From contig NZ_KB891241.1 in NCBI RefSeq assembly GCF_000373365.1, positions 124,001 through 188,000 on the forward strand: 64,000 nucleotides of DNA, written 5' to 3'. Numbering within the stretch: the first letter of the stretch is position 1; the number at the start of each line of letters is the position of its first letter. A model generated the notes under the pieces. That model saw nothing but the letters and a program-made list of their open reading frames with translations, was not told where the DNA came from and did not search any database. Below, piece by piece: positions 1 to 64,000 of this stretch. This DNA comes from Parafrankia discariae (GTDB lineage Bacteria > Actinomycetota > Actinomycetes > Frankiales > Frankiaceae). A program made the translations under genes and the position numbers.

Positions 1-2342
1 GTCCGGGCGCGCCGCGTCCGGGCGGCCCGCGTCCGGGCGGCCCCGGTGGCCCGCGTCCGTCGCCGGGGCAGATGCCCCCGCGTCCGGGCGGCTCCGGCGG
101 TCCCCGGCCGAGCCCGGGCTCGATGCCTCCGCGTCCTGGTGGCTCGGGCGGCCCGCGGCCGAACTCGAACATGTTCCAGCCCCGTCCGGCGGGTGGCGCT
201 CCCGGTCGTCCCGGTGGCGGCGGTGGCGGCCCCGGTCGTCCCGGTGGTGGCGGCGGCGGTGGCGCGCGTCCCGGTGGCGGTGGGTTCGCTCCCCGTGGGG
301 GAGCCCCCGGCCGTCCCGGTGGTGGCGGTGGCGCTCCGGGTCGTCCCGGTGGCGGCGGTCCCGGTGGTGGCGGTCGTCCGGCTGCCGGTGGCCGTGGTCG
401 TGGTGGGACGACGGCGGGTGCCTTCGGTCCCGGTGGCCGTGGGCGTCCCGGCCGGCAGCGCAAGTCCAAGCGCGCGAAGCGGCAGGAATGGGAGAGCGGG
501 CTCGAGGCGCCGCGCATGGGGGCGATGGTCCCGCGCGGTAACGGGCAGGCGATCCGGCTGCCGCGTGGCGCGTCGCTCGCCGACTTCGCGGACAAGATCG
601 ACGCGAACCCCGGCGCCCTCGTCCAGGTGGTCTTCACCCAGCTCGGCGAGATGGTCACGGCGACGCAGTCCTGCACGGACGAGACCCTGCAGCTGCTCGG
701 TGTGACCCTGGGCTACGAGGTCCAGATCGTCAGCCCCGAGGACGAGGACAAGGAGCTGCTGGAGAGCTTCGACCTGTCCTTCGGCGGCGACTACGCCGAC
801 GACGTCGAGCTTTCGGCCCGTCCGCCGGTGGTGACCGTCATGGGTCACGTCGACCACGGCAAGACGAAGCTGCTCGACGCGATCCGCTCCACGGACGTCG
901 TCGGCGGCGAGGCCGGTGGCATCACCCAGCACATCGGCGCCTACCAGGTGCGTGCGGTCGTGGACGGGACCGAGCGCCCGATCACCTTCATCGACACCCC
1001 GGGCCACGAGACCTTCACCGCGATGCGTGCCCGTGGTGCGCAGGTGACGGACATCGTGGTCCTGGTGGTGGCCGCCGACGACGGTGTGAAGCCGCAGACG
1101 ATCGAGGCGCTGAACCACGCGCAGGCGGCCAACGTGCCGATCGTGGTGGCGGTGAACAAGGTCGACAAGGAGGGCGCGGACCCGGCGAAGGTCCGTGGCC
1201 AGCTCACCGAGTACGGCCTGGTGGCGGAGGAGTACGGCGGCGACACGATGTTCGTCGACGTCTCGGCCCGCAACCGGACGGGCATCGACGAGCTGACGGA
1301 GGCGGTCATCCTGACCGCCGACGCCTCGCTCGACCTGCGCGCCCCGACCGGCACCGAGGCTCAGGGCGTCGCGATCGAAGGTCGTCTCGACCGCGGTCGT
1401 GGCCCGGTGGCCACGGTGCTCGTCCAGCGCGGCACGCTGCGCATCGGTGACTCGGTCGTCGCCGGCGAGGCCTTCGGCCGCGTCCGGGCGATGCTCGACG
1501 AGAACGGCGCCCAGGTGTCCGAGGCGGGTCCGGCGCGGCCGGTGCAGGTCCTCGGTTTCACCAGCGTCCCCGACGCCGGCGACAACTTCCTGGTCGTTCC
1601 GGAGGACCGGGTCGCCCGCCAGATCGCCGAGCGCCGGCAGGCTCGCGAGCGCAACGCCGAACTGGCGCTGAGCCGTGGCCGCCCGACGCTCGAAACGATC
1701 CTCGAGCGGATGAAGGAGGGTGAGAAGACCCAGCTCAACCTCATCCTCAAGGGCGACGTCTCCGGTTCGGTGGAGGCCCTCGAGGACGCCCTGCTCAAGA
1801 TCGACGTGGGCGACGAGGTGGGTCTTCGGATCATCGACCGCGGTGTCGGCGCGATCACCGAGACCAACGTCATGCTGGCGTCGGCCTCCGACGCGGTCAT
1901 CATCGGCTTCAACGTCCGGCCGCAGGGCAAGGCGACGGAGCTGGCTGACCGCGAGGGCGTCGAGGTCCGCTACTACTCGGTGATCTACCAGGCCATCGAG
2001 GACATCGAGAACGCCCTCAAGGGCATGCTCAAGCCGGTGTACGAGGAGGCGCAGCTCGGCACCGCCGAGGTGCGCGAGGTCTTCCGCGTACCGCGGGTGG
2101 GCAACGTCGCCGGTTCGCTGGTCCGGTCCGGCATCATCCGCCGCAACACCAAGGCCCGCCTCATCCGGGACGGCGTCGTGGTCGCGGACAACCTCACCGT
2201 CGAGTCGCTCAAGCGGTTCAAGGACGACGCGACCGAGGTCCGCGAGGGCTACGAGTGCGGTATCGGGCTCGGCTCGTTCAACGACATCAAGGTCGATGAC
2301 GTGATCGAGACCTTCGAGCAGCGGGAGGTTCCCCGCACCTGA
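1..2342 (+). CDS. infB: Translation initiation factor IF-2 (5' end outside window)
   Basis: IF-2 is the GTPase that places initiator tRNA on the 30S subunit and promotes subunit joining. The frame is open from base 3, so the gene starts upstream; 779 residues are visible. Bases 3-440 encode a Gly/Pro/Arg-rich low-complexity arm, typical of the long N-terminal extensions of actinobacterial IF-2. The G domain follows, with the P-loop GHVDHGKT at bases 843-866, DTPGH at 993-1007 and NKVD at 1155-1166, and then the IF-2 beta-barrel and C-terminal fMet-tRNA-binding domains. It ends 77 bp before ylxP with a strong hairpin between, in the conserved nusA-infB-rbfA order. The family assignment is secure; only the true start is unseen. 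Confidence 0.98.
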
Positions 2343-2357
2343 CCCCGAAACGCCTGG

Positions 2358-2386
2358 GGCCGGCCGGATGACCATTCCGGCCGGCC
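2358..2386 (+). terminator. Hairpin after infB
   Basis: A perfect 11-bp inverted repeat (GGCCGGCCGGA and its complement) with a 7-nt loop begins 15 nt after the infB stop. No U-tract follows, so it may be a weak or attenuating terminator, or an RNA-processing or stability element, between infB and ylxP. Confidence 0.5.
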
Positions 2387-2419
2387 TCGGCGCGCCGGGT
2401 GTCCTGGCGGGAGACGATC

Positions 2420-2749
2420 ATGTGGATCGGAAGCCTGACGCTGGACATCCTCCTCGGGGACATCCACTCCCTGAAGGAGAAACGGTCGGTCGTCCGACCG
2501 GTGGTCGCCGAGCTGCGCCGGCGGTTCGCGGTCAGCGCCGCGGAGACCGGTGGCCTGGACCTGCACCGCCGGGTGGAGATCGGGGTAGCGGTCGTCGCCG
2601 CGGATCGCGCGCACTGCGTGGAGGTTCTCGGCGCGTGCGAGGAACTCGTCGCGCGGCGGCCGGAGTTGGAGATCCTTTCGGCGCGAGTACGGTACCTCTC
2701 CGAGGACGATGCCGACGACATGACCCGTTCTGAGGCGATTTCGCCGTAG
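2420..2749 (+). CDS. ylxP: DUF503 family protein (YlxP-like)
   Basis: This 109-residue protein of the DUF503/YlxP family is found between infB and rbfA in many Gram-positive bacteria. Its role is not firmly known; it is usually linked to ribosome assembly by position. The N-terminus MWIGSLTLDI and the SLKEKRSVVRPV segment are family hallmarks, and the length is normal. The ATG at 2420 is preferred over a GTG at 2399 because GGGAG lies 5 nt upstream and homologues begin with MWIG. No signal peptide or membrane segment is visible. A 279-bp spacer separates it from rbfA. Confidence 0.9.
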   Translation: MWIGSLTLDILLGDIHSLKEKRSVVRPVVAELRRRFAVSAAETGGLDLHRRVEIGVAVVAADRAHCVEVLGACEELVARRPELEILSARVRYLSEDDADDMTRSEAISP

Positions 2750-2857
2750 TCGGCGGATCCGTGTCCGGTGCACGTGACCCGGCGCCGCCCGAGCTGCCCG
2801 GCCCCGAGCCGTCCAGTCCGGCCGGCTCGCGTCGCGGGCACATCCCCGCTCCCGGCG

Positions 2858-2886
2858 GGGTACACGGAACAGCGGGTACACGGAAC
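2858..2886. repeat. Two direct copies of GGGTACACGGAAC
   Basis: GGGTACACGGAAC occurs at 2858-2870 and again at 2874-2886 (16-bp period) in the ylxP-rbfA spacer. It may be slippage debris or paired binding sites; nothing else in the 279-bp spacer is recognisable. Confidence 0.55.
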
Positions 2887-3028
2887 GAGGGCGCCCGGAG
2901 CCGGGTGTCCGTGGGGCGGGGCATGGCACAGGGGACAGCAGGGGCAGAAACAGTGAGGTGTCGACCGGTTCGGCCGGGCACCGCGGTGTCCGCCACCCGG
3001 GTCGACCGGGCGACGAGGGAGGTGGACG

Positions 3029-3595
3029 GTGGCTGATCCGGCTCGTGCGCGCCGGTTGGCGGTACGCATCCGTGAAATCGTCGCGTCCACGCTGGAACGC
3101 GGTGTGAAGGATCCCCGGCTGGGGATGGTGACGATCACCGACGCGCGGGTCACTCCGGACCTGATGGACGCGACCGTCTTCTACACGGTCTACGGCGACG
3201 ACGTGGCCCGGCAGGCGTCCGCCGCCGCGCTGGAGTCCGCCAAGGGCATGTTGCGCAGTCAGGTGGGCCGGGCGACCGGGATCAAGGTCACCCCGACACT
3301 GGCGTTCGTGCACGACCGGCTGCCGGACGACGCCCGGCACCTGGAGGATCTGCTCGACGTCGCCCGTCGGCGCGACGAGGAGCTCGCCCGGGTGCGCCAG
3401 GACGCGACGCCCGCCGGCGAGCCCGACCCCTACCGGCGCCCCCGGGACGTCGACGCGCTCGACGGCGATGCGCTTGACGGCGATGCGCTCGACGTTGGCG
3501 GGCTCGACGTCGACGCGCTCGACGGGGGCCCGCTGGACGACGGCCCGCGGGCCGGTGAGGACAGCACAGCCGCCCGGCAGGAGTCGGCGTCATGA
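3029..3595 (+). CDS. rbfA: 30S ribosome-binding factor RbfA
   Basis: RbfA is a KH-fold protein that binds immature 30S subunits and assists 16S rRNA 5'-end maturation. Residues 1-120 carry the family signature: RVRREI-like helix RLAVRIREIV, DPRLGMVTITDARVTPD and the KGMLRSQVG segment. The GTG start at 3029 follows GAGGGAGG at good spacing. The protein is 188 residues, longer than usual (about 120-150), because of a tail from residue 140 made of Asp-Ala-Leu-Asp-Gly-type repeats (bases about 3447-3535). That tail is acidic, probably disordered and lineage-specific. It overlaps the next gene by 4 bp (ATGA), so translation is probably coupled. Confidence 0.96.
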   Translation: MADPARARRLAVRIREIVASTLERGVKDPRLGMVTITDARVTPDLMDATVFYTVYGDDVARQASAAALESAKGMLRSQVGRATGIKVTPTLAFVHDRLPDDARHLEDLLDVARRRDEELARVRQDATPAGEPDPYRRPRDVDALDGDALDGDALDVGGLDVDALDGGPLDDGPRAGEDSTAARQESAS

Positions 3596-4689
3596 CGGTC
3601 GTGTCCACGGATACCGAGTCCGCCGGTCGGCCGGCCTCGGCCGGGGTGTCGGGTGGGGCCCCAACGCCCACGGCGGTCCAGCTCGCGTCGCGGCACGCCG
3701 CCGAGAGCCTGGCCGAGGCGGTGGCGGCGCTGCGCGGCGCGCTCGACGCGGGCGAGGGAATCCTCCTGCTCGCGCACGTCAACCCGGACGGCGACAGCCT
3801 CGGGTCGGCGATCGCGCTCGGGCTGGCGCTGCGCCGTCTCGGGGCCTCCCCACAGGTCTCGTTCGACGCCGATCCGTTCGTGGTGCCCCGCACACTGCGC
3901 TTCCTGCCGGGCCAGGACCTGCTCGTGGCGCCCGGTGAGCTCGGCGACAGCCCGCGGCTGGTGGTGACCCTGGACGCGGGCAGTGAGGAGCGCCTGGGCT
4001 GCCTGGCCCGCCGGCTCGCCGTGCCGCGCCGCGTCGTCGTCGTCGACCACCACGCCTCGAACACCCTGTTCGGTGACATCAACGTCGTCGACATCGAGGC
4101 GGCGTCCACGAGCGTCATGGTGGTGCGCATCATCGACGCGCTCGGCGTCGAGCTCGACCAGGACATCGCCGCCGCGGTCTACACCGGGCTGGTCACCGAC
4201 ACCGGCTCGTTCCGGTTCGCGGCCACGACGCCGGCCGTCCACGAGCTCGCCGCCCGCCTGCTGGCGACCGGCATCCGGCACGACCTGATCGGCCGGACGC
4301 TGTGGGACACCCACCGCTTCGGCTATCTCAAACTGCTCGGGCAGGCGCTGGAACGCGCCCGCCTCGAACCCGAGTTCGACCTCATCTGGACCTGGTGCAC
4401 CGAGGCCGACCTGCGGGTGGCGGGCATCGGCTACGACGAGATCGAGGCGGTCATCGACACCGTCCGCACGGTGTCCGAGGCCGAGGTGGCCGTCGTCTGC
4501 AAGCAGGACGGCGACGTCTGGAAGATCTCGGTGCGCTCCAAGGGGGCGGTGGACGTCGGAGCGGTCTGCACCGCGCTCGGCGGCGGCGGGCACCGCTTCG
4601 CGGCCGGTATCTCCTCGTCGGCGCCGCTGGAGACCGTGATGGGCGTCTTCCGCGAGGAGCTCACCCGTGCTCCCCGCCTCGCCGGATGA
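3592..4689 (+). CDS. nrnA: DHH/DHHA1 phosphoesterase (NrnA-type nanoRNase/pAp phosphatase)
   Basis: This 365-residue DHH-family enzyme is expected to hydrolyse 2-5-nt RNAs and/or pAp to AMP. The metal-binding motifs are intact: HVNPDGDSLGS near residue 62, DAGSEERLG near residue 128, VVVDHHASN near residue 151 and, in the DHHA1 domain, GGGGHRFAAG near residue 331. The start overlaps the rbfA stop (ATGA) and its own stop overlaps the truB start (ATGA), making a tight rbfA-nrnA-truB run as in other Gram-positives. The N-terminal 45 residues are Ala/Thr-rich and not conserved. The exact substrate (c-di-AMP product, nanoRNA or pAp) cannot be read from sequence. Confidence 0.92.
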   Translation: MTVVSTDTESAGRPASAGVSGGAPTPTAVQLASRHAAESLAEAVAALRGALDAGEGILLLAHVNPDGDSLGSAIALGLALRRLGASPQVSFDADPFVVPRTLRFLPGQDLLVAPGELGDSPRLVVTLDAGSEERLGCLARRLAVPRRVVVVDHHASNTLFGDINVVDIEAASTSVMVVRIIDALGVELDQDIAAAVYTGLVTDTGSFRFAATTPAVHELAARLLATGIRHDLIGRTLWDTHRFGYLKLLGQALERARLEPEFDLIWTWCTEADLRVAGIGYDEIEAVIDTVRTVSEAEVAVVCKQDGDVWKISVRSKGAVDVGAVCTALGGGGHRFAAGISSSAPLETVMGVFREELTRAPRLAG

Positions 4690-5621
4690 TCCCTCCCGTG
4701 CCCTCCTCTGAACATCCCGTGGCGGCTGGACGTCCCGTGGCGGCCGAGCGGCCCGCGGCCGTCGACGGGCTCGTCGTCGTGGACAAGCCCGCCGGCTGGA
4801 CGTCGCACGACGTCGTGGCGCGGTCCAGACGCCTGCTGGGTACCCGCCGCGTCGGCCACGCCGGCACCCTGGACCCGATGGCGACCGGCGTGCTCGTCCT
4901 CGGTGTCGGCCGGGGGACCCGGCTGCTCGGCCGGCTGGCCCTGACCGCCAAGGTGTACGAGGCCACGATCCGCCTCGGCCGCACCACCACCACCGACGAC
5001 GCCGAGGGCGACCCGGTGGCGGACCGCCCGGTCGACGTCGCCGCCGGCCCGCTCGCGGCGGCGATGGCCGAGCTGACCGGGGAGATCGACCAGGTCCCGT
5101 CCAGTGTCAGCGCGGTGAAGGTCGCCGGGGTGCGGGCCTACGACCGGGTCCGGGCCGGCGAGGAGGTGACGCTCGCGCCGCGGCGGGTCACCGTGAGCCG
5201 GTTCGAGCTGCTCGCCCGGCGCGACGGGACCGACCTGGACGTCGTCGTCGAGTGTTCGAGCGGGACCTACATCCGGGCGCTCGCCCGGGATCTGGGGGCC
5301 GCGCTGGGCTGCGGCGGCCATCTCACCGCGCTGCGGCGCACCGAGGTGGGGCCGTTCGGGCTGGCCGGGGCGGTGACCCTCGACGCGCTCGCCGAGGCCG
5401 GGAACGCCGCGGTCCTGCCGCTGGGGGCGGCGGTGGCGGCGACCTTCCCACGCCGCGACGTGGACGGCGAGCAGGCCCGGGACGTCGCCTACGGGCGGCG
5501 GCTGCCCGTGCTCGGCAGCCCGGGGCCGTACGGCGTGTTCGGGCCGGACGGGGCGCTGCTCGCGCTGTTCGAGGAACGCGACGGCGCGGCCCGGCCGATC
5601 GTGGTCTTCGCACCCGCGTAA
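4686..5621 (+). CDS. truB: tRNA pseudouridine(55) synthase TruB
   Basis: TruB converts U55 of the tRNA T-loop to pseudouridine. It is a 311-residue protein. The motif GHAGTLDPMATGVL contains the catalytic Asp (about residue 63). LVVVDKPAGWTSHDVV near the start, SSGTYIRALARDLG in the centre and GHLTALRRTEVG are further family motifs. The last 70 residues form the shortened PUA-like end seen in actinobacteria. The ATG at 4686 overlaps the nrnA stop by 4 bp and gives a short non-conserved leader of about 24 residues before the conserved core. Confidence 0.96.
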   Translation: MIPPVPSSEHPVAAGRPVAAERPAAVDGLVVVDKPAGWTSHDVVARSRRLLGTRRVGHAGTLDPMATGVLVLGVGRGTRLLGRLALTAKVYEATIRLGRTTTTDDAEGDPVADRPVDVAAGPLAAAMAELTGEIDQVPSSVSAVKVAGVRAYDRVRAGEEVTLAPRRVTVSRFELLARRDGTDLDVVVECSSGTYIRALARDLGAALGCGGHLTALRRTEVGPFGLAGAVTLDALAEAGNAAVLPLGAAVAATFPRRDVDGEQARDVAYGRRLPVLGSPGPYGVFGPDGALLALFEERDGAARPIVVFAPA

Positions 5622-5657
5622 CGCCCCATCGCGATCGTAGATCGACTCGTGATGCCC

Positions 5658-5670
5658 TAGGCTTCGGCAG
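5658..5670 (+). promoter_or_regulatory. -10-like TAGGCT, leaderless promoter for ribF
   Basis: TAGGCT at 5658-5663 lies 7 nt before the GTG start of ribF, the geometry of actinobacterial leaderless transcripts. No convincing -35 box is seen. ribF could also be reached by readthrough from truB, 49 bp upstream. Confidence 0.55.
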
Positions 5671-6600
5671 GTGCGACGTTGGCGCGGAGTGGAGAACACC
5701 CCGGACGACTGGCCGGGAGGAGTCGTCACCATCGGCTTCTTCGACGGCGTCCACCTGGGGCACCGGCGGATCATCGGTCGGGCGGTGGAGCTGGCACGTG
5801 AGCGTGGGCAGCAGGCGGCCGTGGTGACGTTCGATCCACACCCGGCGGAGGTCCTGCGCCCCGGGACCCATCCCGCGCTGCTGACGACGCTGCGGCACAA
5901 GGCCGAACTGCTCGAGGCCGTCGGCGTCGACGCGCTGTGCGTCGCCCCGTTCACCCTCGACTTCAGCCGGATGACCGCCGACGACTTCGTCCACGAGATC
6001 GTCGCCGGGCGGCTGCGGGCGACCGGCGTGGTCGTGGGGGAGAACTTCACCTACGGCCACCGCGCCGCGGGGAACGTGGAGACGCTGGCCCGTGGCGGCG
6101 GCGCCGAGGGCTTCACCGTGGAGGGGATCGGCCTCGTCCACGCCGACGAGCAGGTGCTCTCCTCCACGGCGATCCGCCGGCGGGTGGCCGACGGTGACGT
6201 CGAGGGCGCCGCGGTGGCCCTCGGCCGGCCGCACCGGGTCGAGGGCGTGGTGGTGCACGGGGACGCGCGGGGCCGGCTGATCGGCTTCCCGACGGCGAAC
6301 CTGCAGTGCACGCCGTGGGCGGCGGTTCCCGGCGACGGGGTGTACGCCGGTTTCGCGCGGTGGTCCGGCCAGCGCCGGGCGGCCGCGATCTCGATCGGCA
6401 CGAACCCGACCTTCGAGGGCCGCGACCGCCGGGTCGAGGCGTTCCTGCTCGACTTCGACGGTGACCTCTACGGCGAGTACATGGTCTACGAGTTCACCCA
6501 CCGGCTGCGCCCGACGCTGCGCTTCGACTCGGTCGACGAGCTCGTCGTGCAGATGGCGCGCGACGTCGACGCCACCCGCGCGGCCACGCTCCCCGTCTGA
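5671..6600 (+). CDS. ribF: Bifunctional riboflavin kinase/FAD synthetase RibF
   Basis: RibF phosphorylates riboflavin to FMN and adenylates FMN to FAD. It has 309 residues, the usual size. The N-terminal nucleotidyltransferase part has GFFDGVHLGHRRII (about residues 19-32), FDPHPAEVL and the STAIRR motif. The C-terminal kinase part begins near residue 190 with GRLIGFPTANL and includes TNPTF. The GTG start sits directly behind a leaderless-type -10 element, with no good ribosome binding site. An array of 18-bp tandem repeats starts just before its stop codon. Confidence 0.96.
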   Translation: MRRWRGVENTPDDWPGGVVTIGFFDGVHLGHRRIIGRAVELARERGQQAAVVTFDPHPAEVLRPGTHPALLTTLRHKAELLEAVGVDALCVAPFTLDFSRMTADDFVHEIVAGRLRATGVVVGENFTYGHRAAGNVETLARGGGAEGFTVEGIGLVHADEQVLSSTAIRRRVADGDVEGAAVALGRPHRVEGVVVHGDARGRLIGFPTANLQCTPWAAVPGDGVYAGFARWSGQRRAAAISIGTNPTFEGRDRRVEAFLLDFDGDLYGEYMVYEFTHRLRPTLRFDSVDELVVQMARDVDATRAATLPV

Positions 6601-6664
6601 CACCGGTTCCGCGTCTGACACCGGTTCCGCGTCCGACCCGGTTCCGCGTCCGACCCGGCTTCCC
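6594..6664. repeat. 18-bp tandem repeats spanning the ribF stop codon
   Basis: CGTCTGACACCGGTTCCG occurs at 6594-6611 and identically at 6612-6629, followed by two diverged copies (6630-6646 and 6647-6664). The ribF stop TGA (6598-6600) lies inside the first copy. It looks like slippage expansion of the gene's 3' end. Confidence 0.85.
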
Positions 6665-7064
6665 GTCCGGCGCGGCGCGGGGGCCGAACGGAGTCGGTGC
6701 CCGGATGCCGACGGTCGGTGCCGGGGCGGGTCTCCCGAGGTTGATAAGCTTCCCTTTCAAGCGGGAGCGGTGTGTCCGGTGACGGCGTGCCGGTGGTTGG
6801 CTCGTGGCGGTTGCTGATGTTCGCAGGTGTTGACGTTCGTGCGCAGGTGTTCCGCGCGGAGCGCTGACACGCGGGTGTTGACGCTCACAGGTGTTGACGC
6901 TCAGTGGTCGCTGAGGCTCGGTGGTGGTCGGGAGATTCGGTGAAGGCCGATGTCCCCGGGTGGTCGCCGGCGGTGGAGCCGCGGCCGACGGCGTACACCG
7001 GCAGGAGGCTCGGGTGATGCAGACCCCGAGCGCGCGCCGCCCCGGACGAGGAACGAGGTGGGGC
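6665..7064 (+). other. Spacer between ribF and rpsO
   Basis: With the repeats at its left edge, the ribF-rpsO gap is 464 bp. It holds a TTGATAAGCTT-containing, locally AT-richer patch near 6741 that may be part of the rpsO promoter, and three copies of GGTGTTGACG near 6826, 6874 and 6890. No credible gene was found; reading frames here lack family features and the conserved rpsO start is at 7065. Confidence 0.5.
6826..6903. repeat. Three copies of GGTGTTGACG(C/T)TC upstream of rpsO
   Basis: GGTGTTGACG(C/T)TC is found at 6826, 6874 and 6890; the last two are 14-bp identical (GGTGTTGACGCTCA) at a 16-bp period. Each contains a TTGACG that resembles a -35 box. Function unknown. Confidence 0.6.
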
Positions 7065-7334
7065 GTGCCGCTCTCTGGCGACGTCAAGCAGAAGATCATG
7101 TCGGACTACGCCACGGTCGACCGGGACACCGGTTCACCCGAGGTGCAGGTCGCGATGCTGACCCGTCGCATCAGTGACCTGACGGAGCACCTGAAGGTCC
7201 ACAAGCACGACCACCACAGCCGGCGCGGGCTGCTCCTGCTCGTCGGGCGCCGCCGGCGGCTGCTGAACTACCTGGCGAAGACGGACATCGGCCGTTACCG
7301 CGCACTGATCGAGCGACTCGGTCTGCGTCGATAG
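7065..7334 (+). CDS. rpsO: 30S ribosomal protein S15
   Basis: S15 is a primary binding protein of the 16S rRNA central domain. The 89-residue product has the family length and the motifs [32 protein letters not shown] and [16 protein letters not shown] at 7065 ([12 protein letters not shown]) is chosen over an in-frame start at 6921 because the upstream part is not conserved and GAGGTGGGG lies just before 7065. Two strong hairpins and pnp follow, the widespread rpsO-pnp pairing. Confidence 0.97.
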
Positions 7335-7340
7335 TCAGGA

Positions 7341-7367
7341 GAGGGAGCGCCCCGGTGGCGCTCCCTC
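7341..7367 (+). terminator. Hairpin 1 of the rpsO-pnp spacer
   Basis: Perfect 11-bp stem (GAGGGAGCGCC and its complement) with a 5-nt loop, starting 6 nt after the rpsO stop and without a U-tract. By analogy with the enterobacterial rpsO-pnp region it may be a partial terminator and an RNase III or PNPase processing site. Confidence 0.6.
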
Positions 7368-7399
7368 GGCACATCGGGGGTAGATACCGGTGTGCCGGG

Positions 7400-7426
7400 C
7401 CGCCGACGGCCGAGGGCCGTCGGCGG
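7400..7426 (+). promoter_or_regulatory. Hairpin 2, in the pnp leader
   Basis: Perfect 12-bp stem (CCGCCGACGGCC and its complement) closed by a GAG triloop. It lies about 155 nt before the pnp start. Such a stable stem is a good candidate for RNase III cleavage and pnp autocontrol; this is inference from the enterobacterial case. Confidence 0.55.
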
Positions 7427-7581
7427 TCGGCAGGACCCAGCCGGGTCCGCGCGGCATGAGCCGCCGGTCCTCGGTCGTGGCCGCCGGAACGAGCGCCGTC
7501 GGCGCCGCCCCGGAGACTTCGACTGAGCACCGGCATCCTCCATGGCGCGGGCCCGGCCCACGATTGAGGATGGAGTATCGA

Positions 7582-9771
7582 GTGGACGACTCGACACAGG
7601 CGGCAGAGGCCGTCATCACGACCCCGGCCGGGGCTCGCACGGTCCGTTTCGAGACCGGTCGGCTGGCGAAGCAGGCCGCCGGCGCGGTCGTCGCCCACCT
7701 CGGCGACACGATGGTCCTCTCGGCGACGACGGTCAGCCGCTCGCCGAAGGAGCAGCTGGACTTCTTCCCCCTGACGGTGGACGTCGAGGAGCGGATGTAC
7801 GCGGCCGGGCGGATCCCCGGTTCGTTCTTCCGCCGCGAGGGCCGTCCCAGCGAGGACGCGATCCTCACCTGCCGGCTCATCGACCGGCCGCTGCGCCCGT
7901 CGTTCACCAAGGGGCTGCGCAACGAGATCCAGGTCGTGGCGACCGTGCTCGCCCTCGACCCCGACACCCTGTACGACGTGGTCGCGATCAACGCGGCGAG
8001 CGCGTCGACGATGCTGGCCGGGCTGCCCTTCAGCGGGCCGATCGGCGCCACCCGGGTCGGCTACGTCGACGGCGACTGGATCGCCTTCCCGACGCACAGC
8101 GAGCTGGAGCGGGCCACCTTCGACATGGTCGTGGCCGGCCGGGTGCTCGAGGACGGCTCCGACGTCGCGATCATGATGGTCGAGGCGGAGGCCACGCCGG
8201 GCACGGTGGCCCTGGTGGCCGGTGGCGCGCCGGCGCCGACCGAGGAGGTCGTCGCCGCGGGCCTGGAGGCCGCCAAGCCGGCCATCCGTGAGCTGTGCCG
8301 GGCGCAGCGCGAGCTCGCCGCGGGCGCGGCGAAGCCGGTGCGTGAGTTCCCGCTGTTCATCGACTACCACGACGACGTGCTGGAGACCCTGACGGCGGCG
8401 GTCGGCGAGGAGCTGGCGGCGGCGCTGCGCATCGCCGGCAAGGCCGAGCGCGAGACCGAGCTGGAGCGGGTCCGGGCGCTGGCCGTGGAGAAGGTCTCCG
8501 GTCAGTTCGAGGGCCGCGACAAGGAGATCGGCCCGGCCTACCGGGCGCTGACCAAGAAGCTGGTCCGCTCGCGCATCGTCACCGACGGCGTGCGCATCGA
8601 CGGCCGGTCCACCACCGAGATCCGCGAGCTGTCGGCCGAGGTCGACTACATCCCGCGGGTGCACGGCTCGGCGCTGTTCGAGCGGGGCGAGACGCAGATC
8701 CTCGGCGTCACGACGCTGGCGATGCTCCGGATGGAGCAGACCGTCGACACGCTCAACCCGGACCGCACCAAGCGGTACATGCACAACTACAACTTCCCGC
8801 CGTACTCCACCGGTGAGACCGGCCGGGTGGGCTCGCCGAAGCGCCGCGAGATCGGCCACGGCGCGCTCGCCGAGCGGGCGCTGCTGCCGGTGCTGCCCAG
8901 CCGCGAGGAGTTCCCCTACGCGATCCGCCAGGTCTCCGAGGCGCTGAGCTCCAACGGCTCGACGAGCATGGGCTCGGTCTGCGCCAGCACGCTGTCGCTG
9001 CTGAACGCCGGTGTGCCGCTGAAGGCCCCGGTCGCGGGCATCGCGATGGGCCTGATCCGGGAGGGCGACGCCTTCGTCACCCTGACCGACATCCTCGGGG
9101 CCGAGGACGCCTACGGCGACATGGACTTCAAGGTCGCCGGCACGCAGGAGTTCGTGACCGCCCTGCAGCTGGACACCAAGCTCGACGGCATCCCGGCGTC
9201 GGTGCTCGCCGGCGCGCTGCAGCAGGCGCGGGCGGCCCGGCTGACCATCCTCGAGGTGATGGCCGAGGCGATCGGCGGGCCGGACGAGATGTCCGCGCAC
9301 GCGCCGCGGGTCATCTCCGTGAAGATCCCGGTCGACAAGATCGGTGAGGTCATCGGGCCCAAGGGCAAGATGATCAACCAGATCCAGGCGGACTCCGGCG
9401 CGGAGATCACTGTCGAGGACGACGGCACGATCTACATCGGTGCCGCCGACGGGCCGGCGGCCGAGACCGCCCGCTCCGCGATCAACGCGATCGCGAACCC
9501 GCAGATGCCCGAGGTCGGCGAGCGCTACCTCGGCACCATCGTGAAGATCACGAACTTCGGCGCCTTCGTCTCGCTGACGCCCGGCAAGGACGGCCTGCTG
9601 CACGTCAGCAAGCTCAAGCAGCTGGCCGGCGGCCGGCGGGTCGAGAAGGTCGAGGACGTGCTGTCGGTGGGCCAGAAGCTCCAGGTGGAGATCACCGAGA
9701 TCGACGCCCGCGGCAAGATCAGCCTCGCGCCGGGCGCGGAGTCCATCGACGCCGTCGGTGCCGGATCCTGA
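7582..9771 (+). CDS. pnp: Polyribonucleotide nucleotidyltransferase (PNPase)
   Basis: PNPase is the 3'-5' phosphorolytic exoribonuclease, which also acts as a polymerase in actinobacteria. It has 729 residues. The first RNase PH domain includes [21 protein letters not shown] and [16 protein letters not shown]; the second carries [20 protein letters not shown]. The KH domain ([13 protein letters not shown]) is near residue 590, and the S1 domain ([15 protein letters not shown]) is near 655. GTG at 7582 fits GGAG at 6-nt spacing and the family N-terminus; an ATG four codons upstream (7570) is the alternative. The segment runs into the M16 peptidase gene with a 10-bp spacer. Confidence 0.97.
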
Positions 9772-9781
9772 CAGGAGCGCA

Positions 9782-12002
<2,221 letters not shown>

Positions 12003-12137
12003 GAGGCCGCCCGCCTCCGGCCGACCACCTCCCGGCCCTCGGTCGACTGCCTCCGGGACCTCGCCCGACCATGTCCCGAACCGGGTGTCGTCAACCCGTC
12101 ACCCGGTCCGGTGGCGGTCCGGCCCTGCCCGGATGGA

Positions 12138-12149
12138 TAGGTTTCGGGT
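12138..12149 (+). promoter_or_regulatory. -10-like TAGGTT, leaderless promoter of the Hsp70-like gene
   Basis: TAGGTT (12138-12143) is followed after 6 nt by the GTG start at 12150. No Shine-Dalgarno sequence is present, consistent with a leaderless mRNA for the Hsp70-like/J-like pair. No HrcA (CIRCE) or HspR-like inverted repeat was seen next to it. Confidence 0.55.
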
Positions 12150-14036
12150 GTGGTGCGACAAGCGGGCGGGCGGGCGGGGCCGAACACCGGCACGGTTTTC
12201 GGCATCGATCTCGGGACGACTTTCAGTTGCCTGGCGCGGGTCTCCGGCGCCGGAGACCCCGAGATCATCCCGTTGATGGACGGGGCGCGGACCCTGCCGA
12301 GCGTCGTCCTGTTCGTCGGCCAGGACGACTACATCACCGGTGAGACCGCGCGCCGCCTGGCGCGGGCCCGTCCCGACGACGTGTGCGCCCTGGTCAAGCG
12401 GCGGATGGGCGACGGCGACTGGCGGTTCGTGACCCATGGGGCGGCCTGGTCCGCCCCGGCGGTGAGCGGGCTGATCCTCAAGGCGCTCGTGTCGGACGCC
12501 GGCCTGACCACCGGCGAGCCCGTCCGGGACGTGGTGATCACCGTCCCGGCCTACTTCGGCGACGAGGAGCGGCGGGCCACTGTGCTCGCCGGCGAGTACG
12601 CCGGCCTGAACGTCGTGGACGTCATCAACGAGCCCACCGCCGCCGCGCTGTCCTACGGCTTCGCCCGCTTCGAGGTCGGCAGCCGGCGGACCCTCGCCGG
12701 CCCGGGCACGATCGCCGAGGAGGTCGCGCTCGTCTACGACCTCGGCGGCGGGACGTTCGACGTCACCATCGTCGAGCTGGCCGACCGCCGGGTGTCCGTC
12801 GTCGCCACCGACGGTGATCACCAGCTCGGCGGGGCCGACTGGGACGAGAAGATCGTGCTGTTCCTCTCCGACCGTTTCCTCGCCGCCCATCCCGAGGCCG
12901 ACGACCCGCTCGACGACGGCGAGGCGGCCCAGGAGCTGCAGCTCGCCGCCGAGCGGGCCCGCATCGAGCTGACCGACGCGACGTCCACCGTGGTTACGGT
13001 CAGTCACGGCGGCAGGTCGCTGGACATCACGCTCACCCGGGACGAGCTGGAGCGGCTCACCGCCGGCCTGCTCGACCGCACCGTCACGCTGACCCGGGCC
13101 GCGATCGACGCGGCCCGGGAGCGCGGGGTGCGCGGGATCGACCGGGTGCTGCTCGTCGGCGGGGCCTCGCGGATGCCGGCGGTGGCCCGGCGGCTGGCCG
13201 CGGAGCTGTCCGTCCCGGTGGAGCTGACCGACCCGGATCTCGCCGTCGCCCGCGGCGCCGCGATCTACGGCGAGAAGAAGGCGCTGGAGCGGATGGTCGC
13301 CGTCGACCTGGTCACCCGTGGCCAGCTGGTGGACGGCGCCGCCGTCGACACCGCGGCCGCCGCGGACCTCGACGCCGCGTGCGCCCGGCTGGCCGACGCC
13401 CTCGGGCTGTCCGCCGAGCGGGTCCGGCGCACGGTCGAGGTCCAGGTCGTCAACGTGGTCTCCCGTGGCTTCGGGGTGCTCGCGCTGAACCGGTTCGGTG
13501 ACCAGGGCGCGGTCTTCCTGGTACACCGCAACGACCGGCTGCCGGTCGCGGTCCGCCGCCCCTTCGGAACGGTACGTGACGATCAGGACACGGTGACCGT
13601 CTACGTGGTGGAGCAGGCCGGCGGGGTCGAGTCACCGCGGGTCGAGGACAACAAGGTGATCGCCGAGGCGGAGATCACCGGAATCCCACCGGGCTATCCC
13701 GCCGGAACCCAGATTGAGATCATGTTTCGGATGGGCTTCGACGGCATCCTCGAGGTGACGGCACGCCACGAGGGGCTCGCCGACCGGCCGCTGACCGTCC
13801 GGGTGGAGACCTCGGCGGCGCTGAGCCAGGCCGACGTCGCCCGCGAGCGGGAGCAGGTCGCCCGGGCGCGGCGCGAACGCGGCGAGGGGCCTTTCGGCTC
13901 CGGGCCGTCGGGCGCTGGGCCGTCGGGCGCTGGGCCGTCCGGTGGCGGCGGCGCGGGAGACCCGCTGCGCAAGAACCGGCCCGGGGACGACCGCGGCGGG
14001 CTGGGCGGCTCGCCCGGCGCGCCCGGCTGGACGTAG
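12150..14036 (+). CDS. Hsp70-like ATPase without helical lid
   Basis: A 628-residue Hsp70-family protein. The nucleotide-binding domain looks competent: GIDLGTTFSCLA (phosphate 1), VKRRMG with the catalytic-type Lys (about residue 82), NEPTAAALSYGFA, DLGGGTFDVTIVEL (phosphate 2) and LLVGGASRMPAV (adenosine). Between this domain and the beta substrate-binding domain sits an extra helical segment of roughly 45 residues (about 380-425), and the usual VLLLDVTPLSLG linker is replaced by VEVQVVNVVSRGFGVL. After the beta domain (about residue 560) the chain has only a short charged helix and a Gly/Pro/Ser tail with GPSGA repeats, so the alpha lid is missing. There is no grpE or dnaJ beside it. It is not the housekeeping DnaK; a 863-residue partner follows after 95 bp. 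Confidence 0.9.
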   Translation: MVRQAGGRAGPNTGTVFGIDLGTTFSCLARVSGAGDPEIIPLMDGARTLPSVVLFVGQDDYITGETARRLARARPDDVCALVKRRMGDGDWRFVTHGAAWSAPAVSGLILKALVSDAGLTTGEPVRDVVITVPAYFGDEERRATVLAGEYAGLNVVDVINEPTAAALSYGFARFEVGSRRTLAGPGTIAEEVALVYDLGGGTFDVTIVELADRRVSVVATDGDHQLGGADWDEKIVLFLSDRFLAAHPEADDPLDDGEAAQELQLAAERARIELTDATSTVVTVSHGGRSLDITLTRDELERLTAGLLDRTVTLTRAAIDAARERGVRGIDRVLLVGGASRMPAVARRLAAELSVPVELTDPDLAVARGAAIYGEKKALERMVAVDLVTRGQLVDGAAVDTAAAADLDAACARLADALGLSAERVRRTVEVQVVNVVSRGFGVLALNRFGDQGAVFLVHRNDRLPVAVRRPFGTVRDDQDTVTVYVVEQAGGVESPRVEDNKVIAEAEITGIPPGYPAGTQIEIMFRMGFDGILEVTARHEGLADRPLTVRVETSAALSQADVAREREQVARARRERGEGPFGSGPSGAGPSGAGPSGGGGAGDPLRKNRPGDDRGGLGGSPGAPGWT

Positions 14037-14131
14037 GCCGCCGCCCTGCGCTGGTGGCGCCGGCCGTGCCGGAAGGGGCGGGCCGGCGCCGGACGGAACG
14101 GCCGGAGAGCGTGACGGAAAGGGAGTCCACG

Positions 14132-16723
14132 GTGCTGCCCTTCGACTCGAACGACTACCGGCGGCGCGTGCTCGCGGCCGTGCACGCCCGTGGCGGCGCC
14201 GAGCAGAGCGACCCCTTCGAGCTGTACGACATCCCGATCGAGGAGGCCGGCCGGCTCGGCGACGAGCAGGTCCGCGCGCGGATCGACGCCGTCTGGGCGT
14301 TCTGGCAGCGCAGCCGGGACCATCCCCGCTACCGGGGCGTGATCATCGCTTTGCTGGGCCTGCACGACGAGCTGTCCGCAGCGCTCGCCACCGCCGCGTC
14401 GCGCGCCGAGCTCGCCGCCCGGGTCGGTGCCGCGCGCGAGGCGCGGGACGGCGAGCGCTTCGCCGAGCTCGACGCCGCCGTCCGCCGGCTGGTCAGTCGG
14501 TTCGGTGGCCTCCCCGAGGACAAACTGGCCGGGCTGCGGGCCCTCGCCGCCGCGCACGGCGTCGACGACGCGGCGTTCGCGACGCGTACCCGCAGGTACC
14601 GGGTGCTGCCGGTGGGCGCGTCCGAGCGGGCCGGCGCGGCGACGCCGCGCCGACCCGTCCCGGCCGAGGTGCTGCGCCAGATCCGGGCCGACCTCGACGA
14701 GCTCGGCCGGATCGCGGGCGTGACCCCGCCGCGGAGCCTGTTCGACCTGCTGGGGGTCGCCCCGGGCGCCGGCCGGGAGGAGATCAGGGCCGTGCGCGAC
14801 GCCGCCGCGGCCCGTAACCGCGAGCGCCGGCCGGACCGGCGGCGGGCCCTGCTGGACGATCTGCTCACCGCCGTGCGGGCCCTGCTCGTCGACGGCGACC
14901 CCGAGGCGTATCTGGACGCGCTGGTCGAACCCGTGCGGGCGGTGCTGCGCCCGCGGGTCGCCACCGCCGTGCTCATCGAGGACCGCCTGCTGCCCTCGGC
15001 CGCCGCCGAGCTCGTCGCCCAGGCCGAGGCGGAGGGCCTCGACCCCGGCCGGGCGCGCGCGGTCGTCGCCGACCTCGCCCGTGAGAACGGGGTGGACGCG
15101 CCGGTCGTCGCCTCCGGCCCGCGGCCCGGGGGCGGCTCACCCGCCGGTGGGCCGGCCACGGGCGCGGCCTTCGACGGCGACGGTGACGCCGGTGCTGGTG
15201 CCGGTGCCGTGCCGGGGAGCGGTGGTCCGGGCCGCCCGGTGCCGGTCAACCCGGTGCCGGTGCGTCCGGAGCCGGTGCGGGCCGCCGACTGGCAGAGCGC
15301 GCTCTCCCGGGCGCGGGCCGCGCTGCGTGCCGGCCGCCCGATCGCCGCCAGCGACGAGATCACCCGCGCCCGTGAGATCGCCGGCGAGACGCTGCCCCCG
15401 ATCCGGGCGGTCGGCGACGAGGTGGAGCGGGCCATCCGGGCGGCCGGTGAGCGCTGGCGCGCGATCGTCGCGGAGCTCGCCGCCAACCGCCAACATGCCG
15501 TGGTCCGCCTCGCCGACGAGCTGGCCCGCCTCGGCGCGGACGTGCCGGGCCCCGACGGACGCGTCCTCGACGAGGTGCTCGCGGCGGCCCGGGCCCGGTG
15601 CGCCCAGGCGGACGACCTCGTCCAGCGGGCCCGGGCGCGGTCCGGCCTGGAACGGAGCCGGCTCGCCCGCGAAGCGCTGGCGCTCGCTGCGGACCACGAT
15701 GAGGCACAGGAGCTGGCGGGTTTCTCCTCATCCGGCGACCATCAGCCGCAGCCGCAGCCGCAGCCGCAGCCGCAGCCGCAGTCCTCGGCGTCGGCGACAG
15801 CGGCGTCGGCCGGGCCGGCAGTGGGGGGATCCGGTGCCGATCCGCTCCCGGCCGCCGGCCGGCCGGGCGGGCCGCCGGCGGGCCAGCCGTGCGGGTCGCC
15901 GGTCGAGGCCGGCCGGCCCGCGCAGGCCGAGCGCGTCGTCGAGCCGCCGAGCGGCGTGACCGCCCGGTGGGACGGCGCCTCCGTGGTGATCAGCTGGCGG
16001 CCGACGCCCACCCCGGGCGAGGCCCGCTACCGGATCCGCCGGATCACTTCGGACGGCAACTCGCGCGCGGTCGGAGTCACCTCGGCCACGACCATCGAGG
16101 ACGGCGGTGTCTTCCGCGGCGCGTCGATCCCCGAGTACGAGGTGATCGCCGGGATCGACGGCACCTGGTCGCGCCCGGCCCGCTGGCCGAGCCCGACTCC
16201 CGCTCCCGTTCCCACCGCCGCTCCCGTTCCCACCGCTGCTCCGGTTCCCACCGCCGCTCCCGTTCCCGACCCCGCGGCGCGGATCGAGGTCGGGCAGCCG
16301 TCGTTCGTCGTGCCACCGGCCGGGCCGCGCACCGCGGCCGACGACGCGGGTCCCGTGTCCGACCTGCGGATGGTCGACGGACGCCTGTGCTGGACCTGGC
16401 CGGCCGGCTGCACGGAGATGATGGTCACGGCCCGGGCGGACCTGCCGCCGGCGGGCGCGCAGGAGCTCGGCTCCACCACGCGCAAGGTGACCAACACCCG
16501 TTACGACATCGACGGTGGCTTCCTGCTGCCGGCCGTCCGCCCACTGCACGTGGCGCTCTTCGCGTGCGTGCGGGTGCGCGGCGAACTGGTCGTCGCGGGC
16601 ACGGCGGCCGGGCGGTGCCTGGTCGACCCCACCGGTGTCCTGACCCTCGTCCGCCCGGAGCCGGGCGGGGGCGCGCAGGCCGCCGCCGCGGGTGTGGCCG
16701 GGAGCGTCCAGGAGGACGAGTGA
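14132..16723 (+). CDS. Multidomain Hsp70 partner with degenerate J-like modules and C-terminal beta domains
   Basis: I recognise no named family over the full 863 residues. Visible parts: an N-terminal module (about residues 18-75, DPFELYDIP... DHPRYRG) and a second one (about 200-265, SLFDLLGVAPGAGREEIR... RRPDRR) that both resemble J-domains. The second keeps the LGV-P-A-EEI helix I/II pattern but has RPD in place of HPD. Alanine/arginine-rich helices follow (300-540), then a (Gln-Pro)6 spacer, a fibronectin-III-like domain (about 605-690), a PAPVPTA repeat linker and a last beta domain with CWTWPAGCTEM. GTG at 14132 has GGGAG at 6 nt; earlier GTGs at 14054 and 14111 lack one. No membrane segment is visible. 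Likely co-transcribed with the Hsp70-like gene and probably its cofactor (inference). Confidence 0.75.
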   Translation: MLPFDSNDYRRRVLAAVHARGGAEQSDPFELYDIPIEEAGRLGDEQVRARIDAVWAFWQRSRDHPRYRGVIIALLGLHDELSAALATAASRAELAARVGAAREARDGERFAELDAAVRRLVSRFGGLPEDKLAGLRALAAAHGVDDAAFATRTRRYRVLPVGASERAGAATPRRPVPAEVLRQIRADLDELGRIAGVTPPRSLFDLLGVAPGAGREEIRAVRDAAAARNRERRPDRRRALLDDLLTAVRALLVDGDPEAYLDALVEPVRAVLRPRVATAVLIEDRLLPSAAAELVAQAEAEGLDPGRARAVVADLARENGVDAPVVASGPRPGGGSPAGGPATGAAFDGDGDAGAGAGAVPGSGGPGRPVPVNPVPVRPEPVRAADWQSALSRARAALRAGRPIAASDEITRAREIAGETLPPIRAVGDEVERAIRAAGERWRAIVAELAANRQHAVVRLADELARLGADVPGPDGRVLDEVLAAARARCAQADDLVQRARARSGLERSRLAREALALAADHDEAQELAGFSSSGDHQPQPQPQPQPQPQSSASATAASAGPAVGGSGADPLPAAGRPGGPPAGQPCGSPVEAGRPAQAERVVEPPSGVTARWDGASVVISWRPTPTPGEARYRIRRITSDGNSRAVGVTSATTIEDGGVFRGASIPEYEVIAGIDGTWSRPARWPSPTPAPVPTAAPVPTAAPVPTAAPVPDPAARIEVGQPSFVVPPAGPRTAADDAGPVSDLRMVDGRLCWTWPAGCTEMMVTARADLPPAGAQELGSTTRKVTNTRYDIDGGFLLPAVRPLHVALFACVRVRGELVVAGTAAGRCLVDPTGVLTLVRPEPGGGAQAAAAGVAGSVQEDE
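15743..15781. repeat. CAGCCG hexamer repeat (six units)
   Basis: Six perfect CAGCCG units plus CAG encode a (Gln-Pro)6-Gln spacer in the Hsp70 partner. An in-frame hexamer is prone to length change without frameshift, so the linker length may vary between strains. Confidence 0.9.
16202..16270. repeat. 18-bp coding minisatellite (PAPVPTA linker)
   Basis: Three 18-bp units based on GCTCCCGTTCCCACCGCC plus a partial fourth encode repeated Ala-Pro-Val-Pro-Thr-Ala. They form the linker between the two C-terminal beta domains of the Hsp70 partner. Confidence 0.85.
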
Positions 16724-16784
16724 GCCACGGCTGTCATCCGACCGCCGCGGTTTCCGCGTCCGGAGGGACCCGCGGGCGGCGTTG

Positions 16785-16797
16785 TATGGTTTCGATC
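16785..16797 (+). promoter_or_regulatory. -10-like TATGGT upstream of hisS
   Basis: TATGGT (16785-16790) stands 7 nt before a GTG at 16798, the spacing seen at the leaderless genes of this window. It would give hisS a leader of about 113 nt. Confidence 0.5.
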
Positions 16798-16824
16798 GTG
16801 CTTCTCCTGTCTCGACATCGGTGA
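16798..16824 (+). CDS. Possible 8-codon leader peptide before hisS
   Basis: A short frame starting at the predicted transcription start encodes M-L-L-L-S-R-H-R and stops. It contains one His codon (CAT) at position 7. The bases of codons 5-7 belong to an 8-nt segment complementary to a segment just before the hisS ribosome binding site. Speculative as a real peptide: one His codon is far fewer than in known his attenuators. Confidence 0.3.
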   Translation: MLLLSRHR

Positions 16825-16889
16825 TCGCCGCGCTTCCAGGGTCCGATGAGTGCGCCCCGCCCAGGCGTGCGCACGCAGCAGTGTCGAGA
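16810..16889 (+). promoter_or_regulatory. Complementary arms in the hisS leader (possible switch)
   Basis: TCTCGACA (16810-16817) is perfectly complementary to TGTCGAGA (16882-16889). The right arm ends 3 nt before the AGGAG ribosome binding site at 16893. The left arm overlaps the Arg-His codons of the short leader frame. A 12-bp palindrome, GCGTGCGCACGC (16865-16876), lies between the arms. Confidence 0.4.
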
Positions 16890-16909
16890 ACGAGGAGTTT
16901 GTCCCGGCC

Positions 16910-18229
16910 ATGGCCGACGCACCGATAGTCCGCCCCACCCCGGTCAGCGGGTTCCCCGAGTGGCTTCCCGACGTCCGGATGGTCGAGCTCCGCTGGCTCG
17001 ACACCATCCGCGCCACCTTCGAGCGGTACGGGTTCTGCTCGGTGGAGACCCCGTCGGTGGAGGCCCTCGAGGCCCTGATGGCCAAGGGGGAGACCTCGCA
17101 GGAGGTCTACACCCTGCGTCGCCTGCAGGCGGAGGACGACGACGACAGCGCGCGCCTCGGCCTGCACTTCGACCTGACCGTGCCGTTCGCCCGCTACGTC
17201 GCCGCCCACTTCAACGACCTGGTCTTCCCGTTCAAGCGCTACCAGATCCAGCGGGTGTGGCGGGGCGAGCGGCCGCAGGAGGGCCGGTTCCGGGAGTTCA
17301 CCCAGTGTGACATCGACGTCATCAACGTCGACAACGTCCCGCTGCACTTCGACGCCGAACTGCCCCGGATCGTGCACGAGGTCCTGACGACGCTCGCCGT
17401 CCCGTCCTGGACGTTGAACATCAACAACCGCAAGATCCTGCAGGGGTTCTACGAGGGGCTCGGGATCGGTGACCCGCTCGCCGTCATCCGGGCCGCGGAC
17501 AAGATCGACAAGATTGGTCCGGGTGGGGTCGAGGCGCTGCTGACGGGGCCGGTCGGGCTCACCGCCGAGCAGGCGCGTGCCTGCCTCGACCTGGCCCAGG
17601 TCAGGGGCTCCGACGCCGGTGTCGTCGACGAGATCGGCCGGCTCGGGGTCAAGTCCGAGCTGCTGACGGAGGGTCTCGACGAGCTGGCCCGGGTGCTGGA
17701 CGACCTGGCCGACCTGCCGGCCGGCTCCGTCGTGGCCGACCTGTCGATCGCCCGCGGCCTGGACTACTACACGGGCACCGTCTACGAGGCCAAGTTCGTC
17801 GACGCACCCGGATACGGCAGCATCTGCTCCGGCGGCCGGTACGACGACCTCGCGGGCACCTTCATCCGGCGCAACCTCCCCGGGGTCGGGATCTCGATCG
17901 GTCTCACCCGCATCTTCGCCAAGCTCGTCGCGGACGGCCTCATCGGCGCGGGCCCGTCCAGCCCGGCCCAGGTGCTCATGGTGATCCCCAGCGACGAGCG
18001 CCGGCCCGAGGCGCTCGCGACCGCCCGGCTGCTGCGCGGCCGGGGCCTCAACGTGGAGACGTACCACCAGGCGGACAAACTGGCGAAGCAGATCAGGTAC
18101 GCCTCACGCAAGGGCATCGGGCACGTCTGGTTCCCGCCGTTCGCCGACGACCGCCCGCACGAGGTGAAGAACATGGCCACCGGCGACCAGGGCCCGGCCG
18201 ACCCGGCGGTGTGGGCACCCGCGGGCTGA
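16910..18229 (+). CDS. hisS: Histidyl-tRNA synthetase
   Basis: HisRS charges tRNA-His. It has 439 residues. Class II motif 2 appears as RVWRGERPQEGRFREFTQCDID; the histidine-specific motifs are ARGLDYYTGTVYE and SGGRYDDL; GVGISIGLTRI is motif 3. The C-terminal anticodon-binding domain starts near residue 340 (QVLMVIPSDERRPEAL). ATG at 16910 (MADAPIVRPTPVSGFPEW) fits the family; AGGAG is 12 nt upstream, a little far. It is not next to relA, where another hisS commonly sits in actinobacteria, so a second copy elsewhere is possible. A GC palindrome follows the gene. Confidence 0.95.
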   Translation: MADAPIVRPTPVSGFPEWLPDVRMVELRWLDTIRATFERYGFCSVETPSVEALEALMAKGETSQEVYTLRRLQAEDDDDSARLGLHFDLTVPFARYVAAHFNDLVFPFKRYQIQRVWRGERPQEGRFREFTQCDIDVINVDNVPLHFDAELPRIVHEVLTTLAVPSWTLNINNRKILQGFYEGLGIGDPLAVIRAADKIDKIGPGGVEALLTGPVGLTAEQARACLDLAQVRGSDAGVVDEIGRLGVKSELLTEGLDELARVLDDLADLPAGSVVADLSIARGLDYYTGTVYEAKFVDAPGYGSICSGGRYDDLAGTFIRRNLPGVGISIGLTRIFAKLVADGLIGAGPSSPAQVLMVIPSDERRPEALATARLLRGRGLNVETYHQADKLAKQIRYASRKGIGHVWFPPFADDRPHEVKNMATGDQGPADPAVWAPAG

Positions 18230-18815
18230 CACCCGCTTGGACACCCGGAGGCGCCACCCGGGATGTCGCGGGGCCGCCTGAGCGCCACGCGGCCGCGCCG
18301 CCGGCCGGCGGCGCGGGAGACGGGCCGGTCGGTGGTCGCGGCCGCGTGGGAGACACGGTGCCCGCTGCGGGCGCGGAGCCGGCCGGGAGTTGACGGGGGC
18401 GGAGACCCCCGGCCGGACCGCGCCACTGGAGCGGGCACCGGACCCCTCGCCGACTGTGGCGAGGCGCCCACATCCGGTGTACCACGGCGCGTCGCCGGTG
18501 CCACCGCGGTGTTCCGGACGGGTCACCGGACGGGTAAGTGGGTGACGACACGGGCCGGTTGGGCGGTTCGAACGTAACCGGTCCGGTGCATGCCGATGCC
18601 AGCCGGCGGGCGTGGGTTGGTTTCTCGTCGTGGCTCCGTCGATGCTGCCGCCGGACGGCACCGGTGGAGCCGATACCGTGGGGCGCAGCCGCTCGTGTCC
18701 CGCGCCGAGCGGTTTGGACGCGGTCCGGCGCGTGCACCACCCTGGCGCGAACGCGGCCCGGCCGCGCGGACGTCCACGAGTGGAGACGGTGGAGGTCGCT
18801 GTGGTGGAGGTCGGA
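18230..18815 (+). other. 586-bp spacer between hisS and thyX
   Basis: Contains loose CACCCG repeats at about 13-bp spacing directly after hisS (18216-18260), the palindrome at 18293, and an inverted repeat CGGTT-N7-AACCG at 18564-18580 with TTCGAA at its centre. No gene can be supported; the visible frames look like GC-driven open frames. Confidence 0.5.
18293..18316. terminator. 24-bp perfect GC palindrome after hisS
   Basis: CCGCGCCGCCGG is followed directly by its reverse complement, 63 bp after the hisS stop. It could fold into a 10-bp stem with a tetraloop and act as a U-less terminator. Confidence 0.45.
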
Positions 18816-19634
18816 GTGCCTGACGAGATCGACGAGATCGACGAGACCGCCGGGTCGGAGCAGCTCGACGAGCCGAGCCCCGCCCCCGCGGCGGCCCGGA
18901 TGAAGGTCCAGGTCATAGCCCGAACGGAGTTCCTCCCGCCGGACGACGTCCCGTGGAGCACCGACGCCGAGGGCGGCCAGGCGCTCGCGGAGTTCGCCGG
19001 GCGCGCCTGCTACCAGAGCTGGAGCAAGCCGAACCCGGCGACGGCGACGAACGCCGGCTACCTGCGGCACATCCTCGACGTCGGCCACCTGTCGGTGCTC
19101 GAGCACGGAACGGTCTCGCTGTACATCACCGGTGTCTCCCGGAGCCTGACCCACGAACTCGTCCGGCACCGGCACTTCTCCTACAGCCAGCTCTCCCAGC
19201 GTTATGTCCCCGAGCACGACGCGGCGGTCGTCGAACCCGAGGTGATCGCCACCGATCCGGAGCTGCACGCCCTGTTCACCGAGGCGGCCGCCGCGTCCAT
19301 GGACGCGTACGCGCGGCTGCTGGAGGGCCTGGAGAAGCGGTTCGCCGACGTGTCCGCGCCGACCTCACGCCGCAAGCAGGCCCGTCAGGCCGCCCGCTCG
19401 GTGCTGATGAACGCGACCGAGACCAGGATCGTCGTCACCGGCAACTACCGTGCCTGGCGGCACTTCATCGCGATGCGGGCCAGCGAGCACGCCGACGTCG
19501 AGATCCGCGGGCTGGCGATCGCCGCGCTGCGCGCCCTGCGGGGCGTGGCGCCGAACGTCTTCGCGGACTTCCGGGTGACCACCCTCGACGACGGCACGGA
19601 GGTGGCTTCCAGCCCGCTGGTCGGCGAGGGCTGA
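18816..19634 (+). CDS. thyX: FAD-dependent thymidylate synthase ThyX
   Basis: ThyX makes dTMP from dUMP using methylene-tetrahydrofolate, FAD and NADPH. The signature RHRxxSxxxxR is present as [48 protein letters not shown] and [18 protein letters not shown] match mycobacterial ThyX closely. Two starts are possible. GTG at 18816 has GGAGG at 5 nt and adds 28 acidic residues. ATG at 18900 ([11 protein letters not shown]) matches the family start but has no ribosome binding site. The first is preferred, giving 272 residues. In Streptomyces thyX is followed by dapA; here three other genes lie between. Confidence 0.95.
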
Positions 19635-20039
19635 CCGCGGCCGGTGGCTGGCGCGGCGCCCGGCGGGGCTGTCGCGCCGGCCCAGGGCCGTCCATCCAGG
19701 CCGTTCATCCAGGCCACCCAGGCCGATCGGGGGTGCCGTTCGGGAAGGCCGTCCCGGCCGCGGGGCGTCGAAAGGGCCGCCCGGCCGGGGCCGGGCCGAC
19801 ACTCGCAAGGGACCACCGGCCCGGCGTTCACGCGACGTTCGCCCCGGTTTTGTCCGGGCGGAGTTAACCAGGTCCAGCCTTACAACGGATCAGCGTTCCG
19901 TCCGGTGTCGAGGGAACGATGGTGGGGCCGCCGGCGGCGATACCGGCACCGGTACAGCACCCACACGGCAACGACACAGGCGAGGCACGGTACAGACGAG
20001 GCAACGGCGCCGAGGCGGGACCAGCTGGAGAGGGCGGGC
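19635..20039 (+). other. 405-bp spacer between thyX and xfp
   Basis: Includes three short repeats of ATCCAGGCC/ACCCAGGCC (about 19690-19722) and an AT-richer patch near 19861 (GAGTTAACCAGG) that may belong to the xfp promoter. No gene is supported. Confidence 0.45.
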
Positions 20040-22448
20040 ATGATCAACGTCGCCGAGATCGACGCGGAGTCCGGTGTGCGGAGCACGGGTCCGCTGTCCA
20101 CCGAGGAACTGCGACTGATCGACGCCTACTGGCGTGCCGCCAACTACCTCGCGGTGGGGCAGATCTACCTGCTCGACAACCCGTTGCTCAGCGAGCCGCT
20201 GCGGGCCGAGCACGTCAAGCCGCGGCTGCTCGGGCACTGGGGCACCACGCCCGGGCTCAATCTCATCTACGCCCACATGAACCGGGTCATCCGTCGCAAC
20301 GACCTCGACGCGATCTACGTGATCGGCCCCGGCCACGGCGGGCCGGGCATCGTGGCCAACACCTATCTCGAGGGCACGTACAGCGAGATCTACCCCTCCG
20401 TCACCCAGGACAGAGAGGGCCTGCGCCGGCTGTTCCGGCAGTTCTCGTTCCCCGGGGGGATTCCCAGCCACGTGGCACCGGAGGTGCCCGGCTCCATCCA
20501 CGAGGGCGGTGAGCTGGGGTACGCGCTCACCCATGCCTACGGCGCCGCCTTCGACAACCCCGGCCTGGTGGTCGCCGCCGTCGTCGGTGACGGCGAGGCG
20601 GAGACCGGCCCGCTGGCGGCGAGCTGGCACTCCAACAAGTTCCTCGACCCGGTGCGCGACGGCGCGGTGCTGCCGATCCTGCACCTCAACGGGTACAAGA
20701 TCGCGCAGCCGACGATCCTCGCCCGCATCCCCGAGTCGGAGCTCGACGCGCTGATGCGCGGCTACGGCTACGAGCCGCTGCACGTCACCGGCGACGACCC
20801 GGCCGACGTCCACCAGCAGTTCGCCCGGGTGCTCGACACCGCCGTCTCGCGGATCTTCGACATCCAGGACCGCGCCCGCCGCGGCGGCGACTCGTCCCGG
20901 CCGGTGTGGCCGATGATCGTCCTGCGCACGCCGAAGGGGTGGACGGGCCCGTCGACGGTCGACGGCCGGCCGGTCGAGGGGAACTGGCGCTCGCACCAGG
21001 TGCCGATCGCCGAGCTGCACGGCAACCCCGAGCATCTGGCCCTGCTGGAGTCGTGGCTGCGCAGCTACCGGCCCTGGGAGCTGTTCGACGCCGACGGGCG
21101 GCTGGTCCCGGAGCTGGCGTCGCTGGCTCCCGTGGGCACCCGCCGGATGAGCGCGAACCCGCACGCCAACGGCGGTGAGCTGCTGCGTGACCTGACGTTG
21201 CCGGACTTCCGCGACTACGCCGTCGACGTCCCGCAGCCGGGAGTGAGCTTCAACGAGGCGACGCGGGTGCTGGGCGGCTTCCTGCGCGACGTCATGCGGT
21301 CGAACCCGAACACCTTCCGGGTGATGGGTCCGGACGAGACCGCGTCGAACCGTCTCGGGGCGCTGTTCGAGACCACGTCCCGGGCCTGGAACGCCGAGAC
21401 GGTGCCGACCGACGAGGACCTGGCCCCGGACGGCCGGGTGATGGAGGTGCTCTCCGAGCACCTGTGTCAGGGCTGGTTGGAGGGCTACCTGCTCACCGGT
21501 CGGCACGGCTTCTTCTCGTGCTACGAGGCGTTCATCCACATCGTCGACTCGATGGTGAACCAGCACGCGAAATGGCTGAAGGCGACCCGGCACATTCCCT
21601 GGCGCCGGCCGATCGCCTCGCTGAACTACCTGCTCACCAGCCATGTCTGGCGCCAGGACCACAACGGCTTCTCGCACCAGGACCCGGGCTTCATCGACCA
21701 CGTGGTCAACAAGAAGGCCGAGATCATCCGGGTCTACCTGCCGCCGGACGCGAACACGCTGCTCTCGGTGGCCGACCACTGCCTGCGCAGCCGGCACTAC
21801 ATCAACGTCATCGTCGCCGGCAAGCAGCCGGCGCTGAACTATCTGCCGATGTCGGACGCGATCGCGCACTGCACCCGCGGCCTGGGCATCTGGGACTGGG
21901 CGAGCAACGACCACACCGAGGACGGCGACGGCACCCCCGACGTCGTCATGGCCTGCGCCGGGGACATCCCGACCCTGGAGACGCTGGCCGCGGTCGACAT
22001 CCTGCGCCAGAACTTCCCCGAGCTGAAGGTGCGGGTCGTCAACGTGGTCGACCTGATGTGCCTGCAGGCGGAGGCCGAGCACCCGCACGGCATGTCCGAC
22101 GCGCGCTTCGACGCGCTGTTCACCGAGGACCGCCCGATCATCTTCGCCTACCACGGCTATCCGTGGCTGATCCACCGCCTCACCTACCGCCGGCGCAACC
22201 ACGGCAACCTGCACGTCCGCGGCTACATCGAGGAGGGCACGACGACCACGCCCTTCGACATGGTCATGATGAACAACCTCGACCGCTTCCACCTGGTCGT
22301 GGACGTGATCGACCGGGTGGCCAGCCTCGGCGCCCGCGCGGCGCACGTCCGGCAGCGGATGATCGACGCCCGGCTCGCGGCCCGCGCCTACACCCGCGAC
22401 CACGGCGAGGACGACCCGTGCATCCGTGACTGGACGTGGCCCTACTGA
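20040..22448 (+). CDS. xfp: Xylulose-5-phosphate/fructose-6-phosphate phosphoketolase
   Basis: Phosphoketolase is thiamine-diphosphate dependent and splits Xu5P (and often F6P) with phosphate to acetyl-phosphate plus a sugar phosphate. It has 802 residues, full length. Motifs: [27 protein letters not shown], the ThDP/Mg site [21 protein letters not shown], and [20 protein letters not shown] at 20040 follows GAGAGGGCGG. ackA is 84 bp downstream, so acetyl-phosphate can go straight to acetate and ATP. Whether it prefers Xu5P only is not readable. Imperfect 15-bp repeats begin at its stop codon. Confidence 0.96.
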
Positions 22449-22495
22449 CCGAGGGCCTGCTCACCCAGGGCCCGCTGGGCCCGCTGACCGAGGGC
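22442..22495. repeat. 15-bp imperfect tandem repeats spanning the xfp stop codon
   Basis: Units CTACTGACCGAGGGC (22442), CTGCTCACCCAGGGC (22457), a 9-bp deleted unit (22472) and CCGCTGACCGAGGGC (22481). The xfp stop (22446-22448) lies in unit 1. Confidence 0.75.
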
Positions 22496-22532
22496 GGCAC
22501 CCGCCCACCCCCCCCCGGAAGGACCGATAGAC

Positions 22533-23699
22533 GTGGCGGACGTCCCGACGCGGGCTACGGCTGGCGCCGTCGCGGCGGCGGCCGTCGTCGCGGCATCGGT
22601 GAACGTGCTCGTGGTGAACGCGGGCTCGTCCAGCGTGAAGCTGCGCCTGCTCGACCCGGATGACCGGGTGCTGGCCGCGCACGACCTGCGCGCCGTCGCC
22701 GGGCGGCCCGACCCGGCGGAGCTGGAACAGGCCGTCGACGCCCTCGCGCACGCTGGCGAGGTCAGCGTCACCGGGCATCGCGTCGTGCATGGCGGGTCGA
22801 CGTTCACCGACCCGGTGCTCGTCGACGAACAGGTCGAACGGCGGCTGCGGGAACTCGTCTCGCTGGCGCCGCTGCACCAGCCCGCGGCGCTGGCGGCGCT
22901 GGCCGACGTGTCGGAGGCGCTCCCCGGTGTCCCGCGGGTGGCCTGCTTCGACACCGCCTTCCACGCCCGGATGCCACCCGAGGCCGTCACCTACCCGGTC
23001 CCGGCCCGGTGGCGTGAGCAGTACGGCGTCCGCCGCTACGGCTTCCACGGTCTGTCGCACGCCTACGCCGCCCGGCGGGCGGCCGAACTGACCGGTGCGC
23101 GCCGGGTGGTGACCGCGCACCTGGGCTCGGGCGCGTCACTGGCCGCGGTCCGCGACGGCGTCAGCATCGACACGACCATGGGCTTCACCCCGCTGGAGGG
23201 TCTGGTGATGGCGACCCGCTCCGGCACGGTCGACCCGGGGCTCCTGCTCTGGCTGCAGACCGAACAGGGGCTGACCGCGCAGGAGCTCACCGACGCGCTC
23301 TTCCACGAGAGCGGGATGACCGGCCTGGTCGGCTCGGCGGACATGCGGGCCATCCTGACCGGCGCGCGCCGGGCGGGTACCCCCGAGGCGCTCGGCATGG
23401 CCGTCTACCTGCACCGGCTGCGGGCCGAGACCGCCGCGATGACGGCCTCGCTCGGCGGCCTGGACGCCCTGGTCTTCACCGGAGGGGTCGGGGAGCACGC
23501 CGGCCCGGTGCGCTCGGGTGCCGCCACCGGGCTCGCCTTCCTCGGGGTCACGGTCGACGAGGAGCGCAACCTCTCCTACACCGGCGGCGACCTCGACATC
23601 AGCGCGCCGGGCGCCCCCGTGCGCACCCTGATCGTCGAGGCACGCGAGGACGTCGAGATCGCCCGCGCCGCCCGCGAGCTCCTGGCCACCCTGACCTGA
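22533..23699 (+). CDS. ackA: Acetate kinase
   Basis: AckA transfers phosphate from acetyl-phosphate to ADP. It has 388 residues. Motifs: NVLVVNAGSSSVKLRL (phosphate 1), GHRVVHGG, FDTAFHARMP, YGFHGLSH, TAHLGSGASLAAVRDG, GFTPLEGLVMATRSG and FTGGVGEHA. GTG at 22533 has GGAAGGA upstream. This start gives a 22-residue Ala/Val-rich extension before the conserved core, so a later start near 22602 cannot be excluded. The pairing with xfp gives a complete phosphoketolase-acetate ATP-yielding branch; no phosphotransacetylase gene is nearby. Confidence 0.95.
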   Translation: MADVPTRATAGAVAAAAVVAASVNVLVVNAGSSSVKLRLLDPDDRVLAAHDLRAVAGRPDPAELEQAVDALAHAGEVSVTGHRVVHGGSTFTDPVLVDEQVERRLRELVSLAPLHQPAALAALADVSEALPGVPRVACFDTAFHARMPPEAVTYPVPARWREQYGVRRYGFHGLSHAYAARRAAELTGARRVVTAHLGSGASLAAVRDGVSIDTTMGFTPLEGLVMATRSGTVDPGLLLWLQTEQGLTAQELTDALFHESGMTGLVGSADMRAILTGARRAGTPEALGMAVYLHRLRAETAAMTASLGGLDALVFTGGVGEHAGPVRSGAATGLAFLGVTVDEERNLSYTGGDLDISAPGAPVRTLIVEAREDVEIARAARELLATLT

Positions 23700-23737
23700 G
23701 CCGTCCGGGGCGCCGGCCCGGGGAGATCGTGGGCTGC

Positions 23738-23805
23738 TACGGTCTCGTGGTGTGATCGGCACATTCCGGAGTGTTCCTCCCGGTTTCCGGGCCGGGGGCC
23801 GTTGA
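23738..23805 (+). promoter_or_regulatory. TACGGT element and 17-codon frame abutting the next gene
   Basis: TACGGT (23738-23743) may be a -10 box. A frame from GTG 23752 encodes 17 residues and ends in TGA at 23803-23805, directly followed by the GTG start of the membrane protein gene. A leader peptide coupled to that gene is possible but unproven. Confidence 0.3.
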
Positions 23806-25572
23806 GTGGCGGGCTCGGGCGGCGGCGGCTTCGGCGGCTTCGGTGGCTTCGGCGGTCCAGGGGGAACCGGCGGCGGGGCCGGTGGTGCCGGCGGCTCGGG
23901 GCCGGTCAGCCGGCTGCGCCGGTGGACGAGGCGGGACGACGCCGACAGCGCCCCGGTGCTCGACCTCACCGACGTCGACGAGGTCACCACGATGTTGCTC
24001 GCGCCCCCGGCCGAGTACGCCGGGCTGCGGCGCCGGGTCGTCGACCAGTTCACGATCGTCAGCGCCAACCGTTGCCGACTCACCCGCTCGGTGAACTGGG
24101 GCCCGCTCGACGGGCTGCTGAACAGCATCGTTCCGGGCACCGGGCGGCTGGACACCGCCGGTCGGCTGCCGCCGGAGGTCTGCCTGCTGCTGCCGATCTC
24201 CACGTTGCCCAAGCGCGCCCTGGTCGGCTTCGACCTCGCCGGCCCGGGCGGCTCCGACGCCCACCTGATGCCGTACGGGACGTCCGTCGCGATCCAGGGC
24301 AACCTGATCGCGCTGCTCGCCGACGCCGCCGGCTGCCCGTTGCCCGGCCCCGCGCGCCGCGTCGTGGACGCGATCTCCAGGTTCCGCCCGGGGCGGCTGT
24401 CCGGCAACCTGCCCGGCCTGGTGCCCCGCCGGGGGCGTCCGCTTCCGCTCGACGCCGTCGCGACCTACCTCGCCCGCGAGGCGGATCTGTCGGTGCCGGA
24501 GGTGACACTGCGGTCCTGGCAGGCGCTGCTCGAACCGGCCCAGCTCCTGCTGCGCTCGGTGCTGGCGGAACCCTTCGACCCACTGAGCAGCGCGGACACG
24601 ATGCTGCTCGCGGCCGGCGAGCTCTGGCGTGATCCGGACGTCCCCACCCCGCTGGAGGTCGCGCACATCGGTCACTACCTGCGGGAGTTCACCGGCTGGA
24701 TCGACGAGCTGAGCCTGGCGGGCCCGGCCGCGGTGCCGGTGCTGAGCACGGTGGCGGAGTACGGGCGGCGCTGGGAGGCGCTCGCCGCCGTCACCCTGGA
24801 CCCGTACCGCCCGTGCCTGATCAAGATGTCCGAGGAGCGGCGCACGGTGCTGACCCGCCGCTGCCCCGTCCAGGACGAGTCGCTCACCCCGCGGCAGCGG
24901 TGGCTGACGCCGGTGGCGCTCGTGGACATCGACCCGGGCGGGCCGGGCAGCTATCACGTGAGCGTGGGCACCGACGACACCAGCATCGAGCTGAGCACGC
25001 CGATCACGGTCGACCTGGAGCACCGCCGGATCGCCCGGACCTACGTCGAGGACGTCCACCAGAACCGTGAGGTGTACGCGTTCTACACCACCGACGCGCG
25101 GCGGGCGGCGCGGGCGAAGCTGGTGGTGGGCCTCAGTGTGTCGCCGGACGTCGCCCGCGTCACGGTCGCGATCCTGGTCCTGATGTGTCTCACCGTGGCC
25201 TTGTCGGCGCTGCCGTTCGAGCTCGGGGCCGACGCGGTCGCGGTCGTCGCGGTGCCGTCGTCGTTCGCGGCGACCCTGCTGCTGACCAGGGAGCGGTCGA
25301 GCCTGGCGGCCTGGGTGCTCGGGCCGGCCAAGCAGGCGCTGCTCGCGCTGCTGGTGGCGCTGGCGGTGCTCTCGGGGCTGCGCGCGCTGGGCTGGCACAC
25401 TCCGCCGCCGGATCCCGGTGGGTCGATCACGTACGTTCCGGGAGCGTCGCCCCAGCTCGGGGCGCTGGCACCGGCTTCGCGGCCGGGTCGTGCGGTGGGC
25501 TTGTCCTTATCGGTGGCCGTGCCGGACCAGCCGGGCACCTGGCGGGCGGCGGGGGCTGGTCCGCGCCGCTGA
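23806..25572 (+). CDS. Unknown membrane protein with Gly-rich N-terminus
   Basis: A 588-residue protein that I do not recognise. Residues 1-35 are almost only Gly/Phe/Ala/Ser, with repeated GFGGF. A soluble region of about 410 residues follows, with few hallmarks (LTRSVNWGPLDGLLNSIVPGTG, SEERRTVLTRRCPVQ, and a beta-rich stretch near 380-440). Three hydrophobic helices lie at about 449-470, 475-492 and 505-525, and a Pro/Gly-rich end. No signal peptide is evident, so the large N-terminal region is probably cytoplasmic. GTG at 23806 has a poor ribosome binding site. It lies 106 bp after ackA, but no functional link to acetate metabolism is visible. Confidence 0.75.
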   Translation: MAGSGGGGFGGFGGFGGPGGTGGGAGGAGGSGPVSRLRRWTRRDDADSAPVLDLTDVDEVTTMLLAPPAEYAGLRRRVVDQFTIVSANRCRLTRSVNWGPLDGLLNSIVPGTGRLDTAGRLPPEVCLLLPISTLPKRALVGFDLAGPGGSDAHLMPYGTSVAIQGNLIALLADAAGCPLPGPARRVVDAISRFRPGRLSGNLPGLVPRRGRPLPLDAVATYLAREADLSVPEVTLRSWQALLEPAQLLLRSVLAEPFDPLSSADTMLLAAGELWRDPDVPTPLEVAHIGHYLREFTGWIDELSLAGPAAVPVLSTVAEYGRRWEALAAVTLDPYRPCLIKMSEERRTVLTRRCPVQDESLTPRQRWLTPVALVDIDPGGPGSYHVSVGTDDTSIELSTPITVDLEHRRIARTYVEDVHQNREVYAFYTTDARRAARAKLVVGLSVSPDVARVTVAILVLMCLTVALSALPFELGADAVAVVAVPSSFAATLLLTRERSSLAAWVLGPAKQALLALLVALAVLSGLRALGWHTPPPDPGGSITYVPGASPQLGALAPASRPGRAVGLSLSVAVPDQPGTWRAAGAGPRR

Positions 25573-25639
25573 ACGGCGACCGCGGCACCGGCCGTGGCGG
25601 TACCCTGAACCCACTGTCGTGCGAGACGGGGCGGTGGGC

Positions 25640-25864
25640 ATGCCGAAGAACTACGGCGCAGGCGTCACTTGCGGCGCGGTCACTGGCGGTGCGGTCGCCG
25701 GTGGCGCGGCTCGCCGGGGCGGCCCGCTGTCGTTCGTCCGTCTCGGTCGTCGTGAGCTGTGGATGCGGCTCGACCGAAACATGGTCGCCGGTGCCCGTCG
25801 AGGGTCTGCGAGCCATCCTCCCGCCGCCTCCCCGGGCGCGGCGGGGGTGGCGTCCGGGTCATGA
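25640..25864 (+). CDS. Possible small basic protein
   Basis: A 74-codon frame begins MPKNYGAGVTCGAV and contains the segment RRELWMRLDRNMVAGARRG. It lies about 27 nt downstream of a predicted start site after TACCCT (25601-25606), with a G-rich GGGGCGGTGGG before the ATG. The composition is basic in the middle and low-complexity at both ends, and no family is recognised. It may be a chance open frame in GC-rich DNA. Confidence 0.25.
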   Translation: MPKNYGAGVTCGAVTGGAVAGGAARRGGPLSFVRLGRRELWMRLDRNMVAGARRGSASHPPAASPGAAGVASGS

Positions 25865-26018
25865 AAGCCGCTCAGAAGTAGTTCCTGGTTCCTGCCCCGG
25901 CCCGCCGGTGCGGCGGCCGACCCGGTTTGACCGTCCGGTCGGTGCCGCCCGCTCGCGGCGGGGGTCCGCCGACTGGCGCCGCTCGGTGACCGTCGGAGGA
26001 GATGTCGGAGGTGCCCGC

Positions 26019-26031
26019 TAGCGTGGCAGGT
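26019..26031 (+). promoter_or_regulatory. -10-like TAGCGT, leaderless promoter of dapA
   Basis: TAGCGT (26019-26024) lies 7 nt before ATG 26032. This supports 26032 as the start over in-frame ATG 26002 and GTG 26011, although GGAGGAG at 25995 would suit the latter. Confidence 0.5.
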
Positions 26032-26988
26032 ATGTCAGCATTGCCCCCGGCCCCGTTCGGGCGGATGATCACGGCGATGATCACGCCGTTCACCGCGGAC
26101 GGCGGCCTGGACGTCCCCGGCGCCGCGGCGCTCGCGGAGCATCTCGTCGACGCCGGAAATGACGCGCTGGTCATCAACGGCACCACGGGCGAGTCGCCCA
26201 CGACGTCGGATGCCGAGAAGGACATCCTGGTGCGGGCCGTCCGTGACGCGGTCGGCAGCCGGGCCCAGGTGATCGCCGGCGTCGGCACGAACGACACCCG
26301 GCACACCGTCGAGCTGGCCGAGGCGGCCGAGAAAGCGGGCGCCGACGGCCTGCTCGTGGTCGCCCCGTACTACAACAAGCCGCCGCAGGCCGGGCTGCTC
26401 GCGCACTTCCGGGCGGTCGCCGACGCGACATCGCTGCCTGTGATGATCTACGATATTCCCGGCAGGTCCGGTGTACCGGTCGAGACCGAGACTCTCCTGA
26501 AGCTGGCCGAACACTCGCGTATCGTCGCGGTCAAGGACGCCAAGGACGATCTCTCCGCGTCTTCGTGGGTACTGGCCAACACCGGCCTCGCCTACTACTC
26601 GGGCACGGACGTGCTCAATCTTCCGCTTCTGTCCGTTGGTGCGTGCGGTGTGGTCAGTGTCGTCGGTCACGTGGCCAGCCCCGCCATTCGGGCGATGATC
26701 GAGGCCTTCGGGGCCGGTGAGGTGGGTCGGGCGATCGCGCTCCACAAGGGCTTGCTGCCCGCATATCAGGGAATCTTCCGCACTCAGGGTGTGATCACGA
26801 CGAAGGCGGCGCTGGCCATGGCCGGCCTGCCCGCGGGTCCGGTCCGCTCCCCGCTCGTCGACGCGACGGACGCCGAGCGTGCCCGGCTGCGGGCCGATCT
26901 GGCCGCGGCCGGGCTCGATCCCGGGTCCCCGCCCGGGCTCTCGGGGTCGGGCGCCGCCGTGGTCGTCCCGGGGACGGCGGCTTCATGA
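26032..26988 (+). CDS. dapA: 4-hydroxy-tetrahydrodipicolinate synthase
   Basis: DapA condenses pyruvate with aspartate semialdehyde, the first committed step to diaminopimelate. The 318-residue TIM barrel shows FGRMITAMITPF at the start, NGTTGESPTTSDAEK, the catalytic Tyr in IYDIPGRSG (about residue 140) and the Schiff-base Lys in VAVKDAKDD (about residue 168). The last 30 residues are a non-conserved Gly/Pro tail. Its stop overlaps the start of the RNase J gene (ATGA), a pairing also known from Streptomyces and mycobacteria. Confidence 0.97.
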   Translation: MSALPPAPFGRMITAMITPFTADGGLDVPGAAALAEHLVDAGNDALVINGTTGESPTTSDAEKDILVRAVRDAVGSRAQVIAGVGTNDTRHTVELAEAAEKAGADGLLVVAPYYNKPPQAGLLAHFRAVADATSLPVMIYDIPGRSGVPVETETLLKLAEHSRIVAVKDAKDDLSASSWVLANTGLAYYSGTDVLNLPLLSVGACGVVSVVGHVASPAIRAMIEAFGAGEVGRAIALHKGLLPAYQGIFRTQGVITTKAALAMAGLPAGPVRSPLVDATDAERARLRADLAAAGLDPGSPPGLSGSGAAVVVPGTAAS

Positions 26989-28670
26989 CGCGTCCGCACC
27001 CGGAGCTGGGCCCGCCGCCGCCGCTGCGCGCCGACGGCCTGCGGATCATCCCGCTCGGCGGCCTCGGCGAGATCGGTCGCAACATGACCGTGTTCGAGCA
27101 CTCCGGGCGGCTGCTCATCGTCGACTGCGGGGTGCTCTTCCCCGAGACGGACCAGCCCGGCGTCGATCTCATCCTGCCGGACTTCACCGCCATCCGGGAC
27201 CGCCTGCAGGACATCGAGGCGGTCATCCTCACGCATGCGCACGAGGACCACATCGGTGCCGTCCCGTACCTGCTTCGTGAACGGCGTGACATCCCGCTGG
27301 TCGGCACCCGGCTGACGCTCGCGCTCATGGTGGCCAAGCTCGCCGAGCACCGGATCCAGCCGGTGACCATGCAGATCCGCGAGGAGGAGAAGCACTCCTT
27401 CGGTCCGTTCGACCTCGAGTTCCTCGCCGTCAACCACTCCATCCCGGACGCCGTCGCGGTCGCCATCCGCACCGACGCGGGCCTGGTGCTGCACACCGGC
27501 GACTTCAAGATGGACCAGCTCCCGCTGGACGGGCGGCTCACCGACCTGGGCGGCTTCGCCCGGCTCGGCCGCGAGGGCGTCGACCTGCTGCTCTCGGACT
27601 CGACGAACGCCGAGGTCCCCGGTTTCGTCGCCTCGGAGCGCGCGATCGCCCCCGTGCTCGACAAGGTCTTCCGCGAGGCGGACCGGCGCATCGTCGTCGC
27701 GTGCTTCGCCAGCCACGTCCACCGCGTGCAGCAGGTGCTCGACGCCGCCGAGTCGCACGGCCGGTCGGTCTGCTTCGTCGGCCGGTCGATGGTCCGCAAC
27801 ATGGGTGTCGCCCGTGATCTCGGCCTGCTGCGCGTCCCACCCGGCCTGGTGATCGACAGTCGCGACGTCGACTCGCTTCCCGACCGCAACATCTGCCTGG
27901 TCTCGACCGGGTCGCAGGGCGAGCCGCTGTCCGCGCTGTCCCGCATGGCCAACCGGGACCACGCGATCCGGATCCAGGAGGGCGACACGGTCGTCCTGGC
28001 CTCCAGCCTGATCCCGGGCAACGAGACGGCCGTGTTCCGGGTGATCAACGGCCTGACCAGGTGGGGCGCCCGGGTCGTGCACAAGGGCGTGGCGATGGTC
28101 CACACCTCCGGGCACGCCCCGGCCGGTGAGCTGCTCTACGTGCTCAACGCGACCAAGCCGTCGAACATGATGCCCGTGCACGGCGAGTGGCGGCACCTGC
28201 GCGCGCACGGTGCGCTCGCCGAGGCCACCGGCGTCCCGCCGGACCGGGTCATCATCGCCGAGGACGGCATGGTCATCGACCTCATCGACGGCCAGGCGGA
28301 GATCACCGGGGCGGTCCCCTGCGGGATGGTCTTCGTCGACGGGCTCGCCGTCGGCGACGTCGGGGAGTCGAGCCTGAAGGACCGGCGGATCCTCGGCGAG
28401 GAGGGCTTCATCACGATCACGGTCGTGGTGGATGCCGCCGCCGGCAAGGTCGTCGTCGGCCCGGATCTCTCCGCCCGCGGGTTCTCCGACTCCCGGGCCG
28501 CGTTCGAGGAGATCCGTGGCAAGCTCGCGGACGCCCTCGCCGACGCGATGCGCTCCGGCATGACCGACACGAACGCGCTGCAGCAGCTCGTCCGGCGCAC
28601 GGTGGGCCGTTGGGTCAACGACCGCTACCGTCGCCGCCCGATGATCCTCCCGGTCGTCCTGGAAGTCTGA
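26985..28670 (+). CDS. rnj: Ribonuclease J
   Basis: RNase J is a metallo-beta-lactamase/beta-CASP endo- and 5'-exoribonuclease in mRNA decay and rRNA maturation. It has 561 residues. Metal motif HAHEDHIG is at about residues 82-89; further motifs are NHSIPDAVA, LHTGDFKMD, SDSTNAEVPG, CFASHVHRVQQ, TSGHAPAGEL and MPVHGEWRH. The C-terminal domain includes GFSDSRAAFEEI. Start overlaps dapA by 4 bp. With pnp and rny also here, three main RNA-decay enzymes are encoded within 47 kb. The final 18 bp are duplicated in tandem after the stop. Confidence 0.97.
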   Translation: MTRPHPELGPPPPLRADGLRIIPLGGLGEIGRNMTVFEHSGRLLIVDCGVLFPETDQPGVDLILPDFTAIRDRLQDIEAVILTHAHEDHIGAVPYLLRERRDIPLVGTRLTLALMVAKLAEHRIQPVTMQIREEEKHSFGPFDLEFLAVNHSIPDAVAVAIRTDAGLVLHTGDFKMDQLPLDGRLTDLGGFARLGREGVDLLLSDSTNAEVPGFVASERAIAPVLDKVFREADRRIVVACFASHVHRVQQVLDAAESHGRSVCFVGRSMVRNMGVARDLGLLRVPPGLVIDSRDVDSLPDRNICLVSTGSQGEPLSALSRMANRDHAIRIQEGDTVVLASSLIPGNETAVFRVINGLTRWGARVVHKGVAMVHTSGHAPAGELLYVLNATKPSNMMPVHGEWRHLRAHGALAEATGVPPDRVIIAEDGMVIDLIDGQAEITGAVPCGMVFVDGLAVGDVGESSLKDRRILGEEGFITITVVVDAAAGKVVVGPDLSARGFSDSRAAFEEIRGKLADALADAMRSGMTDTNALQQLVRRTVGRWVNDRYRRRPMILPVVLEV

Positions 28671-28688
28671 GTCGTCCTGGAAGTCTGA
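28653..28688. repeat. 18-bp exact tandem duplication of the rnj 3' end
   Basis: GTCGTCCTGGAAGTCTGA is present at 28653-28670 (last five codons plus stop) and identically at 28671-28688. The second copy would encode VVLEV and a second in-frame stop. Confidence 0.95.
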
Positions 28689-28698
28689 GGAAGACCGC

Positions 28699-28738
28699 CC
28701 GGCCCTGGACCAGTCCCCTGGCCCAGGGCCGGTTTTTT
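28699..28738 (+). terminator. Intrinsic terminator of dapA-rnj
   Basis: A 10-bp perfect stem (CCGGCCCTGG and complement at 28723-28732) with a 14-nt loop is followed by six T residues. It lies 28 bp past the rnj stop. Canonical U-tract terminators are rare in this window; this is the clearest. Confidence 0.9.
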
Positions 28739-28760
28739 GCCCTGAAGGTCAGCCAGTCGA

Positions 28761-28791
28761 TATATACCGCTCGGCGTAATATAGTCCGGGT
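28761..28791 (+). promoter_or_regulatory. PadR-type operator overlapping a leaderless promoter
   Basis: TATAT (28761-28765) and ATATA (28779-28783) form an AT-rich inverted repeat in GC-rich surroundings. The right arm overlaps the -10 box TATAGT (28780-28785), which stands 6 nt before the ATG of the PadR gene. This is the layout expected for autorepression. Confidence 0.55.
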
Positions 28792-29190
28792 ATGACAGTG
28801 GAGGACATGCGGGAACCGACGTTCCTCGTGCTCGCCGCGCTGGCTGACGGCCCGCGCCACGGATACGCGGTGATCCGCGAGGTCGCGGACATCTCCGGCG
28901 GTCGGGTGACCATGCGGCCCGGCACGCTCTACGGCGCCCTGGACCGCCTCGCCGCCGAGGGCCTCGTGCGCGTCGAGCGTGAGGAGGTCGTCAACGGGCG
29001 GCTGCGGCGGTACTACACGCTGACCGACGACGGGGCTGGCGTTCTCGCGGAGCAGACCGAACGGCTGCGGGCCAACGTCGCCGAGGCCGACCGCAGACTG
29101 CGCCTGCGCGTCCGGCCCGCGGCCGGCCCGGCGACGGCGTTCGCGCGGCTGGCCAGGCCGGCGCCCCTGAGCGCGCCGGCGATCGGCTGA
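28792..29190 (+). CDS. PadR family transcriptional regulator
   Basis: A 132-residue winged-helix regulator of the PadR type. EPTFLVLAALADGPRHGYAV is the typical first helix pair; GTLYGALDRLAAEGLV is the recognition helix region, followed by the wing RRYYTLTDDG. A short coiled-coil C-terminus (about residues 80-105) would dimerise. The ATG follows a -10 box by 6 nt, so the mRNA is probably leaderless. The membrane-protein gene 14 bp downstream is the probable co-regulated partner. The ligand is unknown. Confidence 0.9.
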   Translation: MTVEDMREPTFLVLAALADGPRHGYAVIREVADISGGRVTMRPGTLYGALDRLAAEGLVRVEREEVVNGRLRRYYTLTDDGAGVLAEQTERLRANVAEADRRLRLRVRPAAGPATAFARLARPAPLSAPAIG

Positions 29191-29204
29191 GGGGCCGGCC
29201 GACG

Positions 29205-30323
29205 ATGAACCTGGAGATCCCCGACCCGCGGCCGTCCCGGGGCGGCACTGAACCGCCGGGGCCTGAGCGGGCCTACCGTCGGTTGCTGCTCTGCTATCCG
29301 CGTCGCTGGCGGGAGGCCCGCGGCGAGGAGCTCCTCGGTACGCTGCTCGACGGCGCCGAGGCGGCCGGGCGTACCCGGCCGAGCGGGGCGGAGGCGGTCG
29401 ACCTCGTCGTGCACGGCCTGGCGACCAGGTGCGCTGTCGGCGCCGGCGTTCTGCCGGCCGGCGTCCGCGGCGCGACCGCGACGCTGGCGCCGGCCATCGG
29501 CGCGGGGCTCAGCGCGGTCTGCCTGGTGCTGGCCGAGCGGCAGCCGGCCGCGGACCAGCGCCTGGCGGCCTGGCCCACCGCCGCGCACCCGTGGGCGGAC
29601 CGGGGGCTCGGGCCCTTCCTCACCACCGGCCCGCTGGTCTTCGTGCCCTGGCTGGTCGCGCTCGCCGCCGCCGTCGCCGGCCGGCGACGGATCATGCGGG
29701 TGGCCCTCGTGGTGACGTATCCCGCCACCGGGGCGGTGCTCGCGCTCGGCCGTCACACCGACCTGTTGCGCCCACCGCTGTCGCTGCTCCTGGTACTGGC
29801 GGTGCTGGCCGTCCCGGCGCTGGCGGGGGCCGCGGTCAGGCGGGTGCCCGGTCGCCGGGGCGCGGGCCCCCGGGACCTGGTGGCGGCGACGGGCGCCGTC
29901 CTCGGCTGGGCCGCGCTCCTCGGCGTCTTCGGCTACCAGTTCGGATTCTGGGGCACGCACGACGACGGCTTCCTCGGCACAGTGCGACTGTCCACGACGG
30001 GCTACTGGAGCAGCTCCTTCTACGGATCTCTCACCGAGACGGTGCCGCAGGGGCTGCTCGCGGGTGGCCTGCTGGGCGTGATCGTGGGTGTTCGGCAACC
30101 GGGCTGGGTGGCCGCGGTCTTCGCCTGCGGCGTCGTCCTCTGCGTGCTCCCGGTGCTGAGAGCTTGGATCGACCACTGGACCTTCTACGAGCGGATCACC
30201 CAGATCGCTCTGACACTGGCCGTTCTGCTGTCCGCGGGGCTGGTCGACGCGTGGCGGGCCCGGCGGATCCTGTCGACGAAGGGCCCCACGGGGCCGGCTG
30301 GCGTGCCGCCGACACTGGTCTGA
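29205..30323 (+). CDS. PadR-associated integral membrane protein
   Basis: A 372-residue membrane protein. The cytoplasmic N-terminus has YRRLLLCYPRRWREARGEEL, the Tyr-Pro-Arg/Gly-Glu-Glu motif typical of membrane proteins encoded next to PadR regulators. Seven to eight hydrophobic segments follow between about residues 85 and 360. A polar stretch (FWGTHDDGFLGTVRLST) lies between two of them and is likely extracytoplasmic. It is spaced 14 bp from padR, so the two form one unit. The function is unknown; the pair is often interpreted as a stress- or drug-responsive envelope module, but there is no direct evidence here. Confidence 0.8.
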   Translation: MNLEIPDPRPSRGGTEPPGPERAYRRLLLCYPRRWREARGEELLGTLLDGAEAAGRTRPSGAEAVDLVVHGLATRCAVGAGVLPAGVRGATATLAPAIGAGLSAVCLVLAERQPAADQRLAAWPTAAHPWADRGLGPFLTTGPLVFVPWLVALAAAVAGRRRIMRVALVVTYPATGAVLALGRHTDLLRPPLSLLLVLAVLAVPALAGAAVRRVPGRRGAGPRDLVAATGAVLGWAALLGVFGYQFGFWGTHDDGFLGTVRLSTTGYWSSSFYGSLTETVPQGLLAGGLLGVIVGVRQPGWVAAVFACGVVLCVLPVLRAWIDHWTFYERITQIALTLAVLLSAGLVDAWRARRILSTKGPTGPAGVPPTLV

Positions 30324-30453
30324 TGGTTTTCTCGTCAGCCGAGAGCTCGGCCGGGGCGGGTGGATGGCCCGACCGGGCGGGGAGGACGCCCGGGGTCACG
30401 GATGTGGCGCGCCCGGATAGTCTGGGTTGCAGCGACTCGCGTCACTTCCCGGG

Positions 30454-30465
30454 TACCTTCTCCGC
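30454..30465 (+). promoter_or_regulatory. -10-like TACCTT, leaderless promoter of ftsK
   Basis: TACCTT (30454-30459) stands 6 nt before GTG 30466. It supports this start over an in-frame TTG at 30427. Confidence 0.5.
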
Positions 30466-33267
30466 GTGGCCACACGCACGTCCAACGCGCGCCCGCAGGC
30501 GCAATCCAAGCCGCGGCCGGCCACGGCGCGATCCGGCGGATCCGGTGCCACCGGCCGGGCTCCGGCCGGGGGCCGCGCCGGGTCGTCCACCCGCGGCGGT
30601 GCCGCCCGTGGGGCGAGCACCCGCCGCCGGGCGACCGCGCCGAAGGCTCCCGTCCAGCTGCTGATCGCCCAGGCAGTGATCAAAGCTGTCTACCACGGCT
30701 GGATGGCCGCCGCCGGCATGCTCGGCGGTCTGCTCCGCCGTTTCGGCCGCGGGACGCGGGACCTGCGCATCGACTCCGGGCACCGGCGGGACGGCCTCGG
30801 CCTGGCGGCGTTCGGCGCCGCGATCCTGCTCGGTGCCGCGTTGTGGGGCGGGGCCGGCGGGCCGATCGGCGCGTTCGTCGCCGCGGGGGTGGAGCTGTTC
30901 GTCGGCGTCGGCGCGCTGGCGGTCCCGTTGTTCTTCCTCGGTGCCTCCTGGCGGCTGGTGCGCTCGCCGTCCGACCCGGACAGCCGCGGCCGGGTCGTGA
31001 TCGGCTGGGCCGCGGTCGCCGTCGGGATCCTCGGCGTGCTGCACATCGCCCGCGGGCTGCCGGACTTCGCCGACGGCACGGGCCGGCTGCGCGACGGCGG
31101 CGGCATGCTCGGGCTGCTCGGAAGCGCGCCGCTGGTCAGCGCGGTGACCCCCTACGTGGCCGTCCCGCTGCTGCTGCTCATCGCCTTCTTCGGGCTGCTG
31201 GTGGTGACGGCGACGCCGGTCCGCCAGGTGCCGGAGAAGCTGCGTGAGCTCGCCGAGCGGCTCACCGTCCCGATCCGGGCACCGGGCGACTCCTACGACG
31301 AGTTCGAGGACGAGTACGACGATCTCGACGCCGACGACGCGGCCGGGACCGGTGTCATCGACGAGCTGCTCGAGGACGAGGCGCCGCCGGCCCGGGGCCG
31401 GCGTGGGCGCGCCGGGCGCGCTGGGCGCTCCGGGTCCGGCGAGGGCGTCTTCGACGTCGACGCGGGTCCGGCGGGCGCGGGGCCGGGCGGTGCGCGGGAC
31501 GAGCCGAGCGGCGCCGGGCGTTCCCGGCCGGGCCGGTCCCGCCGGGCCGCGGTGCCCGACGCAGAGGCCCTCGACCCCGCGGACCTGTTCGCCGACGTCG
31601 CCGGGCTGACCGACGACGAGGAGGCAGACGATGTCGCCCCGGTCGTAGCCGGGGGCGGCGCGGGCGGCGCGGGTGCTGGTTCGCGGCGGGCGCGGGGCCG
31701 GGCGGGTGCCGCCGCGGGCGACGTGGCAGCGGAGTCCGTCCCGTCCCCGACCCGGCCGCCCGGCCCGGATGACATCGAGTACCTCGTCCCGCCGACGGAC
31801 GGTGCCTACCGGCTGCCGTCGCCGACGCTGCTGCGCTCCGGCACCCCGCCGAAGGTGCGCTCGGCGGCCACCGACGGTGTCATCGCCTCCCTGACGGACG
31901 TCCTCACGCAGTTCAAGGTCGATGCCAGGGTCACCGGGTTCACCCGGGGTCCGACGGTGACCCGCTACGAGGTGGAGCTGGGCTCGGCGGTGAAGGTCGA
32001 GCGCATCACCCAGCTCGCGAAGAACATCGCCTACGCGGTCAAGAGCCCGGACGTGCGGATCATCAGCCCGATCCCGGGCAAGAGCGCGGTGGGCATCGAG
32101 ATCCCGAACACCGACCGCGAGCTGGTGTCGCTGGGCGACGTCCTGCGCAGCAGTGAGGCGACCGGGAACCCGCACCCGCTGGTCGTGGCCCTCGGGAAGG
32201 ACATCGAGGGCGGCTACGTCCTGGCGAACCTGGCGAAGATGCCGCACATCCTCATCGCGGGCGCCACCGGGGCGGGTAAGTCGACCTGCATCAACACGCT
32301 CATCACGAGCGTGCTGGCGCGCGCCACCCCGGACCAGGTCCGGATGGTCCTCGTCGACCCGAAACGGGTCGAGCTGACGAATTACCAGGGCATTCCCCAT
32401 CTGATCACACCGATCATCACCAATCCCAAGAAGGCGGCGGACGCGCTGCAGTGGGTGGTGAAGGAGATGGAGAACCGCTACGAGGACCTGGCGGCCTGCG
32501 GTGTCCGCCATGTCGACGACTTCAACCGGAAGGTGCGGGCGGGCGAGATCGTGGCGCCGCCCGGTTCGGAGCGGGTTTACACCCCGTATCCGTACATTCT
32601 CGCCATCGTCGACGAGTTGGCGGACCTCATGATGGTGGCCCCGCGTGACGTCGAGGACGCGATCTGCCGGATCACGGCGATGGCCCGCGCGGTGGGGATC
32701 CACCTGGTGCTGGCGACGCAGCGGCCCTCCGTGGACGTCGTCACCGGCCTGATCAAGGCGAACGTGCCGTCCCGGCTGGCCTTCGCCACGGCGTCGCTGG
32801 CCGACAGCCGCACGATCCTGGACCAGGCCGGTGCCGAGAAGCTCGTCGGCCTCGGGGACGCGCTGTTCCTGCCGATGGGAGCGAGCAAGCCGGCCCGGAT
32901 CCAGGGCGCCTTCGTCTCCGAGGACGAGATCTCCGCGATCGTCGACCACACCAAGGAGCAGGCGCAGCCCGCCTTCGTGGTGGACGTCTTCGACGGCGGC
33001 GGCGAGCCGCGCAAGGACATCGACGAGGAGATCGGCGACGACATGGCGCTGTTCCTCCAGGCCGTCGAGCTGGTGGTCAGCACCCAGTTCGGGTCGACGT
33101 CCATGCTTCAGCGCAAGTTGCGGGTCGGGTTCGCGAAGGCCGGCCGGCTGATGGACCTGATGGAAAGCCGGGGGATAGTCGGCCCCAGCGAGGGCTCCAA
33201 GGCCCGCGATGTACTCGTGATGCCCGACGAGCTGGAAGGACTTCTCACGACGCTCCGCAGCGGCTAA
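30466..33267 (+). CDS. ftsK: DNA translocase FtsK
   Basis: FtsK/SpoIIIE-type hexameric DNA pump for chromosome clearance at division septa. It has 933 residues. A basic N-terminal tail (1-65) is followed by about four transmembrane helices (105-260), an acidic, Ala/Gly/Arg-rich linker (280-430), then the motor: alpha domain, Walker A GATGAGKS (about residue 598), and [15 protein letters not shown] (Walker B). The winged-helix gamma domain closes the protein ([29 protein letters not shown]). GTG 30466 is chosen from the promoter spacing. Confidence 0.96.
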
Positions 33268-33376
33268 GAAAGTCAGGACAGGTCCGTCGCCAGCTGTCGG
33301 AGGTCGGCCGGCGACCGTAATATCGGCTGGCGCACGCCAGCGGCGCCAAGGGCATAACGGGTGCGGAGGTTCGCTC

Positions 33377-34387
33377 ATGCGGTCAGCGGACGACCCGGCG
33401 ACCCCTGAGTCGGTGGACGCGGTGCCGCCGGCTCAGATCCCGGCTCCGCCGGCCGAGGTCTCGCCGGCTCAGGTCCCGGCTCCGCCGGCCCAGATCCCGG
33501 CGCCGCAGCAGCCGGCACCTCCGGAGCGGGTGGGCCCGGGCGGCGCGGCCGCGGAGTCCCTGGGCTCGTCCATCGCGGCGGCCCGGCGGGCCGCCGGCCT
33601 GACGATCGACGACGTGAGCGACCGGACCCGGATCCGCGCCTCGCTGATCGAGCGGATCGAGCAGGACGACTTCTCCGGCTGCGGCGGCTCCGTCTACGCG
33701 CGCGGGCACCTGCGCAGCATCGCGACCACGCTCGGGCTGGAGCCCGGCCCGCTGCTGGCGGTGTACGACGCCGGGCACGAGCACGTGCCGTCCCCGGTCG
33801 TGGTCGCCTCGCCGGAGTTCGACCCGCTGCACGGTGGCGGGGGGCGTGGCCGCGGGTTCGGCGGCTTCCGCTGGGTACCAGCGATGATCATTTCGCTGGT
33901 GGTGGTGTGCGCGCTGGCACTCGTCGCCCTGCTGCTGCCTTCGGGCGGGGGCGACTCCGACGACACGGCCACGCCCCGGCCGAGCGCGTCGCCGAGCGCC
34001 CCGGCCGGCCCGGCGTCGCCCGGTCCGTCCCCGGTGCCCACGACCCCGCCACCTCCCGGGGTGAACGTGCGGATGCAGGCCCTCGACGCGCAGAGCTGGC
34101 TGGAGGTCCGCGACGACAGCGACAAGGTGCTGTTCGCGCAGCTCCTGCAACGGGGCGACAGCCGTGAGGTGTCCTCCGAGGGTGCTCTGGAGATCAAGAT
34201 GGGCAACGCGGGCGCCGTCGACCTCTCGTGTAACGGCACGAGACTGGACCGGGCCGGCGGGTCGGGCGAGGTCGTGACGATCCGGGTGGCGCTCGCCGCG
34301 ACCGGCGGCGGCTGCACGGTCGACGGGCCGGGCACGGGCGGCCTCGCGGCCGGCGGGCCGGTGCTGACGGCCGCACCGACCGGCTGA
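33377..34387 (+). CDS. RodZ-like membrane protein with N-terminal HTH
   Basis: A 336-residue protein with the RodZ architecture. A Pro/Ala-rich N-terminus with repeated PAPPAQ (1-55) precedes an HTH_25-type helix-turn-helix (about 60-135: SLGSSIAAARRAAGLTIDDVSDRT, YARGHLRSIA). One transmembrane helix lies at about 172-195, then a Ser/Pro/Thr linker. The extracytoplasmic DUF4115-like domain includes DAQSWLEVRDD and GALEIKMGNAG. ATG at 33377 has GGAGG at 9 nt. It lies between ftsK and rimO, as RodZ-like genes do in other actinobacteria; a role in envelope morphogenesis is inferred. Tandem 20-bp repeats span the stop codon. Confidence 0.85.
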   Translation: MRSADDPATPESVDAVPPAQIPAPPAEVSPAQVPAPPAQIPAPQQPAPPERVGPGGAAAESLGSSIAAARRAAGLTIDDVSDRTRIRASLIERIEQDDFSGCGGSVYARGHLRSIATTLGLEPGPLLAVYDAGHEHVPSPVVVASPEFDPLHGGGGRGRGFGGFRWVPAMIISLVVVCALALVALLLPSGGGDSDDTATPRPSASPSAPAGPASPGPSPVPTTPPPPGVNVRMQALDAQSWLEVRDDSDKVLFAQLLQRGDSREVSSEGALEIKMGNAGAVDLSCNGTRLDRAGGSGEVVTIRVALAATGGGCTVDGPGTGGLAAGGPVLTAAPTG

Positions 34388-34441
34388 CGTCGGGCCTGGC
34401 GGGCTGACGTCGGGCCTGGCGGGCTGGCCCCGGGCCTGGGC
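34382..34441. repeat. 20-bp tandem repeats spanning the RodZ-like stop codon
   Basis: GGCTGACGTCGGGCCTGGCG at 34382-34401 and 34402-34421 are identical; a third copy (34422-34441) is diverged. The stop TGA (34385-34387) lies in copy 1. Confidence 0.9.
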
Positions 34442-34491
34442 CGGCCACGCCGGGGCGGGGGCCGTCGGCGCGGTGTCCGGGGCCGCCCCGG

Positions 34492-34503
34492 TAGCCTGGG
34501 TCC
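34492..34503 (+). promoter_or_regulatory. -10-like TAGCCT, leaderless promoter of rimO
   Basis: TAGCCT (34492-34497) lies 6 nt before GTG 34504, and no ribosome binding site is present. Confidence 0.5.
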
Positions 34504-36087
34504 GTGTCCCCTCGTCCTGCACGCCGGGTAGCTCTCGTCACGCTCGGGTGTTCCCGTAACGAGGTGGATTCCGAGGAACTCGCCGCCCGCCTCGCCACGG
34601 ACGGCTGGGACCTGGTCGACGACGCCGCCGACGCGGACGCCGTCCTGGTCAACACCTGCGGTTTCGTCGAGGCGGCGAAGAAGGACTCGATCGACGCCCT
34701 GCTCGCCGCGGACGCCCTGCGCGAGCCCGGCGACGGCGGGCCGCGCGCGGTCGTGGCCGTGGGCTGCATGGCCGAGCGGTACGGCCGGGAGCTCGCCGAC
34801 ACCCTGCCCGAGGCGGACGCCGTGCTCGGCTTCGACGCCTACCCGCGGATCTCCGCGCACCTCGAGGCGGTGCTCGCCGGCTCGGCGCCGGCCTCGCACA
34901 CCCCGCGCGACCGGCGCACGCTGCTGCCGATCTCCCCGGTGGAGCGGGGGGACGCCTCCCGCGCGGCGCACTCGCCGCACATCCCCGGTCATATCCAGCC
35001 GGCGGGCGCGGTCACGGCGGGGAGCGGCCGGCAGCGGCTCACCTCCAGCCCGGTCGTGCCGCTGAAGCTGTCCAGCGGGTGCGACCGCCGCTGCGCCTTC
35101 TGCGCCATCCCGTCCTTCCGCGGCTCGCATGTCTCCCGCCGCCCGGAGGACGTGCTGGCCGAGGCCGAGTGGCTGGCCGGGCAGGGCGCCCGCGAGCTGG
35201 TCCTGGTCAGCGAGAACTCGACGTCCTACGGCAAGGATCTCGGCGATCTGCGGGCGCTGGAGAAGCTGCTGCCGAAGCTGGCCGCCGTCCCGGGGATCGT
35301 CCGGGTCCGCACCGTGTATCTCCAGCCGGCCGAGCTGCGGCCGTCCCTGCTGGAGGTGCTGCTGACGACGCCGGGCCTGGCGCCCTACCTCGACCTGTCG
35401 TTCCAGCACGCCAGCCCGGCGGTGCTGCGGCGGATGCGCCGGTTCGGCGGCTCGACCGACTTCCTGGACCTGCTGCGGCGGGCCCGCGCGCTGCTCCCGG
35501 ACCTGGGCGCCCGCTCGAACGTGATCGTCGGCTTCCCCGGTGAGACCGACGAGGACGTCGACATCCTGCTGAACTTCCTCGAGCGTGCCGACCTCGACGC
35601 GGTCGGGGTGTTCGGCTATTCCGACGAGGAGGGGACGGAGGCCGCCGGCATGGCGGACCACGTCGACCCCGAGGAGATCGAGAACCGGCGGGCCGAGGTG
35701 ACCGACCTCGTCGAGCAGCTCACCGCCGCCCGCGCCGAGCGCCGGATCGGCACGACCGTCGAGGTGCTCGTCGAGGAGGTGGCCGGTGCTCTCGGGTACG
35801 GCTGCGCCGGGCACCAGCAGGCCGACGCCGACGGCTCGTGCACGGTCCGCCTGCCCGCGGGTGGGCCACCGGGCGGCGTGGCCGTCGGGGACCTGATCGC
35901 GGCCCGGGTCGTGGCGGCCGAGGGCGTCGACCTGGTCGCGGAGTTCACCGGCATGCTCGACCGCGCCGGAGCCGGCCCGGCCGGCACCGTGGCGGCCGGG
36001 CCGGCCGTGGCGGGTTCCGTGCTGCCGCCGATCCCGGACGGGGTCGGCCCGATGGACGCGGTGGGCCACCCTTCGGGTGTGGCGTGA
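34504..36087 (+). CDS. rimO: Ribosomal protein S12 methylthiotransferase RimO
   Basis: RimO is a radical-SAM enzyme that methylthiolates the conserved Asp of ribosomal protein S12. It has 527 residues. The UPF0004 domain holds three cluster cysteines (TLGCSRN, VNTCGF, VGCMAE). The radical-SAM triad CDRRCAFC is at about residues 193-200. The TRAM domain follows near 400. It is longer than typical (about 440-490) because of an insert near residues 135-180 and a Pro/Gly tail. Family members split into RimO and MiaB; the LGCSRN and SENSTSYG motifs favour RimO, and a separate miaB is at 59.1 kb. The stop overlaps pgsA (GTGA). Confidence 0.94.
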
Positions 36088-36806
36088 CCGGCACCGGCAC
36101 CGGCGACCGGGCGGCGCCGAAGCCGCCCGTTCTCAACATCGCCAACGTCCTGACGATCCTCCGGCTGGCGCTGGTACCGGTCTTCGTGGCCTTCCTGTTC
36201 GCCGGCCCGGACACCGACGGCTGGCGCTACGCGGCGTTCGGCGCGTACGCCGTCGCCGCGGTCACCGACCAGATCGACGGCTCGATCGCCCGCCGCCGCG
36301 GCCTCGTCACCGACTTCGGGATTCTGGTGGATCCCATCGCGGACAAGGCGCTCACCGGTGCCGCGCTGGTCTCGCTGTCGATCCTCGGTGAGCTGCCCTG
36401 GGCGGTCACCGTCGTGGTCGCCGTCCGCGAGATCGGCGTGACGCTGCTACGGCTGTGGGTCATCCGGTACGGGGTGATCGCGGCCAGTCGGGGCGGCAAG
36501 GCGAAGACACTGCTCCTCAACATCTCGCTCGGGCTCTACGTGCTGCCGCTGGCGGGCGTCGCGGCCAGCGGTCGAGCGGTGATCCTCGCCTGCGGGGTCG
36601 TGGTCGCCGTGGTGACCGGGGCGGACTACGTCTACCGGGCGCTGGCGCTGCGCCGCCAGGCCGGCCCGGAGCTGCCGCAGGCGCAGGCGGCGCAGGCGCA
36701 GGTGGCGTCGGAGTCGACGGCACCGGAGCCGACGGCACGGGAGCTGACGGCGCCGGATCAGGGGGCTGTGACCGGGCCCGGAAGAGGAGAGATCGATGCG
36801 CGCTGA
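36084..36806 (+). CDS. pgsA: CDP-diacylglycerol-glycerol-3-phosphate 3-phosphatidyltransferase (CDP-alcohol phosphatidyltransferase)
   Basis: PgsA-type enzyme making phosphatidylglycerol phosphate in the membrane. It has 240 residues. The CDP-alcohol phosphatidyltransferase signature D-x2-D-G-x2-A-R-x8-G-x3-D-x3-D is complete ([10 protein letters not shown] then [10 protein letters not shown]). Five to six hydrophobic helices cover residues 20-190. The last 45 residues are a repetitive Ala/Glu/Thr tail (repeated TAPEPTARE-like units). GTG at 36084 overlaps the rimO stop, and its own end overlaps the cinA start by 11 bp. Which alcohol it uses is assigned from the rimO-pgsA-cinA context. Confidence 0.9.
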
Positions 36807-38112
36807 ACTGCTGGCGGTGGGGGACGAGCTCCTCTACGGGGACATCGTGAACGGCAACGCGGCCTGGCTGGGACGTCAGCTCGCCGACGTCGGGGTCGAG
36901 GTGGCGACGTCCACCGTGGTCGGTGACCTGATCTCGGACATCGCGACCGCGATCGGTGTCGCGCTGGGGCGCGCCGACGCCGTGATCATGACGGGCGGGC
37001 TCGGCCCGACCCAGGACGACCTGACCCGCGAGGGGATCGCCCTGGCCGCCGGCGTCGGCCTGCGCCGGGACGAGGCCGAGGAGGCCACCCTGCGCCGCCG
37101 CTTCGAGGAGCTGGGCCGGTCGCGTTCGGGAGCGGGGGGCCGCGGGGTCCCCGAGATGAACTTCCGGCAGGCTGACCTGCCCGTCGGCGCGCGGCCGCTG
37201 CCCAACGGCCCGGGCACCGCGCCCGGCGTCCAGCTGGAGATCGGCTCCGGTGTCGTCTACGCCATGCCCGGCGTCCCGTTCGAGATGCACGAGATGTTCA
37301 CCCGCAGCGTGCTGCCGGACATCCTGCGCCGGGCCGGGCAGCCCGCGGTGGTTGTGCACCGGGTGCTGCGCACGGCGGGCATGTGGGAGTCGATGGTCGC
37401 CGAGGCGCTCGCGGACGAGGTCGCCCGGCTCGAACCGATCGGGAACCCGCGCATCGCGTTCCTCGCCAGCGGCGGCCAGACCCGGGTGCGGATCACCGCC
37501 CGCGCCGCGGACCGGGCGGCCGCGGAGACGCTGATCGCCCCGGTGGAGCGGGCGGCGCGCGCGGCGCTCGGCGCCGGTGTCTACGGCGGCGACGACGAGT
37601 CGCTGGAGGGCGTCGTCCTGGAGCTGCTGCGGGTGGAGGGGGCGACGCTCGCCGTCGCGGAGTCGCTGACCGGCGGGCTGCTGGCGGGCCGGCTGACCGA
37701 CGTCCCGGGGGCCAGCGCCGTGTTCCGCGGCGGGGTCGTCTCGTACGCCACCGAGGTCAAGGGCACCGTGCTCAACGTCGGCCGGGATGTCCTGGCGACC
37801 GAGGGCGCGGTCTCGCCGGCGGCGGCCGAGGCGATGGCGGCCGGCGTTCGGGACCTGCTCGGGGCCACCTACGGGCTCGCCACCACCGGCGTCGCCGGCC
37901 CGCGGGAGCAGGAGGGCAAGCCGGTGGGCACCCTGCATCTGGGGCTGGCCGGCCCGGACGGCACGACGTCCCGTTCGCTGCGGCTGCCCGGCGACCGGCA
38001 GCGGATCCGTGAGTTCGCCGTCGTGCAGGCTCTGGACGTGCTGCGCCGTACCCTGGAAGGCCGTCCGGCCGTCGGCGGGTCGGCGCTGCCGGAACAGGCC
38101 CGGGCGCACTGA
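36796..38112 (+). CDS. cinA: CinA family protein (competence/damage-inducible, nicotinamide-nucleotide amidase)
   Basis: CinA combines an N-terminal MoaB/MogA-like COG1058 domain, linked to ADP-ribose pyrophosphatase activity, with a C-terminal NMN amidase domain. It has 438 residues. N-terminal motifs: AVGDELLYGDIVNGN and MTGGLGPTQDDLT. The C-terminal domain starts near residue 275 and has AESLTGGLLAGRLTDVPGAS, FRGGVVSYATEVKG and GVAGP. ATG at 36796 has GAGGAGAG upstream and overlaps pgsA. In many bacteria cinA sits beside recA; here recA is about 12 kb further on. Confidence 0.95.
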   Translation: MRAELLAVGDELLYGDIVNGNAAWLGRQLADVGVEVATSTVVGDLISDIATAIGVALGRADAVIMTGGLGPTQDDLTREGIALAAGVGLRRDEAEEATLRRRFEELGRSRSGAGGRGVPEMNFRQADLPVGARPLPNGPGTAPGVQLEIGSGVVYAMPGVPFEMHEMFTRSVLPDILRRAGQPAVVVHRVLRTAGMWESMVAEALADEVARLEPIGNPRIAFLASGGQTRVRITARAADRAAAETLIAPVERAARAALGAGVYGGDDESLEGVVLELLRVEGATLAVAESLTGGLLAGRLTDVPGASAVFRGGVVSYATEVKGTVLNVGRDVLATEGAVSPAAAEAMAAGVRDLLGATYGLATTGVAGPREQEGKPVGTLHLGLAGPDGTTSRSLRLPGDRQRIREFAVVQALDVLRRTLEGRPAVGGSALPEQARAH

Positions 38113-38122
38113 TCATCCGCTC

Positions 38123-38156
38123 TCGGCCGCCCGTTGGTGGAATGGACGGCGGCCGA
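38123..38156 (+). terminator. Hairpin after cinA
   Basis: A 9-bp perfect stem (TCGGCCGCC and complement at 38148-38156) with a 16-nt loop begins 10 bp after the cinA stop. No U-tract. Confidence 0.4.
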
Positions 38157-38284
38157 TCGGCCGGGTGGCGGCGCCGATCCCCGTTTGGGGGTGCTTACAG
38201 CGTTACAGTCCTATCAACGATGCCCCGGAGGGGCGCCCGGCGGGTATACGGTGAACGCAGCCCGTGGACGAAGGAGGAGGCTCG

Positions 38285-38605
38285 ATGGTCCTGCTCCGAC
38301 GCGTGATCGGCGAGGCGTTGCGCCGCCGCCGACAGGATCAGCACCGGACACTGCGGGAGGTGTCGTCGGCGGCGAGAGTGTCGCTCGGCTACCTCTCGGA
38401 GGTCGAGCGCGGCCAGAAGGAGGCGAGCTCGGAACTGCTCGCGTCCATCTGCGACGCGTTGGGGGTACGGCTGGCGGACCTTCTTCGCGAGGTCAGTGAC
38501 GACCTGGAACTCGCCGAGCTGGCGGCGAGCGCGCCGACACCGGTCGGTGGCCCGTCCGCCGTGGTCGTGCCGGCCCGCCCGGCGGTGGTCGACCGCGCCG
38601 CCTGA
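38285..38605 (+). CDS. clgR: ClgR-like XRE family regulator
   Basis: A 106-residue XRE-type helix-turn-helix protein closely resembling ClgR, the activator of clp protease genes in actinobacteria. [38 protein letters not shown] and [17 protein letters not shown] are near-diagnostic. ATG at 38285 has AGGAGGAGG upstream; a GTG 21 bp earlier is less likely. A possible -10 TACGGT is at 38247-38252. It follows pgsA-cinA and precedes dps and pspA; in mycobacteria clgR and pspA form one operon with a membrane partner. ClgR proteins are usually proteolytically unstable; the Ala-Ala C-terminus here would suit ClpXP-type recognition. Confidence 0.9.
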
Positions 38606-38645
38606 GCCACGCGGGCCTGTCCGGTCAGCGTACGGATCTTCTCTG

Positions 38646-38674
38646 CGGGCACGCCTTTTCGTGGGACGTGCCCG
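38646..38674 (+). promoter_or_regulatory. Hairpin between clgR and dps
   Basis: CGGGCACG (38646-38653) and CGTGCCCG (38667-38674) form an 8-bp perfect stem with a 13-nt loop, 22 bp before the dps start. It may be an attenuator or stability element separating the two genes. Confidence 0.45.
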
Positions 38675-38695
38675 AGCTCCAGAGAGAGGATCAAC

Positions 38696-39163
38696 ATGAG
38701 CGCGATCCGCAGTCCGCTGTCAGACGAGGCGCGCACGGTCACCGGCGAGGCGCTCCAGGGCGCCGTCGTGGACCTGGTCGATCTGTCGCTGCTGGCCAAG
38801 CAGCTCCACTGGAACGTGATCGGCCATAACTTCCGCACGGTGCACCTTCAGCTCGACGCCGTGGTCGAGCTCGCCCGGCGCCACACCGACCTGGCCGCCG
38901 AACGCGCCGTGTCGATCGGGGTGAACCCTGACGGCCAGGCCGGGACCATCGCCCGCGGCAGTCACCTGCACGGTGTCGAGCCCGGCTACATCAACGACGA
39001 GAAGGCGATCCGGCTGATCACGGACGTCCTGGCCGCGATGATCACCAGGATGCGCACCCGGATGGACGTGACCGAGCAGCCGGACCCGGTGACCCAGGAC
39101 CTGTTCATCGGCGTGCTCCGCGACCTCGAGGAACAGCACTGGATGTTCCAGGCGATGGTCTAG
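38696..39163 (+). CDS. dps: Dps family DNA-binding/ferritin-like protein
   Basis: Dps proteins form dodecamers that oxidise and store iron and protect DNA. The 155-residue four-helix bundle has the inter-subunit ferroxidase pattern: LLAKQLHWNVIGHNFRTVHLQLD with His and Asp ligands, then ARRHTDLAAER. It lacks a long basic tail, so DNA binding may be weak. ATG at 38696 has AGAGAGGA upstream. Its place between clgR and pspA is unusual; in the mycobacterial clgR-pspA operon no such gene intervenes. Confidence 0.93.
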   Translation: MSAIRSPLSDEARTVTGEALQGAVVDLVDLSLLAKQLHWNVIGHNFRTVHLQLDAVVELARRHTDLAAERAVSIGVNPDGQAGTIARGSHLHGVEPGYINDEKAIRLITDVLAAMITRMRTRMDVTEQPDPVTQDLFIGVLRDLEEQHWMFQAMV

Positions 39164-39332
39164 TCGCCCCGGTTCGCCCGGTCCCGGTCCGCTCCGGCGA
39201 ACGGGGCATCCGGCTGGAGCCGGGGCGGATCGGGCGCCGCGTCGGGAATCGGACAGGGCTCGGCGCGGCCCGGTCGCGGAACGAGGCTGTCGGCGGCTCA
39301 CCAGATCGGCCTCGCCGTGGGACGATCGAGGT

Positions 39333-40262
39333 ATGGCGAATGTCGTCCGTAAGTACCTCCGCTACCTGTCGAAGCGGGCTGAGATCGAGCTGGAGAACCG
39401 CGCGGATCCGCGGGTCCAGATCGACCAGGCGATCGAGGCGGCCCGCCAGCAGCACGAGAAACTCGTCTCCCAGGCCGCCCTCGTCGTGGGCAACCAGCGC
39501 GAGATCGAGATGAAGATGGGCCGCCAGGTCGAGGACGTCACCAACCTCACCGAGTCGGCGCGCTCCGCTCTGATGCTCGCGGACAACGCCCGGGACGCCG
39601 GTGATCTGGCCACGGCGGTCCAGTACGAGCAGACCGCGCAGGCGTTCGCCAGCAAGCTGATCGCCGCCGAGGCGGCGCTGGAGGATCTCAAGGTCCTGCA
39701 CGAGCAGGCCGCGGCGTCGGCCGCGCAGGCGCGCGTGGCGGTCGAGGACAACACCGCCCGCATGCACCGCCAGCTCGCCGAGCGGACCCGCCTGCTCACC
39801 CAGATCGAGCACGCCGCCATGCACGAGCAGATGAGCAAGGCGATGGAGGGGATGTCGTCGCTTCCCCCGCCCGGTGACACGCCGACGCTGGCCGAGGTGC
39901 GGGACAAGGTCGAGAAGCGCTACGCGGTGGCGCTCGGCCGCCAGGAGCTCGCCTCGCAGGGCATGGAGGCCCGGATGCTCGAGGTGCGCCGCGCGACCAT
40001 GGACGCCCAGGCCGCCGGGCGCCTCGCCGAGCTGCGCGGAAGCATGGCCGGCGGCCACGGGGCGGTCCCGGTCGCGCCCGGGTCGGCGGGCCGGCCGGCG
40101 ATGCCGCCCGTACCACCCCCGCCGGGCCTCTCCGCCGGCCGGGCGCCGGGGGGCACCGGCGACGAGCGTCTGTCGTTGGGTAAGGCGGCGGGTGACTCCG
40201 CGCCGTCGCAGGGCGGCGCCACGCCGCCCGCGCCCGGTTCCCAGGACGCTCCGCCAGCCTGA
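39333..40262 (+). CDS. pspA: Phage-shock protein A (PspA/IM30 family)
   Basis: PspA is a peripheral membrane protein that supports the stressed membrane. It has 309 residues. The N-terminal amphipathic segment is MANVVRKYLRYLSKRAEIELENRADP; long helices follow, typical of the ESCRT-III-like PspA fold (QIDQAIEAARQQHEKLVSQAALVVGN). From about residue 225 on there is a Gly/Pro-rich tail not found in shorter PspA proteins. The ATG follows GACGAT by 6 nt (leaderless-like) and also has GAGG close by. A weak 16-bp tandem repeat follows 8 bp after its stop. Confidence 0.93.
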   Translation: MANVVRKYLRYLSKRAEIELENRADPRVQIDQAIEAARQQHEKLVSQAALVVGNQREIEMKMGRQVEDVTNLTESARSALMLADNARDAGDLATAVQYEQTAQAFASKLIAAEAALEDLKVLHEQAAASAAQARVAVEDNTARMHRQLAERTRLLTQIEHAAMHEQMSKAMEGMSSLPPPGDTPTLAEVRDKVEKRYAVALGRQELASQGMEARMLEVRRATMDAQAAGRLAELRGSMAGGHGAVPVAPGSAGRPAMPPVPPPPGLSAGRAPGGTGDERLSLGKAAGDSAPSQGGATPPAPGSQDAPPA

Positions 40263-40326
40263 ACCGGTCGCGATGATCGTTTGATCCGATGGTCGTTTGG
40301 GCCGTGGTGACTGCGGGAGGCTGTCG

Positions 40327-41319
40327 ATGACCGACTCCGGAGCCGACCCCACCGCCGGCCTCGCGGACTCCGCCACGCCAACGGGCCGGCAGGTCGGCCC
40401 GGAATCGTCGGCATTTCCCGGGGTGCCGGTCACGAGCGGTGATTCCGGTCGTGGCGCGCGCGGGAAACAGGCGCATTGGCGGCCAGAAGGAAGAAGTTCT
40501 TTTCACTTCGCCGATTCGGTCGACAGGACCGCGTTCGAGGGTTATCGAATTCGCGCCGCGGAACTCGCCGCGGCGGTCACGCCGGCGTTGCCCGACTGGA
40601 TCAGGGCCGACGTCGAACGCCGGTCGCTGGAAAGGTCGGAGCGCCGTTTCGGGCGTTCCGTCCGGCGCGCGCGGCGGCGCGCCGCCATTTCCACCCAGGC
40701 CTGGACGGCCGCCGCCGCCGCGTCACCCGCGGCGGCCTTCATCGACCACTCCTGGGGATGGTTCGTGTTCGGGGGAGCGGCGCTCGTCCGGGCCGGTCTG
40801 TCCTATCGGGAGCTGCGGGCATTCCAGGACACCGCTGACGCGCCCGCGCTGCCGGTGGTCCCCGCGCCGACGGCGATGGCGCTGCGCCGCTCGGCGGCCG
40901 CGCGCCCGCTGCGCCGGGGGGAGGCGGGGCTGGCCGCGCTCGTCGCGCTGGCCCGCTCGGTGGCGGACCACCCACCCGCGGCCCCGGTGCGTACGGCGGT
41001 GGCGGGCGCCGTGCGGCTGGTGGACGGCCTGCGGGTCAGCGCCGGGCAGGTCCTGGCCTGCGAGGCCGCGGCGCGGGCGGTGGCGGATCCGGCCCGGCGC
41101 GCGGGCATCCTGGCCACCTCGGCCCAGCTGCTCGACGGCATGAACCGCGCGGCCGACGCGCTGGACGGCCTGCTGGCCGCCGCGACCGAGATCGTCGGGA
41201 CCGTCGCGGCGCCCGCGGCCGAGCTGCGCCGGCTCACCGAGGACGTCGATCGGCTGCGCGCCTACGCCGATGGGCTATCCGAACTGATGGGATCCACCGG
41301 GCGAGGCCGCCCGACCTGA
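40327..41319 (+). CDS. PspA-associated membrane protein (PspM-like)
   Basis: A 330-residue protein directly after pspA. The position matches the small membrane partner (PspM, Rv2743c type) of the mycobacterial clgR-pspA operon. Residues 85-125 are highly basic (RRSLERSERRFGRSVRRARRR), followed by two short hydrophobic segments around 130-170 (AAAASPAAAFIDHSWGWFVFGGAAL). The rest is Ala-rich helix, with a possible coiled coil at 255-320. ATG at 40327 has GGGAGG at 6 nt. Assignment rests on position, the hydrophobic hairpin and helix content, not on a motif. Confidence 0.6.
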   Translation: MTDSGADPTAGLADSATPTGRQVGPESSAFPGVPVTSGDSGRGARGKQAHWRPEGRSSFHFADSVDRTAFEGYRIRAAELAAAVTPALPDWIRADVERRSLERSERRFGRSVRRARRRAAISTQAWTAAAAASPAAAFIDHSWGWFVFGGAALVRAGLSYRELRAFQDTADAPALPVVPAPTAMALRRSAAARPLRRGEAGLAALVALARSVADHPPAAPVRTAVAGAVRLVDGLRVSAGQVLACEAAARAVADPARRAGILATSAQLLDGMNRAADALDGLLAAATEIVGTVAAPAAELRRLTEDVDRLRAYADGLSELMGSTGRGRPT

Positions 41320-41729
41320 ACCGGCAGGATCTTCTTAGGTGTCACCTCCGCTTAACGTCCGGCCGGAGCCGGCGGGCCGTTCGGCCGGGCGTCGGCCAGC
41401 CGTTGTGCCTGCCCCACAGCGACTTTCCGCCGACCGGGTCAGATAAAGGTCATCCGCTTAAGTGCACAGTGACTATGCAGATTTAGCTTTCCCTTCGGCG
41501 CGGTGTACACCCGGGTTAGCACCATGGAGTGGGAGATGGGTTTGAATATGTGACGGGGGTTATGGCGCGCACGCTGCGATTGCCTTAATGTCCCACATGT
41601 CCGATCGGCGATTGTGGCGTCGGGTGACGAGGGGAGCGTCGTCCACGTTTTCATCGCCGCCGTGCGATGGCCAGACCGGCGGTCCCGGACGTCCGGATGG
41701 CATGACGCAGCCAGGCAGGTGGAAGTGCC
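41320..41729 (+). other. 410-bp AT-rich spacer upstream of the sigma-like gene
   Basis: The stretch 41435-41600 is visibly richer in A/T than anything else in the window (AGATAAAGG, CTTAAGTGC, CAGATTTAGC, GAATATGTG). It also holds the palindrome AGGTGTCACCT at 41337-41347. No gene is supported: a minus-strand 71-codon frame (41439-41654) has no family features or binding site. Likely promoter or operator DNA for the next gene. Confidence 0.55.
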
Positions 41730-42302
41730 ATGACGCTAATTATTGGGGAAGAGAACGAGTCCCCGACCTCACAGCCGGCCCGGCAGGCAGCTCAGGCGGC
41801 ACCGCTCGCTGCCGTCGACCAGCCGTTCAGCGGTGACCGGTGGTCGCTCGTCCTGCCGCACCGCGAACGACTGGTACACATTGCGCGCAGGCGGCTGCCC
41901 AGCACCGCCGACGCGGAGGACTGCGCGCAGGAGGCACTCGTGCGCGCGGCGGGGTTCCGCAACCTCGACAGCCACCGAGTCGGTCAGTTCCTGACCACGA
42001 CCGTGCTCCGGCTGTGCGTTGATCATCACCGTGCGCGGATGCGCGCGGACCGTGCGATGGCCCGCAGCGTCGCGGCGCCCAGTGACCCCGGCCCCGAGGA
42101 CTCGACCTGCGACCGCGCGGAGGCGCTCTGGTTGCTCGACCAGACCCGTCGCCTGCGTGGCCGCGAGCGGCAGATCATGATGGCCCGTGCCGCTGGCCGG
42201 ACCACCCGACAGGCCGCCGACGACCTGTCCATCAGCGTGAAGGCGGCCGAGGGCGCGTTCACCCGGGGCCGTGCCCGCCTGCTGGCGGCCAGCCGGGTGT
42301 GA
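41730..42302 (+). CDS. ECF-type sigma factor-like protein
   Basis: A 190-residue protein with the two-domain plan of ECF sigma factors. Region 2 lies at about residues 35-100 (LVHIARRRLPSTADAEDCAQEALVRAA) and region 4 at about 130-185 (LRGRERQIMMARAAGRTTRQAADDLSISVKAAEGAFTRGRARL). The linker holds SDPGPEDSTCDRAEAL. An N-terminal extension of about 30 residues precedes region 2. ATG 41730 has GGTGGAAG upstream. No anti-sigma gene is adjacent. Its 3' end overlaps the convergent nei gene by 44 bp. It could be a sigma factor or a response-type HTH protein of the same fold. Confidence 0.75.
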   Translation: MTLIIGEENESPTSQPARQAAQAAPLAAVDQPFSGDRWSLVLPHRERLVHIARRRLPSTADAEDCAQEALVRAAGFRNLDSHRVGQFLTTTVLRLCVDHHRARMRADRAMARSVAAPSDPGPEDSTCDRAEALWLLDQTRRLRGRERQIMMARAAGRTTRQAADDLSISVKAAEGAFTRGRARLLAASRV

Positions 42303-43302
42303 CGCCCCGGCGGCCGGGGCGAACATCCCACCCGCCGGCCGCGGCCCCCGGAGCGGGGCCGGGCTGGCAGGTCGGGCACCACGCGGTGACCCGACCGTCC
42401 TGATCCTCGATGTCGACGGACCCACCGACGTCGCGGGCGAGCCGGCCACCGTCACGCCGGCCGTCCTCGCGCCGGTCGTGGTCACGCCGGGCCTGGCCGT
42501 GGGACCCCTGAGAACGGGGCCCGGCGGCACGCGCCGGCGATCCGCGCCCGGGCGAACTCTGGGTGGCCGTCCGCTGCTCCTGACGGCGGACGAGCGTGCC
42601 GCAGCGCCGACAGGGCCTGCCTGCGCGTCCGTACACCCAATGCTGTTCGCCCGGGCGGGCGGATCCGGTCGTCACCTGGTGCCCGCCCCGTGCCCCGGCC
42701 CTGATCATCGCCTGGGCGCGGCGGACCAGCCCTTCAAGATCTCCTACTTCGCCGACCGGGGTCCACGGGCTCACTCCGGCGAGGAAACACGCCTCCGTCC
42801 GCCAGATGTTGCCCAGCCCGGCCAGCAGCCGCTGGTCGAGCAGCGCTGACCCGATCTCCCGGGTCGGCTCGGCGCGCAGGTTCGCCACGGCGCGGTCGAG
42901 GTCCCAGTCCACGCCGAGGACGTCCGGGCCCAGGTGTCCGACGACCCGGTCCTCCTGCTCGGTCGGCAGGATCTCGACGACCGGCAGCCGGTAGCCGACG
43001 GCCACCTGTTCCGCGGTGACCAGTACCACCCGGACCTGCCAGGCCGGTCCCCCGGACCAGCGCGAGCCGGGCCGGTAGAGATGCCATGAGCCTTCCATCC
43101 TGAAGTGGGTGTGCAGGGTGAGGCCACCCTCGACCCGGGTCAGCAGGTGCTTGCCGCGTGGTCGGACGGTGCTGACCCGCCGTCCGCTCAGGTCGGCGGT
43201 AGCCAGTGACGGCACCCGGAAGTCCGAGCGCAACAGCATTCGGCCGGCGAGCGCGGTGTCCATCCGCCGCGCCGCCAGCCAGACCGTGTCACCTTCGGGC
43301 AC
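42259..43302 (-). CDS. nei: Endonuclease VIII/Fpg-family DNA glycosylase with expanded zinc finger
   Basis: Nei-type glycosylase/AP lyase that removes oxidised bases. It has 347 residues; relatives have about 255-290. The active-site start PEGDTVW is intact, with Pro2 as nucleophile after Met removal, and Glu3. The conserved Lys lies in RGKHLLT, and the H2TH region follows (LLDQRLLAGLGNIWRTEACFLAG). The zinc finger is split: the first pair CRRC is at about residues 231-234 and the second CPTC at about 309-312. About 74 residues lie between them instead of the usual 16 or so. GTG at 43302. It lies 79 bp downstream of the MFS gene in the lhr-MFS-nei series. Confidence 0.9.
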   Translation of the reverse strand: MPEGDTVWLAARRMDTALAGRMLLRSDFRVPSLATADLSGRRVSTVRPRGKHLLTRVEGGLTLHTHFRMEGSWHLYRPGSRWSGGPAWQVRVVLVTAEQVAVGYRLPVVEILPTEQEDRVVGHLGPDVLGVDWDLDRAVANLRAEPTREIGSALLDQRLLAGLGNIWRTEACFLAGVSPWTPVGEVGDLEGLVRRAQAMIRAGARGGHQVTTGSARPGEQHWVYGRAGRPCRRCGTLVRRQEQRTATQSSPGRGSPARAAGPRSQGSHGQARRDHDRREDGRRDGGRLARDVGGSVDIEDQDGRVTAWCPTCQPGPAPGAAAGGWDVRPGRRGVTPGWPPAGGHGPG

Positions 43303-43381
43303 ACCCCATGGTGCCCACGGCCGGGACCCGCCGACCTGTCAGGACACGGATCGTCACGACCTGACCGCCCGGACGCGCCCC

Positions 43382-44766
43382 TCAGGACGCCGCGGGGAAC
43401 GTCCTGGACGGCGCCCGGCGGATGACGGCGGCGCCCAGCACGGCGACGGCCGCGGTCAGCGCGAAGACCACACCCAGCCCAGTCGCGGGGGTCCCGGTGG
43501 AGGCCTCGCTGGCGGCGACGGCCACCCCGCCGAGACCTGTCCCGAACGCCGTTCCGAGGTTGTCCGAGAGGGTCACCGAACTGGAGGCCGTGCCGTGCCG
43601 CTCCGGCGGTGTCTCGGCGAGGACGAGGCTCACGATCGGCGAGTACGCCAGGCCCATCCCGAGCCCGGCCATCCCCCAGCAGACGACCGGCACCGCCAGC
43701 GGGACGACGTCCACCAGGACCAGGCCGAAGCCCGCCGTGCCGCCCGCGACCAGGAGCAGGCCGGAGCGGATCAGCGCCCGCCCCGGGTAGCGCCCGGCCA
43801 GCCGCGCCTGCGTCCAGGAGCCGGTGGTCCAGGTCACGGTCGCGACGGTGACCGCCGTGCCGGCGACCGTCGTGGACTGGTCGCGCACCGCCGTGATGGC
43901 CAGCGGGACGAAGGTGTCGGCGCCGAAGAAGGCGAAGGTCAGCAACCCGCGGGCGGCCACCGCCGCCGCGATGCCGGGCCGCGCGCGCAGCGTCCCCTCC
44001 GGAAGCAGGACACGTAGCGGCCGGTAGGCGAGCAGCCCGCCGGCGAGGACCGGCGCGATCCCCAGCGGCGACCGGCTCGTCAGCCCGGCCAGGATGAGGC
44101 CGGCACCGACGCTCACCCGGATCGCGGCGACGAAACGCCGCCCCGCCCCACCGGCGGGTGCGGTCGGCGGCGGCCCCAGCCCGCCCAGCGCGCGGACCGT
44201 GAGCGCCCCGGCCACCACCACCAGCGGGAGCAGCCCGCCGAAGACCCAGCGCCAGCCGGCGTGCTCGGCGACGAGCGCCGAGGTCACCGGCCCGACCAGC
44301 CCGGGCACCACCCAGGCGGTGGACGTCACCGCGAACATCCTGGGCCGCTGCGACTCCGGGTAGGCGCGCCCGATCGTCGCGTACAGCACGGCGGGCACCG
44401 CGCCGCCGCCGAGACCCTGCAGAATGCGGCCGGCCACCAGGATCTCCATGGTCGGCGCGAGGGCGGCCACGGCGAGGCCGGCGCCGAACAGCGAGAGCCC
44501 GACGGTGAACGGGCGCACCGCGCCGACCCGGTCCGTCTCCGCCCCGGCGATCACCACCCCGACGAGCAGGCCGAGGAAGAACCCGCTGGTCGTCCAGCCG
44601 TACAGGGACAGGCCGCGCAGGTCGGCGGCGACCTCCGGCAGCACGGTGACGACCGCCATCGCCTCGAAGGCGATCAGCGTGACGGTGCTGACGAGGCCGA
44701 TCGTCAGGCCGCGCAGGCTCGGGTCCCACGGGGTGGGCACGCGGCCGGGCTCCTCCCGCGCCGTGG

Positions 44767-44770
<4 letters not shown>
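43382..44770 (-). CDS. MFS transporter (drug-resistance exporter type)
   Basis: A 462-residue major facilitator. About 12-14 hydrophobic helices span the chain. The family motifs GAETDRVGAVRPF (motif A-like) and LVAGRILQGLGGGAVPAVLYATIGRAYPE (motif C-like, EmrB/QacA type) are present. It is likely a proton-coupled exporter; the substrate is unknown. GTG at 44770 overlaps the lhr stop (GTGA), so the two are translated as a unit. Earlier in-frame starts would lie inside lhr and add only a Gly/Arg/Pro-rich, non-hydrophobic stretch. Finding a transporter inserted between two repair genes is unusual. Confidence 0.88.
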
Positions 44771-49539
<4,769 letters not shown>

Positions 49540-49569
49540 GTGCACCAGTCTGCGTCCTGCCACCGACAC
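49540..49569 (-). promoter_or_regulatory. PafBC-type (RecA-NDp) promoter of lhr
   Basis: On the minus strand GTGTCGGTG (49569-49561), 8 nt, then CAGACT (49552-49547), then 7 nt to the GTG start. The mycobacterial DNA-damage promoter consensus is TTGTCGGTG-N8-TANNNT: 8 of 9 upstream bases match, the spacing is exact, and only the T of the -10 box differs. Confidence 0.6.
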
Positions 49570-49664
49570 AACTGGCCCCACCACACAACTCGCCGGCTGC
49601 GCGGCTCCGGCGCGGGACGTCCCGCGCCGGGAGAGCGGGCGGGCGGTCCGTGCACACTGGTCCC

Positions 49665-49859
49665 GTGCGACTGACCGAGTTCTGGGCGAACATGAACAAG
49701 CAGTTCGGCGCGGCGTACGCGGACTCGCTGGCCCGCGATCACGTGATCGCCGGGCTGGGTGGGGCGACCGTCGAGGGCGCGCTGGGCCGGGGCGACGACC
49801 TCAAACGGGTGTGGCGTGCCGTCTGCGACGAGTTCAACGTGCCGGCCCGCGACCGCTGA
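49665..49859 (+). CDS. DUF3046 family protein
   Basis: A 64-residue protein of the DUF3046 family, which sits immediately upstream of recA in many actinobacteria. It shows the family pattern RLTEFW...FGAAYADSLARDHV...LGG...RVWRAVCDEFNVP. GTG at 49665 is chosen because homologues begin MRLTEFW. CACACT lies 6 nt before it, a possible -10 for a leaderless mRNA. It is divergent from lhr (125-bp gap) and 324 bp before the recA leader. Function unknown; no membrane segment. Confidence 0.85.
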   Translation: MRLTEFWANMNKQFGAAYADSLARDHVIAGLGGATVEGALGRGDDLKRVWRAVCDEFNVPARDR

Positions 49860-50085
49860 CGCGGCGACCGCCGAGGCCCGCCCGTGGCCTGGCTGCCGGC
49901 TCGGTCACAGGCCCCTCGCCAGCCACCCTGCCGGCACCCTTGCCGGCTCGGCCGTCGGTCGGGCTCGTTCGGGCGGCGACGCTCGGCGTCGGGCGGCCCG
50001 GTGCGGCCACCCGCCGTGCCGGGGGTATGCGCGTGGTGTGCCGGAACCACCCGTTCGGGTGGGCACCGGCGTGTCGCTGCGGCTT

Positions 50086-50099
50086 CGAACGGATGTTCG
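50086..50099 (+). promoter_or_regulatory. LexA (SOS) box of recA
   Basis: CGAACGGATGTTCG matches the Gram-positive SOS box CGAAC-N4-GTTCG exactly, with perfect dyad symmetry. It lies 85 nt before the predicted recA transcription start. Confidence 0.85.
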
Positions 50100-50106
50100 G
50101 CTAGTG

Positions 50107-50133
50107 TTGTCCACATGCGCTCAGTTGTCCACA
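50107..50133 (+). promoter_or_regulatory. Two DnaA-box-like TTGTCCACA sequences
   Basis: TTGTCCACA occurs at 50107-50115 and 50125-50133, in the same orientation and 18 bp apart. It is the actinobacterial consensus DnaA box. They lie between the SOS box and the recA promoter; whether DnaA binds is unknown. Confidence 0.6.
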
Positions 50134-50154
50134 GAGGCCACCCGGCTATCGAAA

Positions 50155-50183
50155 CTGTCGGACCCACCCCCTAGCGTCGGATC
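50155..50183 (+). promoter_or_regulatory. RecA-NDp/PafBC-type promoter of recA
   Basis: CTGTCGGAC (50155-50163), 8 nt, then TAGCGT (50172-50177). It keeps the TGTCGG core, the exact N8 spacing and the TANNNT box of the LexA-independent damage promoter. Predicted transcription start near 50184. Confidence 0.6.
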
Positions 50184-50222
50184 GTGGCCAAGACTCGAGG
50201 ACCTCAGCCGGGAGTAACCCAA

Positions 50223-51260
50223 ATGGTAGGACCCGACCGCGAGAAGGCGTTGGAGAACGCCCTTGCGCAGATCGACAAGCAGTTCGGCAAGGGCTCGATC
50301 ATGCGGCTGGGTGACGACACCCGCCCGCCGATCCAGGTCATCCCGACTGGATCCATCGCCCTGGATGTCGCGCTCGGTATCGGGGGCTACCCTCGCGGGC
50401 GTGTCATCGAGATCTATGGGCCGGAGTCATCCGGAAAAACCACGGTCGCGCTGCACGCGGTGGCGAACGCGCAGGCGGCCGGCGGCATCGCGGCCTTCAT
50501 CGACGCCGAGCACGCGCTTGATCCGGAGTACGCGGGGAAGCTCGGCGTCGACACCGACGCGCTGCTCATCTCCCAGCCCGACACGGGGGAGCAGGCGCTG
50601 GAGATCGCCGACATGCTGATCCGTTCCGGCGCGCTGGACATCATCGTCATCGACTCGGTCGCGGCGCTGGTACCGCGGGCCGAGATCGAGGGGGAGATGG
50701 GCGACAGCCACGTGGGTCTGCAGGCCCGGCTGATGTCGCAGGCGCTGCGGAAGATCACCGGGGCGCTCGCGAACTCCGGCACCACCGCCGTCTTCATCAA
50801 CCAGCTCCGCGAGAAGGTCGGCGTCATGTTCGGCTCGCCGGAGACCACCACCGGCGGAAAGGCGTTGAAGTTCTACGCCTCCGTCCGGCTCGACGTACGC
50901 CGCATCGAGACGCTGAAGGACGGTGCCGAGGCGGTCGGTAACCGGACCAGGATCAAGGTGGTCAAGAACAAGATGGCCCCGCCGTTCCGGACCGCCGAGT
51001 TCGACATCGTCTACGGCGGCGGTATCAGCCGCGAGGGCTCCCTGATCGATATGGGCGTCGAGCACGGCATCATCCGCAAGTCCGGTGCCTGGTACACCTA
51101 TGACGGCGACCAGCTCGGCCAGGGCAAGGAGAACGCGCGGTCATTCCTCCGCGACAACCCGGATCTGGCCAACGAGATCGAAAAGCGGATCAAGGAGAAG
51201 CTCGGTCTCTCCCCGACGCTGGACGCTGACGCTCCCGCACCGGTTCCGGTGGACCTCTGA
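50223..51260 (+). CDS. recA: Recombinase RecA
   Basis: RecA forms filaments on single-stranded DNA for recombination and LexA cleavage. It has 345 residues, full family length. Motifs: GPESSGKT (Walker A), [12 protein letters not shown] (Walker B), loop L1 [21 protein letters not shown], loop L2 with [23 protein letters not shown] at 50223 has GGAG at 8 nt and matches the family N-terminus. However, a GTG at 50184 sits exactly 6 nt after the -10 box and is in frame, so a leaderless form 13 residues longer is possible. No intein is present. recX follows after 11 bp. Confidence 0.98.
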
Positions 51261-51271
51261 CCGGGGGAGCG

Positions 51272-51946
51272 GTGTCCCGGCAGGAGCCGTTCCCGGCGGC
51301 TGAGCCATGGGGGACCACGACGGGCTGGCCCGTGGCGGGTGAGGAGTCCACCGGGCCTGGCGGCGCGGGTGCGTCGCCGGCCCGGCAGGCGCGGGCGGCT
51401 CGATCCACGGCCGCCGCGGGGGCCGCGGGCGATGATGCTGTCGCCGTCGCGCGGGAGATCTGCCTGAGTCAGCTCGCGGCGCGGCCTCGCAGCCGGGCCG
51501 AGCTCGCCACCGTGCTGCGGCGGCGCGGCGTCGCGGACGATGTGGCAGAGCAGGTGCTCGACCGTCTGGTGGAGGTCGGCCTGATCGACGACGAGGCGTT
51601 CGCGGCCGCGTTCGTCTCCTCGGCTCGGGCGGGTCGGGGTCTGGGCCGCCGGGCCCTGGCGACCGAGCTGCGGCGGCGCGGTGTCGCGCCCGAGGCCTCG
51701 GAGACCGCCCTGGCGGCAGTGGGCGCCGAGGACGAGGAGGAGACCGCTCGCGCCCTGGTCGCCCGCCGCCTGCGCGCGATGGACGGCCTGCCCGCCCCGG
51801 TGCGGGTCCGTCGCCTCATCGCGTTGCTCGCTCGGAAGGGCTACGATCTCGAGCTCGCGCGCCGGGTGGTCACGGCCGCGGTACCGGACGCGGACGACGA
51901 CGCGGACGGCGACGCGCACAGCCTGGACCAGCATCGGAGCGTCTGA
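51272..51946 (+). CDS. recX: Regulatory protein RecX
   Basis: RecX binds RecA filaments and limits their activity. It has 224 residues. The first 55 are a non-conserved Ala/Gly/Pro stretch; the RecX three-helix repeats follow: AREICLSQLAARPRSRAELATVLRRRGV, DRLVEVGLIDDEAFAAAFV and GLGRRALATELRRRGV. GTG at 51272 follows GGGGGAG. It is 11 bp from recA, so the two are co-transcribed. The family sequence is short and variable; the context makes the call secure. Confidence 0.94.
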   Translation: MSRQEPFPAAEPWGTTTGWPVAGEESTGPGGAGASPARQARAARSTAAAGAAGDDAVAVAREICLSQLAARPRSRAELATVLRRRGVADDVAEQVLDRLVEVGLIDDEAFAAAFVSSARAGRGLGRRALATELRRRGVAPEASETALAAVGAEDEEETARALVARRLRAMDGLPAPVRVRRLIALLARKGYDLELARRVVTAAVPDADDDADGDAHSLDQHRSV

Positions 51947-52301
51947 TCTGGGCCCGGGGCCGCCGCGCCGCCGAAAGGGTGGCGGTTCTGGTCCGAGGCC
52001 CCCGGGGCTCGCTGATGTTTTTCTTGACCGCATGAAAGCGGCAGATCTACCCTTCCACAAAGGTGCGAGGACTACCGCGCGTATGCGGTCCAGATAGCTG
52101 GCACAACTTCACATCAGGGCGAGCGTTCCTGCGGAACTCGGGCGTCGCGTGCCGGCACGGCCACGGCTTTCTACCCGTGCGTGCTGCTCACGGCCTGTTT
52201 TTCAGGGATCCGTCGATGCATGTGCTCGTCCAGTGCCTGGTCCGGTCCCGCGCCGCTCACGCCTGTCCTGACAGGTGCAGACGGAGGCGGGAGGAGCAAC
52301 C
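51947..52301 (+). other. 355-bp spacer and leader before RNase Y
   Basis: Apart from the promoter at 52024-52053, it holds a short dyad GTTCC-TGC-GGAAC near 52125. If that promoter is used, rny has a leader of about 240 nt. No gene is supported. Confidence 0.5.
52024..52053 (+). promoter_or_regulatory. Sigma-A-type promoter for rny
   Basis: TTGACC (52024-52029) and TACCCT (52048-52053) with an 18-bp spacer, in a locally AT-richer stretch. This is the best -35/-10 pair in the window. Confidence 0.6.
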
Positions 52302-54851
52302 GTGGGTGCCGCCCTCATCACGCTTCTCGTCCTGCTTCTCCTCGCCGTCAGCGGTCTGACACTGGTTCTGCTGCGCCTGGTACGGGCCGGTGGGCTGGGC
52401 GTGAGAGCCCGCGTCGACGATCTCACCGAGGTTCGGTCCTCCCGCGACGGCGAGTCGTCACCGGACGGCGGCCCTGGGGGAGACCCGAGGCCACTCGCGC
52501 CGAGCCCGTTGGCTTCCCCGGTCCCACACAGCGGGCCGGAGCCGGCCGTGCCGGCTTCGGAGGCCGTTCCGGAGCCGACCGTCGACTCTCCGGCCGCGAC
52601 AGGTCCCGCGGATCCCGGATCGAGCAGCCCGGCCCCGGGCACACCCGGGCCGGTCGCGTCCGGGCCCGAGGGCTCCGCCGCGGCCGGCGCTGAGCTGGCC
52701 GGTACTGGTGCCGAGCTGGCTGGCTCCGAGCTGAGCGGTTCCGAGCTGAGCGGTTTCGAGCACGGTGCTTCCGGGACTTCCGAGTCGGGGAGACCCGCGG
52801 CCGTGGGTTCCGGCACCGGGTCCGGCGAACTGGCCGGCGCGGACCCGACGCCGACGCCGACCGTGACAGCGACGCCTTCCGCGACCGTGACGGTGACCGG
52901 GGCGAAGGTACCGACCCCACCGGCGACATCCGGTCCGTCCGCGGAACCGGGCTCGACCTCACCGGTTCGGAAGGGAACGACCCCGGGCACCGACGGCCCC
53001 GCCGCCCACGCGGCCACTGCGATCGAAACGCCCGAGTCCGAGATCACGTCGGCGATTTCCGCGCCCGGGACGACGGGCGGCGGGACTATCGAAGCCGGGA
53101 CCGTCCGAGATGTGACGGCTGACGCCGGAACCACCGGAACCGGTGCCGACGATGTGCGGCCGGAGCCGGCGATCGCCGGTGCTGATCCCGGTTTGATCGG
53201 CGGTGCCGCGGTCGGTGCCGCCCGGGTCGAGCTCGCGCGGATCTCGACGATGGTCGCGGACCTCCGCCGGGAGGCACGCGACGTCGAGGAGGAGGCCGAG
53301 CGGATCCGGCGCCGGGCCGAGCAGGACGCCGTGGAGCAGACGGCGCGGGTGCGGCGGGAGGCCGAGCAGATCCGCCGGCACGCAGAGGAGGCCGCCGCGG
53401 CGATCAGGGAACGGGCGGTCGCGGACGCGGAGCTGCGGGCGTCGCGGGCGGAGGCGGCCGCCCGCGAGGTGATCCACGCGGAGCGCGAGCAGATCCGCGC
53501 CGAGCTCGACGAGGACCTGCGCACCCAGCGGACCGAGCTGCGTGGTTGGGACAGCCGGCTCACCCAGCGCGAGCAGCGGGTCGCCGACCAGGCCACCGGC
53601 GTGGAGGAGCGGCTGCGCCGGCTGGAGACCCGGGAGACCGAGATGGCCGTCCGCGAGGCCGGTCTGGACAGCCGTGAGTCGGATCTCGGCGAGCTGGAGG
53701 AGGCCCGGCGGCGCGAGCTGGAGCGGGTGGCGGGCCTGACCTCGACGGAGGCCCGGACCGAGCTGGTCAAGGTGGTCGAGGACCAGGCCAGGTTGGACGC
53801 CGCCGTCCGGGTGCGTGACATCGAGGCCCGGGCGGAGGAGGAGGCCGAGGACCGGGCGCGCCGGATCGTCACCCTGGCCATCCAGCGGGTCGCCTCGGAC
53901 CAGACCGCCGAGTCCGTGGTGTCGGTGCTGCACCTGCCCAGCGACGAGATGAAGGGCCGCATCATCGGGCGCGAGGGCCGTAACATCCGCGCCTTCGAGT
54001 CCGTGACCGGCGTCAACGTGCTCATCGACGACACCCCGGAGGCGGTGCTGCTGAGCTGCTTCGATCCCGTGCGGCGGGAGATGGGGCGGATCACGCTGGC
54101 GGCGCTGGTGTCGGACGGTCGCATCCACCCGCACCGGATCGAGGAGGAGTACGCCCGGGCCGAGCGTGAGGTCGCCGCGAAGTGCGTGCGCGCCGGCGAG
54201 GACGCTCTGATCGACGTCGGCATCGCCGAGATGCATCCCGAGCTGATCAATTTGTTGGGCCGGCTCCGCTACCGCACCAGCTACGGGCAGAACGTGCTCG
54301 CGCACCTCGTCGAGAGCGCCCACCTGGCCGGGATCATGGCGGCCGAGCTGCGGCTGCCCCCGGCGATCGCGAAGCGCGGCACGCTCCTGCACGATCTCGG
54401 CAAGGCGTTGACACATGAGGTGGAAGGCTCGCACGCGATCGTCGGCGCGGAGATCGCCCGCCGCTACGGCGAGCACGAGGACGTCGTCCACGCCATCGAG
54501 GCGCATCACAACGAGGTCGAGCCGCGCTCCATCGGGGCGGTGCTGACCCAGGCCGCGGACCAGATCTCCGGCGGGCGTCCCGGGGCGCGTCGGGACAGCC
54601 TCGAGTCCTACGTCAAGCGCCTGGAGCGCATCGAGCAGATCGCCGCCGAGCGTCCCGGGGTGGAGAAGGTCTTCGCCATGCAGGCCGGCCGGGAGGTGCG
54701 GGTGATGGTCGTGCCCGAGCTGGTCGACGACGTGGCCGCCCACCTGCTCGCCCGGGACGTCGCCAAGCAGATCGAGGACGAGCTCACCTACCCGGGCCAG
54801 ATCCGGGTCACCGTGGTCCGCGAGACCCGCGCCGTCGGCATGGCACGCTAG
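52302..54851 (+). CDS. rny: Ribonuclease Y with very long N-terminal linker
   Basis: RNase Y is a membrane-anchored endoribonuclease that starts mRNA decay. It has 849 residues; typical members have about 520. Order: one N-terminal transmembrane helix (3-25), then a roughly 280-residue Pro/Ser/Thr/Ala/Gly/Glu-rich segment (30-310) not known from the family. A charged coiled coil follows (about 310-540), then the KH domain (MKGRIIGREGRNIRAFESVTG, near 550) and the HD domain (LLHDLGKA and AIEAHHNEVEPRS, about 690-740). GTG at 52302 has GGAGGAG at 5 nt. It is monocistronic and converges on the glu operon. Confidence 0.93.
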   Translation: MGAALITLLVLLLLAVSGLTLVLLRLVRAGGLGVRARVDDLTEVRSSRDGESSPDGGPGGDPRPLAPSPLASPVPHSGPEPAVPASEAVPEPTVDSPAATGPADPGSSSPAPGTPGPVASGPEGSAAAGAELAGTGAELAGSELSGSELSGFEHGASGTSESGRPAAVGSGTGSGELAGADPTPTPTVTATPSATVTVTGAKVPTPPATSGPSAEPGSTSPVRKGTTPGTDGPAAHAATAIETPESEITSAISAPGTTGGGTIEAGTVRDVTADAGTTGTGADDVRPEPAIAGADPGLIGGAAVGAARVELARISTMVADLRREARDVEEEAERIRRRAEQDAVEQTARVRREAEQIRRHAEEAAAAIRERAVADAELRASRAEAAAREVIHAEREQIRAELDEDLRTQRTELRGWDSRLTQREQRVADQATGVEERLRRLETRETEMAVREAGLDSRESDLGELEEARRRELERVAGLTSTEARTELVKVVEDQARLDAAVRVRDIEARAEEEAEDRARRIVTLAIQRVASDQTAESVVSVLHLPSDEMKGRIIGREGRNIRAFESVTGVNVLIDDTPEAVLLSCFDPVRREMGRITLAALVSDGRIHPHRIEEEYARAEREVAAKCVRAGEDALIDVGIAEMHPELINLLGRLRYRTSYGQNVLAHLVESAHLAGIMAAELRLPPAIAKRGTLLHDLGKALTHEVEGSHAIVGAEIARRYGEHEDVVHAIEAHHNEVEPRSIGAVLTQAADQISGGRPGARRDSLESYVKRLERIEQIAAERPGVEKVFAMQAGREVRVMVVPELVDDVAAHLLARDVAKQIEDELTYPGQIRVTVVRETRAVGMAR

Positions 54852-54872
54852 CCACCGCCGTCGCGGCGGTGG
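54852..54872. terminator. Hairpin between convergent rny and the glu operon
   Basis: An 8-bp perfect stem (CCACCGCC and complement) with a 5-nt loop begins at the rny stop codon. It may terminate either strand. It is followed by GGCATCGG-type short repeats (54880-54910). Confidence 0.5.
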
Positions 54873-54926
54873 GTTGGTCGGGCATCGGCATTGGGCATCG
54901 GGCGTCGGGCGGTCGGCCGGCCCGGG

Positions 54927-55799
54927 TCAGCTCCGGCTGGCCGCGACGGGGCCGGCGGCGTCGGCGGCGTCCAGCAGGATGGGCGCGGAGCTGCCGAGGC
55001 GGTGGGCCTGGCGCCGCTCCAGCCAACGCGCGGTCAGCGACAGCGACAGGTTCACGATGATGTACATGACGGCCAGCACGGTGTACACGGGCAGGGCGTA
55101 GCGGCCGCCCAGGAACTCGACCGCGGACCGGCCCTGCCGCAGCAGCTCGGTGTACCCGATGACGAAGCCCAGCGAGGTGTCCTTCAGCAGCGTGACGAGC
55201 TGGCTGACCAGCGTCGGGCTCATCCGGCGCACGGCCTGCGGGAACTGGATCAGAGTGAAGATCTGGGTGCCGCGCAGGCCGAGCGCCGCCGCGGCCTCCG
55301 TCTGGCCCTTGTCGATGGACTGGATGCCCGCGCGGAAGATCTCGCTGAGCACGGCTCCGTTGTAGGCGGTCAGGCCGATCACGAGCGCCCAGAACGCCGA
55401 GAGGTTGACGCCGAGCTGCGGCAGGCCCAGGTAGGCGAAGAAGATCAGCATCAGCAGCGGCAGGCCGCGCAGCATCTCCACGACCGCCGCGGCCGGGACG
55501 CTGACCAGCCGGCGGTCCGACTGGCGGGCGAACGCGAGCGTGGTTCCCACCGCGACGGCGAGCACCATGCCGGTCGCGGCGGCGCGCAGCGTGTCGAGCA
55601 GGCCCTCCCACAGCAGCGTCCGCAGGTCGGGCTCGTCGAAGAAGACGCTCCACACCTCGCCGTCGAGCTGGCCCTTGTCCGACAGGCGGAGCACGGCGAG
55701 GACGACGAGTGCCGCCACCGCGGCGACCGCCACCACGCTCGCGATCAGAATGCGGCGCCGGCCCCGCGGGCCGGGGGGATCCGACAGCACGATGCTCAT
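54927..55799 (-). CDS. gluD: Amino-acid ABC transporter permease (GluD-type)
   Basis: One of two membrane subunits of a glutamate-type importer. It has 290 residues and five to six transmembrane helices. The His/Glu/Met permease motif is EAAAALGLRGTQIFTLIQFPQAVRR (the EAA loop that touches the ATPase). A 45-residue stretch with one extra helix at the N-terminus precedes the conserved permease fold. Its start overlaps the end of the preceding permease gene by 4 bp. The last 20 residues are Ala-rich and variable. Confidence 0.92.
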   Translation of the reverse strand: MSIVLSDPPGPRGRRRILIASVVAVAAVAALVVLAVLRLSDKGQLDGEVWSVFFDEPDLRTLLWEGLLDTLRAAATGMVLAVAVGTTLAFARQSDRRLVSVPAAAVVEMLRGLPLLMLIFFAYLGLPQLGVNLSAFWALVIGLTAYNGAVLSEIFRAGIQSIDKGQTEAAAALGLRGTQIFTLIQFPQAVRRMSPTLVSQLVTLLKDTSLGFVIGYTELLRQGRSAVEFLGGRYALPVYTVLAVMYIIVNLSLSLTARWLERRQAHRLGSSAPILLDAADAAGPVAASRS

Positions 55800-56368
55800 C
55801 GCGGGGTCCTCGTCAGCCGTCGTTCGGTGAGGCCGACCGCCCAGGCCAGGGACAGCGTCAGCACCAGGTAGCAGACGATGCCGGCGAGCAGGACGGCGAT
55901 GACGTCACCGGGGTTCGCGGTGGTCAGCCGCTGACTGATCCCGGTCAGCTCCTGGACGCCGAACGCGGCGGCGATGGAGGTGTTGCGGATCAGCGCGCTG
56001 CCGACGCTGCCCAGCGGCTGGACCACGTTGCGGAACGCCTGTGGCAGCACGACGAGCCGCAGCGTCTGCGAGAAGGTCAGGCCCAGGGCCCGCGCGGCCT
56101 CCGCCTGGCCCGCGTCGACGCCGTTCACCCCGGAGCGCACGGCCTCGCAGACCAGCGCGGTGTGGTAGATCGTCAGCGCCATGACGGCGAACGTGAAGTA
56201 GCTGAAGACGATGTCGACCTGCGGCAGTACGAAGACCACGAAGAAGAACACGATGGTCAGCGGCGTGTTGCGGACGGTCTCCACGTAGGCCGTCCCCGCC
56301 CAGCGCAGCGGCGGGACCGGGCTGACCCGCATGGCCGCGAGGGCGGTCCCGAGGATCAGCGCGGCCAC
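55796..56368 (-). CDS. gluC: Amino-acid ABC transporter permease (GluC-type), start unclear
   Basis: Second permease. From the first ordinary start codon (GTG, 56368) 190 residues are encoded, including the EAA loop EAARALGLTFSQTLRLVVLPQAFRN. This GTG falls in the middle of the first transmembrane helix. The same frame continues upstream with good permease sequence (NLDIFREGFIQTLRLSLFAA, up to about 56460) but has no ATG, GTG or TTG before the stop of the binding-protein gene at 56597, which is in the same frame. The true start may be a non-standard codon, or there may be a sequencing or real lesion. Family members have about 215-230 residues. Confidence 0.8.
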   Translation of the reverse strand: MAALILGTALAAMRVSPVPPLRWAGTAYVETVRNTPLTIVFFFVVFVLPQVDIVFSYFTFAVMALTIYHTALVCEAVRSGVNGVDAGQAEAARALGLTFSQTLRLVVLPQAFRNVVQPLGSVGSALIRNTSIAAAFGVQELTGISQRLTTANPGDVIAVLLAGIVCYLVLTLSLAWAVGLTERRLTRTPR

Positions 56369-56596
56369 GGCTGCGAACAGGCTCAGCCGAAGCGTCTGGA
56401 TGAACCCCTCGCGGAAGATGTCGAGGTTGTCGAGGACGGCGTCGATGTGCGACCACCCGTAGTCAGCTCGATGTTCGGATCGTTGCTCCGGGCACCCGGC
56501 CAGCCACGCGGTCTCGGTGGGAGGCCGGGCGCCCAGCGTCAGCGCCCGGCGTGCCGGGCTCTGATGATCAGTCTGAGGAGCAGGAGACGCGGGAGA

Positions 56597-57577
56597 TCAG
56601 GAGGTGTAGCGGTCCACCACGGGAGGCGTGGGCATGTCCGGCTCGACCTTGCCGATCGTGTCCTTGTAGGCGGCCTCGTACCGACCGTCGGTGTACGCCG
56701 CCGTGAGCGTGTCGTTGATGAACGCGCGGAACTGGTCGTCGCCCTTGGCGAGGCCGATGCCGTAGGGCTCCGTGCTGAACGGCTCGCCGACCAGCTTGAA
56801 GGCGCCCGGGTCGGAGTTCATCAGGCCGAGCAGGATCGCGTTGTCGGTGGTGACCGCGTCCACCTGGCCGGCCTTGAGCGCCTCGGCGCACTTGCTGTAG
56901 ACGTCGAACAGGGTCAGCTCGGCGTCCGGCGCCTCCGTGCGGATGCGCTCGGCCGGGGTGGAGCCGCTCACCGAGCAGACCTTCTTGCCCGCGAGCGTGT
57001 CCTTCCCGGTGATGGCGGTCTCCCCGGCCCGCACCATAAGCGTCTGACCGGCCACGTAGTACGGGCCGGCGAAGTCGACGACCTGCTTGCGCTTGTCGTT
57101 GATGGTGTAGGTGGCCACCACCAGGTCAACGCGGTGCTGCTCGATGAACGGCTCACGGTTGGCCGAGACCGTCTCGACGAACTTGACCTTGTCCGCGGGG
57201 ATACCCAGCGCGTCGGTGATGATCTTGGCGATCTCGACGTCGAAGCCCTCCGGCTCGCCGCGCAGGTTCTTCAGGCCGAACAGCGGCTGGTCGAACTTCG
57301 TGCCGACGGTGATCGTGCCCGCCGCCTGGAGCTTGGCCATCGTGCTCCCCGCCGGGAACGTGGTGGCGGTGGCGGCGGCCGGCTCGTCGGAGCTGTCGTC
57401 GTCGCCGCAGGCGGCCAGCGCGAGCGAGCCGGCCAGTGCCGCGGCCAGTAGCAGAGCCGCGCCGCGCAACGGCCGCCGCGGGCGGGAACCCGCGGCCGCG
57501 CGGGTGGTGGACTCGGTTGTGTCGATGGCGTCCGTGGGGGCCGTTCGCCGTTTGCTACGGGTAAGCGACATGCGCAT
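56597..57577 (-). CDS. gluB: Glutamate-type substrate-binding lipoprotein
   Basis: The extracytoplasmic solute-binding protein of the importer, 326 residues. The N-terminus has a long basic region, then a hydrophobic stretch and a lipobox LAAC (Cys near residue 57), so it is lipid-anchored. The SBP family 3 fold follows: GTKFDQPLFGLKN, GFDVEIAKIITDALGI, VDLVVATYTINDKRKQVVDFAGPYY and DAVTTDNAILLGL. ATG at 57577 has AAAGGA at 8 nt; an ATG two codons later is also possible. The order ATPase, binding protein, permease, permease is the gluABCD order of corynebacteria and Streptomyces. Confidence 0.94.
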   Translation of the reverse strand: MRMSLTRSKRRTAPTDAIDTTESTTRAAAGSRPRRPLRGAALLLAAALAGSLALAACGDDDSSDEPAAATATTFPAGSTMAKLQAAGTITVGTKFDQPLFGLKNLRGEPEGFDVEIAKIITDALGIPADKVKFVETVSANREPFIEQHRVDLVVATYTINDKRKQVVDFAGPYYVAGQTLMVRAGETAITGKDTLAGKKVCSVSGSTPAERIRTEAPDAELTLFDVYSKCAEALKAGQVDAVTTDNAILLGLMNSDPGAFKLVGEPFSTEPYGIGLAKGDDQFRAFINDTLTAAYTDGRYEAAYKDTIGKVEPDMPTPPVVDRYTS

Positions 57578-57804
57578 GGGCGATCCTTTCCAGAAGTGTG
57601 ACGTCGGGATTCAGATAGCGCTTTCCGCGGCTACCGACCGCATCGCCGTAGGGGTGTTCGGTCCCACGATTCCAGCGGATGTGGCCGGCGAGTATCGGCT
57701 CCGCGACAGGCCGCCGAATCCGATCACGAACCGGCCGGGTCGGCTCCGGATCACGCCAGACCCCGGCGACGAGCCCGTTTCCGTCGGGTCGGGTCGCGTC
57801 GGGC

Positions 57805-57834
57805 GGATCCCACCGGGTCGGATCCCACCGGGTC
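57805..57834. repeat. 15-bp tandem duplication at the gluA stop codon
   Basis: GGATCCCACCGGGTC occurs at 57805-57819 and 57820-57834, perfectly. The second copy covers two of the three bases of the minus-strand stop (57833-57835). The remaining gluA-gluB spacer (57578-57804) shows nothing else. Confidence 0.9.
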
Positions 57835-58567
57835 AATGAGTGAGGACCTTTGCCAGGAAGTCGGCGGCGCGCTCACTCGCCGGCGCGGCGAAAAAGGTCT
57901 TCGGTGGGGCCACCTCGAGCAGTCGGCCGTCGGCCATGAACACCACGCGGTCGGCCGCCGAGCGGGCGAACCCCATCTCGTGCGTCACCACGATCATCGT
58001 CATACCGGACGCCGCCAGCGACCGCATGACGTCCAGAACCTCCTGGATCATCTCCGGGTCGAGCGCCGAGGTCGGCTCGTCGAAGAGCATCAGCTTCGGC
58101 TCCATCGCCAGCGCCCGGGCGATGGCCGCCCGCTGCTGCTGGCCGCCGGAGAGCTGGCGTGGGAGCCGGTCGGCCTTGTCCGCGATGCCGACGCGCTCCA
58201 ACAGCGCCCGGGCCTTCTCCTCGGCCTCGGCGCGCCGGACACCGTTCACCCTGCGCGGGCCGAGCGTGATGTTGTCCAGGATCGTGCGGTGCGCGAACAG
58301 GTTGAACGACTGGAACACCATGCCGACCTGGGCGCGCATGCGGGCCAGCTCCCGGCCCTCGGCGGGCAGTGGGTGGCCGTCGAACGTGATGCGGCCCTCG
58401 TCGATGGTCTCCAGGCGGTTGACGCACCGGCACAGCGTGGACTTTCCCGAGCCGGAGGGGCCGATGACGCACACGACCTCACCGGCGTCGACCGCCAGGT
58501 TGATGTCGTTCAGGACACGGTTCTTCCCGAACGACTTACTGACACCTTCCAAGGTCACCAGTGGCAT
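57833..58567 (-). CDS. gluA: Amino-acid ABC transporter ATP-binding protein (GluA-type)
   Basis: The ATPase of the importer, 244 residues. Walker A is GPSGSGKST, the Q-loop lies in MVFQSFNLFAHRT, the signature is LSGGQQQRAAIARALA, Walker B is LMLFDEPTSALDPEM and the switch His is in VVTHEMGFA. ATG at 58567 has GGGAGGG at 5 nt and matches the family start (MPLVTLEGVSKSFG); in-frame starts upstream would add Arg-rich non-conserved sequence. First gene of the glu operon. Confidence 0.96.
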   Translation of the reverse strand: MPLVTLEGVSKSFGKNRVLNDINLAVDAGEVVCVIGPSGSGKSTLCRCVNRLETIDEGRITFDGHPLPAEGRELARMRAQVGMVFQSFNLFAHRTILDNITLGPRRVNGVRRAEAEEKARALLERVGIADKADRLPRQLSGGQQQRAAIARALAMEPKLMLFDEPTSALDPEMIQEVLDVMRSLAASGMTMIVVTHEMGFARSAADRVVFMADGRLLEVAPPKTFFAAPASERAADFLAKVLTH

Positions 58568-58957
58568 GCGGCCCTCCCGGCTCTTGTGGTCGACGGGAGG
58601 CGGGCGGATGCGGCCGCGACGGAGACGCCGGAAATCACGGCACCTGGATAGGCGGCGGCGAGTGGACGGCCTGAGGAGCACGGCTGACCGGAAGCGCGTG
58701 ACCGACCTGGAGTGCACGACCGACCGGAATCGCGGGACGGACGGGCCTGAACGGGTTCCGGCCATCGCATCATGGTCGTGAACATTTTCGAATGCTACGC
58801 CCCGATCATCCGCGCTGGCGGTGTCCGCTCGGTGGTTTTACCTGTCGGGAACAGGATGTACCACGGGTGCGGCACGCCCGGTGGCGGTCCTGACGCACCC
58901 GGCACGTTCCGGGGCGAAGCGTCGATGCGCCGCGGACGTGCGACAGGCGCCAGCCTG

Positions 58958-59013
58958 CCCTGTCGCCCTGTCGCCCTGTCGCCCTGTCGCCCTGTCGCCC
59001 TGTCGCCCTGTCG
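58958..59013. repeat. Seven tandem copies of CCCTGTCG
   Basis: Seven perfect, uninterrupted octamers (56 bp), 82 bp before the miaB start. A reverse-complement partial copy, CGACAGG, sits at 58941-58947 and could pair with any unit. Confidence 0.97.
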
Positions 59014-59083
59014 TCTCGTCGGCCGATGGCACGGTTCGCAGGGGTCGGTCCCGGCGTGTCGAACGGTGTCCGGACGCGGGCCG

Positions 59084-59095
59084 TAGGCTGGGCGG
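59084..59095 (+). promoter_or_regulatory. -10-like TAGGCT, leaderless promoter of miaB
   Basis: TAGGCT (59084-59089) is 6 nt before GTG 59096; no ribosome binding site is present. Confidence 0.6.
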
Positions 59096-60625
59096 GTGAG
59101 TGGCCGTAGCTACCAGGTCCGGACCTTCGGCTGTCAGATGAACGTGCACGACTCCGAACGGCTGGCCGGCCTCCTCGAGTCCGCCGGCTACGTTCCGGCC
59201 CCGGAGGGGTCCGACGCCGACGTCGTCGTGTTCAACACCTGCGCCGTCCGGGAGAACGCCGACAACCGGTTGTACGGAAACCTCGGTCATCTGTACCCGG
59301 CGAAGAAGAGCAACCCGGCGATGCAGATCGCGGTGGGTGGCTGTCTGGCGCAGAAGGACCGGTCGGTGATCCTGGACCGCGCGCCCTGGGTCGACGTCGT
59401 GTTCGGCACCCACAACATCCACCGGCTGCCGGTGCTGCTCGAACGGGCCCGGCACAACTCCGCCGCCCAGGTGGAGATCGCCGAGGCGCTCGAGGTCTTC
59501 CCGAGTAGCCTGCCGGCCCGCCGGGCCAGCCATCACTCGGCGTGGGTCAGCATCAGTGTGGGCTGCGACAACACCTGCACCTTCTGCATCGTGCCGAGCC
59601 TGCGCGGCGGCGAGCGCGACCGGCGCCCCGGCGACGTCCTGGCCGAGGTGGAGGCGCTGGTCGCCGAGGGCGCGCTGGAGATAACGCTGCTCGGCCAGAA
59701 CGTGAACTCCTACGGGCGCTCACTGGGCGACCCGGGGGCGTTCGCGAAGCTGCTGCGCGCGTGCGGGCGGGTCGACGGGCTGGAACGGGTCCGTTTCACC
59801 TCGCCGCATCCCCGCGACTTCACCGATGACGTCATCGAGGCCATGGCGCAGACGCCGAACGTCTGCCCACAGCTGCACATGCCGCTGCAGTCGGGGTCGG
59901 ACGCGGTGCTGCGCCGGATGCGGCGCAGCTACCGCCGGGAGCGTTTCCTCGGCATCGTCGAGCGGGTCCGCGCGGCCATGCCGGACGCCGCGATCAGCAC
60001 CGACATCATCGTCGGGTTCCCGGGGGAGACCGAGGCCGACTTCGCCGACACCCTGGACGTCGTCCGCACCGCGCGTTTCGCCGGGGCGTTCACCTTCAAG
60101 TACTCCCCCCGTCCCGGCACGCCCGCGGCCGAGATGGACGGCGCGGTCGATCCCGCCGTGGTCTCCGAGCGCTACGGGCGGCTCGCGAGCCTGCAGGACG
60201 AGATGTCGTGGGCGGAGAACCGGGCGCAGGTCGGGCGTCGGGTCGAGATCGTCGTGGCCGAGGGGGAGGGCCGCAAGGACTCCGCCACCGGCCGGCTCTC
60301 CGGCCGCGCCCGCGACGGCCGCCTCGTCCACCTGCTGGTGACCGGGCCGCACGCGCAGGACGGGCTCGTCCGGCCGGGCGATGTCGTCGAGACCGTGGTG
60401 ACCAGGGGCGCGCCGCACCACCTGACGGCGGACGGCCCGCTGCTCGCCCACCGCCGCACCCGCGCCGGCGACGCCTGGGCCGCCGGCCGCGCCATCGCCG
60501 GTGACACCGGGCCCGCCGGCACTGGTGCCGGTGACACCGGTGCCGGCGACACCGGGCGTCCGGGCGGTCCCGCGGTCTCCCTGGGGATGCCGCAGCTGCG
60601 CCCGAGCGCCCCCGCCGCGCGGTGA
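59096..60625 (+). CDS. miaB: tRNA-2-methylthio-N6-dimethylallyladenosine synthase MiaB
   Basis: Radical-SAM enzyme that methylthiolates i6A37 of tRNAs, working after MiaA, encoded downstream. It has 509 residues. Auxiliary-cluster cysteines lie in [16 protein letters not shown] and VGGCLAQ; the SAM triad is CDNTCTFC (about residues 156-163). [10 protein letters not shown] and [14 protein letters not shown] are MiaB-specific, and a TRAM domain follows near 380. The C-terminal 50 residues carry GDTG repeats (bases 60499-60561) absent from the family. The stop overlaps the next gene (GTGA). Confidence 0.96.
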
Positions 60626-61467
60626 CCCTGGTCGCCGCGGCCGTCTGCCCGCATCCGCCGCTGCTCGTTCCGCAGGTCGCCGGGGTCGACCCGATCGAGG
60701 TCCGGGATCATGCCCGCGCGGCCGTCGCCCGGCTGTGCGCCCTGGCGCCCGACCACATCGTGGTCGTCGGCGACGACGCCTCGGACGCCAGCTACGACGG
60801 ATCGGCCGTCGGCACGCTGGCCGGGTTCGGGGTGGGTCTGAGCTTCCCGCTCGGGACGTCCGGCGTGGGTCCGGCTGTGCTCCCGCTGTCGCTCACCATC
60901 GGTGCCTGGCTGCTGCGCGAGGCGGGCTGGACCGGGCGGTGCTCGGCCCGCGGCGTGCCGGCGACGACCCGGCCGGCGGCCGCCGCCGCGCTCGGCGCCG
61001 ACCTCGTCGCCGCCGCGGCGGCGGACGGATTCCGGCTCGCCTTGCTGATCATGGGTGACGGCAGTGCCCGGCGGACGGTGAAGGCCCCCGGCAGCCTGGA
61101 CCCGCGGGCCGCCGCGTACGACGCCGCGGTCTCCGCCGCGCTCGCCACACTGGACGTCGCCGCGCTGCTCGCCCTGGATCCCGCGCTCGCGGCCGACCTG
61201 CTCGTGCCGGGCCGCGCGTCCTGGCAGGTCCTCGCCGGCGCGGTGCGCCGCGCGACGCCGGGGGACCCGGCCCGGTCCTGGACGAGCCTGCTCCGCTACG
61301 ACGACGCCCCGTTCGGGGTCGGCTACCTGGTCGCCGGGTGGGAGCGGGTGGACGGCGACCACGCTGTGGAAAAGCACGCCGAGGAAAACCGCGCCGAGGA
61401 AAACCGCGCGGCGGGAAGCCACGCCGACGGGCGGGAGGGGCGTGCCACCGCGCGGAGCGGCCGGTGA
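60622..61467 (+). CDS. Class III extradiol dioxygenase-like protein
   Basis: A 281-residue protein of the family with a class III extradiol dioxygenase (LigB) subunit-B-like fold, commonly encoded between miaB and miaA in actinobacteria. The N-terminus [17 protein letters not shown] carries the typical His pair; [14 protein letters not shown] and [12 protein letters not shown] follow. Metal use and reaction are unknown; an actual dioxygenase activity is not implied. The C-terminal tail (from about residue 250) is rich in Glu, Asn, Arg and His, with a repeated AEENR from a 15-bp duplication (61380-61409). GTG overlaps the miaB stop; the stop overlaps miaA (GTGA). Confidence 0.85.
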
Positions 61468-62387
61468 CCGCAGCCCGCGACGGCCGGGCCGGGCCGGTCA
61501 TCGCCGTCGTCGGCCCGACCGGCGTCGGCAAGAGCGATCTGGCGGTCGAGATCGCCCGCGAGCTCGACGGAGAGATCGTCAACGCCGACTCGATGCAGCT
61601 CTACCGGGGGATGGACATCGGCACGGCGAAGATCCCGCTGGTCGAGCGCCGCGGCGTGCCCCACCACCTGCTGGACGTCTGGGAGATCACCCGCACCGCG
61701 GACGTCGCCAGCTACCAGACCGACGCCCGGCGGGTCGTCGACGGCCTGCTCGCCGCCGGCCGGGTGCCGATCCTCGTCGGCGGATCCGGCCTGTACGTGC
61801 GGGCGGTCCTGGACAATCTGTCATTTCCCGGTACCGACCCGGCCGTCCGGGCCCGGCTCGAACGCGAGCTCGCCGAGGTCGGGCCGGGGCCGCTGCACGA
61901 GCGCCTGACCGGGCTGGCGCCGACCGCCGCGGCGGCGATCCTGCCCGGCAACGGGCGGCGGATCGTGCGGGCCCTCGAGGTCGTCGAACTCACCGGTACC
62001 TTCGAGGCAACTTTGCCCGAATATCAAGCGGTATATGACGTCGTCCAGCTCGGTCTGGACCGCCCGGACCTGGACCTGAGGCTCGCCGAGCGGGTGGAGC
62101 TGATGTGGCGCGCGGGCTTCGTCGACGAGGTCGTGGCGCTCGCGCGGGCCGGGCTGCGCGACGGGCGGACCGCCTCGCGGGCCCTCGGGTACGCGCAGAT
62201 CCTGGCCGTTCTCGACGGCGCAATGGACTCCATGGACACGGCCAAACAGGCCACAACAACGGCCACCAGGCGCTTCGCCCGTCGGCAAAGGTCCTGGTTC
62301 CGGCGTGATCCGCGGATATCCTGGCTGGAATTTCCAGACGTCGCCGCGGCGCTCGCCGAGGTACGACGTCTGGTGGGTTCGCGCTGA
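61464..62387 (+). CDS. miaA: tRNA dimethylallyltransferase MiaA
   Basis: MiaA adds the isopentenyl group to A37 of tRNAs reading UNN codons, making the MiaB substrate. It has 307 residues. P-loop GPTGVGKSDLAV is at about residues 16-27. DGEIVNADSMQLYRGMDIGTAK, PHHLLDVW and GGSGLYVRA are family motifs, and TRRFARRQRSWFRRDPRI is the tRNA-binding basic region. GTG at 61464 overlaps the preceding stop by 4 bp. A 17-bp repeat array begins at its stop codon. Confidence 0.97.
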   Translation: MTAARDGRAGPVIAVVGPTGVGKSDLAVEIARELDGEIVNADSMQLYRGMDIGTAKIPLVERRGVPHHLLDVWEITRTADVASYQTDARRVVDGLLAAGRVPILVGGSGLYVRAVLDNLSFPGTDPAVRARLERELAEVGPGPLHERLTGLAPTAAAAILPGNGRRIVRALEVVELTGTFEATLPEYQAVYDVVQLGLDRPDLDLRLAERVELMWRAGFVDEVVALARAGLRDGRTASRALGYAQILAVLDGAMDSMDTAKQATTTATRRFARRQRSWFRRDPRISWLEFPDVAAALAEVRRLVGSR

Positions 62388-62455
62388 ACAGTGAGTTCAC
62401 TCTGACAGTGGGTTGGCTCTGACAGTGAGTTCACTCTGACAGCGGGTTCGCTCTG
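62371..62455. repeat. 17-bp tandem array starting at the miaA stop codon
   Basis: Four units at 62388, 62405, 62422 and 62439, based on ACAGTGAGTTCACTCTG. Units 1 and 3 are identical; 2 and 4 differ at a few positions. A weaker unit at 62371-62387 contains the last miaA codons and stop, so the array may have grown from the coding end. Units 1 and 3 include the dyad AGTGA-N2-TCACT. Confidence 0.92.
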
Positions 62456-62540
62456 ACGTGTGGCCGGCCCAGCGCCGCGGGAGCTCCGCCTGACCCGTCG
62501 GCCCGGGTGCCGGCCCATCCCGGCGTCTGGAGAGTCCGAC

Positions 62541-63557
62541 GTGACCGCGCTCGACCTTGCCCTGGTTCCCGCGCTGTACGCCTCGTTCGACGACGGTTCG
62601 CTGCGCCTGCACTACCAGCCGGACGTCGACCTGCGTAACGGGTCCGTTCCGGGGATGCAGGCGCGGCCCCGCTGGGCGCACGCCGAGTTCGGCCTGCTCG
62701 GCCCGGCGGACTTCATGCGTGTCGCCGAGGCCGCCGGACTGGTCGGCCAGGTGCACCAGTGGGTGCTGCGGATGGCGGTGACCGAGGCCCGCACCTGGCA
62801 TCGGATGGCCGCGGGCACCTCGGTCCGCCCCCCGCGGCTGTGGGTGCGCATCGACGGCCGCCACCTTGCCCGCCCCGAGTTCCTCGCCGAGGTGGAGCGA
62901 CTGGTGCTGGGTCGGTCGCTGCCGCCGGGCGCCGTCGGCCTGCAGTTCACCGAGGACACACTGGCGTTCGCGCCACCCGCGCTGCCCCGGCTGCTGACGC
63001 GGCTGCGGGATCTCGGCGTCGCGGTGGGCGTCGACGCGTTCGGGACGTGGTACGGCTCGTTGTCCACTCTGGACGTGCTCCCACTGGACCTGGTGCGGAT
63101 CGACGGTCGGTTCCTGCGGGCGACGATCCGCGACCTGGAGGGCGAGGCGGCCTTCGCCTCCCTGGTGGGGGTGGCGCACCGCCGGCGCATGGTCGTCGTC
63201 GCCGAGGACGTCGACACCGCGGGGCTGGCGGACCGGGTCGGCCGGTTGGACTGCGACCGGGTGTCCGGGCCGCTGTTCTGCCCGCCGGTGCCGGTGGAGG
63301 ACGCCCGGATGATCGCGCTCGGCCGGGGCCGGCCGGACAGGTGGTACAAGCCGTCCGCCGAGACCCGGGCCGAGCCTCGCGCCGAGACCGGCTTCCGGCC
63401 GGCGAGCGAACCCGGTCCGCGTCGTGAACCGGCGGCTCCTCCGGCTCCTTCGGGTCCCTCCGGCCACCCGCGTGTCGCCACCCGGCCGGGCCGGCCCACC
63501 GGGCATCCGGGTGGTTCCGGGCGAGGGGACAGATCCTGGGCGGGTGCCGCGGGGTGA
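62541..63557 (+). CDS. Degenerate EAL-domain protein
   Basis: A 338-residue protein whose residues 1-265 follow the EAL phosphodiesterase fold, but catalytic positions are changed. The EAL-x-RW motif reads QARPRW, DDFGTG reads VDAFGTW, and AEGVE reads AEDVD. FTEDTLAF keeps one acidic position. It therefore probably does not cleave cyclic-di-GMP and may bind it or a partner. The last 70 residues are Pro/Arg/Gly-rich and likely disordered. There is no GGDEF or sensor domain. GTG at 62541 with GGAGAG at 6 nt is preferred over GTG 62460 next to the repeat array. It lies between miaA and dapF. Confidence 0.8.
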   Translation: MTALDLALVPALYASFDDGSLRLHYQPDVDLRNGSVPGMQARPRWAHAEFGLLGPADFMRVAEAAGLVGQVHQWVLRMAVTEARTWHRMAAGTSVRPPRLWVRIDGRHLARPEFLAEVERLVLGRSLPPGAVGLQFTEDTLAFAPPALPRLLTRLRDLGVAVGVDAFGTWYGSLSTLDVLPLDLVRIDGRFLRATIRDLEGEAAFASLVGVAHRRRMVVVAEDVDTAGLADRVGRLDCDRVSGPLFCPPVPVEDARMIALGRGRPDRWYKPSAETRAEPRAETGFRPASEPGPRREPAAPPAPSGPSGHPRVATRPGRPTGHPGGSGRGDRSWAGAAG

Positions 63558-63571
63558 GTGGGCCCCGGCCG

Positions 63572-63583
63572 TACGATCGCGGC
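63572..63583 (+). promoter_or_regulatory. -10-like TACGAT, leaderless promoter of dapF
   Basis: TACGAT (63572-63577) is 6 nt before GTG 63584. Confidence 0.5.
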
Positions 63584-64000
63584 GTGCGCTTCGTCAAGGG
63601 ACACGGAACGGGCAACGACTTCGTCATCCTGCCGGATGCCGACGGCGAGCTCGACCTCAGCCCCGCGCTGGTGCGGGCGCTGTGCCACCGGGGCACCGGC
63701 ATCGGTGCTGACGGCGTGCTGCGGGTCGTGCTGACCGCCGCCGAGCCCGCTGGTGCCGCCGCGCTCACCGCCGGCGGCGGTGAGCGCGCGGCGGCCCGCT
63801 GGTTCATGGACTACCGGAACGCCGACGGGTCGATCGCCGAGATGTGCGGCAACGGGATCCGGGTGTTCGCCCGTTATCTCGTCGACGCCGGCTACGCCGC
63901 GCCCGGCCGTCTCGTCATCGCCACCCGGGCCGGCCTGCGGGCGGTCGAGGTGCCGGCGGACGGCGACGTCACCGTCGAGATGGGGCCGCCCGAGCTCGCC
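63584..64000 (+). CDS. dapF: Diaminopimelate epimerase (3' end outside window)
   Basis: DapF interconverts LL- and meso-diaminopimelate for peptidoglycan and lysine. The first 139 codons are visible and open to the end of the window. FVKGHGTGNDFVILPD is the standard start; RGTGIGADGVL follows, and MCGNGIRVFARYLVD holds the first catalytic cysteine (about residue 90). An insert AAEPAGAAALTAGGGERAAA near residues 52-71 is longer than in most relatives. The start codon follows a leaderless-type promoter. miaA-dapF order is conserved in actinobacteria. Confidence 0.95.
   Translation, partial: MRFVKGHGTGNDFVILPDADGELDLSPALVRALCHRGTGIGADGVLRVVLTAAEPAGAAALTAGGGERAAARWFMDYRNADGSIAEMCGNGIRVFARYLVDAGYAAPGRLVIATRAGLRAVEVPADGDVTVEMGPPELA

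Follow-up and report, generated by a model that had tools for sequence, protein, structure and literature searches.

A composite recA control region in Parafrankia discariae with LexA and PafBC-type promoters, predicted DnaA boxes and two candidate translation starts

The DNA upstream of recA in Parafrankia discariae raises the question of which signals set the supply of RecA, and whether the gene gives rise to one protein or to two. Few bacterial proteins have been studied as thoroughly as RecA, which is commonly regarded as a single form under LexA control. The window analysed here is a stretch of 64,000 nucleotides (contig NZ_KB891241.1, positions 124,001 to 188,000 of the forward strand) from a genome of 7.89 Mb, in which the recA control region at positions 50086-50222 was read base by base. 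The recA gene itself (50184-51260, plus strand; TIGR02012, 572 bits at a cut-off of 325) encodes 358 amino acids if read from a GTG codon and 345 if read from a downstream ATG. We consider it probable, judging from the DNA sequence, that this is a composite region with two promoters and two starts, in which PafBC would give a long RecA, LexA a short one, and DnaA would tune the output. A sigma-70 consensus scan of positions 49900-50300 returned no promoter and no terminator, and such a scan is uninformative for this organism. An Rfam match inside the coding region was rejected as sub-threshold (14.3 bits; the gathering score is 72).

Upstream regions of recA were compared in three sets: the Frankiaceae, named genomes and a genus-spread sample of the class, the last with 80 loci from 282 genomes with a recA match, out of 296 class genomes. 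The closest named relative in the named-genome set is Candidatus Frankia nodulisporulans, the recA of which is 91% identical. A PafBC motif was located in 142 of the 160 loci, and the 18 loci without a motif by pattern are outside the slot counts given below. The Streptomyces-type set is composed of 9 named Streptomyces and 30 loci of another genus with the same peptide, the latter taken from 41 matching genomes, four of which contain two recA matches (G287, G308, G333, G334).

The first signal is a LexA (SOS) box, which the initial annotation described as perfect. The sequence CGAACGGATGTTCG at positions 50086-50099, a perfect inverted repeat without strand, is indeed free of mismatches; it has the palindromic form CGAAC-N4-GTTCG, is kept in the Frankiaceae relatives and is the only zero-mismatch match to the tested LexA pattern in the window. 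Two nucleotides 3' of the box lies TAGTGT (50102-50107, plus strand), which is likely to be the -10 element of a LexA-controlled promoter. Among the Frankiaceae and named loci, 58 of 61 CGAAC-N4-GTTCG boxes are followed by TANNNK at a distance of 0-4 nt, mostly 2 nt. A LexA protein is encoded in the genome (PF01726, 99.5 bits at C140:190895-191086).

The second promoter is of the PafBC (RecA-NDp) type, with the element CTGTCGG at -26 (50155-50161), which is kept in the Frankiaceae, and the -10 element TAGCGT (50172-50177), both on the plus strand, the latter from the base-by-base reading and the pattern scan. The general pattern, TGTCR followed by a TANNNT -10 element with 11 nt in between, is found here as TGTCG-N11-TAGCGT. 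The full RecA-NDp consensus is TTGTCRGTG. The sequence in the window, CTGTCGGAC, departs from it at the first base (C for T) and at the final triplet (GAC for GTG), as do most Frankiaceae, so that of the RecA-NDp-like promoter claimed in the initial annotation the placement of TAGCGT 6 nt from an in-frame GTG stands, while the element is imperfect. The Streptomyces recA in our sample carries TTGTCAG-N10-TAGCGT; according to the S. venezuelae LexA paper, the mycobacterial PafBC motif is seemingly not conserved in that species (PMC9380542). PafBC is described as binding single-stranded DNA and then activating transcription through sigma adaptation (PMC11804915). In this genome, two adjacent WYL genes are located near the PafA gene on contig C1; their naming as PafB and PafC rests on position, and an NCBIfam equivalog search gave no match. 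With both sites kept in relatives and both regulators apparently encoded, the dual damage control by LexA and PafBC proposed earlier fits. Such control of recA is already known, and RecA-NDp promoters have been published for Streptomyces and mycobacteria (PMC5656591, PMC8223512, PMC5087735).

The genome contains eight strong PafBC-type sites, of which recA is one, and none for the reversed pattern. At four of the eight, recA, exonuclease III, adenosine deaminase and dapA, a start codon with a well-supported reading frame lies 6-8 nt past the -10 element. The PafBC-type promoters of the last three (adenosine deaminase, L206; exonuclease III, L208; dapA, L209) are thus placed for leaderless mRNAs, with an RTG codon 7-8 nt past the -10 element.

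At recA, the GTG codon (50184-50186, plus strand) begins 6 nt past TAGCGT and is in frame with the ATG at 50223-50225 (plus strand), 39 nt further on. The initial annotation had noted a well-spaced Shine-Dalgarno sequence before this ATG, and GGAG is found at 50211-50214 (plus strand), 8 nt 5' of it. The intervening stretch (50184-50222, plus strand) encodes an N-terminal extension of 13 codons, valine or methionine plus 12 more residues, basic in character, and the two predicted RecA forms differ by these 13 residues. The TANNNT -10 element stands 6 nt before a GTG that has no Shine-Dalgarno sequence, an arrangement like that of leaderless genes with ATG or GTG starts, which are common in Mycobacterium tuberculosis (PMC3898074). 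By its spacing, the GTG coincides with the position where transcription would be expected to begin, a point left unstated in the earlier note. The long form would therefore come from a leaderless mRNA, with each promoter favouring its own form.

The arrangement recurs in related sequences. In the Frankiaceae, a GTG is located 6-7 nt past the -10 element and is in frame in 32/32 tested loci, 12-14 codons before the ATG. The Streptomyces-type loci have an in-frame RTG in 39/39 cases (GTG in 36, ATG in 3) at 12-13 codons, and family f19 has an in-frame ATG in 16/17 loci, at 18 codons, the failing locus being L221. Across these three clades the RTG lies 6-9 nt past the -10 element. In-frame upstream starts were also seen in Micromonospora, Actinoplanes, Actinocatenispora and members of families f4, f8, f9, f26, f28 and f40. 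Counted by lineage, of the 12 entries with ATG or GTG at 6-8 nt, 10 show an open, in-frame stretch (p = 5e-4, with 1/3 expected), the failures being f24 and one f9 locus. Many lineages are without a leaderless start, and in loci with no upstream start the ATG and the start position share a frame in 16 of 67 cases, a proportion expected by chance.

One explanation would leave the upstream GTG unused and explain the frame and the codon patterns as side effects of conservation in a 5' leader. The Shine-Dalgarno sequence must indeed be kept in part of the stretch, and an inverted repeat at that sequence, found in 29/32 Frankiaceae, could add a constraint at the RNA level. We consider this explanation highly improbable. 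Within clades the distance from the -10 element to the RTG shifts by single bases, whereas that from the RTG to the ATG is always a multiple of three, so that insertions and deletions between the starts occur only in threes. Changes by codon position number 6/13/23, 4/3/14 and 16/9/18 in the three clades; the third position takes 55 of 106 pooled changes (p = 6e-5), a bias that reaches significance in the first two clades but not in f19 alone (18/43, p 0.15), these counts being based on small clades and a quick tree. A leader would also not account for an RTG that is kept through exchange of ATG and GTG, nor for the basic peptides, with a mean tail charge of +3.0 in 22 representatives compared to 0.16 when the same DNA is read in its other frames, and the frame is not kept in the leadered lineages, as seen from the 16/67 above.

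The inverted repeat is a feature in its own right. It encloses the inner Shine-Dalgarno sequence (50211-50221 in the window) as GGAG-NNN-CTCC or a close variant in the Frankiaceae, with a weaker version, GGG-AGTAA-CCC, in the window. On some transcripts it could mask the inner start.

The coding signature of the tail would equally suit an opposite explanation, that the long RecA is the sole product and the inner ATG encodes an internal methionine, so that the locus has a misannotated start and no switch between two forms. There is a precedent in the M. tuberculosis LexA, which was re-annotated in the same manner as a leaderless longer form (PMC2897130). Three lines of evidence make this unlikely at recA. 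A Shine-Dalgarno sequence precedes the inner ATG in 32/32, 39/39 and 14/16 loci of the three clades, 85 of 87 in all, as compared to 0/87 before the RTG. The separate LexA promoter persists, and the RTG on its leadered transcript has no Shine-Dalgarno sequence. The homologous ATG is moreover the start in lineages without the tail. The RTG pattern reads as that of a start working only at the 5' end of a message, and the inner ATG as a start for any message. The existence of two RecA forms, which the initial annotation called only possible, thereby gains strong support from the frame, the third-position bias, the start-codon identity and the Shine-Dalgarno pattern.

Counted over distinct Frankiaceae recA loci, 32 of 34 keep the in-frame start and two do not. 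The 32-locus start set, to which L106 was admitted only with the relaxed element ACGTCGG, leaves out three loci. L110 is identical to L002 in its upstream sequence. In L116, which comes from a 3 Mb genome, the box and the start codon are both lost. The third, the second recA copy of G001 (L087/L115, contig C137), is 92% identical; it is without the box, its PafBC -10 element has decayed to AAGCGT and the frame of the extension is lost, while the LexA box is kept. This copy could be a true paralog, or else foreign DNA that entered the assembly.

The 358-residue form was modelled with AlphaFold on 27 sequences; the model is of low confidence (mean pLDDT 59), and residues 1-16 have pLDDT values below 50 and no secondary structure, which is in keeping with a flexible tail without proving one. 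A search of solved structures returned RecA entries, the best matches mostly starting at residue 15-19 of the long form. The tail may distinguish the two forms in function; it could also be tolerated rather than useful.

The third signal concerns replication. Two identical actinobacterial DnaA 9-mers 18 bp apart had been claimed, and both are in place: a distal putative box TTGTCCACA at 50107-50115, which overlaps the position where the LexA promoter is inferred to start, and a proximal one at 50125-50133, the centre of which is about -55 from the inferred PafBC start. Both are on the plus strand, with 18 bp from start to start and a gap of 9 bp, and they are the only two exact copies in the 64 kb. 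As only 36 copies of the pattern TTRTCCACA occur genome-wide (7.89 Mb), compared to 22 of the reversed pattern, the two in the recA promoter are not expected by chance. E. coli DnaA is reported to prefer a double box spaced 2-3 bp (PMC11317965), a spacing that the recA boxes, 9 bp apart, do not have.

Exact boxes in gene orientation were identified between -300 and -60 in 31/34 Frankiaceae, 24/46 named and 18/80 class-sample loci, as compared to 0, 0 and 1 loci, respectively, in reverse orientation, and 0.01-0.08 loci per set in dinucleotide shuffles of the recA upstream regions, in which the gene-oriented exact box gave 0.01-0.05. None was found 300-540 bp upstream of recA in 159 loci, nor in 31 loci of the named-genome set that are mostly from outside the class (L051-L081).

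To relate the boxes to the promoters, a looser box, [TCG][TC][AGC]TCCACA, was used. The proximal box starts, in nearly all cases, at mostly -30 to -33 from the PafBC element, and the position of the LexA box relative to that element varies from about -28 to -153. Because the offset of the box is fixed and that of the LexA box is not, the box appears to travel with the PafBC promoter and not with the LexA box. The proximal slot (-29 to -34) is filled in 28/33 Frankiaceae, 19/37 named and 35/72 class-sample loci, representing 19/33 families, and the distal slot (-47 to -65) in 14/33, 10/37 and 16/72 loci. Outside both slots there were 4 matches in 17,892 positions, and in reverse orientation 6 matches between -70 and -9 over all 142 loci. 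Relative to the inferred start of transcription, the box is centred at -55 to -59 in the three clades.

The slot is not filled everywhere. The proximal box is present in 32 of 39 Streptomyces-type loci and missing in 7, and it is missing in 37 of 72 class loci, with 0/6 in f4 and 2/12 in f17; the named Mycobacterium loci (L011, L012) and several other lineages have no box in the slot. In four close relatives of the same genus (L083-L086) the proximal slot contains ATGTCCACA and the exact box is in the distal slot, so that an exact pair is not a constant feature of the genus. An association is seen between the leaderless start and the proximal box (26/34 versus 28/75, p = 2e-4 with kinship ignored). 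A link of DnaA boxes to PafBC promoters in general was considered and rejected: at seven of the eight strong sites of the genome, the 90 bp upstream contain no TCCACA box, and recA alone has a DnaA-type box.

The 9-mers could be sites for another protein, a promoter-upstream element that resembles a DnaA box, or sites that serve only to titrate DnaA. The binding of DnaA is a prediction, and the preferred form in the slot, TTNTCCACAG, is one base longer than the classical box. The variants found in the slot (TTG, TTA, CTA, TCG and TCA, each followed by TCCACA) are nevertheless those that we take to match the actinobacterial DnaA box. The same 9-mers occur near replication genes of this genome, which also encodes DnaA: an exact box is located between dnaA and dnaN, and three lie within about 155 bp upstream of dnaB (L270, G000:C129:254200-257400). 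Titration, for its part, would not need a fixed position at a promoter. We therefore hold these alternatives to be quite unlikely; the recA region, with a consensus 9-mer at a constrained place, very probably carries DnaA sites. The coupling to replication initiation through DnaA, earlier suggested with a perhaps, is strengthened by a predicted box that is fixed in position and orientation across the class, and the related sequences suggest that the layout is old and common to many actinobacteria.

Two further sites were seen in the genome. An exact DnaA-type box in gene orientation is located about 59 nt upstream of recQ (L264, G000:C112:48700-51700), which suggests a wider link of DnaA with recombination genes. 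An exact TTGTCCACA pair 21 bp apart (L271, G000:C129:267222-267251) precedes by about 310-330 nt a gene that, judged by eye, resembles inositol-3-phosphate synthase.

As to the sign of the effect, the main rival is a purely repressive role, in which DnaA acts as a repressor or roadblock that limits recA, as for uvrB, recN and dinJ in Escherichia coli. DnaA has been reported to limit SOS genes in that species (PMC6015884), and the distal box covers the inferred start of the LexA promoter (P2). Repression would, however, need neither the single orientation nor the fixed offset upstream of the PafBC promoter (P1), and the proximal box is upstream of the P1 core promoter rather than within it. We regard a purely repressive role as possible, with the balance against it.

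In the arrangement that we favour, with two promoters, two starts and tuning by DnaA, P2 (the LexA box and TAGTGT) would start near 50114 and give a leadered mRNA, on which ribosomes would use GGAG and the ATG to make the 345-residue RecA, since the GTG has no Shine-Dalgarno sequence there. P1 (CTGTCGG and TAGCGT), dependent on PafBC, would start at or within 1-2 bases of 50184; with its start at the GTG, the mRNA would be leaderless and read from that codon, yielding the 358-residue RecA with the basic 13-residue tail, and some short form might also be made from the internal ATG. DnaA is predicted to occupy both boxes. The proximal one, at about -56 of P1 and in one orientation, would fit a contact between DnaA and RNA polymerase that tunes P1, and the distal one, overlapping the P2 start, would fit occlusion of P2. 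The supply of RecA and the ratio of its forms would then follow both damage, through LexA and PafBC, and the state of replication initiation, through DnaA.

Parts of this layout resemble known systems. In the mycobacterial recA, with its LexA promoter P2 and its RecA-NDp/PafBC promoter P1, the LexA promoter is likewise upstream and the PafBC-type promoter nearer the gene (PMC5656591, PMC8223512), but the named Mycobacterium loci in our set, besides the empty slot, have no in-frame start at the P1 start. The Streptomyces recA has the same type of promoter (Ahel 2002, cited in PMC5087735), and the S. coelicolor gene is used as a UV-inducible positive control; the passages on recA in that paper make no mention of a DnaA box or of a leaderless longer RecA (PMC5087735). 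In E. coli, DnaA and LexA sites also occur together on repair genes, uvrB and recN, where DnaA represses and one DnaA box overlaps the LexA box (PMC6015884); the P. discariae case differs in that the slot keeps a constant distance from a PafBC-type promoter and belongs to recA itself. The LexA of M. tuberculosis, also an SOS-regulator gene, has a translation start that is the transcription start and an N-terminal extension, with one form, shown experimentally (PMC2897130), compared to two starts, both predicted, for recA here. We found no report of a DnaA slot at recA or of an extended RecA in the openly licensed literature.

We propose, tentatively and with some reservation, that across much of the class recA receives an input from the replication initiator and yields two RecA proteins by promoter choice, in which case the kind of RecA made, and not its amount alone, would report the origin of the signal, be it PafBC sensing single-stranded DNA, the cleavage of LexA or the replication cycle. 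If so, in Frankia-type, Streptomyces-type and several further actinobacteria the RecA made from the inner ATG would lack 12-18 N-terminal residues, and RecA purified from the inner start would be incomplete. The matching of DNA repair capacity to replication initiation would become testable. It would also suggest that PafBC-type promoters can be leaderless, so that other damage-induced proteins of the phylum may have unannotated N-termini.
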